Source: Imbricaverruca yamaguchii (Eukaryota > Arthropoda > Thecostraca > Neoverrucidae). From it: 64,000 bases of DNA. The DNA lies in contig JAOTOL010001555.1 in assembly GCA_034440575.1 (NCBI GenBank), forward strand, positions 186,001 through 250,000, given 5' to 3'. A model generated the notes under the pieces. The model worked only from the letters and a program-made list of their open reading frames with translations, did no database searches and was not told where the DNA came from. Made by a program: the position numbers and the translations under genes. This document shows positions 1 to 64,000 of the stretch, in pieces (within the stretch, counting starts at the first letter, position 1; each line of letters begins with the position of its first letter).

Positions 1-133
1 GCACACATCTCTATCATAGCGTTTTGCATATTTCATTTGTGAAGCCAATTCTTGGGAGCATCCAAGGTAAAACATTTTCTGGTGGAATCATCTTCCTAAA
101 GTGTGACCTGTGTGCATATTTATAAAACAGTGA

Positions 134-1060
134 GTGTTGGAGATTCAGCTGCAGTGGCGGCGGTGCCGGCCTCTTGACTGTCGGCTCAGCTGCAGTGGCG
201 GCAGTGCCGGCCTCTCGACTGTCGACTCAGCTGCAGTGGCGGCAGTGCCGGCCTCTCGACTGTCGGCTCAGCTGCAGTGGCGGCGGTGCCGGCCTCTCGA
301 CTGTCGGCTCAGCTGCAGTGGCGGCGGTGCCGGCCTCTCGACTGTCGGCTCAGCTGCAGTGGCGGCGGTGCCGGCCTCTCGACTGTCGACTCAGCTGCAG
401 TGGCGGCAGTGCCGGCCTCTCGACTGTCGGCTCAGCTGCAATGGCGGCGGTGACGGCCTCTCGACTGTTGGCTCAGCTGCAGTGGCGGCGGTGCCGGCCT
501 CTCGACTGTCGGCTCAGCTGCAGTGGCGGCGGTGCCGGCCTCTCGACTGTCGGCTTAGCTGCAGTGGCGGCGGTGACGGCCTCCCGACTGTCGGCTCAGC
601 TGCAGTGGCGGCGGTGACGGCCTCTCGACTGTCGGCTCAGCTACAGTGGCGGCGGTGACGGCCTCTCGACTGTCGGCTCAGCTGCAGTGGCGGCGGTGAC
701 GGCCTCTCGACTGTCGGCTCAGCTGCAGTGGCGGCGGTGCCGGCCTCTCGACTGTCGGCTCAGCTGCAGTGGCGGCGGTGCCGGCCTCTCGACTGTCGGC
801 TCAGCTGCAGTGGCGGCGGTGCCGGCCTCTCGACTGTCGGCTCAGCTGCAGTGGCGGCGGTGCCGGCCTCTCGACTGTCGGCTCAGCTGCAGTGGCGGCG
901 GTGCCGGCCTCTCGACTGTCGACTCAGCTGCAGTGGCGGCAGTGCCGGCCTCTCGACTGTCGACTCAGCTGCAGTGGCGGCGGTGACGGCCTCTCGACTG
1001 TCGGCTCAGCTGCATTGGCGGCGGTGCCGGCCTCTTGACTGTCGGCTCAGTTGCAGTGGA
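134..1060. repeat. 41-bp minisatellite, about 22 copies
   Basis: GC-rich tandem array. Each unit contains CAGCTGCAGTGGCGGCGG followed by TGCCGGCCTCTCGACTGTCG, and identical landmarks recur every 41 bp. Units differ by single substitutions such as GGTGCC/GGTGAC and GTCGGC/GTCGAC. Because 41 is not a multiple of three and the unit has few stops, long frames open in all phases; they are repeat artefacts, not genes. Confidence 0.97.
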
Positions 1061-1081
1061 AAGACGTGTTCTTGGTCGTGA

Positions 1082-1520
1082 TTGGTGGACGGTAGTGGCG
1101 CGACCTTCCCTGTTATACTGAGCATGTTATATGCCTTAAGCATAAAGCATGAACTTCGCCCGGTCGAAAGCCCATGCGGACTGCTATCTATGCATATTCA
1201 TTCATCTGTCATACAGAAGCATATTTTCGCCAAAACAATGCTTCTCCAAGTCCTCCCAGTGCAGTGGGGTACGTCCACCAAGAACAGTTTCGGAAACTCA
1301 CAGATACCAACTCGCGATTGCGACATTGGCCACGCCCGAGGGTGTGTCGGGCCATTTGGCAACTGCAACACACCACACCTCGCGCCAGAACAGAAGTTCA
1401 GATGCACGCTGGAAACGGAACAGATGCTCGCTGGAAACAGAACAGATGCTCGCTGGAAAATATACCGAATAAGGACGTGTCAATATCAGCTCCGCTACAG
1501 TAATCGAGGACATGCTGCTC
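1082..1520. other. No gene recognised; small 24-bp duplication
   Basis: Unique-looking sequence with only short, mutually overlapping frames. Near 1405-1460 the motif CAGATGCTCGCTGGAAA is repeated about 2.5 times at roughly 24-bp spacing. Nothing else was recognised. Confidence 0.5.
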
Positions 1521-1524
1521 CCAC

Positions 1525-1765
1525 CTAAAGTCACCAGCTATCGAGGGGAGGCCATTCTCACCTCATTCCCCAGCCATCGAGGACAGGCCATTCTCAGCTC
1601 AATTATCCGGCTGTCGAGGACGGCCCGACCACTCTTAGCTCAATTCCCTAGTCATCGAGGATGGGTGGACCACTCTCAGCTCAATTGCCCAGCCTTCGAG
1701 GACGGGCTACTCTCAGCTCAAATCCTCAGCAGCCGAGGACACGCCGCTATCATCACAGTCTGTTC
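1525..1765. repeat. Degenerate minisatellite, about 40-45 bp
   Basis: Five to six diverged units share CATCGAGGA-type and CTCTCAGCTCAATT-type blocks. It lies directly before the 51-bp array. Confidence 0.75.
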
Positions 1766-1797
1766 ACGGACGACCAGGAAGGTGTTGGCGCGACCTT

Positions 1798-2155
1798 TGT
1801 CTCGTCTCCGTTTCCGGGTGTGGCCGCGTTCTCCGTCACCACCTCCGAGTTGACGTCTCCGTGTTCGGGTGTGGCCGCGTTCTCAGTCACCACCTCCGAG
1901 TTGACGTCTCCGTGTTCGGGTGTGGCCGCGTTCTCCGCCACCACCTCCGAGTTGACGTCTCCGTGTTCGGGTGTGGCCGTGTTCTCCGTCACCACCTCCG
2001 AGTTGACGTCTCCGTGTTCGGGTGTGGCCGTGTTCTCCGTCACCACCTCCGAGTTGACGTCTCCGTGTTCGGGTGTGGCCGTGTTCTCCGTCACCACCTC
2101 CGACTTGACGTCTCCGTGTTCGGGTGTGGCCGCTTTCTCAGCCACCTCTCCAGAA
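1798..2155. repeat. 51-bp minisatellite, about 7 copies
   Basis: Units contain GTGTTCGGGTGTGGCCG and CACCACCTCCGAGTTGACG. The 51-bp period keeps one frame and gives a 17-residue peptide repeat on the plus strand, which continues as open frame to about 2380. No known domain is present, so coding is not supported. The 2160-2490 flank is GC-rich and unique-looking without a recognised gene. Confidence 0.93.
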
Positions 2156-2499
2156 GTTGGCACGAGTTGTCTCGAGTTAGCTCGACTTGGCTCGAGTGCG
2201 TCGGCCTCTACCCCGGACCGGAAGCGCGACGCGCCGGCTCGGGTTGTCGGCGGTCGCTGTGACGTCCTCCCCACCTCCCCGGGCGAACTGGCGCGCGCCG
2301 CCGCAGCACCGCCGAACGCCGCCGGCCCGCCGGATACCGTGCTCGAGTGGCCGGAAGTCGTAATTGAAACTTCAGAGTAGTCACGACTTCATTTTAATCA
2401 GCAGCATTGGGCACCGGCGTAGGCGACAATCCTCTGTCAGCTTATTCGTCATGCTAAAATGTTACATTTAGGTTCCTTCTGCGACAGTTAGTTTTGGGT

Positions 2500-2678
2500 A
2501 GTACATTCCTTGGGTTCTTTTACGACGCATTATTCAACCGCCAGGTAATATAGCTCCGCTAACATCTCACCTCATTTGATCGCAGACGGACTCGGAAGTG
2601 CCGCCGGTTGTGAGATTCGAACCCACAATCTCGCGATCAATAGTCTAACACTCCACCGACTGAGCTACTGGGGACCCC
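2500..2678 (-). mobile_element. tRNA-derived SINE copy with shared tail
   Basis: Read on the minus strand, the head looks like a tRNA: an A box with TAGCTCAGTCGG, a variable central part, then a B box GGTTCGAATCT near 2610-2620. The acceptor stem does not pair (GTCCCCA has no partner), so this is not a working tRNA. The body ends in TGCGTCGTAAAAG followed by CCCAAGGAA, close to the tails of the SINE copies at 23003-23212 and 38383-38550. This is a Pol III retroposon, probably moved by a LINE. Confidence 0.75.
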
Positions 2679-2738
2679 CAGTTTTGGATAGCAAATGGCC
2701 CAAAGTGTAATACGGCCCAGAAGTTGTGCCATGCGGTA

Positions 2739-2945
<207 letters not shown>

Positions 2946-2959
2946 TCATGTATACATGA

Positions 2960-3600
2960 ACACTAAATACCACTTCATCTTCTCTTTCCGTCGATGCCCT
3001 GCCTGTTGGACGTCATTGTGCCTATGGTGGGGTAGCTCTGAGTAATTTCTCGGATCGTCGAGATCGCTCGCTGCCCTAGAATATTCCCTGAGCCATGTTA
3101 TACAAAATCATCCAGTGTATCATGTTGGTGTATCCATCATAATCAGCTGATTGTTGTCTATGTCAGACAGGCTTGCTTTTTAGATCCTGCACTCAAGTTG
3201 TATGATCCCATTAGTTTTACCAGATGGGACCGAGCCATTGCATTGCATACAGAGGCAGATGTCCAACCTTCTGCCCAGTAGACTGCCCCACCGAACAATG
3301 GTAAAAAAACAAAAGTTGTTCGAACGTTGATCCACATGCCTCTCCATGTTCCTTTTATCTTAAAAGCTCACCTCTGTAAGTTTTAGACACATCCTAACTG
3401 ATGTAGGGGTCCCGCAAGCTGGCCTCGTTCGTAGATCATTGCCACTCTACTGGTCTATAACACCACGGTGGCATCATCGTTCACTGTCATGCAATGATTT
3501 CCGTTGCGCGCCTTGGCATATCTGTTTGGCTCATGATTGTAGCTGCCCGAATGCGCTATACGGTCTATTTAAGGCCCTCCAGAATGTTTTCTTTACGGAT
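2960..3600. other. No gene recognised
   Basis: Unique-looking sequence before the broken ORF at 3609. It may hold further degraded N-terminal parts of that ORF, but no continuous frame shows it. Confidence 0.4.
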
Positions 3601-3608
3601 TATCTATC

Positions 3609-4715
3609 TTGTCAGTTATTTACTTGGCAGACGGGACATGTGTAGGCATCATGCGTGCGAGATGCCTCGCCTGCAGGCACCATGTGTACGAGGTCGTTCT
3701 CTCCCGCTCCATGAAGTCTGCTATGGGCCCTTCCACCGGGCCAGACGACAAGCTCTTCGATAAGTTCCAGAGCCAGTGGAACTCACTGAACAAGACTGAT
3801 GTCACCACCGCCAGTGATACTCCATCCGTCAAAATCGAAGCCAGCGGAACGCTGCCGCGCTGAAAGCCCGGACGGTGCCGGTGATCACGGAGGCTCTGGT
3901 CCAGGCGCAGCCACGGAACGACTACAAGGAGCTGCTGCAGCTCGTGCTCCTGTTCCTGGGGGAGACGACGGTGGACGAGATCCCCCTGAAGAGACCAGGA
4001 GCGCACCATCATGCGAGGTGGATGGCTAAGGGCATATACGCGTTGAAGCTGTTCTTGCTGCAGCTGCAGTTCCAGATGACATCCGACGAACTCAAAGGTA
4101 TCACGTCCGTCAGCCTCTTCGTGGCGCTGGTCTACTCGAGAGCATGGGCTCTTGCGTCGCGAGCGGAACTCGCACCACGTGTGGACCTGGAGGCACTTGC
4201 ACACGAGGGGAGCTGCAGCTGTGCGCAAACAGCTCTGGAAGCCATGATGCGCCATCTGTGGTATATATCCGAGAATCTGGTCGGGCTGGCACTCTTCGGC
4301 CAAGCTCTCCCGCAGTGTGAGAAGGAGTGAATGGTCACCAAACTCGGAAAGCCTGCGAAGAAAAAGGCACTGAAGCGACTCGAAAAGAAAAATGTGGGGG
4401 CCATTCCAGGGAAAACGCCTGTCGGATTTCATCACCTCACGGACAACAGTGCTGCTGGAGGCTCTGGACCTGGACGGTAGCTTCCTGAGGACACCTGTCC
4501 AGTCGTGGGAAGAAAACGACGCGTACAAGGCGGGCAAGCAGCGCGTGTCGCGGCTTACGGTAGTCAACAACCACGCGGAACGAGCGATCGCTTTGAACAA
4601 GGAGTTCAACAACGCCCTGACAACGACAGAAGAGCAGCGGCAGTTTCTGCTGAAGGCAGTGCATGGGAATAGAAAGCTGATTCAAAAGAAAACAAAAAAG
4701 GAAATGATGATCTGA
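3609..4715 (+). pseudogene. Broken copy of a conserved, uncharacterised invertebrate multicopy ORF family
   Basis: Three plus-strand pieces read as one protein. The first (3609-3863) contains CRHHVYEVVL and MGPSTGPDDKLFDKFQ. The second (about 3866-4330, another frame) contains DYKELLQLVLLFLGE, PGAHHHARWMAKGIYALK and MRHLWYISENLVGLALF. The third (about 4400-4715, back in the first frame) contains LSDFITSRTTVLLEALDL, VVNNHAERAIAL and EEQRQFLLKAV. From memory these blocks, in this order, match a family found in many copies in insects, cnidarians and other invertebrates, usually annotated as uncharacterised and probably carried by a mobile element; that assignment is not from a search. The copy is dead: one frame shift occurs around 3863, an in-frame TGA at 4328-4330, and another shift near 4400. 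Catalytic residues are not known to me. The long minus-strand frame over 3620-4612 is its shadow. Confidence 0.75.
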
Positions 4716-4989
4716 GCGACAAGTATGACACCTACATACAGGTCGGTTCGTTGACGCATTGTCTGAAGGACCCGGTGTGTGAATCTCATTATTGCCGAGT
4801 GACCGCCGGTCCCTGCCACGCGATATGTACCCATTTCTTAAATATGCCAACTTGCGGGACCGCTAGATCTTGAACAAACCGTCCAGTTATTTCAGTGTGG
4901 TGGTTTCTTGCATAAACGAATGGGGCAATAAATGTGGATCAAATTAAATATGGATATTGGTATGGTGGGACAGCCTACTGCCCAGGCAT

Positions 4990-5265
4990 GCCCGTTACAT
5001 ATTGCTATGGATGTTGCTATGCTGTAGATAACACATCACTACTATGGATGTTGCTATGCTGTAGAAAACACATCACTACTATGGATGTGGCTATGCAATG
5101 GATGGCATGCCGCTGCTGTAGGTGTGGCTATGCTGTAGACAAAACATCACTGCTGTGGATGTGGCTATGCTGTAGGCAACACATCTCTGCTGTGGATGTG
5201 GTTATGCAATGGATAACATACTGGTGCTGTGGATATGACTATGCTGTGGATAACATACCACTGTT
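4990..5265. repeat. 37-bp minisatellite, about 7 degenerate copies
   Basis: Units contain ACATCACTACTATGGATG and TGGCTATGCTGTAG; the landmark ACTATGGATG recurs at 5041 and 5078. Later units drift (GTGGATAACATAC). Confidence 0.88.
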
Positions 5266-5269
5266 GTTC

Positions 5270-6105
5270 GTGGCTGGGATTTTTGCAGATGGTGCAGATT
5301 TTTCCACCATCTCCAATATCACGGCTCCTGGTTCTGAAATTTTTGGCAAGGACCGTGAGAAAAGTTGGCGCTGAAGTTTGTTCCCGAATTGAGGCTAGGC
5401 ATTGGTGAGAGTTGTCCAAGTGTTGGTGAAGTCTAATTAGGATGATATTGGTCTAGAATTGCAACATTAGGAGTGCAGGGTAATGCGCACCGCTGAAGGT
5501 ATTATGTATCCAGCACATGCACATATCGCTTGCAACACTCATTAATAAAGCATGGATCGGATATATATATCTATCTTGGATGCAGTCTGGATTACTCAAC
5601 TTACCAAAATATACCAGCAAACCAGCTTCACATTTAAACCTAATTCTTGCAGTGCCAAGCCTGCTATCTTCCATACATTGTAGCGTACATAGTAGCAGGT
5701 GTGCAGATAATCAATATTTGCTGGAGATAGTAGGGCCTCTGATGTATGCGTACAAAAATTGTATGCCAAATTTTGGGGAGACGATGGGAGCCATTACTGC
5801 CTTCGTCATTGGAGGAACTCCAGACTCTCCTCACCAAATGTTCAAGAACTTCAATCCATGCTTACAGTGACCGTATACCTTGTACGTGCCCTGAAATAGA
5901 GCATTCCATTCCGATGCCAAATAATGTATTGACGTCAGTAAGCCTGAGCCAATTACATAGTCTACAGGAGAGCATGGGGAAAATTGCACACGCGCCGTTG
6001 TCGTTTGCCTTCCCGCCAGGTACGCGCCGAATGGGCACCATCAGGGATTATCGCAATGTGCAATGTACAGCGGCCTGCAGTGGTCTGCGTCCGTGCAACT
6101 GTCGA
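5270..6105. other. No gene recognised
   Basis: Moderately AT-rich, unique-looking sequence. Only short unrelated frames; no domain, RNA gene or splice-linked exon was recognised. Confidence 0.4.
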
Positions 6106-6107
6106 CG

Positions 6108-6293
6108 TCGGCGGCGCATCAGCTGACAATTGCGGCGCATCAGCTGACTATCGCGGCGCATCAGCTGACTTTCGCGGCACATCAGCTGACTATCACGGCG
6201 CATCAGCCGACCATCGCGGCACATCAGCTGACATGGTGGCACATCAGCTGACATGGCGGCACATCAGCCGGCTATTGCGGAGTATCAGCGGAC
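6108..6293. repeat. 21-bp minisatellite, about 8-9 copies
   Basis: The unit is CATCAGCTGAC plus TATCGCGGCG with substitutions. Seven-residue peptide repeats arise in every frame. Confidence 0.92.
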
Positions 6294-6299
6294 CCTCGC

Positions 6300-8185
6300 G
6301 GCCTACCGGTCGACTATTGTGTCCCACCACTGCCGGCCGACGCGGGATGGGTGGGGGCAGGTTCTGTAATGAGCGCGCTGCTGCCGACAGTGGCGCCGCC
6401 GTCATCGCCGCCGATCGGCCCTGCCGCCCACCCACCGGCCTGCACGTGCAGGCCGGTACCGACACAAACTGGACCCGGCCGCCGACTCCCAGAAGTCGTA
6501 AATCAAGTGTCGACCGGTCGAAACTGCACACGGTAGTTAACATTTGACAATTAGTCCCGACAACCGGATAATTGATATTTGGTCAGATGGTCTTAAACCG
6601 CATCCATCACTTATCTGAAAATATCACAACAGCCGCCACTGTGGAGGCCGTGTGCACGGTGCACGTAACAAGGACGCCGTGCACAGACGCGCTATCGGCA
6701 GCGCGCGCACTGATCCTGTGCAAGACAAGGGTGACGTCAGGGCGAGATAGACGTCAGACCTGCTCCGTGTCTCACCCTGGCGCGGTCGGCGCAACAACAA
6801 TGCACCCACATGCGCTCGGCGGTACCAGACTTCACTCAAATTTAGTACGTTTCTCGGTGTAGAAAGCTGGAATATCTTCAACCTGCCCGGTGAAGTCCAC
6901 TTGATGAATGGCTAGATCGTATCTAACATGCTGCCGTGCTGGAGATCGTCACTCAGAGCGCCATATTCATACACCCGCCGGTTATTGTTGAGCGCTCTCT
7001 TCTGTCAAAAGTGCGGCGGCAACGCAGCGGCTGCATCGAAAGCGATGTGGCCCGGATAATGATGAACGCATATTGCCGCGGAACACGAAGTAACATGTTT
7101 GTTGAACTTCGATGGGTTACTTCACATACGACCGCTTCTCGGCGAGATATTCGCCACTCTCAGACGCTCACGTTCGGCTGCTTCAACCTATGAACGACAC
7201 AATGCGCCACAATCTCGACCTCGTGAAAACCGGGAACATCATGTTGAACATTTGCTGATCTAATTAGTCCGGCAGTCGTCCTACCACTCCGAAGTGTTCC
7301 CCAAAATGTACGAACACATGTGCCTGTCATGTAAACCTCCAAACACTTTGAACACCCCGAGAATTGCCGCGCACCGCCAAATCCGATTCGATTCTCGTTT
7401 TTTTCTTGTGAAAACATTCTTACGTCGGTACTAAATTTCATCGCCTGAAATAACCTCGAAGCAAGCGTGTGACATCTTTACTACGGTATTAGAGAGAACG
7501 CTTTATCAGGATAGACATCCGAAATCCATCCCCAGAACTACCCAAGGATCAGCAGCACCAGTTTTGCAGCATTCCGCAGCTTATGAATGGAGGAGGCCGG
7601 ACAGTCCCAAGCAAACTTAGCGTGTCTCGTAATACAATATCTCGGCCCGGACCATATAATGATCGTACTTCAGCAATTTGCTTTGAAACCCGCTCGACTT
7701 AAGCCACCTTCCAGCGCTGTAGAAACACCAGATGACGTACAATGATTTTCTTTCGGCGTCGCCCGAAAATGTAGCCGCAGGACCATAAACGTTTAGGTTC
7801 AGGACCAAGCGCAAAGATAGCTGCCTGTGCTATCACCAGAAAGGACTATTGGAACTTCATACCAAGTGTCTCTGGACATCAAGCAAATATCCACCAATAA
7901 TAAAATCACTCGCATCACGAAAATGTGTGCGACTGAGTCGAGGAAATGCCTGCGTTACTACTACAATAAAACAACAACAGGAGAACGACTTTCCGAAGAA
8001 AGTCGTCGTGAAGCTAACAACATTTTTCCCAGCTTCCCAGCTTTTTATATCGTAACTATCTGATGTCATCGACACAAACAATAACAACATGACGTATATA
8101 TAACTGCATATATTGTGGATTGCTCTACAACGAGAATCGCATGGAGGAGGTCTAAGACGTACATAAGGCGTCCTCCCCCAAAATC
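6300..8185. other. No gene recognised
   Basis: The first 250 bp are GC-rich, then composition is mixed. A palindromic TGACGTCA (CRE-type) occurs near 6731. No convincing exon, RNA gene or repeat array was seen. Confidence 0.4.
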
Positions 8186-8189
8186 CAAG

Positions 8190-9180
8190 CTTCCTACCAA
8201 AAGCTGGCAACTGCTGGGACTGGCGGAGCCAACCTCTACTACAATTGTCCCAACTGCTGACAATTGCTGAGACCAGCGGAGCCAACCTCTACTACAGTTG
8301 TCCCAACTGCTGACAACTGCTGGGACCAGCGGAGCCAACCTCTACTACAGTTGTCCCAACTGCTGACAATTGCTGACAACTGCTGGGGCTGGCGGAGCCA
8401 ACCTCTACTACAGTTGTCCCAACTGCTGACAACTGCTGACAACTGCTGGGAATGGCGGAGCCAACCTCTACTACAGTTGTCCCAACTGCTGACAACTGCT
8501 GGGGCTGACGGAGCCAACCTCTACTTCAGTTGTCCCAACTGCTGACAACTGCTGACAACTGCTGGGAATGGCGGAGCCAACCTCTACTACAGTTGTCCCA
8601 ACTGCTGACAACTGCTGGGACCAGCGGAGCCAACCTCTACTACAGTTGTCCCAACTGCTGACAATTGCTGACAACTGCTGGGGCTGGCGGAGCCAACCTC
8701 TACTACAGTTGTCCCAACTGCTGACAACTGCTGACAACTGCTGGGAATGGCGGAGCCAACCTCTACTACAGTTGTCCCAACTGCTGACAACTGCTGGGGC
8801 TGACGGAGCCAACCTCTACTTCAGTTGTCCCAACTGCTGACAACTGCTGGGACCAGCGGAGCCAACCTCTACTACAGTTGTCCCAATTGCTGACAACTGC
8901 TAGGACTGGCGGAGCCAATCTCTACTTCGGTTGTCCCCCAACTGATGGCAACTGTTGGAACTGCTCGGGCTGGCGGAGCAAACCTCTGCTACAGTTGTCC
9001 CAATTGCTGACAACTGCTAGGACTGGCGGAGCCAATCTCTACTTCGGTTGTCCCCCAACTGATGGCAACTGTTTGAACTGGGGGGGGGGGAGGCGAACAT
9101 TAATACAGCTGTCCCAGCTGCTGACAAGTGTTGGGACTGGCTTGGCCAACTCTTGTAGTTATCCAAACTGCTGGCAACGG
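8190..9180. repeat. Complex minisatellite with 295-bp higher-order repeat
   Basis: The basic unit of about 47 bp contains GGCGGAGCCAACCTC and ACAGTTGTCCCAACTGC, followed by one to three TGACAACTGC blocks, so unit length varies. A block beginning ATGGCGGAGCCAACC at 8452 reappears almost unchanged at 8747, a 295-bp higher-order period. Copies after about 8890 are more diverged (TTCGGTTGTCCCCCAACTG) and decay by about 9180. Confidence 0.93.
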
Positions 9181-9184
9181 TGGT

Positions 9185-9780
9185 AACGAAAAACTTCGCT
9201 ACATTTACTCCAGGAAAGTTATTTTTCGCTACAACTGTAGTGCCACATGTAGCAACCAAACGATAGCTGTAGCTACGCATATGTGTTTGCGGTTTGTTGG
9301 ATCACGACTAACCCGGTGCCATGACGCCGGCAGCCCAGCCCCCCCCCCCCCGCCAGTCGACGATGGGCGCGCGGCCCGAGGCTGGCACACGGCCGAAGCC
9401 GGTCACAGAGGCTTCTGCTGATCTATCACTCTACGTGTGGTACGTGTGTCTGTGCGTGCATGCATATCGTCCAGCGTCTCCTGCCCCTTTGAGCTGGCCG
9501 AAGTACCACCACATCCGCCCGCCACGTGTCTGTGACGTGACGTCACATATCACATCCCGCGGGGCGACGTAGCCGCGCATGGTCGAAATGCCCGCAGGCT
9601 CCATTTAGAAGATGTCGTCACACTGTCCACTGCACGTGCCGACGCTCATTGGCTGCATCGAGGCGCGGCACCGCCCTCTGGGGAGGATGGTTGGCTGGGC
9701 AGTCCAGAAGGAAGCTCGGCTTTGGGGTGGCCGACGAGCTGCTCTCAGGATTGCCCCGGACTGCATGGGCAGCAGCCAGG
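9185..9780. other. No gene recognised
   Basis: Mixed sequence with short C and G runs near 9080 and 9340. No feature supported. Confidence 0.4.
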
Positions 9781-9784
9781 GGTC

Positions 9785-10590
9785 GCCATTCTCGAGGCTA
9801 CACCGTTACCCCGGACTGCCAGGAGTCGCCCTTCTCGGGGCTACACTGCTACCCCGGACTACCAGGCCAGGAGTCGCCCTTCTCGGGGTTACATCGTTAC
9901 CCCGGACTGCCAGGCCAGGAGTCGCCCTTCTCGGGCTACACCGTTACCCCGGACTACCAGGCCAGGAGTCGCCCTTCTCGGGCTACACCGTTACCTCGGA
10001 CTGCCAGGAGTTGCCCTTCTCGGGGCTACATCGTTACCCCGGACTGCCAGGAGTCGCCCTTCTCGGGGCTACACCGTTACCCCGGACTGCCAGGAGTCGC
10101 CCTTCTCGGGGCTATACCGTTACCCCGGACTGCCAGGAATCGCCCTTCTCGAGGCTACATCGTTACCCCGGACTGCCAGGAGTCGCCCTTCTCGGGGCTA
10201 CATCGTTACCCCGGACTGCCAGGAGTCGCCCTTCTCGGGGCTACATCGTTACCCCGGACTGCCAGGCCAGGAGTCGCCCTTCTCGGGGCTACACCGTTAC
10301 CCCGGACTGCCAGGAGTCGCCCTTCTCGGGGCTACATCGTTACCCCGGACTGCCAGGAGTCCCCCTTCTCGGGACTACATCGTTACCCCGGACTGCCATG
10401 AGTCGCCCTTCTCGGGGCTACACCGTTACCCGGACTGCCATGAGTCACCCTTCTCGAGGCTACACCGTTACCCCGGACTGCCAGGAGCCGCCCTTCTCGG
10501 GGCTACACCGTTACCCCGGACTACCAGGCCAGGAGTCGCCCTTGTCGGGGCGACACCGTTACCCCGTACTGCCAGGAGCCGCCCTAAGTG
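9785..10590. repeat. 43-bp minisatellite, about 18 copies
   Basis: The unit contains CTACACCGTTACCCCGGACT and GCCAGGAGTCGCCCTTCTCG. Some units carry an extra AGGCC. The period is not a multiple of three and the unit has no plus-strand stop, so three overlapping frames of 250-330 codons are open at once. That is a property of the repeat, not evidence for a gene. Confidence 0.97.
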
Positions 10591-10599
10591 CGTCATGAA

Positions 10600-11240
10600 A
10601 CAAACCCAATTCAAAAAGTTATATTAAAAAATTGGCGAATGGCATTGAAAACAGAATCTTCCGACAAACGTTCCCAGCTTACGACACACTACTCTGTATC
10701 CTCATGACACTATTACCGGGAATCCTACAGGAAGAGATCGACTGCAACAGCTTTGCAGGATAATCTAGAACCAGATACGTGCCATGCGAGTCGTACATTG
10801 CTTGACTTCGTACGCCAGACGCACGATACAGAAAACTGCATGTAACTTTTTGGTGTACCCGTTTGCGTGATGCATTAACACACTTTTCTACTCCCGTTTT
10901 CCTCCCGTGTGTTCCTCCAACGCCGCTTGACGGGTAAGCGACACAAAAAAAGATCACTTCTGACGTTAGATATATCACTTGATCCCAGGGTGCATGGCTG
11001 GAAAACGCTTTGGCGTAGCAAATCAGCTACATAAAAAATGACCCTGCATGAGGGTACTGATCAAATTCTAACTTGAGAACATCCATAACAAACTGTTGAG
11101 CGATGTGGTGAGGGTGGGAGTGCGCCATAAATGTGAAACTAACTGTCGGCGATGCAATATTTTGCAAGGTTTGCTTTAAAGCACTGGAGTAGCAATATCG
11201 GTCTGGACTGGCGTAGTCTCCCTGTGTTCACCATGCCTAT
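10600..11240. other. No gene recognised
   Basis: Unique-looking sequence between two arrays; nothing supported. Confidence 0.4.
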
Positions 11241-11250
11241 AGTTCCGTTA

Positions 11251-11323
11251 GCGTTCGGCGGTGTTCGGCGGTGTTCGGCGGTGTTCGGCGGTGTTCGGCG
11301 GTGTTCGGCGGTGTTCGGCGAAG
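11251..11323. repeat. 10-bp tandem repeat, about 7 copies
   Basis: Pure repeats of GTGTTCGGCG that end abruptly at GAAGGACG. Confidence 0.97.
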
Positions 11324-11539
11324 GACGTACTTGGAATGTGTGAGCCAGCATCTAATTTGATTTGATTAAAATAGGCACTTCGGCCTTCTCAGGCCATTTC
11401 GCGCCGTGAATAGAAAGAAGTCAAAATAATTATGCTATGAAAGTCAATTTACAAGCCCTGAAGCAAGTTGGTTTTTCTGAGAAAAATTGAAACTAGTTTC
11501 ATGGGAAAAGTTTGTTGATCTCCTAATAGTGTGGGCAAA

Positions 11540-11650
11540 GGTGATTCTCTTGCATATATATTTTCACCGTATAAATGATTAAGAATAATTTTGCGGCGAT
11601 GATACTCAGGTAGCTGAGGGTTGGGGATACGGAAAAAATTGAGGGGGACA
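11540..11650. repeat. Dispersed repeat, copy 1 (pairs with 22135-22225)
   Basis: The blocks GCATATATATTTTCACC, GTATAAATGATTAA and GGCGATGATACTCAGGTAG match GCGTATATATTTTGACTC, CTATAAATGATTAA and GGCGATGATAGTCAGGTAG at 22135-22225, in the same orientation and order. Element type unknown. Confidence 0.75.
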
Positions 11651-12025
11651 AATCGCTACTTTTCAGAAATTGTGGGGAACATATCCCCCGAGTGGTTACG
11701 CCCATGGCCACAGAAACAACGCATCACTCACAAAGTCATCCGTGCTTCGCTGGGTGCACCAACAGCAAGTGTCTGTACGCTCGCCGAAAGACAGCTATGT
11801 CACACAGCCGGGCACAGCTGCAAAAACCGCTCTGCCCCACAAACAGCGCGGAAGAGGGCACAGCGGCGGGCCGGCCGGCCCTGAGAAAAAGGACGGAGCT
11901 GGGCCGACCGGCCGGTCAGGGGTGGTGCGACCGCCGCCCCGGCCATGTCTGTAATTAGGGTGGTAATTTGTCCGCCGGACACGGGGAATGTGCCGAAGCG
12001 ACGATCCAGGACGGCGGTCATTTAC
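11650..12025. other. GC-rich, no gene recognised
   Basis: CpG-rich sequence leading into the 70-bp array. No domain or splice-linked exon recognised. Confidence 0.35.
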
Positions 12026-12039
12026 CATCACCGTGTGCG

Positions 12040-12355
12040 GCCGACCGAGCGTGGCTTGGCGCCGCGGACGGGACAGCGTCACATCTGGGGCGATTCCGAC
12101 CGAGCGTGGCCTGGCGCCGCGGATGGGACAGCGCCAGCTCGTCCGGCGTCACATCTGGGGCGATTCCGACCGAGCGTGGCCTGGCGCCGCGGATGGGACA
12201 GCGCCAGCTCGTCCGACGTCACATCTGGGGCGATTCCGACCGAGCGTGGCCTGGCGCCGCGGATGGGATAGCGCCAGCTCGTCCGGCGTAACATCTGGGG
12301 CGATTCCGACCGAGCGTGGCCTGGCGCCGCGGACGGGGCGGCGCCACATCTGCGC
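12040..12355. repeat. 70-bp minisatellite, about 4.5 copies
   Basis: The block CTGGCGCCGCGGA recurs exactly every 70 bp (12111, 12181, 12251, 12321). Each unit also has GCGCCAGCTCGTCCG and ACATCTGGGGCGATTCC. Confidence 0.96.
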
Positions 12356-12450
12356 CGAGGCTGATTTTGCGTGCGAACTAAACGTGTCTGGTAAGAAAAG
12401 TGCCTACCTGTGTCAATCACGGTCAACAGTCTTAGCAAATGGCACTAAAT

Positions 12451-12620
12451 GGGGCATGACTGGTCTAGTGGTTATGGTGTAGGGCTCTGGGTACCAAAGG
12501 TCTCGGGTTCGACACTCGCATCGCTCCGGACATTTCCCAATCCCGCGGCCCACCGGCGAAATAGTGTAGGTGGCGCCATTAGCCGTGAATGTGTATAAAG
12601 TGCGCCGTGTATCACCCAAT
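12451..12620 (+). mobile_element. tRNA-derived SINE, type 2, copy A
   Basis: The head has A-box-like TGGTCTAGTGG and B-box-like GGGTTCGACAC. The body carries CGGACATTTCCCAATCC, GGCGCCATTAGCCGTG and AAAGTGCGCCGT. All three body blocks recur in order in the copy at 23003-23212. Confidence 0.75.
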
Positions 12621-12624
12621 GCAC

Positions 12625-14595
12625 AAACAAGAATGACACTAAATATTTAGGTCAGTCCTGTCAGTCAGCACCTAATCTCTGCTGCCAAAAGCTACCCATA
12701 GCATCATGAGCTGCTCACATGAACCAGTCTGCCAAGCACGTGAGAAAACGACACCATTTATGGACTCTGCAGGCTTCAGCGTGAAGCTGCGCTAACGCTT
12801 CACTTTGCGAGCCCAGCTTATATTCCAATGTTTTTTTTCGCTCTTTTTTTGCCTGAAGAAGCTACTACAAGTATGATGAGTTAATTTTCAAGGTTTACAT
12901 AACATAAGCACGATTCCGAAAACACTAAGGAATTCTGCACTGAATGCCATGATAAAATATCAATTGCGTTCATCTGCTAAATTCTCGAATGTAATGAAAC
13001 CGAGCGACGGTAGTCAGACGGAGGGTGAAGCCGGGCTTGGTGGGCATGTGGACTGACGTTATACCAGCACACCACGCTAGGAGCCACGATAGCGTCCAGT
13101 GATGGAGTGAGCTGACTGTATCCTCTGCCCAGCTGGTCGCGTGCCACACACGTGCCACAGCCATGGCCCCGGCGTGATCCACACCAGGAGCAGACGTCGG
13201 CGCGGTCTTCCGAGCAGCGTCCTGCGCCTGCTCGGCGTGACTTCGGGCACCTTCGCGCGTCAATGATAACATCTGGAATAATGTATGGTCAAGAACGGTG
13301 GCTGTGGCGCAGATTGTGATCGTGAATAATTGAAGGGATTGGCAGCACGGGGAGCTGGGAGCAATTCTTTCAGCGACATTGCTCAATGGCGACTTGAGCC
13401 TAATCCAGTTGTCGCCTAAAAGGAGGGGAGGGGGGGGGGGTATCCGTAGGCGATTCATGTGCACTTTTTACAGGTCCGCCACAGACACATGCATGTCGGT
13501 AACATGTAATTAAATTAATAGTGTATCTGTGGTCGAAGCCAACTTTGGGGATCAGCTCGCAAAATGCTGATTGTTATCATTCTAACCACAGCCACAATTT
13601 GGCATTGCACAATACTTTAGAGTGCATTGTCAGCGCGGCAAGTGGACGGCACAACGCGCGGCCGCCCAGAGCTAAACATGGTAACAATCTACATCTGCTA
13701 ACCGTTCCACTCAGCCACTTATCTAAACCATGTTGACAAGAGAGCAGCTAACCAAATATGTCAGCTGTCCTCTTGTCATCTTAGCTGAAATTGAGCCACT
13801 TGCAAATCACAGCCATCCGTATGCCGATGCATACTCGCATGCATCGGCGGTGCAATGGACTTTGGACCAGGGGATATGATCGTTTCTGGATCATTGATTT
13901 CCATACAACGCTCATGAGCACAATGCTAAACTTCACGACGTTTGGTGGGACATGTCCCCCGTTTCCTTTCACCCCTTGGCACCACACGCGCTCGTATATG
14001 CGCCATTGGACAAGGGAAGGTATGCAGTGCACCCTCACATGTGCGGAGTTGAGACCCAGGACCTAAACTGCTCAAATAGGCATGTTATGTTGCACATGTT
14101 TACACATGACACAAGTCACAGCTAGTCCCAGGGAGCACAGGCGTGACCAGGAGACCAGGAGATCAGGACCAGGAGACCAGGACCAGTCTCCCTGAATTTC
14201 GCCGAGGCGCCTTGATGCTACCACGGCTCGTACCAAGCAAAATGTGTGGCGCAAATCATGAATCAATCACCCACTCAGATAATTCCAATTCAACGGCATA
14301 ACTTTAACTGAGGTGTACGTGCCGCCAATGCGCCGGTACGGCTACCCTTGGCGACACGTCCACTGCCTAATCCGGTCATCTGTCAGCCAGCTCTCTCATA
14401 TGTGCGTTACTAGCGCGTGGCCCGATTCGAATCCTGTGGTAGGAGAAACCAGAGTACAGTGATCCATCAAAGGAACTGTGGAAACGGTGTAGCGATGGTC
14501 TTACATTCCACAGAATATCAAATCAGATTCCCGGAGGATAAAATTGTGAACCCCAAATACAAACCTGAAAACGACGTTGGTGTTACAACTTACAC
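12625..14595. other. No gene recognised; small CCAGGAGA repeat
   Basis: Mixed unique-looking sequence. A minus-strand frame at 12970-13464 encodes no recognised domain. Near 14145-14190 the motif GACCAGGAGA is repeated irregularly. A B-box-like GATTCGAATCC occurs near 14424 without a convincing A box. Confidence 0.4.
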
Positions 14596-14605
14596 CTTGT
14601 GATAC

Positions 14606-14940
14606 ATGCCGAGACAGAAACAGAGACAGGGGCAAAGAAATGGACAGAAACAGAGAGATACAGAGACACGAGACAGAGAAAGAGACAGAGACAGAGACAG
14701 AGACAGAGACATAGACAGAGACAGAGACAGAGACAGAGACAGAGACAGAGACAGAGACAGAGACAGAGACAGAGACAGAGACAGAGACAGAGACGGAGAC
14801 AGAGACAGAGACAAAGACAGGAACGGAAAGAGAAACAGCAACAGAAGCAAAAAAAGCAGAGGCCGAAGCAGAGGCAAAGACCGAAACAGAGATATTGACC
14901 GAGGAAAAGGCAGAGACAGAGCCAGAAATGGAACGAGAGC
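14606..14940. repeat. (CAGAGA)n microsatellite
   Basis: Purine-rich hexanucleotide tract with interruptions, flanking the pure GA tract. Confidence 0.98.
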
Positions 14941-14941
14941 A

Positions 14942-15250
<309 letters not shown>

Positions 15251-15254
15251 CACG

Positions 15255-15480
15255 GATTGGAACTTTGTCTCTGGCGGATTGGACAGTTCCACGTGCCACC
15301 GAGGTCCCTGCCTGACTCGTGACCGCGGATTGGACAACTCCACGTGCCGCCCCGATCCCTGCCTGGCTTGTGACCGCGGATTGGACAGCTCCACGTGTCG
15401 CCCTGGTCCCCGGCTGGCTCGTGACCGCGGATTGGACAGCTCCACGTGTCGCCCTGGTCCCTGCCCGGCGACAGTGGAGG
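15255..15480. repeat. 51-bp minisatellite, about 4.5 copies
   Basis: Units contain GTGACCGCGGATTGGACA, CTCCACGTG and a GTCCCTGCCTGGC-like end; the landmark recurs about every 51-52 bp. Confidence 0.92.
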
Positions 15481-16095
15481 TGGCCGGCTCGGTGCCAATT
15501 TGCCTGCCACATCCAGCAGATCCCAGCCGATCACCATGTTCGATCACTGCTTACATGCATCAGCGCGCGACGGAGCGACGCGCCGCACCCGCCAGCAGCC
15601 GGGGGGGGGGGGGGCATCTGCGGCGGCGCCTTCTCCCTCAGCTCTGGCGGTCGGCATTAAGACGCGACAGCCGGCGTTTCTGAGCGGTACTGCTCGCGCC
15701 GCCCGCGCGGTACGCGGCGCACACCGGTCGGCACACCACGACCGAAACACGGCCACAGTTTGTACCGGCGGCGCGTCAAGATTGTATCGGTGCCGTATAT
15801 TTCTCTCTGCGGACAGCGCCGGCTACCGTAATGCCAGCCGCAATTAATTAGGCGAAGCTATCATTATTCCACGTCGGTGGACGGTATGTGCACCGGCGAC
15901 TGCCGATCGGCCATAAAGGCTGCCGCCGGCTTATCTCCGTGCAGTGGGAAGGCCATAAAACTGTTTCGCGCGCACCCCTCTCGAGAAGCCCACCCAGCAG
16001 TTAGGCATCATTAGTGCGCGAAAAATGCTAAACGGGGTTTTTGTACCTTGTCTAATGAGGCACCTTGCAACGCGGAACATCAGATAAGCGGACAC
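15480..16095. promoter_or_regulatory. CpG-rich noncoding segment with homeodomain-type motifs (candidate)
   Basis: GC-rich sequence with a 13-base G run near 15601. At 15840-15965 it holds AATTAATTAGGC and two GGCCATAAA blocks about 45 bp apart. TAATTA is a general homeodomain core and CCATAAA resembles posterior-Hox or Caudal sites. Enhancer function is only an inference. No coding signal was seen. Confidence 0.2.
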
Positions 16096-16099
16096 TCGA

Positions 16100-17165
16100 C
16101 GGTTGTCGCAGCGTCGCAGCCGCGTCGTATCGCGTCCCGTCGATAGCCTGTGGCGGCCCTATTGGTCCGTGGTGTCCCTGGCGGCCTGTGGCTCCCTGAT
16201 TGTCGATCCAATCCCTGGTAGCCTGTGGCGTCTCAAATGGCCTGTGGTGTCCCTGGTGGACTATAGCGTATCAGATGGCCTGTGGTGTCCCTGGTGGACT
16301 TTGGCGCATCAGATGGGCTGTGATGTCCCTGGTGGATTATAGCGTATCAGGTAGCCTGTAGTGTCCCTGGTGGGCTATAGCGTATCAGGTAGCCTGTGGT
16401 GTCCCTGGTGGAGTATGGCGTCTCAAATGGCCTGTGGTGTCCCTGGTCGGGTGTGGCGTCTCAGATGGTCTGTAGTGCCCCTGGTGAGGTGTGAAGTATC
16501 AGAGGGTCTATGGTGTCCCTGGTGGTATGAGGCTCCCTGATGGCTGATGGTGTCCCTGGCAACCTGTGGCGTCCCCGACGGTATGGGGCTCCCTGATGGC
16601 CGATGGTGTCCCTGATGGACTATAGGATACCTGGTTTGTGGCGTCCCTGATGGTATGGGGCTCCCTGATGGCCGATGGTGTCCCTGATGGACTATAGGAT
16701 ACCTGGTTTGTGGTGTCCCTGATGGTATGGGACTCCCTGATGGCCGATGGTGTCCCTGATGGACTATAGGATACCTGGTTTGTGGTGTCCCTGATGGTAT
16801 GGGACTCCCTGATGGCCGATGGTGTCCCTGATGGACTATAGGATACCTGGCTTGTGGCGTCACTGATGGTATGGGGCTCCCTGATGGCCGATGGTGTCCC
16901 TGATGGACTATAGGATACCTGGTTTGTGGTGTCCCTGATGGTATGGGACTCCCTGATGGCCAATGGTGTCCCTGATGGACTATAGGATACCTGGTTTGTG
17001 GTGTCCCTGATGGTATGGGACTCCCTGATGGCCGATGGTGTCCCTGATGGACTATAGGATACCTGGCTTGTGGCGTCACTGATGGTATGGGGTTCCCTGA
17101 TGGCCGATGGTGTCCCTGGCAACCTGTGGCGTCCCAGCTATGTGGTGTCCCTAATGATCTGTGGT
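16100..17165. repeat. 36-bp minisatellite evolving into a 72-bp higher-order repeat
   Basis: At 16140-16560 units of about 36 bp contain TGTGGTGTCCCTGGTGG. From about 16560 to 17110 the array becomes a regular 72-bp repeat holding GGGGCTCCCTGATGGCCGA and GACTATAGGATACCTGG. The 72-bp unit gives a 24-residue repeat on the minus strand without domain similarity. Confidence 0.94.
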
Positions 17166-17169
17166 GGGC

Positions 17170-17630
17170 ATAATGACCAGTGACGCTTCTTGATGGCCGT
17201 TGGCACTCCGGTTGGGTCAGATCATCTGACAACGCCTTGGCCCCTGTTCGGTGTTCGTGAGGATTTGTGCGACACAAGTGGCAGAGGCGTGTGTGACCGG
17301 CTTCGCAGTCTCGTTCCACTATTGAAATTTGCCTCTGCCCCGGTAGCCTGCTCCAAGCGAGCCTCGAACATGTCTTTGCACCGGGGAATTTTCCTACTGA
17401 GATGTTGTTCCGAAGATTATCGAGAGCATGCAGAAATGTCTGCCAACTGTGCTGCGTGGATGTGTTACGCCGGCATGGATAACTATGCCGTTTTGTGATT
17501 CGCTTAACGTGAGCTTCTCGTGTCAGGGCTACCACGTACTGAAAACTACTACCTTATTACGCTTGTACGGATGTAGCGCGCTCGCTGTATGCGAGACACC
17601 AAAAAGTGTTTGTAGATGTAATATCTATTC
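17170..17630. other. No gene recognised
   Basis: Unique-looking sequence between the 72-bp array and the TA tract. Its minus-strand reading frame runs on from the repeat, and no domain was recognised. Confidence 0.35.
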
Positions 17631-17631
17631 T

Positions 17632-17810
<179 letters not shown>

Positions 17811-17819
17811 CATATGCAC

Positions 17820-18335
17820 GTGGGTGCAACCACAAATTCGTAATGAGGGGGGGGGACAAACCCGGGACGCGGTAAGTTTGCATAGGATAAAGGGGCCTAG
17901 CCCTTTCTCCCCCCAAAATCTTTGAATTTCAGCCACTTCATTTTCAACATCATTTTTAGACACTTCAATTAAATGTGCAATGTATTTCAATTTTTCAGAT
18001 TTACAATTTTTTAATGAACCTATGTGGACGAAAATTCACCATAATTAGCAAGTCTCACTAGTTATCACTACCTATCACCATCTAGCTTCATGTTGAATGT
18101 GCAAACCTGATTTCACGATAACCATAGAGCTATGCCGTAAACATGCTAAACGTTGCCCCCTTGCAGCAGGAAAAAAAATTGGACGATATATTTACGGTAG
18201 CAACTATGGACAATGCAATTACCTTTCCGAGGCCTTCCTGTTTCCCGGGGACACATTTCGTTCCAGTGACAACCAGGGAGGATAAAGGGTTTGGCACTGA
18301 GGGCATGTACCCCCCCCCCCACACACACACACGTT
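17820..18335. other. No gene recognised
   Basis: Unique-looking sequence with short C and G runs; nothing supported. Confidence 0.35.
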
Positions 18336-18339
18336 GGAG

Positions 18340-20830
18340 GTGGCGGCCCTCATGCTTGGTAAAGGATTCCATCTGAAAAGGTTACAGTGTACCCGCTCAA
18401 ATGTTTCAACCAGACACCCATATAAAATAAAAAGGCACCCCTTGGAAGGAAAGGCGCCCCTTCGGGAACGGCTGAGTCCATCCCGCCCCATCGAATTTTG
18501 CAGCCAGAGGCGCACCTCTAGGTACTTTTGCAGTGGCGTTCCCCAAAAAATAGCGTCCCTCCAGACCAGTGCCCCCATGACAATTCCTGGATCTTCCCCT
18601 GCTTACAACATTGCTTTTCCGCGATTATTAACTACAGCTAGTTATACAATTGTGCACACTCACGTCTGACTTCTCTTCCAAATTTGACAACTTCCTTGAA
18701 CCATGAGGAGGAAAGCGAACAATTTGAAAAAAGTTCTATATTTTTATGCCGGAACAGCAATGTGGCAGTGCAAATTAAAACCCAGCCACGAGAGCGCCGT
18801 CCGAGCAGGTTACGACGCATTTCGTCAGGGAGACCCTAGTCACATAGGATACGAGTACCTGCTATCACAACAGCTGCAAACAAAAATAGATTTGACCCTT
18901 TTATTCCTATTACACTCAATCATTGTACACACGCCGGTACTTCGACGCCTTTGAAATTATTTCGAGATCTCGACATTCTGATATAGTACAGCAAGCCACG
19001 TCGAATGACACACACATAATGCGAATTGAAGCCATAGGCACGAAACGCGAGGACTGACAATTAAGCCAACCTTTGACCTTGAGACTTGATCTGATATGTC
19101 CCGGTTTGAAATGTTACCCGATAGATGCCCAATGGCTAGCTCTTGATACTAAGCATGGGTAGCTTTGGAACAAAACGAAGAAACTACCCTCGAAGTGAGT
19201 TCGACCTTTAGCTTTGAAAATTGATGTGATTTCTGATGATTTCTGAACAGTACGACACGGCCCGTAGCATGACTCCGCTTAATGAAAATTGAAGACAGCG
19301 TTGAGGCGCGGGGACTTCGAGCAATTTATGCTAAACTTCGATCTTGCGGTTTCACATTGACATGTCCAGGTTTGAAATGTTGCTTGAGGTGCACCACGGC
19401 TATTGCTTGGTACCAGATATGGATAAATTAGGGCGAAGAAAAAAGTGCGAGGCGACCAAAGAAATCGGTTTGACTTTTGACCTTAGATATTGGGTCTATT
19501 ACTAACGTAGCATGACATTCTAACATTATACTACGTCGAATGACACCCACTTGGTGATAATATACGCCTTTGGCGACCTTTGGCGAACGTGGCAGGTGGC
19601 GTCCGCAAGGCCAGGAAAAGGCGTCCCTCTGAAAAGGTTCCAGTGTGCCCGCTCGAAATGTTCAGCCGGAGGCATCCCTATGGAATAGAAAGGCACAGTT
19701 TTTCAGGAAGGTCCGAGTGCAACCCGGCCCCTAAAATGTTGCATCCAGAGGCGCCCCTCCAGGTGCTTTCGCCGGGGCGCCGCTCCAGAAAAATGACGCC
19801 CCTCCAGACAAGTGCTTCCATGACAATTCCTGGATCTACCCCTGATTACAACATTGCTCTCTCGCGGTTATGAACTCCGGCTAGTTGTAAAAATGTGCGC
19901 ATTCACTTGTGGCTTCTCTTGAAAAATTAGCAACTTCCGTTAAACCAATAGGAGGAAAGCAGGAAGTTGAAAAAGTTATATATTTTACATGTCCGGAACA
20001 GCAATGCGGCAGTGTAAATTACAAACCAGCGATGAGAGCGCCGTCCAATCAGGTTATGACAGATTTCTCGGGGGAGCCCCTAGTCATATAGGATACGCGA
20101 GCTTGCTATCAAAACGGTTGCAAACAAGATATATTTGACCCTCCTATTCTTATTTACAAAAACAGATCTGACCCTCCTTAATTATTGTACACACGCCGGA
20201 CCTCCGACACCTTTTAAATTATCTAATTATCTCAGCATTATGATACTGTACGGCAAGCCACGTCGAATGACACCCACATAATGCAAATTGAAGCCATAGC
20301 CACGAAACGCGAGGACTCTGAAAATCAAACGAACCTTTGACCTTGAGGCATGATCTGACATGTCCCGAGTTGAAATGTTACTCGAGGGTTGCCCACGGGG
20401 ATTCTCTTGAAGCCGAGCATGGGTAGCTTTGGGAGAAAACGAAGAGACGCGGGACGATCGAAGAAATGAGTTCGACCTTTCACCTTCAAAATTAATGTGA
20501 TTTCTGGAAACTTTGATAGATTCCCATTGACATGTCCCGTTTTGACATGTTACTCGAGGTGCACCACGGGCTATTGCTTGATACAAAATATGGGTAGGTT
20601 ACGGCGAATAAGAAATGGGAGGCGACCAAAGAAATCGGTTTGACCTTCGACCTCAGGAATTGGTTATACTGCGTAATATTAAAATACGGCACAAGTCACG
20701 TCGAATGACACCCACTTGGTGCAAATTACCAAGTGGGTGTCAATCCATAGCGACGAATCACGAAAAATCCAAACTAGCCTTTCACCATGAGGTTTGACCT
20801 CGACATATCCAGGTTTAAAAATCTTACTCG
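18340..20830. repeat. Tandem duplication of a 1.2-kb segment
   Basis: 18340-19580 and 19585-20830 align along their length. Matching blocks include GAAAAGGTTACAGTGTACCC with GAAAAGGTTCCAGTGTGCCC, GGAACAGCAATG(T/C)GGCAGTG, AGAGCGCCGTCC, CATAGGATACG, ATTGTACACACGCCGG, and CACGTCGAATGACAC (18998 and 20260). Offsets of 1165-1262 bp show indels between the copies. Neither copy contains a gene. Confidence 0.88.
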
Positions 20831-21560
20831 AGGGTTCACCATGGGCTGGCACATTGTAGCGATTATCCATTCGTTGCCACAAATGACATCCATTTTCTGC
20901 AAATTAAAGCAATAGCGACGAAACGCAATGACATGGAAGAACTCAATCAAACCTTTGACTTTGACATATCCCGGTTTGAAATGGAGCTGAGTAGTATGGG
21001 CGAAAACCACAACAAGAACAAAAATGTGAGGTGACTGAAGAATTCAGCTTTAATTTTAACCAGTCCAGATTATTTCGAAATATCAACATTCTTATACAAC
21101 ACAAATGACACAAATAACACAACACGAGCGACATCCATTTTCTGCAAATTGAAGCCATAGCGACGCAACGCGAAAACAACGCAGAACTTAATAGAACCTT
21201 TGACCTTCGCATGTTCCGGTTTGAAATGTTACTCGATTGTTCACCACAGGTTATTGCTTGATACCAAATGTGGATAAGTTTGAGAGAAAACTGAAAAAAT
21301 CGGCGATCGAAGTATCAGCTCGGCCTTTGTCCTTGACAAATAATTCGGTTGCTTAGTTTTCTGATACTGCATAGCAAGACACGTCGAAAGACGCTCATTT
21401 GATGGGAATTGACGCGATAGCAACCGAACCTCGCGTTCGGTCGATATCGCTTCAATATAGCCATCTAATAAATGAAGGTAATCTTTGACCTTGAAGTTTG
21501 ACCTTGACATGCACCGACATGAAATGTTGCAGTACGGTTCGCCACAGGCTATTACTTGAT
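20830..21560. repeat. Further sub-repeat copies of the same family
   Basis: About 240-260 bp sub-units recur here with blocks like TGACATCCATTTTCTGCAAA, GAAGCCATAGCGACG, CCTTTGACCTT and GAAATGTTACTCGA, all also present in the upstream duplication. Probably degraded copies of one element or satellite. Confidence 0.75.
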
Positions 21561-21569
21561 ACCAAATCA

Positions 21570-22130
21570 GGGTAGGTTGGGGAGAAAACGAAAAACATTG
21601 CAGGCGACCGAAGAAACTGGTTTACGTTGAAACTTAACTGTTAAAGTGGTAATGCGATACCTATGTAGTTCCTTCCAGAGTGTTCAGTGTTAATTCATTC
21701 GAACGATCATAAACACGTAGCTGAATGCCGATGCCAATACAAATACGCCTCTGGCGAACTTGTCGCTGAATACGAATACGAATACGACGTTAACCTGACG
21801 TACGTGCTTAAGGCTGCCCATGACTTCCCTCAATGATCTTGAAGATACCCAAGGACACCCAGAGTCGCATTTGTTCAAGATATATAAATATATGAACAGG
21901 GGATTGCAACCTAAGACGCATAAAGCATAGCGATAATGCAGATGTGTTGCCTAGCAGAGCACAATTTTTCACTCAAGCGAAAACAGAAGATGGTCAAGGC
22001 TGACGTCATTCACGAATGGCCTGGAAGCAGACATTTTTAACGTTTGCGGATTTACTATTCGGAGATTTTGTGACGATAGATGGCTTGTGAAGCTCGTTTA
22101 TTGGCTACATCGGCTTTGAGAATTTTCGTT
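21570..22130. other. No gene recognised
   Basis: Unique-looking sequence; nothing supported. Confidence 0.35.
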
Positions 22131-22134
22131 GATT

Positions 22135-22225
22135 CACTTGCGTATATATTTTGACTCTATAAATGATTAAATATATTTTTTTTCGGCGATGATAGTCAGG
22201 TAGTAAGGCTTGGGGGGACACGGAT
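22135..22225. repeat. Dispersed repeat, copy 2 (pairs with 11540-11650)
   Basis: Shares TATAAATGATTAA and GGCGATGATAGTCAGGTAG, in order and spacing, with the copy at 11540-11650. Confidence 0.75.
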
Positions 22226-22229
22226 GCCT

Positions 22230-22995
22230 TGTATACGCAAACGCACCCATCTGCTGGAGCCATTGGCGTGCTACATTTTCACCGCAGGTTTTCCTCAGAG
22301 CTACTCAACAGTTGTCAAGAACCGGCCTGTACTGCCCGGCTGCCACAGCTACTAATGCCCGCGGTCATTTTGGAAACGGAAGTAAAGTACCCCATGACCC
22401 CAAGGGCACGCACTTTTCACCGCGCAGTGGTGTCCCACGGTCCTGAACTGCAGCTTTGGCAGATATAGAACGGCAGTTTTGACTGCCAGTTTTACCGTCC
22501 CATGCCGTTTACTTTACCGTTTACTACGCTATATCATTCAAATGTAAATATTCCTGATCGCGACGCCAAATCCGATCGATGGAAGACGGGTTGGCGCGAT
22601 AACCCAGCACTGCAGTCGTGGCGCGCCACGATCGGCTTTTGAGAGCGTCCGATGTCAGCTGAGCTTGCTGACCTCACCCAGCCGACGGTCACGTCTGTGA
22701 TGGCTTCGCAGCGGGACCTCTCTTGCCTTTGCGGTCTTAGTCGAGGTCATTTTGGCTCGTTTCTGCGGATTAATGTTGCCAGTAGGGCTCATAGGTTGCT
22801 CTTGTCGAGAAAGGTCGTGGACATGGCGCAAAATTGAGCTCCCGGATGGTGCTTTCAGAGTTCCATGCTTATACTTGAGTCTCTCTTATACTCTGACAAC
22901 TTATTTTTTCGTTTAAAAGTAACATATGACCATCTTTTTAAAATCTTCGTTTTTTATACTCTGTGTGACGGTATGGTTTATCATGAATGACAGCA
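22230..22995. other. No gene recognised
   Basis: Mixed sequence before a SINE; no domain or RNA gene seen. Confidence 0.35.
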
Positions 22996-23002
22996 AAGGA
23001 CG

Positions 23003-23212
23003 GGGTGACCGAGTGGTTAATATGTTGAGTTCTGGATAACAAGGTTCGGGGTTCAATACTCACCCCGCTCGGGACACTTCCCCATCCGCGGTCTTGGGAA
23101 GTGTCTCGAGCGGTGAGTGTTGCGAGTGCGAGTGTGCACCAAGCAGTGTCGGCGGCGCCATTAGCGGTGTCTTGCAAAAAGTGCGTCGTAAACCAACAAA
23201 TAAATATATTGA
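23003..23212 (+). mobile_element. tRNA-derived SINE, type 2, copy B
   Basis: The head has TGACCGAGTGG (A box) and GGGTTCAATAC (B box). The body has CGGGACACTTCCCCATCC, GGCGCCATTAGCGGTG and AAAAGTGCGTCGTAAACC, ending ACAAATAAATA. All three blocks match the copy at 12451-12620. The tail block TGCGTCGTAAA also occurs in other SINE types in this window. Confidence 0.8.
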
Positions 23213-23335
23213 CAATATTACAACATACAAGCGAATCAAATTGGCATCTAACTGGCTTTTGGAAAAACAGTAGGAAATGCATCTCCTTTCCCCATAAGAA
23301 GCGCCATTGAAAAACACCCGTCCACCTGTTATATA

Positions 23336-23566
<231 letters not shown>

Positions 23567-23569
23567 GTG

Positions 23570-24225
23570 GCTGAGCGAGGACTTCCATCAGGGTGCCCGA
23601 CCGAAAAAAGTAATTGCACCGGGACCGCTTTCGGCACTCGAAGCGCGCCGAAAGTTTCCGTTTGGCGTGGTGCAAATCCCAAAATGGTTATGCTTATATA
23701 GTGTATTTTTTCGTTAAGGAGGGGGGGGGGGCTTTATTGTAGCTCTGTATATCCTCGACCATCATCACATTACCACACTTTTGTTTTGGTACACCATAGT
23801 ATTCTATCGGTGTTTTTTTATATTCTCAAATTATTTGCTTGCGCAATGGGAACACCTGTGCTCCTCCATTCTCCAGTATTGGGCATATTTCTAACATACG
23901 CACATACGCATTCTGCATGTTACTGTCGTTCTCGTTCTGTGCATGGGTTTGTCTCCTTTTCTCTTTCTCTCTTTCCCTTTCCCTCTCCCTTTCTCTCTCT
24001 CTTCTCCTTCATCTCTCTCCCTTTCTCTCTCTCTCTCTCATTCTCTCTCTCTTTCCCTATTTCTTTCCAAAATCCGATGTCATCTAGCTTATTTCCAATG
24101 TCACTGGAAGAAAGGAAAACGCAATCCTATCCCAAAGCCATGCCAGGCTCTATCCCGGCTAGCAGATTTATAAATGTTAAATTAAAAAGGGTGGCAAGAA
24201 TACTTTCAAGAATGTTGTGTCTGTA
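23570..24225. repeat. Unique flank with imperfect (TC)n tract at 23945-24065
   Basis: A pyrimidine-rich CTCTCTTTCCC tract of about 120 bp lies in otherwise unique-looking sequence. No gene recognised. Confidence 0.7.
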
Positions 24226-24229
24226 GAGC

Positions 24230-24500
24230 AGATATTGCTGAGCACCTGGCGATTAAAAGCGTCGTGTTGTTGGACGGCCGGAGTATCGAGCTGCTGGATT
24301 GTCTGTGTGTCGAGCTGCTGGGTGGTCCGAGAGTTGACTTCCTGGGCGATTGAGAGTGTCGATTTCCTAAATAGTGTTGCTGTTGCTGGATGGCTTCATC
24401 GAGTTGTTGGATGGTCTAAGTATCTGTGTTTGAGTGTCGAGTTGTTGCATGGTTTGAGTGTCGAGTTGTTAGATGGTTTTGTGTGTCGAGTTGATGGATG
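24230..24500. repeat. Degenerate 24-27-bp minisatellite
   Basis: Units resemble GAGTGTCGAGTTGTTGGATG, clearest at 24430-24500, and grade into the 51-bp array. Confidence 0.75.
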
Positions 24501-24504
24501 ATTT

Positions 24505-25165
24505 GAGTGCTTTAGGTTTAGGAGGACCACCACAGGGCCATGTACGGTGCCATTTGAGTGTTTCAGGTTCAGGAGGACCACCACAGGGCCATGCACGGTG
24601 CCATTTGAGTGTTTTAGGTTCAGGAGGACCACCACAGGGCCATGCACGGTGCCATTTGAGTGTTTCAGGTTCAGGAGGACCACCAAAGGGCCATGCACGG
24701 TGCCATTTGAGTGTTTTAGGTTTAGGAGGACCACCACAGGGCCATGCACGGTGCCATTTGAGTGTTTCAGGTTCAGGAGGACCACCACAGGGCCATGTAC
24801 GGTGCCATTCGAGTGCTTTAGGTTCAGGAGGACCACCACAGGGCTATGTACGGTGCCATTCGAGTGTTTCAGGTTCAGGAGGACCACCACAGGGCCATGT
24901 ACGGTGCCATTCGAGTGCTTTAGGTTCAGGAGGACCACCACAGGGCTATGTACGGTGCCATTCGAGTGTTTCAGGTTCAGGAGGACCACCACAGGGCTAT
25001 GTACGGTGCCATTCGAGTGCTTTAGGTCCAGGAGGACCACCACAGGGCTATGTACGGTGCCATTCGAGTGCTTTAGGTCCAGGAGGACCACCACAGGGCC
25101 ATGTACGGTGCCATTTGAGTGCTTCAGGTTCAGGACCACCGCAGGGCCATGTACGGTGCCATTCT
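24505..25165. repeat. 51-bp minisatellite, about 13 copies
   Basis: Units contain GGAGGACCACCACAGGGCC, ATGTACGGTGCCATT and GAGTGCTTTAGG. The period keeps frame, so 17-residue repeats are open on both strands. No domain; probably noncoding. Confidence 0.96.
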
Positions 25166-26405
25166 GCTGGCCCTCCGAGGCGTTTCCAGCTGACGTGGCG
25201 ACCTCCGGCCGTGCATGGTAAATGGTGCATGGTGCACGCATTCTCAGCTGGCCCTGCTGAGATTCTCAGCTGGCCCTGCACGGTTCATCTGATTCGAAAT
25301 TCTGGTAGCATAATCTGGCGAGCCGCATTTTGCATGTGTCTATGTGTTTCCGGGAAAGCATGCTAGAGGAATCGGTGGTCGGGAGTAGTATTCAGGAGCG
25401 CGCATCCAGCTGCATGACGACTAAATACAATTTTTAACTTTTTACCTCCCTCCGTGATAGTAAAAGCGAATTATTTGTGGTTGCTGGTAGCGTGGGGACT
25501 CCTCGGTGCAGTTCAGGGGCTGCGGTATTTGACAAAGGCGTGTAACCTGGGCCGCTCCTCTCACGCCGATTATGTGGGCAAACCTATGTCATAAACGGAT
25601 CACGCGGTAGTGCTTTGGAACTCGGCCCTCTCCCCGCCCACTTTTGTTCGTCATCGGAAAAGCTTAACGAAGATGGGGTGAACGAAGATGGGCATTGTTT
25701 GATGTATAGCTTTTATAAGTGATCACAACATTTCGAAGAAAAAAGTCAGAGTTCGCTTCAAGCGAATTATTTTTTACTCCACCACTTCATAATAGGTGAC
25801 CAGGAGGCGCTCTGCATTGCCCCTGTGGCAACGATGCTCACTCATGTTTTCGATGCAAATAAGTATCGTAGATAAAGACACTAAAACGCTACAAGAAGCC
25901 ATGCTGCTTCAGCACTCCCTGATAGAGAGCCAAAGCAAGACCGAGAAATGGACGCTGGGGAACACGGGAGGAAAATCGATACTAAAATTGATAAATTCCG
26001 CTGTTGCACCCAGACCAACCCAGCGCATCAGCCCAGACACCCCAGGGATCAAGAAGCTCACAAACATGCCAAAATCCTACCGAATTTCTTCGCTTTAGGA
26101 GAGAACAGTGGGGGTGGGATAGAGGCAGGATAGACGAACAGAAAGTGGACAAAATGAATGCTCTATACTTCTTCCACGAGTGGTGAGTTTTGACAGATAT
26201 TGCGACATACCAGTATATGTTCCAATATCATTGCCCAGGCACTCACTGGACCACATCGCTGCACTAATGTCTTTGTCATAGCTCTTCGCATTCTATTTTT
26301 CGACGCTCAGTCGGATGCGATACTTTAATTTATCATTTTCAATTTGCATCACCTTATTCTTCATGAATCCATCATAAACTGGGCTCAATGTAAGACGTTC
26401 GCCGC
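25165..26405. other. No gene recognised
   Basis: Unique-looking sequence between two arrays; only short frames without known motifs. Confidence 0.35.
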
Positions 26406-26412
26406 GATATTT

Positions 26413-26665
26413 CCATGGCTGACGGACAGGTGAGGGTGACTGACGGACAGGTGAGGGTAGCTGACGGACAGGTGAGGGTGACTGACGGACAGGTGAGGAT
26501 GGCTGACGGACAGGTGAGGGTGGCTGACGGACAGGTGAGGGTAGCTGACGGACAGATGAGGGTGGCCGACGGACAGGTGGGGATGGCCGACGGACAGGTA
26601 GGGGTGGCTGACGAATAGGTGAGGGTGGCTGACGGAAAGGTGAGCACGGCCGACGGGAGACGAGG
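26413..26665. repeat. 21-bp minisatellite, about 12 copies
   Basis: Unit GACGGACAGGTGAGGGTGGC plus one base. Several units contain the 5'-splice-like string CAGGTGAG. Confidence 0.95.
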
Positions 26666-26669
26666 ATGG

Positions 26670-27955
26670 AGCACACAGCTATACCATCGCACGCCACATC
26701 TGCGCGGTGTCCAGCCACCTATCTACTCCTCAGCCAACACACCCACTCGATCTCAGGTGGCTGGCGACTCATCAGGCGACTCATCAGGAGGATACCTCGC
26801 GGCGGGACATCTCTGATTGCTTCAATCCGTCTCAAGCCGGAGCTGATTTTGACACCTGGCCGAATCGCCTTTTCCCGCCCTTGGAACGGCGCAAAAGCTG
26901 GTCGAGCGGACTGCTCAACAGGAGTTGTGGAAACTCCTGAGACGGAGTGCAGTAGTTACATGCAACACCTTGCAATAGCCCCGATACCATGACACTAGCA
27001 AATCCAGATTTCCTTACCAATCCGGATTTCAGAAGGCATGGAAACGTATTCGTCAGCTGACTGGACTGGATTTCCGAATCTGGCTTAAAAAGATTCCCTG
27101 AGGAAATCCGGATTTCCCAGGAGTTGGAAGCATTTGGTAGCATTCACTTCGCATGACCTTCCTGCTTCCCCTGTCGTCAGCGCCGGCGTCGTTTTTTTGG
27201 AAGGTTTTTGGTGAAGGGTGACCGGGATTATAATGTAGCACATAATATAATATATAACATATTATAATAAAATATAATATAATAAATTCGCAAATAACAG
27301 CGAGCCCTCTTCGGGACTTTCATGCAACGACGCGGCCCACGCCGATGTGCCATACGTTTTTGGTATTGAAGGGAAATGTCGCACGTGCGTCGCAACTGTC
27401 AGCGAATCCGGAATTTCCCACTAAATCCGGATTCGGAAATCATACATGTAATCCTGACTTCCTCGCGAATGGTCATGGAAACGCTCCTTGTAATCCGGGT
27501 TCGATTCATTGTGGGAATCCAATTCCAATTCAAACCTGCCATGGAAACAAGGCTAATAGCTCATTCGGAACAAAACGCACGGGAAGACTTAAGAATTCCA
27601 AACGAATCTGTGCAACTGGTGATAGTGGAACCATTTATGAGATGTCTGCTCTTGGAAACAACATGATTTACAATCCTAAATGTGCATCGATGATTTAAAG
27701 AGCTAAGTCTGTTTAGTCATTGGTGCCTACACTACCGCTTCCAAATGCAGATTCAGAATTGGCGTGGGCGAAAAACAAAAAGAACGAGGCACAACTTCGC
27801 TGGGGCCAAAACTATACCTACGGATACGTGTCTATTCGCGAACAGATAAGGTTGGCGTAGTGCAGAAATGAAATGCATGGTCAACCACCAGTCCTTTATG
27901 ACAAATATGGCCAACATTCTTGTTAGCTAGGGTGGAATGCATCTCAGTTGACTTC
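26670..27955. other. No gene recognised; AATCCGGATT motif cluster
   Basis: At 27000-27560 the palindromic core AATCCGGATT or close variants recur at least four times, and ATGGAAAC follows three times (about 27036, 27473, 27540). A TA-rich patch lies at 27237-27290. No gene recognised. Confidence 0.4.
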
Positions 27956-27971
27956 TCAGTGCCCAGTGAAT

Positions 27972-28118
27972 TTGCTTCGGTAGCTGAGTTGGCACAGCAC
28001 CGGCCCTGACACGTGGTCTTCCCTGTCCTGGCAGGACTGTGCGAACCGTTTCCCGTGCTCGCATGTAGTTCCCGGCTAAGGTGACCGCTTGGCAGCAGGT
28101 CTGGTAAGGCCGGGCACG
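27972..28118 (+). mobile_element. tRNA-derived SINE, type 3, diverged copy
   Basis: GGTAGCTGAGTTGG (A-box-like), GTCTTCCCTGTCCTG, GCTCGCATGTAGTTCCCGG, CTTGGCAGC and AAGGCCGGG align in order with the copy at 56268-56470. The B box is degraded. Confidence 0.7.
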
Positions 28119-28119
28119 T

Positions 28120-29145
28120 GCCAAAGGAGAACAATCCTGTCCAAGCATGGTAGGAGAGCAAAAGCGTCAAAGGAGAGCAACCCGTCCAAGCATCCAAAGC
28201 ACGCTTTCTAAATTATGTTAATTTAAAATTAAAAATTGTTTTAAATCGCCAGTTTATTCTGGCATTTAACTGAAATTCCCGAGTCGGGCAGTGGAGTTGG
28301 CATTCGCACAACACACTATCCGAAAAAGAACCATTTATGCTCTGTACTACCACTTGAGCATTCCGAATACATTTATTGAAAATAAAAAAGTGGCGCACCA
28401 GCGACGCCGATATGATGGCTGGCAGATGCACAACTTGGCTCAACGGAACAAGCTGATGAACGGGGTTTGCTGTAAGACTGCTATACACATATCTGTGCAT
28501 GGCGATGGAGCAAAACTTTCACTGGGAGACTGCTAACAGGGCGTTGGTGAATGGCTGAATTGGAATTGACATATATCACGCAGTTAATATTATTATAGAT
28601 CCTGGCTAGCAATCAATAACAGTTTACACAACAGATAAGGAACCACTCTTTCAAGCCAAATTATCTGCCAGTGTCGATCGTGAACGGTCTGCAAATGAAC
28701 AAAACGCTTGCACACAAAATGCCTAGGAATAAGGTGGGTGTTGGCGCTACCGCACAACTCATTTGGAATTGTGTTTTTGGTTTGTGGCGATTTGTAAAAA
28801 AGCGGGTGTGACTATCATTGACTGCAGACCGCTCTGTGCAGGGCAGCCCAGCACACCGCACTCCTCGACGCCTGGTCGAGCCAGGTGGACCGATTTGGCA
28901 CCATGTTCAAATACGTCGTCATCGAACCGCCCTTGTCGCGGTGACAGGTCGGCATTTGGCGCTTCGTAAGCCATATGGCTCCACGTGCGTGACAAGGACA
29001 TGCTTCGTCTCTTGGCGTGCATGCTTACGGAGCACATTTCAAGCGTTCTCAAAATAGTGATTCGAGGAAAACCACGACACAAGGCAGGTTCTATGTACTG
29101 CAGCACGGCTTCCACGAGACGGGCGTTGCACGAGGAGCAGCGCGA
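28120..29145. other. No gene recognised
   Basis: Unique-looking sequence. A minus-strand frame of about 118 codons (28759-29115) has no recognised motif. Confidence 0.35.
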
Positions 29146-29149
29146 TACC

Positions 29150-30005
29150 CGCTGTGGTCCACTGTGGTCCGCTCCGGTTCGCTCCGGTCCGGTCCGATGC
29201 GCTTTGTGATCCGCTGTGGTCCGGTCCGGTTCGGTCTGCTGTGGTCTGCTTCGTTCCGCTCCGGTACGCTGTGGTCCGCTGTGGTCCGCTCCGGTCCGGT
29301 CCGGTACGCTGTGGTCCGTTATGATCCGGTCTGGTCCGATACGTTGTGGTCCGCTATGGTCCGGTCCGGTTCGGTCTGCTATGGTCTACTCCGGTCCGCT
29401 CCGGTACGTCGTGGTCTACTGTGGTCCGCTCCAGTCCGATCCGCTGTGGTCCGCTTCGGTCCGCTGTAGTCCTCTCCGGTCCGCTGTGGTCCGCTGTGGT
29501 ACGCTGTGGTCCGCTCCGCCCCGGTCCGGTCCGTTGTGGTCCGCTCCGGTCCGGTCCGGTCCGCTGTGGTCCACTCCGGTCCGGTCCGGTCCGCTGTGGT
29601 CCGCTGTGGTCCACTCCGGTCCGGTCCGGTTCGCTGTGGTCCGCTCCGGTCCGGTCCGGTCCGCTGTGGTTCGCTCCGGTCCGATCCGCTGTGGTCCGCT
29701 GTGGTCCGCTGTGGTCCGCTCCGGTCCGGTCCGGTCCGCTGTGGTCCACTCCGGTCCGGTCCGGTTCGCTGTGGTCCACTCCGGTCCGATCCGCTGTGGT
29801 CCGCTGTGGTCCGCTGTGGTCCGCTGTGATCCGCTGTGGTCCGCTGTGATCCGCTGTGGTCCGGTCCGGTCCGCTGTGGTTCGCTCCGGTCCGATCCGCT
29901 GTGATCCGCTGTGGTCCGCTGTGGTCCGCTCCGGTCCGCCGTGATCCGCTGTGGTCCGCTCCAGTCCGCTGTGGTCCACTCCGGTCCGATCCGCTGTAGT
30001 TTGCT
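29150..30005. repeat. 5/10-bp GGTCC-rich minisatellite, about 850 bp
   Basis: Built from the pentamers GGTCC, GCTCC and GCTGT, mostly as GGTCCGCTGT and GGTCCGCTCC. Both strands stay open over hundreds of codons because the pentamers lack stops; this is not a gene. Confidence 0.96.
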
Positions 30006-30009
30006 CCGG

Positions 30010-30605
30010 CCCTCTGGGGCGTGACGTGGAGAGTGAGCGGCAGGGAAAGCATGCAACTCGTGGAAATGCTCCTCTGTCGTGCTGTCTCGCAAACGTAAGG
30101 ATACAAAAGGCCATTTGTTAGACGGTTTCACACGAGCGGACTACATGTCGCGCATGCTGGGCTGGGATACATGGAAGAGATATCGCCTTCATCTGGCTTT
30201 TTGCGCAAATGGCCTCATCGCATTTGGTGGCAACGCGATGTCGAATTGATGTCGATTTTGTGTGCACCTGTGAGCCCCATCGCATTTGAACCCGCTGCAA
30301 AAATATGACGCCACGATTTGCTTCAGGGAGCAAGGGCACTTTGCCGGAACCAAGGTTTTACAGGGGTTAATGCTGCATCGTTGTGGCTGCCCAAGCACAC
30401 GCAAGACTGGTATGTGCACCCACAAACTCGCTGTGTGCACCGTCCAGCGTCATTGCCATCCTGTGGCCAGGTGGACCAACTTTAACACGCAGACATCCGC
30501 ATGAAATTTCGAGTTCTATACTGATGCCACTTTCCTTGTGGTCAGGCTGGACAGCCTAGCAGCATGCAAAGAAGCTGGAGCGTGACAAACCTCGCCAAAC
30601 ACAAG
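30010..30605. other. No gene recognised
   Basis: Near 30122 GGTTTCACACGAGCGGA resembles the termini of some arthropod MITEs, but no second inverted terminus was found. Confidence 0.3.
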
Positions 30606-30611
30606 CTGACG

Positions 30612-30957
30612 GTGGCGGCAGGAGACAAACTGTGTCGGCATTGCATTGTCAACACAGTTTCCATGACGACAGACATAACGGACACGATTGTACGGCAGGA
30701 AACAAACTGTGTCGGCATTGTATTGTCAACACAGTTTCCATGACGATAGACACAACGGACACGGCTGTACGGCGGAAGACAAACTGTGTCGGCATTGCAT
30801 TGTCAACACAGTTTTCATGACGACAGATAACGGACACGGTTGTACGGCAGGAGATAAACTGTGTCGGCATTGCATTGTTAACACAGTTTCCATGACGACA
30901 GACACAACGGACACGGCTGTACGGCAGAAGACAAACTGTGTCGGCATTGCATTGATT
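30612..30957. repeat. 77-bp minisatellite with a perfect stem-loop in each unit
   Basis: The landmark AAACTGTGTCGGCATTG occurs at about 30627, 30704, 30781, 30856 and 30933, a 75-77-bp period. In the first four units AAACTGTGT is followed 16 nt later by its exact reverse complement ACACAGTTT (ACACAGTTTT in the third). The fifth unit is cut off before the second arm. Confidence 0.95.
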
Positions 30958-30959
30958 GC

Positions 30960-31685
30960 GCTGGTGTGGTAATCAGCGGATGGTGCATGCTTGCTAAGCA
31001 TGTGCTAGCAGAAAGGCAAAATCAAGAATGGTCATCCAACTTCACCCATGCCTCACCGGGAACAAGAAATAACCAATCAGAATTAAAGACAGTATCAGTA
31101 ACAAATGATGATAGAGGTTGAGCTATGCCAGACGTGCTGCTTTGAACGCTCACGAGTCATTTTGGATCACTACACCACTAACAGAGCTTTGGTAGCAAGC
31201 AAACGTGGGATGATTTCCATGCATCGAGAACTGAAGCATGCGCGATATTTCCCGAAAGTTTGGCAGCGGTCTCCTCGTTCCGACACCGGCATCGAATGGA
31301 GATCGATGACGCTTGCTGCGATTAATATCATAAATTTTAGCTTGTTAATTGCACTACAAAAACGCCAACCATTTCCTTTCCAATGCGTCTGGTTCGGGGT
31401 ACCATTCATACATATTTCCGCGTTCTAGGCTTGTGAAATGGTTTCCTCTCGTCCTCCGCCGGAACAGTGGTCGGTGAACTCTCGATCGCTGGCGGGGGAG
31501 GCATTCAGCGATTTCTCCTTCGGCCTTGACTCGCGATGATTTGCGTGATACCAGTTAGTTACTGGCCTCATGCAGATTTAGTAGCTAACGTCCTCGGTTC
31601 AGGTTGCAGCAGTTTTCATAGATGTATCCCCCTTTCCAGGTTTGGGGTAGTATCGCTGCTATTCTCTCCGTTCCTGGGTTCAGGC
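30960..31685. other. No gene recognised
   Basis: Unique-looking sequence; no supported feature. Confidence 0.35.
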
Positions 31686-31689
31686 AATC

Positions 31690-32850
31690 TCCAAAGATCT
31701 TCCCGTAGGCAGATCAATGAATGCTGCTCCGATCCGGCGGAAGTCAATGTACTCCCCCGTCCCCAGCTCGAGACGGTTATCAAATATCACCCCCGTCCCC
31801 ATCTCGGGGCGGCTGTCAGCAATTTCCCGTCTCCGGCTCTGTCGGCAGCCAGTGGTCTCCCTGTCCACAGTTCTGGCGGTATTCAGTGATATCTACCGTC
31901 CTCAGCTCTGGCGGGAGTCAGTGATCTCCTCGTCCCCAGCTCTGGCGATGGTCAGTGATCTGCTCTTCCCTAGCTCTGTCTGAAACCAGTGATCTTCTCT
32001 TCCCCAGCTCTGTCGGTAGTAGTGATCTTCCCGTCCCCAGCTCGGGGTGGTAGTCAGTGATCTCCCCGTCCCCAGCTCGGGGTGGCAGTCAGTGATCTCC
32101 CGTCCCCAGATCAGGGCGGTAGTCAGTGATCTCCCGTCCCCAGCTCAGGGTGGCAGTCAGTGATCTCCCCGTCCCCAGCTCAGGGCGGCAGTCAGTGATC
32201 TCCCGTCCCCAGCTCAGGGCGGTAGTCAGTGATCTCCCGTCCCCAGCTCGGGGTGACAGTCAGTAATCTCCCTGTCCCCAGCTCTGGCGATGGTCAGTGA
32301 TATTATTTTCCCAGCTCTGGCGATAGTCAGTGATCTTCCCCAGCTCGGGGTGACAGCCAGTGATCTCCCCGTCCCCAGCTCAGGGCGACAGTCAGTGATC
32401 TCCCCGTCCCCAGCTCAGGGCGGCAGTCAGTGATCTCCCGTCCCCAGCTCAGGGCGGCAGTCAGTGATCTCCCGTCCCCAGCTCAGGGCGGCAGTCAGTA
32501 ATCTCCCCGTCCCCAGCTCAGGGCGGCAGTGATCTCCCGTCCCCAGCTCAGGGCGGCAGTCAGTGATCTGCCCGTCCCCAGCTCAGGGCGGCAGTCAGTG
32601 ATATCCCCGTCCCCAGCTCGGGGCGGCAGTCAGTGATCTCCCCGTCCCCAGCTCGGGGCGGCAGTCAGTGATCTCCCCGTCCCCAGCTCTGCCGGCAGTC
32701 AGTGATCTCCCTGTCCCCAGCTCAGGGCGGCAGTCAGTGATCTCCCGTCCCCAGCTCAGGGCGGCAGTCAGTGATATCCCCGTCCCCAGCTCAGGGCGGC
32801 AGTCAGTGATCTCCCCGTCCCCAGCTCGGGGCGGCAGTCAGTGATCTGGC
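31690..32850. repeat. 35-bp minisatellite, about 30 copies
   Basis: The unit contains CAGTGATCTCCCCGTCCCC and AGCTCAGGGCGGCAGT. It is regular from about 32040 and diverged before that. Some units lack one C and are 34 bp. Confidence 0.96.
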
Positions 32851-32854
32851 CGGG

Positions 32855-33620
32855 CCCCACGCGGCGGCACCAGAGGGGCCGGCCGGGAGCGTGTGCGGGG
32901 CCAGCGTCGGCACGTTACACGCCGTCAGCGCGTGACCTCAGTGCGGGCACGTGCCAGGATACATCTGGTGGCGTGGCGTATGTCGGCCGGACGGACGGCG
33001 GGCGCGGCACGGCCTCCCGTGCGCCAGTCGTAATCACCTTCCGCGGCACGGTCGCAGGCAGACCTGAACAAAACATGTGCAGCAATCTAGAATGGCAACA
33101 GGCGTAGATCACTCGCCGACAGAGCGGCGTCCTATGTCGTCCACTTCGTTCACGAAAACAAAGCATAAACACCCACGGGAACGGGAGACTTCCAGCCATC
33201 TCATTCATGAAAACAAAGCAGAAACACCCACGGAAACAGGAGTATTCCAAATACTGACAAGAAGCATCATTCGTGTTTACGCCGTGGTGCCTTTCAACAT
33301 CTTAAATTGGATAGATGCGGACGGAGTTTGAGCCTGAGGGTGCGAAGATGTCAGCCAACGTCAAACGATATCAACCAAGCCATCACGTCAGACATGGGCT
33401 GGCGACGATTACCAAGGTTCACTGTCACCTCGTCCGTGTATTGTGATCTGGTGGTTGCCATACTATAGTAGGTCATATTGATTAATAACGCACAAAGCAA
33501 CAAATTTGCGTTATGAAAGGTCATATTCAAAGTGAAAAACAGGATTGCAGTCGTTCAATTGTCAGCGCGCACACATTGGTCGTCAGTTCGAAACTCACCA
33601 AACGCCGAACGTCTGACCGC
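32855..33620. other. No gene recognised
   Basis: GC-rich then mixed sequence. CACCCACGGGAACGGGAGA-like and AAAACAAAGCA-like blocks occur twice near 33155 and 33210, a short 55-bp duplication. Confidence 0.4.
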
Positions 33621-33629
33621 ATCGGATGC

Positions 33630-33830
33630 CAGTCGGTGGCGATTAGCTGTACCTATCGAGTCCACAACCGACATCGTCTATGCCTCCTCCCGAGGTCAGC
33701 GGTGATCAGCTGTGCCTACGCGAATCTCCTACCGACATCGTCTATGTATCCTAAGGTCAGCGGTGATTAGCTGTGCCTATCGGGTCTCCAACCAACATCG
33801 TTTATACTCCTCGAGGTATGCAATAAATAC
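33630..33830. repeat. 61-66-bp tandem repeat, 3 copies
   Basis: GGTGATTAGCTGTGCCTA-like blocks at 33635, 33701 and 33762, each followed by CCGACATCGTCTATG or a variant. Confidence 0.85.
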
Positions 33831-33834
33831 ATCC

Positions 33835-34980
33835 TCAGTGTTCTTCAATACCAATCGATTCGGAGCTGATGGCAGCTTTGATATGATTACAGCTGGACCA
33901 GGCGCAGCTGCACTGCAGACCAGTGAAGTCGTCCCCAGCACACAGCAGACCAGTGTGAAGTAGGTCCGGGCCGGCGACTTCACGTAGCGACCATCTTCAG
34001 GCCACCTTTATGGGACATTTTACCGATGTTCCAACTTTGTGAGCGCTACAACACGGGCGGTTCAAGGGATTTGCAAATATTGGACGCCGAGTAGCGATAC
34101 GTGCGTCCAGCCACAACACCATCCAACATCGACGACACCGTCCAGTTCGCATCTACCCTCCACTGTTCAGGGGAACGTCTGCCGTCCAGCGATCCCGAGT
34201 GCAGCAGCGATACCGGGAACGGCGCACAAGATCCAAACACCGGTAGCCACATCGGACTAAGAAGCGCAACACTGCTTCCCAGCAGCCGTCATAACAGCGC
34301 TGTCGTGTCAGGCGGTGCCCCGACCCACCGCGACCACGTCACGTGAAGGTCCGTACAGCGCGACACGGGTCCAACACGCCACAGCCACTCACCGCACTGC
34401 CGTGTCATTATCGCCACCGACAGAAAATGGCGGGAACGGCGACACCGGCGGCAGTCCGGCCATCGTGGCACCCCGTGCAGCCGTGCCGATCTCGGCTCGG
34501 CGACAGCGTCGCGCGATCGTATCGGCCCGGGGACCTGCTGCACACAGCCAGTGGGGGCTGATGATGAGATGCGTAGTAAACCATCCGCCGGAGACACGGA
34601 CGTCTGGACCGCCGCCGGCCGTCCTGTGACATCCGCACCAAATTAACCGGCGGCATATAAATGAAGGTCGTGCAGCAAATGCGGCTAATTCCTCGGCCCG
34701 TGAATATATTCCACACTGGCACTTGAAGCACGGGCGTGACATAGCACTAAAGGCTGAGAGAATACGCAGCGGAGAATACTTGTCCCGTCATTTCCAGGTC
34801 CTCAAGGGAATTCCTGAACTCCATGTCGACTTTGTGCGATAGCAGCATGCGTTGAGCCCGCGTAAAGAGCCACGCACTGATCCACGCCCCCCAGAGGGCC
34901 CACACCTGCGATCATTGTCATTGAAAGGGGAAAGGAGAGGGGGTGGAGTCGGCAGCACGGCAGGTCACGCGGCCCTCAAC
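33835..34980. other. No gene recognised
   Basis: CpG-rich, unique-looking sequence with overlapping frames on both strands and no recognised domain. Confidence 0.35.
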
Positions 34981-34984
34981 ACAG

Positions 34985-35530
34985 TGACATCGCAGACTTC
35001 CCGGGCCAGTACACCACACAGCCCGGGGTGCGGACTTCCCGGGCCAGTACAGCACACGGCCCGCGGAGTTTGCACCCCGGGCCGGTACACCACACAGTCA
35101 GGGGTGCAGACTCCCCGGGCCAGTACACCACACAGTCAGGGGTGCAGACTCCCCGAGCCGGTACACCACACAGTCAGGGGTGCAGACTCCCCGAGCCGGT
35201 ACACCACACAGTCAGGGGTGCAGACTCCCCGAGCCGGTACACCACACAGTCAGGGGTGCAGACTCCCCGAGCCGGTACACCACACAGTCAGGGATGCAGA
35301 CTCCCAGGGCCAGTACACCACACAACCAGGGGTGCGGACTTCCCGGGCCAGTACAGCACACGGCCCGCGGAGTCTGCACCCCGGGCCAGTACACCACACA
35401 ACCCGGGGTTCGGACCTCCCGGGCCAGTACACCACACAGCCCGGGGTGCGGACTTCCCGGGCCAGTACAGCACACGGCCCGCGGAGTTTGCACCCCAGGC
35501 CAGTACGGCACACGGCCCGGGGTGCAGACT
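34985..35530. repeat. 38-bp minisatellite, about 14 copies
   Basis: Units contain CCGGTACACCACACAGTCAG and GGGTGCAGACTCC. Longer composite units with CACACGGCCCGCGGAGT appear three times. Confidence 0.95.
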
Positions 35531-35534
35531 CGGA

Positions 35535-36335
35535 GGCGACGCGACGGCTGGCGCTGCAAACGCTGAGTCAGCCGGCCGTCCGAGGCTCGGCGTGACCGGT
35601 GCCAGGCGTGACCGGCCTGGATTCCCCGCCACTTTTCTGTCGTCCGACCAGCAGAAGAAACCCAAACTGGTCCAATTAGCGTGCCGGCCGTGAAAAAGTG
35701 CCAGTGCGTCGACGGTCAGGGAAGTTTGACAACGGTTCGTTGCGGCCAAAAGGACCCGACGACGTGGCGTTCATCGTCCATTCCGTGCCGCAGGATTCCA
35801 GGTACAGCAGCGGACATTCGGCTGGCCGCGAGAGCCGGAAAACCGAACCACCTTTTCGAGAAGACGACAGGGTAAGCCACACTCACTGCCCACAAGCGGG
35901 AAAAACGTGCCGTGGAAGCTGCTAGTGAAGCCATAAGTCATACTGTGTGTCTACACATCGACGCGTGTGTTATGATGGCTGAGCACACGGCCGCTCTCGA
36001 CGTGGGAAAATGTGCACCATACGCATCAGGCGGACCAGTTTTCCCGAAGGAAACTGCAGGTGAAGCAGAAACAAATGTTCTCATGCACACTGCTGGAAGA
36101 CCATCACGTGATCCGCAAACCGACAGTGATAAAGAACTGTGTGGTCGGCAGCATTCTTCCGTGATGAAATAAGCAACCACGACAAATGCCACGCTCACAT
36201 GTATCCAGACCGTGTATTTGCTACTCATTGTCACACCCGCGTCCGCCAGAGAAGTCCACCTCTTCACCAGAATCGCCAGCATCCATTCGGCATACTTCCA
36301 TCCGGCCACTTGGTCACTATTGCAGGTCGTGCCGG
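35535..36335. other. 3' flank of MRPL10; no gene recognised
   Basis: Lies downstream of the MRPL10 stop on the minus strand, so part may be its 3' UTR. No clear AATAAA on the minus strand was seen close to the stop. Confidence 0.35.
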
Positions 36336-36338
36336 CTC

Positions 36339-36574
36339 TCAGCTGGCCGGCTCTCCGTGTGACGGGCCAGCCGTCGGCGGCGTCTCGGCCTCGGCCGAGT
36401 GCTGCGCCAGACTGCGCACCAGCGCCGTCTGGTGGTGGATCAGCGAAGCGCTGACGCCGGCCGCCGGACCGGCCAGCAGGTGGCTCAGCTGGGCGTGCAG
36501 GGCGGCCAGCGGCGGCAGGCGCGCGTACGCCTCCAGGTCGGACACACTCATGAAGCAATCCTGCACCACGCCGC
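36339..36574 (-). CDS. MRPL10: MRPL10 last exon
   Basis: Acceptor GTGTGCAG/GCGGCG; the joined codon is Gly and gives LGG. It encodes the C-terminal helices (LEAYARLPPLAALHAQLSHL, then HHQTALVRSLAQH) and a short tail to TGA at 36341-36339. Confidence 0.87.
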
Positions 36575-39500
36575 CTGCACACAGGCACGCACCGAGTCAG
36601 GCACGCGCTCAGTAGGCACCAGTGACACCAGTAGGCGCCAGTAAGTAACAGTAGATATCATTAGGCATCAGTAGCACCAGCAAATACCAATGACAATAAT
36701 AGGCATCAGTAACACCAGTAGGCATCAGTAGGCACGAGTGGGCATCAGTAGCACCAGTGGAAACCAGAAGGCATCAGTGGGGATCAGTGGGGATCAGTAG
36801 GCATCAGTAGCACCAGTGGAAACCAGTAGGCATCAGCAGGCACAATAGGCGCGGCGACTGCCTGCCGTGCGCGGGTGGACGAATGACAGCGGGTTTACGT
36901 GGAAGAGGTGTGGAGCGTCGTGGCGCCGATGAACACACAAGATGTGGAGACCAAGAAGCAGAAGCTACTTCCAAATGCTCGCAGTCTTGAAGCTTGTGTG
37001 TCGAGTTTTCAAGCAGAGGACGTCAATTCATCACGAGCTTAAAGTGTGTTCCGTTCTGAATAATTGGAATATATATAATACAAACAATAGACACAATACA
37101 TCAGATCAGGACAGTTATGAGGTGCTGACATTGAGACATTGTTGCCATGAGACACATGTTACAAGTACTGTAGAACACATACCCAACAATAAGATGTACC
37201 CGTCAAGACGTGGGATACACCACATTTGCGAAATTGATTCTGGTTATAAAAGGCCTCCAATCACCTGCCATGTTTGCTGGCACACATTTTTTTCGTGAAG
37301 ACAGGTGAAACATACCACAAAGTGAACATCTTTATCCAGAACGTTTTACACATCATGCTTCATGGGGTATGTTTAGGAGGATCGGGTTCCTTGTTTCAAA
37401 ACCATCATGTTCATAACTATCATGCACATGCTGACTGTTACGGACAGTGAAACACCCCGATCTCGTGATGCAGTTCCAGTTGATGTTACTGGTTACGATG
37501 TCTGCCGTACAGTAACAGTTGATGATAGCATAGGCATTGCTACTCTTCGAAACAACGCAAAACATACGGTGTTACGCAACCACTTGCGTTCTCATCAAGT
37601 GCATAAGAAATAAAAGGAACTTAAATGTAAATTTTACGGCAAATTATAACATCCTTGAAACACATTTTGGCATTGCACACCAAAACGAAAACCCGTTATT
37701 TAACACATGCGATCCAGAACACAGCACATGCGATCCAGAGCACAGCACATGCAATCCAGAGCACAACACATGCGATCCAGAGCACAGCACATGCGATCCA
37801 GAGTACAACACATGCAATCCGGAGCACAACACATGCGATCCAGAGCACAGCACATGCAATCCAGAGTACAACACATGCGATCCAGAGCACAGCACATGCA
37901 ATCCAGAGTACAGCACATGCAATCCAGAGTACAACACATGCGATCCAGAGCACAGCACATGCGATCCACCGAGCGCCATCCGCCAGCGTCCTAGCTTGAC
38001 CACTCAGGTGACCACCTTTCACTTCCTCTGCTCACCCAAAACGATGAGCTGCGGCATCTTCTTCTGCAGCTTCAGCAACTTCGCCACCCGCGGCTCAGGA
38101 CACGTGATCAGCGAGGTGTGCGAGCGGCACAGCTGCAGCACAGGCTCGAGCCGCGTGCCCAAGAACGCGTGTGTGGCGGCCGCGTTGTTGAACAGCTTGT
38201 GGTAGGTGAAGCCGGCGCGCTTCAGCAGCTGCCACGCCTAAGAAAACGCACAGAAGTGGGCAGTGCGTGAAGGCAAAGGAGAAACAATCGCATGCACGAC
38301 TGGGTGGAGGTCCCCCAGCAAAAAAGTACCGTGGAAGGCACGTGTAACGCAAGCATGATGGAGCTTTGGTAGCAGCACGTCCATGGGGCGAGTAGTCCAA
38401 GGATAAGGTGTCAGCTTCCCGATCAAAAGGTTGTAGATTCGAATCCCATCTGTCGTTCTTTTTCGCCCGCGACCAATCGGCGTCAGAGATTGGTGACGCT
38501 AGATGACCCAAAACAGTCGACGCGTCGTAAAGCCAATAACCACCACCGAGCCGGTAACAGCTATGCCCACATATATTGATCCCTGCGGGGGGTTGACGTC
38601 TCCAGCCATCTTTCGACTGAGCAGTAGGCGTCACAACTGAACTGCGGGTCTGTTACAACTGAACAGTGAACGCAACGTGCACCTGTGATTTGTCGTCAGT
38701 CATCGAGACTACTTCCGATTTTGACGCGTATCGCAATCGTCACACCTCTGTGGTGGCTTGCGGCAAGGATTATTCATTGCAGTGTGTTGACTATCGCGCT
38801 TCAAACATAATGATCCTCTACACAAGTACACGAGCAAAACTGCCGGTGCAGCCTCACAACTAAAGGAATCACCTGGCCTGGAATTGCGAAAATGGATTCA
38901 TTTCACTTTAGCAAGTCCAAACGAACCCAGCTATTTTCATTGACATCGTTAGTTAGTTATTTGGGCTTTCGGGCGCTTCGACTGCTCTGGTCATATTGCG
39001 CCCATAACTTATTTCATTGACATCAAGGAGCAATTCTGAGCGTTAGCACATAAACGGCAACATTCGTCAGTCTCAATGTCTCTTACCCTGTGAATATCCA
39101 TCATGGTGATGGGGTCACAGTAGACGCTGATACTGTTCCAGCGCGTCTTACCTTATGGATATTCGCCATTGTGCTTGAGTTACGGTGGACGCCAACACTA
39201 TTGCAGCGCGTCTTACCTTGTAAATATCCACCATGGTCATTGAGCTATGGTGGAATCCAACACTGTTCCAGCGTGTATTACCTTGTTAATTCCCGTCATG
39301 GTGGTGAAATTATGGTGGACGCCAACATTATTACTGCGTATCTTACCTTGTGGATATCTGTCAAGGAGATGGAGTTACGATGCAAGAACACTATGAGTTC
39401 TGAGTTTTCGCACGTCTCACGAATCTGGGTGCCGATGACAACTTCCAGAGGATTTGTCTGGGGGACGGAGATGAATATGTTAAACATGAATTGCCCTTTC

Positions 39501-42500
39501 CAACTTCGATTTGACGTTACTCATAATGTTTTTTTTCTTGTGATGCAAAGCGTGTACTTCAAATGTTGAAAAGCAATGGCATGTCCCATAAGCAAGGCAT
39601 CAACACATTATTATGCGCCAGTGCACAATGAGGTAGATTCCCCTCAAAACCGGCAACAATTAAATCAGGGGTTATAAGGGGTTGTTTCCACAGCGGAAAT
39701 CGATTGTCTTCATTTTCTAGGTACAGCTCGCAAGAGTGGATGCAAATGGTGGGGATGATGGTACACTGAGCAACCCCACTGTCAGAGTATTTAAATTGAT
39801 ATGTTCTCGACCAGTACGACGATTTTATTATTTCGAAGCAAGCATATCTGGATGCCGGCGCATACAGTACAACTCCCGGGTGGCTTCCTATGGAAGCAGC
39901 ATTACCAATGGAACAAGCATACCTCTGTGAATAAATCCTGCAGCGATGCTCTCCACAAACCTGCAGGACCCCGACGTGCAGGAGCATACATGGACACTGA
40001 AGCACAACCATGTACAGCACACCACCTGAAGAGCCACGAGTCTACTGTGGCGCTCCAATGCACGAGGTTCACGCCGTTTGAGCGGCGCTCCAACACACAA
40101 GGTTCGCGCCATTTGAGCGGCACTACAACATACTAGGCTCGAGCCATTTGGGCGGCGCTCCAACACACACGGTTCGCGCCATTTGAGCGGCGCTCCAACA
40201 CACAAGGCTCGCGCCATTCGAGCGGCGCTTCAACACACGAGGTTCGCGCCATTTGAGCGGCGCTCCAACACACAAGGTTCCTATATGTTTCCCGGCGTCA
40301 AACTCAGCTACCTAGCTTCGCCGGTGGCGCCACAGCTAACCAACTTAGCTAGCTGGTGGTGTCACAGTTAACCAACTTAGCTAGCTGGTGGTGTCACAGC
40401 TATCCAACTTAGCTAGCTGGTGGTGTCACAGCTAACCAACTTAGCTAGCTGGTGGTGTCACAGCTATCCAACTTAGCTAGCTGGTGGTGTCACAGCTATC
40501 CAACTTAGCTAGCTGGTGGTGTCACAGCTAACCAACTTAGCTAGCTGGTGGTGTCACAGCTATCCAACTTAGCTAGCTGGTGGCGTCATAGCTATCCAAC
40601 TTAGCTAGCTGGTGGTGTCATAACTATCCAACTTAGCTAGCTGGTGGTGTCATAGCTAACCAACTTAGCTAGCTGGTGGTGTCATAGCTATCCAACTTAG
40701 CTAGCTGGTGGTGTCATAGCTAACCAACTTAGCTAGCTGGTGGTGTCATAGCTATCCAACTTAGCTAGCTGGTGGTGTCATAGCTATCCAACTTAGCTAG
40801 CTGGTGGTGTCATAGCTATCCAACTTAGCTAGCTGGTGGTGTCACAGCTAACCAACTTAGCTAGCTGGTGGTGTCACAGCTAACTAACTTAGCTAGCTGG
40901 TGGTGTCACAGCTAACTAACTTAGCTAGCTGGTGGTGTCACAGCTAACCAACTTAGCTAGCTGGTGGTGTCACAGCTAACCAACTTAGCTAGCTGGTGGT
41001 GTCACAGCTAACCAACTTAGCTAGCTGGTGGTGTCATAGCTATCCAACTTAGCTAGAGCTAGCTCGTAGGGCCGCCGGCGAACTCCACGCAGGAATGAGA
41101 AACCGACTCGAGCACATCCATTCCACCCAGCATTCTCTCCAGAACCATGGGTGGGGTGGGGGGGGGGGTGTGAGGGACACGCCGAGCTCCAGCTGGGCAG
41201 ACACGACGAATGACACAGGCAAGTGCCAGCTACAGTTAGCAGTTGCAACTGAATCGATGCATGCCTACTGGTATATAGCGACCCTCCCCAAACGCGCAGC
41301 ACGCTGGGCCACAGTTGGTACTTATAACTGTGGTGACCACACCACAACTCGGCAGAACGTCACACTTCTGGTCGTTAATTAAAGTTGTTCCGGTTACCAC
41401 ATACACAAAAAGAAAGGTCGACCCCCAACAGCCTGAGGAGGAATGTCTGACTGCCCATCCTCTGAATTCGCTACTGGTCTCCATTCACTACACTGATGGC
41501 ATTCGCGAAATGTTTGGTGCCCTTACGAGTTCAATTCCTGCAGGGAGTTCATACGTACAGCATCGTGGGGTACAATTCTGCATGACTAACATGACTTACA
41601 GGATTGCCGGACACAGATGAGAAATTCCGTATAATAGTCATACATGATCAAGGTCTGCCTGTCCTACATAATTTCATCAGAATTATCTAGGGACAGCTCC
41701 AATCTCCAACTAACTAGGAGGTCTCAGTCCACCCTGGGAATCAGAAACGTGGAAACCCTACGGGAAAGGAGTATGACATGTGAACAGTGGGCACAATCCA
41801 CGCATTGCCTTCAGATTTGGCTTGCGTTGAAGTTTGCTTTACTTGGTGGTGCTCGCAAGCATCACCAAATAAAACCCACTTCAAGTTATTCTCACATAAG
41901 CATTCCCAGGATTATATTTCACCCTTGCAAAATACAACTTATCCACGCTTACACAACACAATCAGGGGGACTTTTGCGGCGCATTCGTGTACGTCTATAT
42001 AACGTTGGGCTAGCATATTGTTTTCCTTGTTTGTGCCTTAGTTCTAAAACTACTTGCAGAAATAGTACAAGCACACTTTCTGGCATTCCTGACCGCGTTA
42101 TACCGACAAGAAACACCCATCTGATGTCTGTCACTGATCTTTCTGATAAAACACTTAGCAAATGAATCAGTGATCTCGCAATTAGCAAGTATATGGATCA
42201 CACTTGTACCTTGCATATGCCCTTTTCTCACCTTTCTTGTCTTTTTGTTGTAGGTATGACACATTTAACAGTAGGACAAACCACATGCCACCATCGAATT
42301 TTTCATTCACCTTTGAGTAGAAATACTCCTAACTGAAGACGCAAACGACGAATTCCATATTTTGAAGTACTGGAGAATCTGAGTCAGCTGACCTTCCAGT
42401 GCAGTGACGTCAGTCAATTGTGGAGGCAATATACGAGTGAATCGGTCACACCTGGGATAGCTAGCTGGCAACGCAGACAAAATCAAATTATTCTACTCAC

Positions 42501-44988
42501 GAAAATTTCCATCTGCTTGATTTCCACAAAACTACACTGCGACCAAGCCCGCCCTGGCGGCGCCATTTCGACACACACAACCGACACCCAATTCGGATCG
42601 CATTCAATATTTACATTCACCGCCATACCTCTCCTGAGAGTGAAAGCCTTGAACAATCGACATATCCGACTGGTTGCATTATCTAGCCAGGCGGCAGCGT
42701 CACGCCAGCATGTCATGCCGACATGCCACGTCAGTCACGTTACTCATGCATGTCACGCCATCATGTCACACACACAACTTGCGTGCTAGCACGACAAGCA
42801 ACGTAACTCAGGAGCCACAGCTTGTATTCCGGTCACGAAAATATTTCCCTAGTCACTTTGTATGCCAGTTTTGCATCTAAGACGTAGACATTCCACAACA
42901 GTTGCACCATTACTTGAGATACCCCAAATAAAGTGCAGCGGGTTAAAACCACGAAGTTGGTGGAATGGCACGAATGCACTGAGTGATGAAAATGATGCAT
43001 GAATGATATTAATCTATATAATGCGATGTTTATGTATTAAATAAACGGTATGCATTAAACCTTAACGAAAATATTTCAGTTGTAAGTCAAGATATTTTCT
43101 ACTATTATTTACATATTTCAATGATTAATACTAATTGCAACCTAGAAATTATGATATAAAAAATGAAGCTCACTTTTCATCTCAGTGTCAGCATATGTAG
43201 AGCATCATACACCACAAACAAACAAAAAACTGAACTTGCATTACACAATATTATCTACACATTGTGCACTTACAATATCCACTATTATTACGTTTTTAAC
43301 GGCAGCACGCGACTAATGTTGAACCTGGGCACACTGTTACAGTGAATTGAACACATGACCTCCAACGAGCACCGTACGGTCACACCACCACCACCGGACA
43401 ATAATGTCCCACTTGCCTCACCACCACCGGACAGCGACTCCTCACGCTTCCCACCACCATTACAAGGCAGCGATGCCGACTCGCCTCACCACTATTGGAC
43501 GGCGATTCCCCCATCCTCCTCACCGCCACCGGCAGACGATTCCCAATCCTCCTCACCACCATCAGGCAGCGATGCATGCTAACCTCACCACCATCGTGCA
43601 GCGATTCCCACGCGCGTCAACCCCACCAGATGGTCCCCCACCTGTCTCACCACCATTGGACGCAGACTCCCCACCAGAGTGGGAAACTTACTTTCTAGGT
43701 TGGGAGCTGGAGTGCATGCCAACTTCTTCCGGAGTACATATTTATGTACATGTAGTCACATGTACATATGTAGTCAGTACATATGTAATATGCATAAGTA
43801 ATATGCATCGTCATTTTGGTCAAACCGAATATCGAAGCATAGGAACAAAGAAGTGAACAATGGATGGCACCGCCCGGCAGAGAATCGCGATAATCAGCAC
43901 AGCTTCGTTTTTCATAACTCACAGGAGCAATGTGCTTTCCTTTCACTGTTGGTTTCAGTACAAGGCTAGCCATATGAAAAAGAAACAATATTTCACACAT
44001 CACCCTCAGCCTAGAGCGCAACCCACCTACACCGCCAATTCCCTACGTAACACGAACCCATCTCCGCTACTGCACACGCCACAATCGGAGGTCTGATGTG
44101 ATAGCGGTGTGCAATGCAAAGGATCAGTCAAAGTATTGTGTTTGCGGCATGACTGTTGACAATGTGTTCAAAGCTTGGTTATTTGGGATAAGGGGCGCAT
44201 CGACTGCTTCGGCCATACAGCGCCCACTGTTCGGAAAGTGCTCAAAGTTGCTAGTGGTTATAACGTCATATAAAAATACCTTGCATCGATTAGTCCGCAT
44301 ACATACTTCATAACAGAAATCACTAACGCAGCTAATTTTAATCGGCGGCCTCCAGGGACTCCAGAGGACGTCTCTTAAAACTGCCAAATTTTCCCTCTAT
44401 ATGGATGGCGTGAATGCAATGCAGGTTTTCGGAGACGCAGCTCCAGAATCTGAGTAACCAGAGAACATTGTACTCATTGCACAAGCGCGTTGTCTTGGAA
44501 GCGCTGTTGGCGTGTCGTCGTCTGTGCTTCCGGTGATTGAGATTGAGAGAAGTATGCAAGTATGTGGTTTGGCTGTTGACTGCTACAAAAAGTGATTAGT
44601 TTGAGTGGTAACTGTAAGTGAAATACCAGCGTTTTTGTGGGTTTCATTCTGTGTATATTTTTATGGACATTTTTGTTCCCACGTTTGTTTTGGAGTGTAT
44701 GTGAAGCCCATCCTATCCAGTATGCAAAATATTTTCAGAGATATAATCTCTGAAGAAGTGCCTTAATTCTCACCCTGCTCTCCACCCACCTTACCACCAC
44801 AGGGAAGAGGTTCCCCACCAGCCTCACCTCCTTCTCTGGCTGCACCTCGATCGCGTGGAAACAGCCATGGTGCTCGGACAATGCGTCGGCCACAGCCGGC
44901 AGTTGCCGCTCGGTCAGCCGCTGGAACAGTGCCTTCCGCCAATGCGGCAGCTTCGGCTTCTGGATATTGATGCGTGCCTTGTGCCGCA
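36339..44988 (-). CDS. MRPL10: Mitochondrial ribosomal protein uL10m, four exons (5' end missing)
   Basis: This nuclear gene encodes the large-subunit mitoribosome protein that anchors the bL12m stalk. Minus-strand exons are 44988-44828, 39457-39347, 38237-38036 and 36574-36339. All joints keep phase (0, 0, 1) with GT..AG introns, giving about 236 residues to a TGA. Family-like blocks are RINIQKPKLPHW near the start, ELIVFLHRNSISLTDIHK, AWQLLKRAGFTYHKLFNN, then KMPQLIVLGG and LEAYARLPPLAALHAQLSHL. I recognise these, in this order, from insect and vertebrate MRPL10. The start codon and transit peptide are not assigned: the first listed exon may begin at 44988 (CTACAG before TGCGGC) or at acceptors 20-40 bp upstream. 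Minisatellites flank every exon. Human MRPL10 is about 260 residues, so only a short N-terminal piece is missing. Confidence 0.85.
36585..36850. repeat. Irregular GGCATCAGTAGCACCAGTA minisatellite in MRPL10 intron
   Basis: CACCAGTAGGCATCAGT-type blocks of 6-18 bp repeat irregularly, starting within about 15 bp of the last exon's acceptor. Confidence 0.88.
36855..37695. other. MRPL10 intron, no further feature
   Basis: AT-rich intron sequence between two minisatellites; nothing else recognised. Confidence 0.5.
37700..37975. repeat. 21-bp minisatellite, 13 copies, in MRPL10 intron
   Basis: Unit ACATGCGATCCAGAGCACAG plus one base, in a 21-bp register that opens seven-residue peptide repeats on both strands. 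It starts about 60 bp past the donor of the third recognised exon. Confidence 0.96.
38036..38237 (-). CDS. MRPL10: MRPL10 third recognised exon
   Basis: A 202-nt exon (67 codons plus 1 nt), acceptor TTTCTTAG/GCGTGG, donor TTTTGG/GTGAGC. It encodes AWQLLKRAGFTYHKLFNN through KKMPQLIVLG. Third codon positions are strongly GC, unlike the flanking introns. Confidence 0.88.
38383..38555 (+). mobile_element. tRNA-derived SINE, type 1, in MRPL10 intron
   Basis: The head has AGTAGTCCAAGG (A-box-like) and GTAGATTCGAATCCC (B box). The body has GCGACCAATCGGCGTCAGAG and ATTGGTGACGC, and the tail CGCGTCGTAAAGCCAATAAC. It pairs with the minus-strand copy at 57962-58127, which carries GCGACCAATCGGCGTGAGAG. 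It lies antisense to MRPL10. Confidence 0.82.
38947..39003. repeat. Short dispersed repeat, copy 1
   Basis: GTTATTTGGGCTTTCGGGCG followed by CTTCGACTGCT and GGTCATATTGCGCCC matches 44174-44232 (GTTATTTGGGATAAGGGGCG, CATCGACTGCT, GGCCATACAGCGCCC). Possibly a SINE 3' fragment. Confidence 0.65.
39082..39379 (-). repeat. 65-bp tandem repeat of an exon end plus 5' splice site, 5 units
   Basis: On the minus strand the exon end ATATCCACAAG/GTAAGA recurs as ATTAACAAG/GTAATA, ATTTACAAG/GTAAGA, ATATCCATAAG/GTAAGA and ATTCACAG/GGTAAGA. The plus-strand landmark (C/A)TTACC sits at 39342, 39277, 39212, 39147 and 39082, exactly 65 bp apart. Each unit pairs about 33 nt resembling the exon end with about 32 nt of intron. 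Confidence 0.92.
39347..39457 (-). CDS. MRPL10: MRPL10 second recognised exon, donor tandemly duplicated
   Basis: A 111-nt exon of 37 codons, phase 0 at both ends, from acceptor CCCCCAG/ACA to donor CACAAG/GTAAGA. It encodes IRETCENSELIVFLHRNSIS, the alpha-beta core of the uL10 fold. Its last 33 nt and donor are the first unit of a 65-bp tandem array that runs into the intron (39082-39379). Confidence 0.85.
39560..40050. other. MRPL10 intron, no further feature
   Basis: Unique-looking intron sequence; no additional exon recognised. Confidence 0.45.
40055..40285. repeat. 35-bp minisatellite, about 6 copies, in MRPL10 intron
   Basis: Unit contains GCGCCATTTGAGCGGCGCTC and CAACACACAAGGTTC. Confidence 0.93.
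40320..41065. repeat. 32-bp minisatellite, about 23 copies, in MRPL10 intron
   Basis: Unit contains CAACTTAGCTAGCTGGTGGT and GTCACAGCTAAC. Two subfamilies (CACAGC/CATAGC and AACC/ATCC) are interspersed. Each unit holds the palindrome AGCTAGCT. Confidence 0.97.
41070..43355. other. MRPL10 intron, no further exon recognised
   Basis: A G run at 41150-41170, ATGCATGTCACGCCA-like small repeats near 42710-42775 and an AT-rich stretch at 42980-43160. No exon or RNA gene was identified. Confidence 0.4.
43365..43680. repeat. Degenerate CACCACC-rich minisatellite
   Basis: Units of roughly 36 bp centred on CTCACCACCACCGGACAGCG, with heavy divergence. Confidence 0.8.
43735..43815. repeat. ATGTACAT / ATATGCAT palindromic tract
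   Basis: Overlapping self-complementary blocks (ATGTACATGTAGTCACATGT, ACATATGTAGTCAGTACATA, TAATATGCATAAGTAATATG) suggest local hairpins. Confidence 0.6.
43820..44735. other. MRPL10 intron with short dispersed repeat at 44174-44232
   Basis: Contains copy 2 of the short dispersed repeat also found at 38947-39003. Nothing else recognised. Confidence 0.5.
44828..44988 (-). CDS. MRPL10: MRPL10 first recognised exon
   Basis: Encodes about 54 residues including RHKARINIQKPKLPHW, typical of the mature N-terminus of arthropod uL10m. It ends at a strong donor GAG/GTGAGG in phase 0. A second donor GTG/GTAAGG lies about 25 bp further on but would break continuity with the next exon. The 5' border is uncertain. 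Confidence 0.75.
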
Positions 44989-45014
44989 CTGTAGTCAGCA
45001 GTGGGCTGTGTGCC

Positions 45015-45245
45015 AATAGGCCTGAGTAGTAGCAATTCAGGTCAGCAGGTGTACAGGGCATGCCCATGGAGGTTAGTAGGTCAGGCTGAGATATCAGACA
45101 CATCAGTTGGTTCATGGGGTGCAGGTCACAGAAGTCAGCAGGTCTGAGTAATAGCAGAGTAGCCAGTGTATAGGGCACATCTATGTAGGCCAGTAGGCTT
45201 GGGTAGAGTCAAACAGGCCAGTTGGTACATGGGGCACAGCTCACA
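45015..45245. repeat. About 115-120-bp tandem duplication upstream of MRPL10 exon
   Basis: CTGAGTAGTAGCA (45023) and CTGAGTAATAGCA (45144), then CAGTTGGTTCATGGGG and CAGTTGGTACATGGGG about 113 bp apart. It begins about 30 bp before the likely acceptor on the minus strand. Confidence 0.75.
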
Positions 45246-45358
45246 TAGGTTTCAATTGCACACATTCACACATTCAAACCCTTCTTCTTCTGAACACCTG
45301 TTTAATGCCCTAACATGCAAATTTGTCAAATTTTGAGGGAAGATTCACCATGAAAGGG

Positions 45359-45360
<2 letters not shown>

Positions 45361-45436
<76 letters not shown>
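45361..45436. repeat. (AT)n microsatellite
   Basis: About 38 AT dinucleotides. Confidence 0.99.
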
Positions 45437-45440
<4 letters not shown>

Positions 45441-45689
45441 ATTATCCCCAATGCATCTTCTAGCTGTGCTACTGATGATAACAATGGCTTGAAGATAGGC
45501 AGCTTGGTAAATTTCCAGGTACAGGACATTTTTTAATTCTTGGAATTTCTTTTTCTAATGCAATGTTTATGAATGTGGTTAACATGATGCAAGCACCCAT
45601 TTTCCTCTGCATATGCATATTTTTCTGTTGGGAGGAAAAATAACACCCACAAAAGGGACTTGAGTTGGAGAATATAGGATTAAAAAAAA

Positions 45690-45900
45690 AAATGATCTGA
45701 AATAAATTTAATTCAAATAAAAAACAAGCATAACATAACCTAAGCTAGCCTGAACAGATTTTAAAAACAAAACTCAAAACCCAATTGCCAAAATACAAAA
45801 TGATCTGAATTAAATATAATTCAAATAAAAACAAATACAACATAACCTAAGTTAGCCTGCTGATTTTAAAAACAAAACTCAATTAACCTAACATATTTTA
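45690..45900. repeat. Direct duplication of about 107 bp, AT-rich
   Basis: AATGATCTGAAATAAATTTA and AATGATCTGAATTAAATATA begin two copies; both contain ACATAACCTAAG(C/T)TAGCCTG and GATTTTAAAAACAAAACTCA. Confidence 0.88.
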
Positions 45901-45904
45901 TAAC

Positions 45905-47390
45905 AAAGCCCTTACCAGACATAACATAACCAAACCAAATCCCTTTGTATTCTGCAAGGATGTAAGATGTGCATATGACTAGTCTCATGGTTGCCTTAAA
46001 GTTGAATACTTTCTAACCTTCAATCCCAGAATGAAATTGTTTAAGCATGTACAATTTTGAAGCTTTTATGTTCCTTAAAAATATAATTAGAACATTACAT
46101 CTGACACAGCCTAACTTAACCTAGCATGACATGTTTTTTAATAAAAAAAATAATGTTTTACTTGAGATAAAAATTTCCCACAAAATCACAAATTTCCAAA
46201 CATAAAACTAGAGCATTAAATAAACCCAATATAATGAGATGAAACCACTTTATTTGCTTCATGAAGCTCAAATTTGTGTATAACTTGCCATATAAAATTC
46301 AAATACAACAGCACCTGTAGTTTGACAAACCAAGTAATTTAGGTATATGTCTTGGCATTAATATGCATTGAACACTCATGCATTAGTGTACAACATTCAT
46401 GAATCAGTTATTTACCAGCATGCATCATAATCTGCATGGACTTGCAATGATTAAACAACAGATGTGGTTTCTGATATGAAAATAAAGAATGGTTTAAAGC
46501 AAAAATAAATGAAGTGGTAATGATTCTCCAATTCAAACAGACAGTCATTCAAAACTACAATTCAGGGAAAACATTTTAACAACAGAATTGTACATATTAA
46601 GCCCATAACCTTCAAGCTTACCACGAAAACCCATCCATGGGTAAATAGACATTGTTCTTTTTCAACTGGTGCCAGTTATCAACAAAAAAACACAATTTCC
46701 CATTGGAGATTATTGGCCTCAAAATCACCACATTTTCGAAAGCATGAACATCTAAAATAAATATTTGATCCTGTAATATCCACGGGCACAGCACGGTAGG
46801 AATAATTTTACATCAATGGGCTACCCGGGGCCGAGGCTACCGCCTTCATGTCGCGGTGACGCTAAACACAAACGTTACTCCCCAGCACAGGCTACTTGCG
46901 CAAAATAAAATGAACCAACTGCGCAATATTTGCCGTTTAAATACATTTTCCTTAGCAGATATTTTAGAACCCTTTCGTAAAATGATATGGTTTGTACCTG
47001 TGGTTTCATTCTTATAATATCAATGGAAATGAGCATAGTACCCATTACTCTATCGCTAAGAAATTACTTTGGACAAATGAACAAAACTATTTAGTTTTTT
47101 TTATCGAGTTATGCAAACGGTACTCGTATACCTTCCCAAAAAATTATTTCTCAACGCATGTTTGAGAGTTTTGTGGCATATGGTAGCGAAGTGATCTTCG
47201 GGTCGGCTGGATGCGTTGGTGTATTCTATGGAGTGAGTCATGTTGGTGATGTATTGCTGAATGGCTTTGATTTTAAAACAATTACTACGTAAACATTAAA
47301 TAAATACCGGAGACACGTTCACTTCATACCTTTGAAAGTAGTGCAATACACTTGATGTAAAGATGCGTATTGTACCTAACGCCACCTATG
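45905..47390. other. AT-rich, no gene recognised
   Basis: CpG-poor, AT-rich sequence. A small CpG patch at 46820-46900 could hold a minus-strand first exon for MRPL10 (an ATG at about 46854 on the minus strand), but the only donors there (GTAGCC) are weak. Confidence 0.3.
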
Positions 47391-47397
47391 TGCTAAA

Positions 47398-47602
47398 CCA
47401 TGAACCACTCTGCAGCTGCCGCCGCGATGTCAGCGTATATGGCGCGGGTTGTTGAGAGTGGTGGGGTGATAACACTAAACGGCAGCAGCGGGGACATGAG
47501 CGTGTTATTAGATTTCGCCGTTGTTTATGTGATCGAGGAGTGTTAATGGCTGTTGTTCTGTGTCCTCCAGCTAGCTTCTTAATGAAATAATAAAAGTCTG
47601 GT
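47398..47602 (+). promoter_or_regulatory. CpG-rich patch with possible 5' exon
   Basis: A local CpG and GC peak inside a CpG-poor block, with a 48-codon plus-strand frame starting ATGAACCACTCTGCAGCTGC and ending TAA before a consensus donor CTG/GTAAGT at about 47601. This is the look of a promoter with a first, mostly untranslated exon. It might serve the JARID2-like gene about 11 kb downstream or an unrelated transcript. The peptide matches nothing I know. Confidence 0.25.
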
Positions 47603-47604
47603 AA

Positions 47605-48700
47605 GTTTATTATCCATCAGTTGCCTAACCATTTAATGTTTCCTTGCATTGCTGTACCGTAGTACTTAAGTACATGCAGGTGGGTAGGTAGGTAAGTGGG
47701 AAGATTGGTTGCCTACCTAGGTATGCTAGGTAGGTAGTGAGCCTTATGATGCTGATCTGATTATGCAGCCCTCCATAATTGCCCTATTGCAACTAATTTG
47801 GAAGAATGCATTGGTTCACAATTCGTATACTTATGTGGCTGCAGGGAATTATTAACTTGAACTAGTTCCAAAACAGTTTTTTTCCATACCTAGGGATGTG
47901 TCCATGGGAGGTTAGTACTGTTATTTGAGATTTTGGATGGTTTGACCAGAATTGATCATTTGCGCCCATGTGTCCATGACTGGGAAGTGGCCACATACTG
48001 ATTAGAACAATATTCATGCACCAATTAAGATTTCAAAGCTTGCTTTTCTTTCAAGGATGGTTCAAATTAGGTGCTGCAAAGTGACTAGCTGTGTCTACAA
48101 TTTGTGACAAAGGTTTTGAGACATCACTGATCAGTATCATTTCAAAGTTGATAGTCATGAAGATGCATGCTTGTCATGAATATTAATACTAATTTAGTTA
48201 TCTCCCCATGATGACAGGAGCACAGTGTAAAATAATTGAGGATGTGACCTGAAAATTCACAGTTAATGGAATTGTGCTATTTCATCCTTGTCTTAGGTTT
48301 TTCAAGTTTGCCACATGATGTATGGGCAGTCATCATGCACACCACTGCTAAATACTGTAAAATGCATCTGACTGAAGTGAAAGTCATTCCGCTTTTTTAA
48401 TCCTTAAGTGGGGATCCTTTATTTTCTTCCAATCTCACTATTCCCAAACAACTTTTTTCTTCATCCACACAGCTAATGGTGAAGTAAATTTAGGACACTG
48501 CAGGAGCAAAGTCTGCATATTGCAAGCATATACAGAGAATGTATTGCATGGTTGCATGCTGCAGAGGTAGGTAAGCACCTCCTGCATAATGGAATGTTGC
48601 AAGAATATATATTGTTGACACTGAAGCTTATGGATGATGGTTTGCATATGACCTATACATGTTGGCTAATATAAAGCCTAATATACTTTGTGTTAGGCAA
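47605..48700. other. AT-rich, no gene recognised
   Basis: Contains a small GTAGGTAG-type repeat patch at 47675-47740. Otherwise unique-looking sequence 5' of the LINE. Confidence 0.4.
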
Positions 48701-48704
48701 AGTA

Positions 48705-51700
48705 TATGAGCATGTCCTTCAGGGAAACTAGGAAATGGGGTGGGGAGGGATGAAATTGCATTGCCAACTCAGGAATATTCCAATAGTGTCAGCCAAGGCA
48801 ATAGAACCTCAAAGTCTGCAAATAGGGACAGCAGCAACTCAAGGGGACAGAGTTATAGTTCATCTAGTGATAAAAGAACTCCTCAATATGAAAAAGCCAA
48901 AGGTGGTTATGGAGCATTTGTTAAGTGTATGATGTTTAATGCTCAGAGTATCCGTTCCAAATTTGATGAGTTCAAGTGTTATGTTGCTGAGGAGGAACCG
49001 GATTTTGTTTGCATTACGGAGGCATGGGTCAGTGAAGGATATTTTGGAGATAACTTACAGGACTATGAGATCCAGGGATACAATATGTTTTCGTGCAATA
49101 GGGGTCCAGCAATGAAAGGGGGTGGTGTAATGCTCTATGTGAATAGCTTATTCAGTTCTCAAAAAGTAGCAGGTGGGGATAAAAATGTGTCTGTGGAGTC
49201 CATTTGGCTTGATGTCACTGTGGGAAAAGGCAACAGCAATACTCTTAGGATAGGAGCTTTCTACCGATCAGGAACCCTGCCACATTCTCAGCAACTGGAG
49301 CTTGACAAGGTGATTTGTGAGGAAATCAGTAGAAACTTTAAGAGGAAGTGCCTTATTCTCGGTGACTTTAATCTAAAAGGTTATGAAAATGCTGGTATTG
49401 GCTCCCCATCATGCAAAATGTTCAGGAAATGCCTTGAAGAGGACCTGTTCTTACACCAGTTTGTATCGGAACCTACCAGGCATGGTTCATTCTTGGACCT
49501 TGTATTCTCGGATTTAGGTGACTTGGTTCAAGACTTGACTGTAGGCGAAACTCTGGGAAAAAGTGACCATAACATAGTTAGATTCAAGGCACATGTAGGG
49601 GAAACTATCAAGGATAATTTGGTAAAGGTTCCAAATTTCAACAAAGCAGACTTTAACGGCATGAGAGCGGCTTTAAGTGCCATCAGATGGGAAGAAGAAT
49701 TCTCCAATTTAAATGCCTGTGAAATGTGGGAAAAGTTCAAATCTTACTTAAAGGAAACTCAGATTAGACATGTCCCCCAAAAGCAAAGACGCAAAAGAAG
49801 GGTAGGAAAGCCAGCATGGCTTACACCAGACGTGATAAAAGCAATTAGGGCTAAGAAAACTGCATTTAGAGTTTTTAAAGAAGCCTCAAATGTCATTAAT
49901 CTAAAGGCGTATCGAAAAGCTAGAGACACTGTGAAGCAAAAAACCAGAGCAGCAAAGCGAGCAAAGGAACTGGATTTAGCTAGAAACTGTAATGGGGACA
50001 GTAAAAAGTTCTTTAGTTTCTACAAGCTGAGTAAAGTTTCTAACACAATTGGTCCACTGGAAGTAAACGGGACTACATTGGGTGAGGATAGTGAGATGGT
50101 TGAGGAGCTGAGCAAGCACTTCAAATCAGTGTTTACATTGGAAGATATGACCAATCTGCCGACCGTACACCATAGTTCAGATACATGGGATCTGACAAAT
50201 GATGTTGATTTCATTGGTAGTGATGTTGTTTACAATCATATCAGGAAAATAAAGCCAAATAAGGCAGCAGGACCTGATGATATTTATGCTAGGGTGTTGC
50301 GGGAAACTGAAAAGGAACTGGCATTTCCACTTAGTATAATATTTTGTAGATCAGTTTCACATAATGAAATTCCAACCGATTGGAAAACGGCAAATGTAGT
50401 TCCTATTTTCAAGAAAGGAGAAAGAGGGAAAGTTGAAAACTATAGGCCAATAAGTCTCACATCCCTAGTCTGCAAGGTACTCGAATCAATTATCAAGGAT
50501 AGAATAGTTAGTTGTCTGGAAGGTAGCAGATTGATTCAAGATACTCAACATGGATTTAGAAAAGGACGATCGTGTCTCACAAACCTCTTGGACTTTTTGA
50601 ACTTCGCCACAGAACAATTTGATCAGGGAAATCAGGTTGATGTAGCATATCTTGACTTTAGTAAGGCCTTTGACAAGGTACCCCATAAACGGTTAATGAT
50701 ACAGCTTCAGTCCCATGGTATTGCAGGTAGCATCTTAAAATGGATAGAGTTGTGGCTTTCAGATAGACAGCAAAGAGTGATGCTAAATGGTACAAAGTCA
50801 TCATGGCAAAATGTTCTTAGTGGAGTCCCCCAGGGGTCAGTACTAGGGCCATTACTGTTCATTATATTTGTAAATGACATTGAAAGTGGCCTAAGCAGTA
50901 AAGTTTTGAAATTTGCAGATGATTTGAAGGTCTTTAGGGCAATAACAGGTCAGGATGAGCATATCTCGCTGCAAAAAGACTTAGACGAACTTGTGAAGTG
51001 GTCCGAAGAATGGCAAATGAAATTTAACTTTGATAAGTGCAAAATCATGCATGTAGGTAAGCAGCATATGAAGGCTCCATACTTGATGGGTGGCCAAGTG
51101 CTATCAGTGACTCAACAGGAGAAGGATTTAGGTGTTATTCTAAACACAAAATTGGGGGCATCAGAACAGACCAAGGAAGCCAGGAAGAAGGCACTGAGAA
51201 TGCTCGGGGCAATAAATAGGAATGTATCATACAGAAGTGAGGAAGTGATCAGGAAGCTTTACTGTGCATACGTCAGGCCACATTTGGAATACTGCATCCA
51301 AGCTTGGTCTCCTAGGTATGAAAAAGATTGTTGGCTTTTAGAGAGAGTACAAAAGAGGGCTACAAAAATGGTTAATGGCATAAGCAACCTGGCATATGAG
51401 GAAAGATTGAAGAAATTGAATATGTTTTCACTTAGATATAGAAGGCTGAGAGGAGATCTCATCGAGGTCTTTAAATTTGTCAATGGTCTGGAGAGGGGAT
51501 ACCTTGGGGAAATGTTTGAATTTAACAGAAATGATGCAATTAGAGGTCATAAATTCAAAATTAAAATTAACCACAGCAGAACAAGGTTAAGGCAAACTTT
51601 CTTCACCAACAGGGTAGTGGAACACTGGAACCAGCTGCCAGAAAACATCGTCAGTAGCAGAACATTGAACATCTTTAAAAACAGCATAGACAATCATTAT

Positions 51701-51920
51701 AAGAATAGAGGGCTTGCTTTTCAGTATTACAGGGAGGGCTGATTGGCAGATTTGGTGGGCAACTGGTTCAGTGTACAGAGTGCAACCAAGAAGGGCCCTT
51801 GTGGCTCAGAGTTGCACTGATCTTTTATGTCTTTATGTCTTTTATGTCTTTATGCCTATGAATCCTATGTAATACATTTTGCACCTATTTGTGTACAGCC
51901 CAAAAATAAATAAAAGAATC
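48705..51920 (+). mobile_element. CR1-like non-LTR retrotransposon (LINE), probably 5'-truncated
   Basis: A single long frame with endonuclease and reverse transcriptase is followed by a 3' UTR of about 175 bp. The UTR carries tandem TTTATGTC-type octamers (about 51823-51855) and ends near AATAAATAAAAG. Short 3' tandem octamers in place of poly(A) are typical of the CR1/L2 group. No ORF1 lies upstream and the frame is open only back to a TGA at 48707, so the insertion was probably truncated at its 5' end. No target-site duplication was recognised. Confidence 0.85.
48740..51742 (+). CDS. LINE ORF2: endonuclease plus reverse transcriptase
   Basis: About 1000 codons without a stop. Residues 61-285 are an APE-type endonuclease: FNAQS (Asn67), ITEAW (Glu94), FYRSG (Tyr175), LILGDFN (Asp209, Asn211) and KSDHN (Asp276, His277). 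Residues 350-470 are a basic linker. Residues 500-790 are the reverse transcriptase: KAAGPDDI, PIFKKGERGKVENYRPISL, HGFRKGRSC, YLDFSKAFDKVPH (Asp639), SGVPQGSVLGPLLF and the catalytic box FADD (725-728). Residues 800-1000 form the C-terminal part with YVRPHLEYCIQAWSP and HWNQLPE. The protein nicks target DNA and copies its RNA there. All key residues are present. The frame has no ATG before residue 64 (48929), so the native N-terminus is probably lost or lies upstream. Confidence 0.93.
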   Translation: MGRDEIALPTQEYSNSVSQGNRTSKSANRDSSNSRGQSYSSSSDKRTPQYEKAKGGYGAFVKCMMFNAQSIRSKFDEFKCYVAEEEPDFVCITEAWVSEGYFGDNLQDYEIQGYNMFSCNRGPAMKGGGVMLYVNSLFSSQKVAGGDKNVSVESIWLDVTVGKGNSNTLRIGAFYRSGTLPHSQQLELDKVICEEISRNFKRKCLILGDFNLKGYENAGIGSPSCKMFRKCLEEDLFLHQFVSEPTRHGSFLDLVFSDLGDLVQDLTVGETLGKSDHNIVRFKAHVGETIKDNLVKVPNFNKADFNGMRAALSAIRWEEEFSNLNACEMWEKFKSYLKETQIRHVPQKQRRKRRVGKPAWLTPDVIKAIRAKKTAFRVFKEASNVINLKAYRKARDTVKQKTRAAKRAKELDLARNCNGDSKKFFSFYKLSKVSNTIGPLEVNGTTLGEDSEMVEELSKHFKSVFTLEDMTNLPTVHHSSDTWDLTNDVDFIGSDVVYNHIRKIKPNKAAGPDDIYARVLRETEKELAFPLSIIFCRSVSHNEIPTDWKTANVVPIFKKGERGKVENYRPISLTSLVCKVLESIIKDRIVSCLEGSRLIQDTQHGFRKGRSCLTNLLDFLNFATEQFDQGNQVDVAYLDFSKAFDKVPHKRLMIQLQSHGIAGSILKWIELWLSDRQQRVMLNGTKSSWQNVLSGVPQGSVLGPLLFIIFVNDIESGLSSKVLKFADDLKVFRAITGQDEHISLQKDLDELVKWSEEWQMKFNFDKCKIMHVGKQHMKAPYLMGGQVLSVTQQEKDLGVILNTKLGASEQTKEARKKALRMLGAINRNVSYRSEEVIRKLYCAYVRPHLEYCIQAWSPRYEKDCWLLERVQKRATKMVNGISNLAYEERLKKLNMFSLRYRRLRGDLIEVFKFVNGLERGYLGEMFEFNRNDAIRGHKFKIKINHSRTRLRQTFFTNRVVEHWNQLPENIVSSRTLNIFKNSIDNHYKNRGLAFQYYREG

Positions 51921-51924
51921 CATC

Positions 51925-54900
51925 AGCAGTTTCAAAAGGTGGTAGTGCACACCATACATATGGTATGCAATCCCACAAGTTAAGCATCACACACAAGACC
52001 TCTGATGAACTATTCATGAAATAAGCCGGAATATACCACCTGAATGTGGAATTGACATCCCTCCCAGCAAAGTATTAACACCATACTTCATGATGAGTTC
52101 ATGAAGTTGCATAGATATTTATAACAGTATCCAGTTGATAGTATCATTCCTATACTCCCATATGCAGGGTTAAAATAATGGTTTTTCATTAGGTGTGAGA
52201 TGTCGAAACGGGCACAGAAGGATGTCGTAATTTGCCATGGAATTTGTGTCAATTAAAATGCTTTTGATGCCTTTTAGAATCAAATTTGAATCAATGTTGT
52301 AGGTACTTGCGACTGGAGCATTAACATGATACTTATAAATGAGATACTATTAGAAAGGGGACACGAAGACTTCATAAGAAAGCATCATGGAGTAGGATGT
52401 CGATACTTCTTGGAGAAGGATGTTGATTGAGCCTTCGGAAAGTGGTATTTCCCACCCTATTTAGTGAATAATTTATCACTGCCCATATGCCTTGCAGCCA
52501 GTAATGTAATGAGTATGCTGTTTAATTAAAGTTGTATTTGAGAAGAACTTATAAGTTATGTTAATCAACATTGATTTCATGGATAATTTTGACATCTTAC
52601 TGTATCATTTCAACATCTCACATCATGCAAAAAGCCATTATTTTAGCACTTCACAAGCCTGGGCCTTACCATTATGGTCCAAACAATGGGAGCTGCATTA
52701 GCTTGATCCTGGGGAGGTGCCAAAAATTGAGTGATGTTACTAATCATGTGATGTAGCATTATACAATTATATGAATATTTAATAGATATATATACTTAAG
52801 TGTATAATAGACATGCAATATCAAGGTGATAAGTGTTGTTCCAGAATTAATGTTGGCTCTGCCCCTCCCCCAAATATCAACTTTGAATATGGAACACTGT
52901 TGGGTGTGCCAAATCCATTTTGGTCTGTCTGTTGCCTTCTTGTATTTCCCCACCCCAATGATTTTCAAAAAGCAGCACCTGTGGTCTGATGTTATGTAGC
53001 ATTATATAGCTATATAAGAGGCAAAAATATAGCTACAGCATCACATAAATAATCAGAAGTGAATGCATTTTAACACAAAATACAATCCCAGGATCAAACA
53101 TGTGGTTGGTTTCCCCAAATTATTGAGTGTCATGTCACCCAAGGATGAGTTCCTCAAAAGTTTCATTAATAATTGCATTATGAGAGCCCATACTTGACCA
53201 TGCTAAGCTGACAGACATGGCATCCAGAAGTCATGTGTTGTGGCAATGATTCAGGGTTGCACTAGAAACATGGATTAATCCTGCACATTTACCCCTGCTG
53301 AGGGTGCCAGCATGCTCACTACATTGGTGTTTAGGCTGGGTTTGACAACATTCTTACACACACATACACACACATGCATGCATACTACTAAGCATTCATT
53401 TTCTGTGGTAATGTGTGCTATGGTGAAATTATTATTTACTTAGCAGTCTGTAATGAATGACACACCATTGTTGTGTTAGTTTGACAGTGAAACACATGCA
53501 TTTGTAAACTAGTAATATAATAATGTAAATTTCTGTAGAATACCACCAAACTGAGCATATGAGATTTGTCTTTGTATCCCAGTTTGCATACAGTGTTCAT
53601 GAAGGGAAGTTTATGAAGAACAATATCTGCATATATTTGAATTTTGATGACTACACATGTAGATATTTTATAATGCTACATTACATCATCACAATTTTAT
53701 TTCATATTATATCAATTAATGAAAGAAATACTGATATTTTCTAGGCATTGTAGACTGTCAAATGCTCCATCAGCATTGAGCTGGTGCTATCTATGCTTAC
53801 TATGAAATACTTAAGTTTCCAAATCATAGACTCAAATTAAATCACATCAAATCAATTGAATCAAGACTTATGGTATATTAGAAATATGAACAAGACAAGA
53901 CATATGGAGAAGTCATATGTATGCATATTATATATCTATGTAATTATATAATGGTACATGGCATCAGACAAAAGGTGTGGATTTATGGAAATATATTTTG
54001 TGGGGAGAAGAAATGTATGAAGGCAATTGGTAGGCCCAAATAGACTGAGGGCACACTCCATATGGTCCAACATTGAGGGACACTTGCCCCTCAATAGTAT
54101 GCAAAACAACACCCTTGTATCAGGCTATCAGTGACATCACTCAATAGCTGGCAGTGACTTAGGATCCAGTTCATGCAACTTCCATTGTTTGCAACTGAAA
54201 GGTAAAACCCAGAATCTCACATGTATGGTGTACAGCATGCAAGGTTGCATGCCATATATTTGGTGTATAACCTCTGGAGTTATGCATACTATGCATGGTG
54301 TGTAGCCACAGTCATTGTAAAGACCACTCAGGACTTTTCCCAATCATGTGGCACACTCGCAAAGAAGAGTGGGTGGTACTATTAGCTGTGGTTGTGCATG
54401 AAGTGTGTTTAGAGTCACCCAATAAATAAACAAGCCATTGCAAAAACTAGTGGGATCATTGCTTATATATCACTGAAACATACAGTCATCAAGAGCCAAG
54501 GCTTAGTATTAGCCAAACAATGGGTCATATGTGTTATAAATAAATGGAAGATAAGATAAAAGGAGAAAAGGGATACTGAAACACCATAATGGTGACTAAT
54601 GTCCTAATGGAACTAGCCTAGCCTAACCTAACCTAATCTAATGTGAAGAATGTAACTAACTATGATGCCACTTATATTTTCAAAGTTTTAAGGAAACTAA
54701 CATGCCAATGTGCACTAATTGATGCATTTTAATGAAACCCCATTGAATTATCTTGGCCAGTCTCATCAACATCACATACCTACCCAAAGAATGATGTAAA
54801 ATCCACTGTCATGTGCACTAGCCACCATCAGAATTCCATACTTATAAATATGATCTAAGATGCCTACTATCATCAATCCCATGCCATTATTGGGCTTTGA

Positions 54901-56260
54901 GGTATTTGTAAAACAAGTTCTATCCCCACACATTTTATGCCCACAAAGAAAGTAAAGTGGTTAGGTTTGGGTTAGGTTTGGTCAAGTTTTTCATTTGGAA
55001 CATTGAATTTGTGTGAAGGCAAATAAATTGGTTGTCTTCAAAAGCCTGTTGGGTTGGGTTAGGTTTTTTAAATTAGGAAAATTTAAAAGGAATATGTTTG
55101 GACATATTCTCAATTTTGGAAAAATTATTTCTTCTTAAAAGATAAGTTAGGTTATGTTATGTGCATCTTGTTTTTAGCATTTTCTTTTGCTGTATTACCT
55201 AACTCCAAGCTCATTTTCTTGGTTTTATTTTGCTTGTGAGCTGAAAAGGAATCATTTGCATAGAAAATGAGCTGTCACAATCCAAGAATCGCAACATTCA
55301 TGACACCTTACAGCACAAATTCATCAACACCACTCTATACACCCCAATCCCCATCCCTGTGTTGCACAACTTCAGATTGGAACATAAGATTTTGGACCTT
55401 GTGGATTTGTTCACCCTGCTTTGTAATGCATTCAATGAGGAGCTCTCCACTACGTGCACAGACAGCATATTGCATTGGTTAACCACCTTTTTGCTGAAAA
55501 CTGGTGGAAATTTAGCTGTCCTTAACATATTAACCTGTCAAAATTGAATGACTCCTATATGATGTCCTAATTAGAAGAACATCACTCAAATGTATATCAT
55601 CTAATACTTTTAATATATTAAGAATCTCAATCACCACCCCTTTATCTCCTATGTGTGAGTGAGTACATTTCAAATACCATATTAAAAATGTAGCAGTCCA
55701 TTGACAAGCCTCGTAGCTTTGTGCTGTACTGTTGCTAGCATGCCTATATGTCTCTTAGTAATGGCTGTATGCTGATTCAAAATATTCCATGTTAGGTTGT
55801 ATATAGGCAAAGCATCTTTGTAGCATCATCACTATTATATTTCACATTCACATTGGTGATTCCTGACATTATAATTACTCTGTTTCCAGCTGAGTTATGT
55901 AGTATATTTAAGTTGATTCTGAACTAACATATTTCTTTCGCTCTTCGGTGACATCCAGTTCAATACCTCACATCATATATCCCAGTGATAAGGATCTGTC
56001 ATACCACTGTGGAAGTTCCACAGTTACCACTGTGGAACATTCACCACTGCAAGTTTTTCTAACACTGCAAACTAGTGAAATTATGCTAGCTGGCCTGTAA
56101 TTTGCCACAGTTTCTATTGCCCTTTTTGAACATTGGTGATACAGTTACATTACAATAGGCTGCACTTGCATGACATTTACACTACAGTTACACCACAGAA
56201 TATGTTCCAAGCACTGTGGCAGTAGCTGGGTGTGAGTAATAATGCACAAGGAGCCACATA
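51925..56260. other. AT-rich intergenic or intronic block, no gene recognised
   Basis: CpG-poor, AT-rich sequence with short frames only. It includes a short interstitial telomere-like run (CCTAACCTAACCTAAT near 54622) and GGTTAGGTT patches at 54960-55070, matching the TTAGG arthropod repeat. No exon similar to the JARID2 N-terminus was recognised. Confidence 0.45.
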
Positions 56261-56267
56261 ATTTTTC

Positions 56268-56470
56268 ACAAGGAGCCGCCCCAGTAGCACAGTCGGTTAG
56301 AGCACTGGCCTGCACTGGTCTCCCTTGTCCTGACAACACAGGGTTCGAGTCACTTTGCATGCTCGCATTTAGCCCCCAGCCGGGAGTGTCAGTTGGCAGC
56401 TGGCCCGACAAGGCCGGGGACGAACTACCGGGCGGCCGTGTCGGTGCATTGACGGCACTTTAAACTTTCG
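56268..56470 (+). mobile_element. tRNA-derived SINE, type 3
   Basis: The head has TAGCACAGTCGGTTAGAGCA (A box region) and GGGTTCGAGTC (B box). The body has GCTCGCATTTAGCCCCC, GTTGGCAGCTGGCCCG and ACAAGGCCGGGG, and ends GCATTGACGGCACTTTAAA. It aligns with 27972-28118. Confidence 0.82.
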
Positions 56471-56479
56471 ATCTAAATT

Positions 56480-57955
56480 ATGCTGTTGAACTTGAACTCA
56501 TGGATCAGGTGGTGGGGCCAGGGTTCACACAACAAGCTCTGCTTAGCAATAGAATACTGGTTCCTAAAGCCACCCCAGCAACAACTCAGATTAAATTTAT
56601 ATTATAAAAATTCATAATGTAAATGATTGGGAAGAGCTTCTTTTTTTCAGTGGCATCACACTACAAGCTGCACATTTTGAAAATTGCACATGGTTGGTTC
56701 TTATAGCACTAGCAGCCAACTAGACCTAAATTACCCACTTGCTACCATGCACACTTTGATAAATTTGTAACCTTATAATGGTCAGTATTAATTTTGAATG
56801 CATTTTAGCAAAATAAACCTAGGCTAATATAGCTAATCTAGGCTAACATGGCATAGCCTGATCTAAGCTAAAACCAATAATACTGAAGGCACATCACAGC
56901 TGATGTCACAGATGGTGTCACCTGTAAAATGTACTCTAATATCACATTATTATGCTATATTCTGATGGAATGGCCAAAAGTCTACAATATCTGGAATGTT
57001 GTGATTAATTTGTTGGGTGGGACTGCACAGGGCAACCTGTGATTGGGCAGATGCACGGATGGTGGATATACGACCCTGTGATTAGGCAGCAAATGTTGAA
57101 CGAAGAAAAGCTTAGCCTGGCCTGACAAGTTGGAAAATAATCAAGGCCGTGCTGCATAAAACCTATAGATGTTGGATTGTGCAAGGGTGATGAATGTTGC
57201 ACCATGTAAAGCATACAGATGATGGCTTGCATAGAGAGCTTGCATCATACCTGTGTTCTTTCCACTGTCATCTTGGCAAATGTTGGTGCAATGTACCTGG
57301 AGTTTGCAGCATTTCACACTAGAGACCTAGAGCAGCTTTCCACTCTAGCCGGTGCCAAATTGTATTCCTGAGTTGTAGTTGGCATCAATTGTGACCAAGG
57401 GGCGGCCAGGACTAGTACACAATTTTGGGTATGGGTACTACTGTTGTTGTAGAGCATCATTTGCACATTAAATGCTGTCTTTATATCCAGTACCCTAAGC
57501 AATATTAATACCAGCTCCTCAAAATCATCAGTCATCATGTCATTCTCTTTGGATGATAGACCAACAAATATAGGATATGTGTGTGTATGCTACCTAACAT
57601 GCACACAACACATTTCGTGGCCTCCTTTGAATCAGTGGATGCTACATAATCAGTAGTAATTAATGCACCACTAAGCCCAAACAATCAATCAATTAATCAA
57701 TCCTTTCGATCGGATTCGGTGTCCTGTCCAGCTGGACTGGCCGACGCCCGATCATACGGCCAATTCCATCACCTTTGACCTGCCCCAGATAGTCACCAGG
57801 TAATAGAAAGTCTACCGTCAGCTGTCATTGGATTACATTCTCGGTACGCTGCTCGTTACATCTGGCCGGGTGGATGGGTATTGCGTTTCTCTCATTTGCT
57901 GGCATTCGCCAGGTTTTCATTATTAGCAGTGGGCACAAACTGAATTATTAATGCA
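56480..57955. other. No gene recognised
   Basis: AT-rich, then mixed sequence from about 57700. Nothing supported. Confidence 0.4.
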
Positions 57956-57961
57956 TTGCTG

Positions 57962-58127
57962 TGGTTGGTTGGTTATTGGTTCTATGACACATCGACCGTT
58001 GAGTCATGTTGCGCCGCCAATCTCTCACGCCGATTGGTCGCGGACGAATATTAACGACAGGTGAGACTTGAACCCACAACCTTCTCGATTGTGAGATGAG
58101 CAACTTACCCCTAGGCTACTCGTCCCC
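57962..58127 (-). mobile_element. tRNA-derived SINE, type 1, minus strand
   Basis: Read on the minus strand: GAGTAGCCTAGGGG (A-box-like), GGGTTCAAGTCTC (B box), GCGACCAATCGGCGTGAGAG, ATTGGCGGCGC, and tail TAGAACCAATAACCAACC. It matches the copy at 38383-38555. It lies about 300 bp upstream of the first JARID2-like exon. Confidence 0.82.
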
Positions 58128-58443
58128 ACATTGCTGTGAAAATTCCAAGCTGGTGGCTAAGCAAATTTATGAAGCAAAGATCAACAATTCTAAAATATTT
58201 TTTCCAAGATATGTTTTTTTTTATAATGCAGAATTGTGCATGTGTTCAAGTCACATCGCATGCCAAGTCATCATCTTGTTTTTCATAGCATGGCAGTCAA
58301 TCCATCCTCTCCTCCATGAGCTTACAACTTGCCCTGTTTGACACAGTCCACTGTTTCCATTCCACCGTTTCCCTGCGTGCATTTTGCGTCTGCGACCCTT
58401 CTCGCCACACATGTCGTTAACCGAGGACCGTCGGCCGCCACAG

Positions 58444-58766
58444 ACGCGCAATGCCGCGCTCCAAGCGTGACGCGGTGACGGGCCGGGCGCCGACCGTACC
58501 GTCGCCAGAGTCACCGATGCTCAAGAAGCGCAAGGTGTTCGCGCAGCGCAAGTTCGCGCAGGGCGCGGCGATGCCCTTCTCGTGCTCTGCGCCGCCGTCC
58601 CCTCCGCCGCCCCCGCCGCCGCCGCCGCCCCCGCCCCCACCACCGCCCCCGCCGGCGTCTGCCTGTCGGGCGGCAGCGGCAGCGGCGGCCGTGGCCGTGT
58701 CGACACCGCTGGCCGACGGACCGCTGCCCAAAACGGAGGACTTCATCACCTTCCTCTGCTTCAGAG
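58444..58766 (+). CDS. JARID2: JARID2-like exon 1 of those seen
   Basis: An acceptor CCGCCACAG/ACGCGC at 58443, preceded by a pyrimidine-rich tract, fits an internal exon; the first ATG is 58451 and an in-frame TAA lies about 40 bp upstream. The donor is CAGAG/GTATGG, phase 1. It encodes the PRC2-substrate-like AQRKF motif (Lys codon 58550-58552), poly-Pro (about 58596-58655), an Ala run and KTEDFITFLCFR. Confidence 0.82.
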
Positions 58767-61700
58767 GTATGGCTAGTTCGCGGCACTGCGCACGGTACTG
58801 CTCTCAAATGTTGTACTGAAATGTCATCTCGGAAATGTTGTCTTTCGTTTAATCGCTGGCATTGAGATGGATGCTGAATTATGAATTTCGAGTAGTCAGG
58901 TATACATGTATATGCATATTAAGTATGCTGCTTACGTTCGATTAAGGTGTAGCCTCTTTTATCATCTATTAAAGAACATTTTCGAAGCATCCATTGAGAG
59001 AACATGTGTTCAGTATGTTTCATAAATAATGAGCTGATGATCTGCATTACCATACTAGGAGGGAGGTTAGTCATCATCCGCTGTTATTTTTTGTTCAATG
59101 TGCTATATTTTTGCAGCACACAAACAAGATGCGTTTTTTGTTTATTTGCTGGTTCATAATAATTAGCCATCAATAAATTCAACACAGCGTTTTATGAAAC
59201 ATCAAATTGCTACAATACTTTAGATAACTGCTAAGCTATAGAAATACATATTTGATGTTAATACATGTATGCTGAATGAGGAAATGTGTTCTCTATTATA
59301 GGTTTCCGGTGGTTACCTGGTTGTGTTCAACATGACGCATAGTTGAAATAACCAGCTAGCCAATTTCATGAAGTATCCTATTTCTGTTCGGGGGAGAGGG
59401 CAGACTTTATAGGCCTGATATCTCCCACAGTTCTGCCACCGCCTGAACACCGGCTTTGCAAGAGTTTTCTTCGACCTTAAATCGCATCATTTGTGCTCCT
59501 GACAATATGCATGTACACGGCCTAAAGCTCAACATTTATCCAAACCCCATTTGATTCCGTGGAGTGTAACGATTAATTTTGACGCCGTCGTAGTCCGATC
59601 TGACACGTCATAATGGCGCCCAACGACTGACTTCGGTACGAGTCAGTCACACCGTTACCACCTGTGTGTCGCCGTCAGCACGAGTCAGTCACACCGTTAC
59701 CACCTGTGTCGCCGTCAGCACGAGTCAGTCGAACCGTTGCCACCTGTGTCGCCGTCAGCACGAGTCAGTCACACCGTTACCACCTGTGTGTCGCCGTCAG
59801 CACGAGTCAGTCACACCGTTGCCACCTGTGTCGCCGTCAGCACGAGTCAGTCACACCGTTACAACCTGTGTCGCCGTCAGCACGAGTCAGTCACACCGTT
59901 ACCACCTGTGTGTCGCCGTCAGCACGAGTCAGTCACACCGTTACCGGCTGTGTTTCGCCGTCAGCACGAGTCAGTCACACCATTACCACATGCGTCGCTG
60001 TCAGCACGAGTCAGTCACACCGTCACCACCTGTGTGTCGCCGTCAGGCACGAGCCACTTGCCAGCACATCTGGAGAAGTTTAATCACCCGACCGTGTACC
60101 CTCTGGTGGCAAACGAGGACGTGAAGGAGCGCCTGTCACCGACCCCTCCTGTACCGGACACTCCGACACGCAAGGTGAGGCTGTGCCGACCGTGGCTATG
60201 CTGCTGTTATGATGCACGTACACTTGCATTTTGGTTTTGGTTTTAAATCGCTTCGTTGGTTTTCTGTGTGATGCGATGGATGAACCTTATCGCATTGATT
60301 TAATGAGCGACTGCTCCAGCCAGTCAAAATCGGCTGTTTTATGCTGGCGTTTGGCTTGATGCACATCAGAAGATGTTCATCGGTTATATCCATATACATG
60401 CGAGCCGTTGTGACATTATAGGATACTCGGAAGTTTTCAATGACTTCATTGCTAGCAGCATCTGGAGCGTCAGTGGCAGCAGTGGCGTGTGACGTAGTGG
60501 TCTCTTACTGTAGGAGCTGAAGGTTGCCAGCTGTCTGGGACAGAACGGTCACGCCAAGATGTCCGCCGCAAAGCCGATGTTCCAGAAGCATAAGGGTGAG
60601 AGAGCCGACCGAAACCACCTGCCTCCCATGGGCGCCAAACGACGCTAGTAGTAGACATTAGGGGCCAGATTAAACTGTGATACTGTCGTGTCGCCACAGG
60701 GTGTCCGAATTCGCTCAGTTAGGCGTCAGGTTGTAAATATAGCACATCTCCCCGGAGAATGTGTGCTATGCAATGGAAGTAGAACTGCATAGGATCTAAT
60801 TCCACTTTTAGTGACCATGTTCCTCAGGATTTGAATGCTATCTCAATGTGGAACTGTATTTATATCAATGCCTCCACGCCTAAACTCGCTAACTTTGACA
60901 TACTGTGCCACCACGTGTAACACCCGTGTAATTTCACCAAACATATGCTCACATTTGACCCATTTTCCACGTCAAAGGAGGCATTCCCACCTCTGACGCC
61001 ATGCCCCGGGCTTTGGTTTTCTCAGCCTTTACCATGGGTGGTATTGTGGTATTTTTGCTCTCCCTGACTTCATCCCTGATGTGTGCTCACCACAACAGGG
61101 GACTGACGAATTTCTGATTTCCACACCACAGTGGAAATGGTGAAGGGTAATATTTCCAACCTGATCTCTTACCTGCATGATCTCCAGTTGAGCGTAGTCT
61201 TTCCTTTACACGCAACCGTCACATGTGCGACCTCATCACTGGCCTTTATGACCTCGGTCCACAAGCGCAACCACCGTGACCCAATCTCTGACTTGTACGA
61301 CCTCCGTTCCGGTCCGACCTTTGTATCTGACACCAGGTTTGCGACCACGTGCCTGACCTGTGTGACCTCTGTACGTTTCGGCGACCTGCACGTGACGCTG
61401 ACCCCCATGGCCTGGCAGTGTTGAGGAGCCGGCTGCGCGGCGGCTCGGTGCCGGTCGTACGAGCTGACAAGGGCGGAGCGGCCGGCCCCGCCCTGAAGCG
61501 TGCCCAGGTGGTCCTGCGCAAGCTCTCACACTCCAGCCTGATCGCCAAAAAGAAGTCGCAGTCGGCGAAGCTGCGCGCACAAAAGGTCGTCGATAAGAAG
61601 TCGCGCATGCTGCAGAGGTACGGAACATTGTTGGATGTGTGCTTTAAAATCCTGGATATGGGCAGAAGTCTGAGTGTTTCGATTTGGAGATAATATTTTT

Positions 61701-63465
61701 GTGTTCCGTTTCTGACATGAATGTTTCTGACGTGACCCTTTTTGTACTTTCTAGTCCGTTCCGGGGATTTTTAACATACAACAATAAGATGGCAGTCATT
61801 TCCCAAAACATCTCCATCCATGTTCTGGTGAAAGAAGGAATGGACAATTTTTCGTAGAGCATAACGTTTTTGATGGCGAATATCTAGGACGTCATGTTTC
61901 CCACCCTGGACAAGGTCATGTTTCCTACCCTGGTAAGCAACAGTGCCTGACCATGGGTAAGTGATATGTCTGACCCTGGTTAGCGGCGCACGAGGTGGAA
62001 CTTTCACCCGTTGCCCCTCCGATGGATCTCCTCCCACCGACACCACGACTTTGCGCGTCCGGCCGCGCCACTAGTTGGTCCCACGCATTCCAGCATCTTG
62101 TATGCGTGCTTGCGAGACTGGTACTTGCGCAATTGAGATACTGCTACTTACGTACTTGCTACACCGGTATTTGTATGCTTGTTGCACCGGTATTTGCATA
62201 CTTGCTACATCGGTATTTGCATACTTGCGACACTGGTACATGGGTACTCGCTACACCGGTGCTTGTGTGCTTGCGATATGCGTGCCTATTGGGTATTACG
62301 ATAACACCTTGGTCCGACTGCTGGCTTGTAAATAGGATGTATCTTTGCAGTTGGACTCCGACATGGGGAGACAGGGCCTGGCACTATGTATCATGCCAGT
62401 AGAGTTGAGTCGAATTGACTGGCACTATGTATCGTGCCGTCTTCTCGATCGCGGTCTGTCAACATGCTTAGCTGATATGGACCTAGCCAGGCAGCTTGAA
62501 ATGTGGAGGGCAATGCGATCCATTTTTGGCGATATCCACGCGATTTTAATTTGTTGGCAATTTTGGCTCCTTGGTGATCACCCCTGCGTGCGATGGCAAT
62601 GTTTTAGCGACAAACTGTTGGTACTGTATTACTATATGATGATGTCACTGTATTTGATAGTGTTCGGATGCTGCCTGGTTTCATGTTATGCCTTTGTCTT
62701 TGTTTGCTAGACATATGCCTTATGCATTTGTCATTGTTTAGCCTCCTCTATCTTGACAATATGGTGCTCGCTATTGTAGTATTGCATCTAGAAACTATGT
62801 TAACCATGATCTGATGGTACGGCAATGTGTGTTGTCGATGTGTAGCACTACAACGCTTGATTTACTCGACTGCTACTCGCCAGGCTGGTGGTATCCAGCA
62901 GCCTACGTTACCCGGCTGCCGGTCCCGCCATCAAGCTGACCGCGCTCAAGCAGCAGCGGCCGTTCGCCAGACTGACTCGGGCGCAGATATCCCGCGGCGC
63001 TCGGCCGCGACCTCCCACCGATTCCACCAAACCGCGACCGCCCTCTGACTACACCAAACCACGACTTCCCTCCGATCCCACCCGGCCGCGACCGCCCTCC
63101 GACCTCACCGGGCCACGGTCTTCTACAGATCCTACCCGACCACGACCCTCCACAGATCCCACCCGACCTCGACCGTCTACCGACCCGGCCCGACCGCAGC
63201 CCTCCACAGATCCGGTCCGAGCGCGACCCTCGCCAGACCCGTGCCGGCCGAGCGGCGGCGCAGGCCCGGCGCGGCCGACGCGCACCTCGCCCCAGTCGGC
63301 CGTCGCGTCCCGTGCCGTCACCAAGGGCCAGGCGACCGTGGACGCGGCCGCGCGGGTCCGCCAGCGCGCTGCCAAGATGGCCATCGTTCGGCAGCTCAAG
63401 GCCAAGCTGGGCCGGCCGGCCACTCGCGCTCTGCCGCGTCAGCTGGCCACGCACGGCACCGGCAG
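58444..63465 (+). CDS. JARID2: JARID2-like Polycomb cofactor, N-terminal part, five exons (incomplete 3')
   Basis: JARID2 is a nuclear, catalytically inactive Jumonji protein that recruits and stimulates PRC2, the H3K27 methyltransferase. Exons are 58444(or ATG 58451)-58766, 60047-60174, 60514-60595, 61419-61617 and 62884-63465. Every joint is phase-compatible (1, 0, 1, 2) with GT..AG introns, giving about 435 residues from the 58451 ATG. The diagnostic blocks are KVFAQRKFAQG (residues 29-38) and KTEDFITFLCFRG joined to TSHLPAHL across the first intron; vertebrate JARID2 has the same two blocks in order. Between them lie a run of about 20 prolines and an alanine run. Exons 3-5 are basic and low complexity with little recognisable homology, so that part rests on splice phase and position. 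The ARID, JmjN/JmjC and zinc-finger regions would lie beyond 64000. Upstream N-terminal exons were not found. Confidence 0.8.
58775..59630. other. JARID2-like intron 1, unique part
   Basis: AT-rich intron sequence before the 40/42-bp repeat; nothing else recognised. Confidence 0.5.
59637..60046 (+). repeat. 40/42-bp minisatellite carrying copies of the exon 2 acceptor
   Basis: Each unit reads TGTGTCGCCGTCAGCACGAG then TCAGTCACACCGTTACCACC. The acceptor-like GTCAG occurs at 59674, 59714, 59754, 59796, 59836, 59876, 59918, 59960 and 60000; the true one is at 60042. About 16 nt of intron and about 7 nt of exon are shared with the real border. Confidence 0.93.
60047..60174 (+). CDS. JARID2: JARID2-like exon 2
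   Basis: 128 nt, acceptor CCGTCAG/GCACGAG, donor CGCAAG/GTGAGG. It completes the Gly codon and encodes TSHLPAHLEKFNHPTVYP and a Ser/Thr-Pro-rich stretch. Its acceptor is part of the 40/42-bp minisatellite that precedes it. Confidence 0.82.
60180..60510. other. JARID2-like intron 2
   Basis: Unique-looking intron; no repeat or RNA gene recognised. Confidence 0.5.
60514..60595 (+). CDS. JARID2: JARID2-like exon 3
   Basis: 82 nt, acceptor TTACTGTAG/GAGCTG, donor AAGG/GTGAGA. It encodes a basic 27-residue stretch ELKVASCLGQNGHAK.. without known motif. It is inferred from phase and splice sites. Confidence 0.65.
60600..61418. other. JARID2-like intron 3 with degenerate repeats
   Basis: At 61190-61410 loosely repeated TGACCTCTGTACG / GTGACCCAATCTCTGAC-like blocks lead up to the exon 4 acceptor. 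The rest is unique-looking. Confidence 0.5.
61419..61617 (+). CDS. JARID2: JARID2-like exon 4
   Basis: 199 nt, acceptor CCTGGCAG/TGTTG, donor CAGAG/GTACGG, phase 1 in and 2 out. It encodes a Lys/Arg-rich segment (LIAKKKSQSAKLRAQK, VVDKKSRMLQR) that could bind nucleic acid or serve as a nuclear signal. GC-rich third positions contrast with the introns. Confidence 0.72.
61620..62095. other. JARID2-like intron 4, first part
   Basis: Short TCATGTTTCC(C/T)ACCCTGG repeats at 61892-61945; otherwise unique-looking. Confidence 0.45.
62100..62290. repeat. 23-bp minisatellite in JARID2-like intron 4
   Basis: Unit CTTGCTACACCGGTATTTGT plus 3 bases, about 6-7 copies with substitutions. Confidence 0.88.
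62295..62883. other. JARID2-like intron 4, last part
   Basis: GGCACTATGTATCRTGCC occurs twice (about 62380 and 62420). No exon recognised. Confidence 0.45.
62884..63465 (+). CDS. JARID2: JARID2-like exon 5 with a coding 27-bp repeat
   Basis: 582 nt, acceptor CTCGCCAG/GCTGG (two further in-phase CAG acceptors lie 15 and 18 nt downstream), donor GGCAG/GTACGT. It encodes SLRYPAAGPAIKL, nine copies of a 9-residue TDPTRPRPS-like repeat, then a basic region AKMAIVRQLKAKLGRPATR. The repeat is a minisatellite kept in frame. Confidence 0.72.
63008..63252 (+). repeat. 27-bp coding minisatellite in JARID2-like exon 5
   Basis: Nine 27-bp units of the type GACCCTCCACAGATCCCACC keep the reading frame and give a Thr-Asp-Pro-Thr-Arg-Pro-Arg-Pro-Ser-like repeat. 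Confidence 0.85.
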
Positions 63466-63499
63466 GTACGTGGTGACGTCATGGAGGCGGGCAGAAAGC

Positions 63500-63715
63500 T
63501 GGCAGTGGTGTAGTGTGTGGATGGTGACTGCAGAAGTCCGACAGTGGTGTGGATGGTGACTGCAGAAGTCCGACAGTGGTGGATGGTGACTGCAGAAGTC
63601 TGGCAGTGGTGTGGATGGTGACTGCAGAAGTCCGACAGTGATGTGGATGATGACTGCAGAAGTCCGACAGTGGTGTGTATGGTGACTGCAGAAGTCCGAC
63701 AGTGGTGTGGTGTGT
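63500..63715. repeat. 32-bp minisatellite after JARID2-like exon 5
   Basis: Unit GGATGGTGACTGCAGAAGTC plus CGACAGTGGTGT; landmarks at 63521, 63553, 63583, 63615, 63647 and 63679. It starts about 35 bp past the donor. Confidence 0.95.
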
Positions 63716-63719
63716 GGCA

Positions 63720-64000
63720 TTTTTGGGGGCAATTTTACCAATGTTTTCATGAATTGTATCATACAATGTCCATTCTTCTAGAGCCTTGTTCGAAGAAAGA
63801 GTTTCCCGGACGTATTGCCGCCCAAGGGCAACTTTTGGCAGTGCTTCATGTTGCAACACAACATTTGAATCATATAAATGTTCTCACTCAACCAGACTTG
63901 CTTTTTAAGTTTGAGATTTCATGATTTCACAAAAAAATAATTGTGCAGCTCGCAATATTTGTTCAGAGGAAAGAGTTTGTAGATTCATACCTGCTCGCGG
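63720..64000. other. JARID2-like intron 5, start
   Basis: Unique-looking sequence to the window end; no exon recognised. Confidence 0.45.

Follow-up and report, generated by a model that had tools for sequence, protein, structure and literature searches.

A minisatellite straddling the intron 1/exon 2 border of a barnacle JARID2 gene repeats the splice acceptor and probably arose as a chance mirage

In the barnacle Imbricaverruca yamaguchii, the border between intron 1 and exon 2 of a JARID2 gene is straddled by a minisatellite (positions 59637–60056, + strand, of the 64,000-nucleotide stretch of DNA that was analysed, hereafter the window) in which copies of the exon 2 acceptor precede the real one. 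We consider it probable (roughly 0.8) that this array is a mirage: a short duplication over the boundary was expanded, and splicing takes place mostly at the exon-proximal acceptor. Mirages, that is, minisatellites straddling an exon-intron boundary, have been described in lancelets (PMC3087553, PMC3902484).

The original prediction had assigned the gene to JARID2, and this identity was borne out. At least 19 exons were located in the window and the next 30 kb of the contig, and exons 1–19 chain in phase over 2,996 codons with zero stops. JARID2 membership was judged by two sets of features: the C-terminal part contains JmjN, ARID and JmjC in this order, and the N-terminal motifs AQRKFAQ and TEDFLTFLCLRG were both found. 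Among solved structures, the closest relatives are Protein Jumonji/JARID2 chains, at E about 1e-124. A protein search that scored 7,995 candidates, those sharing most words, gave 53 matches at E 1e-20 or better, with 36–55% identity over 27–99% of the query; the named relatives among these 53 are mostly arthropod. A Pfam search with the N-terminal part yielded no match.

The coding part of exon 1 (58451–58766; this and the following exons lie on the + strand) holds the AQRKFAQ and PKTEDFITFLCFR motifs. Its start is shared with relative P0001, which differs beyond FRG in the way that reading on into the intron would produce. Exon 2 (60047–60174) is defined by the phase chain, by its acceptor CAG/G at 60046/60047 and by a gapless junction alignment with Protein Jumonji chains, while exon 3 (60514–60595) and exon 4 (61419–61617) are defined by splice signals and phase. 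The start of exon 5 (62884–63465) is shared by relative P0002. This exon carries a coding repeat of its own at 63003–63241, with RPRPSTDPT-like units of 27 bp, and in P0002 another repeat occupies this position, which suggests that the exon 5 repeat turns over fast.

The exon 1–2 junction aligned gaplessly within PKTEDF(I/L)TFLC(F/L)RG..LP, and falls between residues 164/165 of the human chain 7kso_F. At this junction stick-insect relative P0003 reads FRGKQLLPPSLEFFN and is free of an insert. The transrepression domain of the region holding this stretch is reported to dock on SUZ12 ZnB-Zn (PMC7000746).

Alignment of the units upheld the two central predictions about the array, namely that acceptor copies lie upstream of the exon and that units are 40 or 42 bp long: nine GTCAG/CACGAG junctions precede the real GTCAG/GCACGAG. 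The array, delimited by TRF rows (59638–60053), unit alignment and gapped alignment, comprises ten 40/42-bp units and a short terminal exonic piece in exon 2. The two unit lengths differ by one TG, and the top-scoring TRF period is 122 (score 721), i.e. a 42+40+40 block. The first base after CAG lies at 59679, 59719, 59759, 59801, 59841, 59881, 59923, 59965 and 60005 in the copied junctions and at 60047 in the real one. Eight of the nine copies, each reading CAG/C, lie within 59679–60004 (+ strand; −1.64 to 0.15 bits in the acceptor model described below). The last intronic unit (60005–60046, + strand) opens with the ninth, an in-frame copy at 60005 that would add 14 residues, and ends with the CAG of the real acceptor. 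The 12 bases preceding the junction are exactly TGTCGCCGTCAG in seven of nine copies, the deviating copies being those that end at 59964 and 60004. All nine retain the splice signal CAG, and all nine carry the exonic CACGAG, with the border G missing relative to the exon.

That the array repeats the boundary itself, as predicted, is supported by the terminal copy, in which similarity to the inner copies runs through the junction. Their gapped alignment extends from −45, which is the edge of the supplied stretch, to +9, with a single extra G inserted at the border, and scores 93 against a shuffle maximum of 23, so that the units include the boundary. Two features nevertheless count against a mirage: an indel separates the terminal copy from the inner units precisely at the border, and the exonic similarity is short, being limited to CACGAG and a few more bases. 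When the array sequence was used to query the assembly (767 Mb in 1,430 contigs), only one near-identical locus was returned. The unit cores do have a stretch in common with arrays elsewhere in the genome, and the seed was thus not necessarily local.

Arrays occupy 28% of JARID2 intron sequence, and several others lie at or near splice sites. Beyond the window, intron 12 contains a 14 × 86-bp array (C1322:268297-269485, L007:8297-9485) that repeats CACCAG/GTGGTGAACGAACG, copying the acceptor and the first 14 coding bases. Here the similarity crosses the junction with a score of 118 (shuffle maximum 32), and the real exon encodes VVNERDRHV, aligned gaplessly to LVEEKDCHV. Use of any of the 13 copied acceptors would run into a stop. 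Scores of at least 4.4 bits were obtained for eleven of them, compared to 5.7 for the real acceptor; the two copies that lack the first exonic G reached 2.5 and 3.0 bits. The donor of intron 6, also beyond the window, is repeated in 3.6 copies of a 126-bp unit (C1322:253814-254272, L006:3814-4272) that carries the end of exon 6 together with the donor; each unit corresponds to 42 codons and the frame is open. Three candidate donors share identical 24 bases (..CAG/GTCAGTACC..), two of them being further exact copies, and the similarity again crosses the junction (score 125, shuffle maximum 34). Counted by their first intronic base, the candidate donors lie at C1322:253913, 254039, 254165 and 254273 (the last one assigned by eye), some 3.9–4.3 kb past the end of the window. 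We regard the intron 6 donor array as a better candidate than exon 2 for copy-number-dependent isoforms. The donors of introns 11 and 14 run directly into arrays, while the intron 8 donor and the intron 18 acceptor showed no similarity above shuffles to the nearest array. A further minisatellite lies 49 bp past the exon 5 donor (63466), at 63515–63710 (+ strand). Its degenerate unit starts 25 bp from the donor and excludes it; since the array similarity begins 25 bp inside the intron, a mirage at the exon 5 donor is unsupported.

We also examined three genes picked as recognisable or compact rather than for their arrays: GALNT, found in the following 200 kb of the contig, and CCT7 and CCT4, both taken from the 49 exon matches of a family search. 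In all three, the exons considered join in frame and match their own families. In CCT7, one donor is straddled by 23-bp units (L033:3329-3518; consensus CGGTCTCGAG/GTAAGGCGGTGGC), with the donor GT lost in one of the first inner copies, and the last acceptor is straddled by 52-bp units (L033:8825-9000), with a spliced protein that exceeds its best PDB match by one residue. For one acceptor of CCT7, two AGs were available and one was chosen. GALNT has three straddled sites, namely one donor (by 2 bp) and two acceptors, and at one of these acceptors the inner copies read CACCAA, so that the AG is lost. CCT4 has zero straddled sites. Since the same architecture occurs at intron 12 and in unrelated genes, no JARID2-specific purpose is needed to account for the exon 2 array. 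The family search also returned two loci with an identical order of four CCT exon matches and near-equal scores, C89:622-20885 and C1012:105687-117091, which differ in spacing (first gap about 13 kb versus 4 kb). These are either two haplotypes or recent duplicates, and could be used to test for variation in array length.

Tandem arrays make up 21% of the window (41 arrays in a hand-merged list) and are unevenly spread, with about 27% of positions 1–46000 and under 1% of 46001–58000 in the merged list. The window also contains, at 48710–51742, a LINE-like element whose uninterrupted open frame of 1,010 codons encodes endonuclease and reverse transcriptase domains; Rfam and ARAGORN searches gave no matches. 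Elsewhere in the assembly, COX1 lies beside a COX2-like frame at C996:270910-272247 (L012), on a contig that extends beyond position 270,000, which points either to mitochondrial DNA inserted into the nuclear genome or to a join made during assembly. Translated with the invertebrate mitochondrial code, this single COX1 match of the assembly shows 97% identity to Leucolepas longa, a stalked barnacle of the neolepadids, followed by further barnacles at 89–90%.

The tandem array at exon 2 as such goes beyond chance. When the arrays were circularly shifted, at least one of the window's nine splice sites fell inside an array in 72% of shifts, and for this reason the claim that arrays sit at splice sites needs a null. 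An initial null, which forbade overlap of arrays and exons, exaggerated the effect with very small P values. We rely instead on a seeding null that lets collapsed founding units straddle a junction, applied to 78 splice sites in four genes, a small sample in which GALNT and CCT4 are represented by part of the gene. By coordinates, eight of the 78 sites are straddled versus 4.4 expected (P = 0.056). Straddling is thus about equal to random seeding in a repeat-rich genome and not clearly above it, and among these 78 sites there is no sign that straddling arrays are purged. Proximity, in contrast, is enriched roughly twofold: 11 of the 78 sites have an array within 10 bp (5.5 expected, P 0.012), 15 within 20 bp (6.4 expected, P = 0.0003) and 20 within 50 bp (9.1 expected, 0/4000 simulations). 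Omitting the ambiguous intron 6 donor leaves 7/77 straddled sites against 4.3 (P 0.12) and 14 sites within 20 bp against 6.3 (P 0.0015).

The excess of nearby arrays would be expected if minisatellites of this genome were preferentially seeded at splice sites, by some process at exon borders that is tied to replication or transcription. We regard this as possible but doubtful, because the straddling count itself stays close to expectation and the excess weakens once JARID2 is left out (straddled 5/42 versus 2.9, P 0.15; within 10 bp 5/42 versus 3.6, P 0.28; within 20 bp 8/42 versus 4.3, P 0.04). CCT4 alone displays no excess. Ungapped 24-mers across junctions had two or more copies (19/24 matches or better) at 2/36 JARID2 sites, below the 6.3/36 at random intronic points, in a test that misses the exon 2 acceptor array owing to its one-base indel. 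A broader proposal, that about one junction in ten is minisatellite-straddled and that some arrays act as length-variable banks of alternative splice sites, including the exon 2 acceptor (+14/+82/+96) and the better-placed intron 6 donor (42-residue steps), seems to us unlikely.

It is also conceivable that the repeat is the older element: a dispersed minisatellite core would have landed or arisen in the intron, and the acceptor of exon 2 would then have become part of its last unit. Arrays on C1413 and C1141 share GTCACACCGT(T/C)AC-like cores at 67% identity, the matches at this identity (L002–L005) being other arrays with a common short core, as inspected for L002–L004. Furthermore, the similarity on the exon side is so short that an equally good match to the array is found for 7% of 10-mers drawn at random downstream. 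However, CACGAG stands in register after CAG and encodes Thr-Ser at the gaplessly aligned junction. For the intron 12 array, whose copied piece GTGGTGAACGAACG codes for VVNE plus the beginning of Arg and is matched by LVEEK in the protein alignment, the exon is clearly the source. We therefore consider an origin from a pre-existing repeat quite unlikely at exon 2.

As originally predicted, the copies at 60005, 59801 and 59759 are in phase with exon 2 and would add 14, 82 and 96 residues, respectively. The accompanying claim that this frame is open from 59737 was wrong: it is open from 59614, after a stop at 59611. All three forward frames are open throughout the array, and six of the nine copies meet a stop within exon 2, leaving three that are in frame and open. 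The open frame was rejected as a coding signal, since 27% of shuffled 40-mers also lack a stop triplet. Almost stop-free strands numbered 8/58 among 29 of the 32 listed window arrays of 100 bp or more.

We scored the acceptors with a small model trained on the other 17 acceptors of JARID2 alone. The real acceptor scored 1.85 bits, and the copies are 1.7–3.5 bits weaker. In the three copies that have the real site's tract, the entire 1.7-bit deficit comes from a C instead of G at +1; this base is G in 12 of the 17 other JARID2 acceptors and C in all nine copies. The model is weak, ranking the real acceptor first in only 9 of 18 introns, and in intron 1 an AG at 59431 outscores the real acceptor.

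That the spliceosome uses the copies at 60005, 59801 or 59759 appreciably, so that repeat number sets isoforms with 14-, 82- or 96-residue inserts beside the SUZ12-binding motif, is very unlikely: each unit does have its own pyrimidine-rich stretch and CAG, three copies are open and in frame, and the human literature reports one retained unit of the 25-bp ABCA7 VNTR at about 2% (PMC5954066) and repeat units of IFI6 serving as alternative donors (PMC4526556, citing Turri 1995), but the copies are weaker with their C at +1, six of nine lead to a stop, the insertion point lies inside a conserved motif, and the lancelet mirages are reported without disturbance of splicing (PMC3087553, PMC3902484).

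Under the mirage reading that we favour, the array would have been started by a chance tandem duplication across the splice site in a minisatellite-rich genome, each unit carrying about 30 bp of the intron end, the CAG and about 6–10 bp of exon. The 40/42-bp units and the 122-bp higher-order pattern suggest expansion by slippage or unequal exchange, and the best TRF period of 122 bp points to growth partly via multi-unit blocks. Either the founder lost the G after CAG or the exon gained one; this single border G may both weaken the copies and keep the real frame. The spliceosome would then mostly stay with the acceptor at 60047, which alone has G at +1, and most copies would remain silent or yield minor products, of which two thirds would contain premature stops. 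The array would be tolerated because splicing keeps to the exon-proximal acceptor.

In the literature examined, boundary-spanning minisatellites have so far been a lancelet curiosity with two human cases. None was found in arthropods, as judged by titles and abstract openings, which is no proof of absence. With several arrays in a single barnacle gene and further ones in two of the three other genes, this animal may be suited to asking how one of several near-identical adjacent sites is selected in splicing, and whether tandem junction duplication gives rise to new introns. Should any of the arrays be used, isoforms of a chromatin regulator would depend on copy number; should none be, the genome would illustrate how effectively the splicing machinery passes over decoys.

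Like the barnacle array, the lancelet mirages are tandem duplications of the boundary, on the 5′ or the 3′ side there, with splice signals kept in many units. Splicing appears normal for the mirages of the globins BflGb6 and BflGb9 and of Adh3 (PMC3087553), and likewise for those of TnC and PGBD5 (PMC3902484). Unlike these cases, the array described here lies in a barnacle, in a Polycomb cofactor gene and as one of several arrays in the same gene; length polymorphism and undisturbed splicing are properties reported for the lancelet mirages. The VNTR in intron 18 of human ABCA7 is similar in that its units start with a splice donor beside the exon and one unit is retained in mRNA, but it lies on the donor side, has a 25-bp unit and is reportedly tied to exon skipping and Alzheimer risk (PMC5954066). 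The minisatellite of human IFI6 (6-16) is of a similar type, its units supplying alternative splice sites that give rise to isoforms, according to one report (PMC4526556). It too lies on the donor side, and its use is reported, whereas the exon 2 array lies on the acceptor side with candidate sites read from the genomic DNA; the closer parallel to IFI6 is the donor array of JARID2 intron 6. By analogy, the precedents would allow either outcome: lancelet mirages leave splicing regular, and ABCA7 and IFI6 units enter the mRNA.
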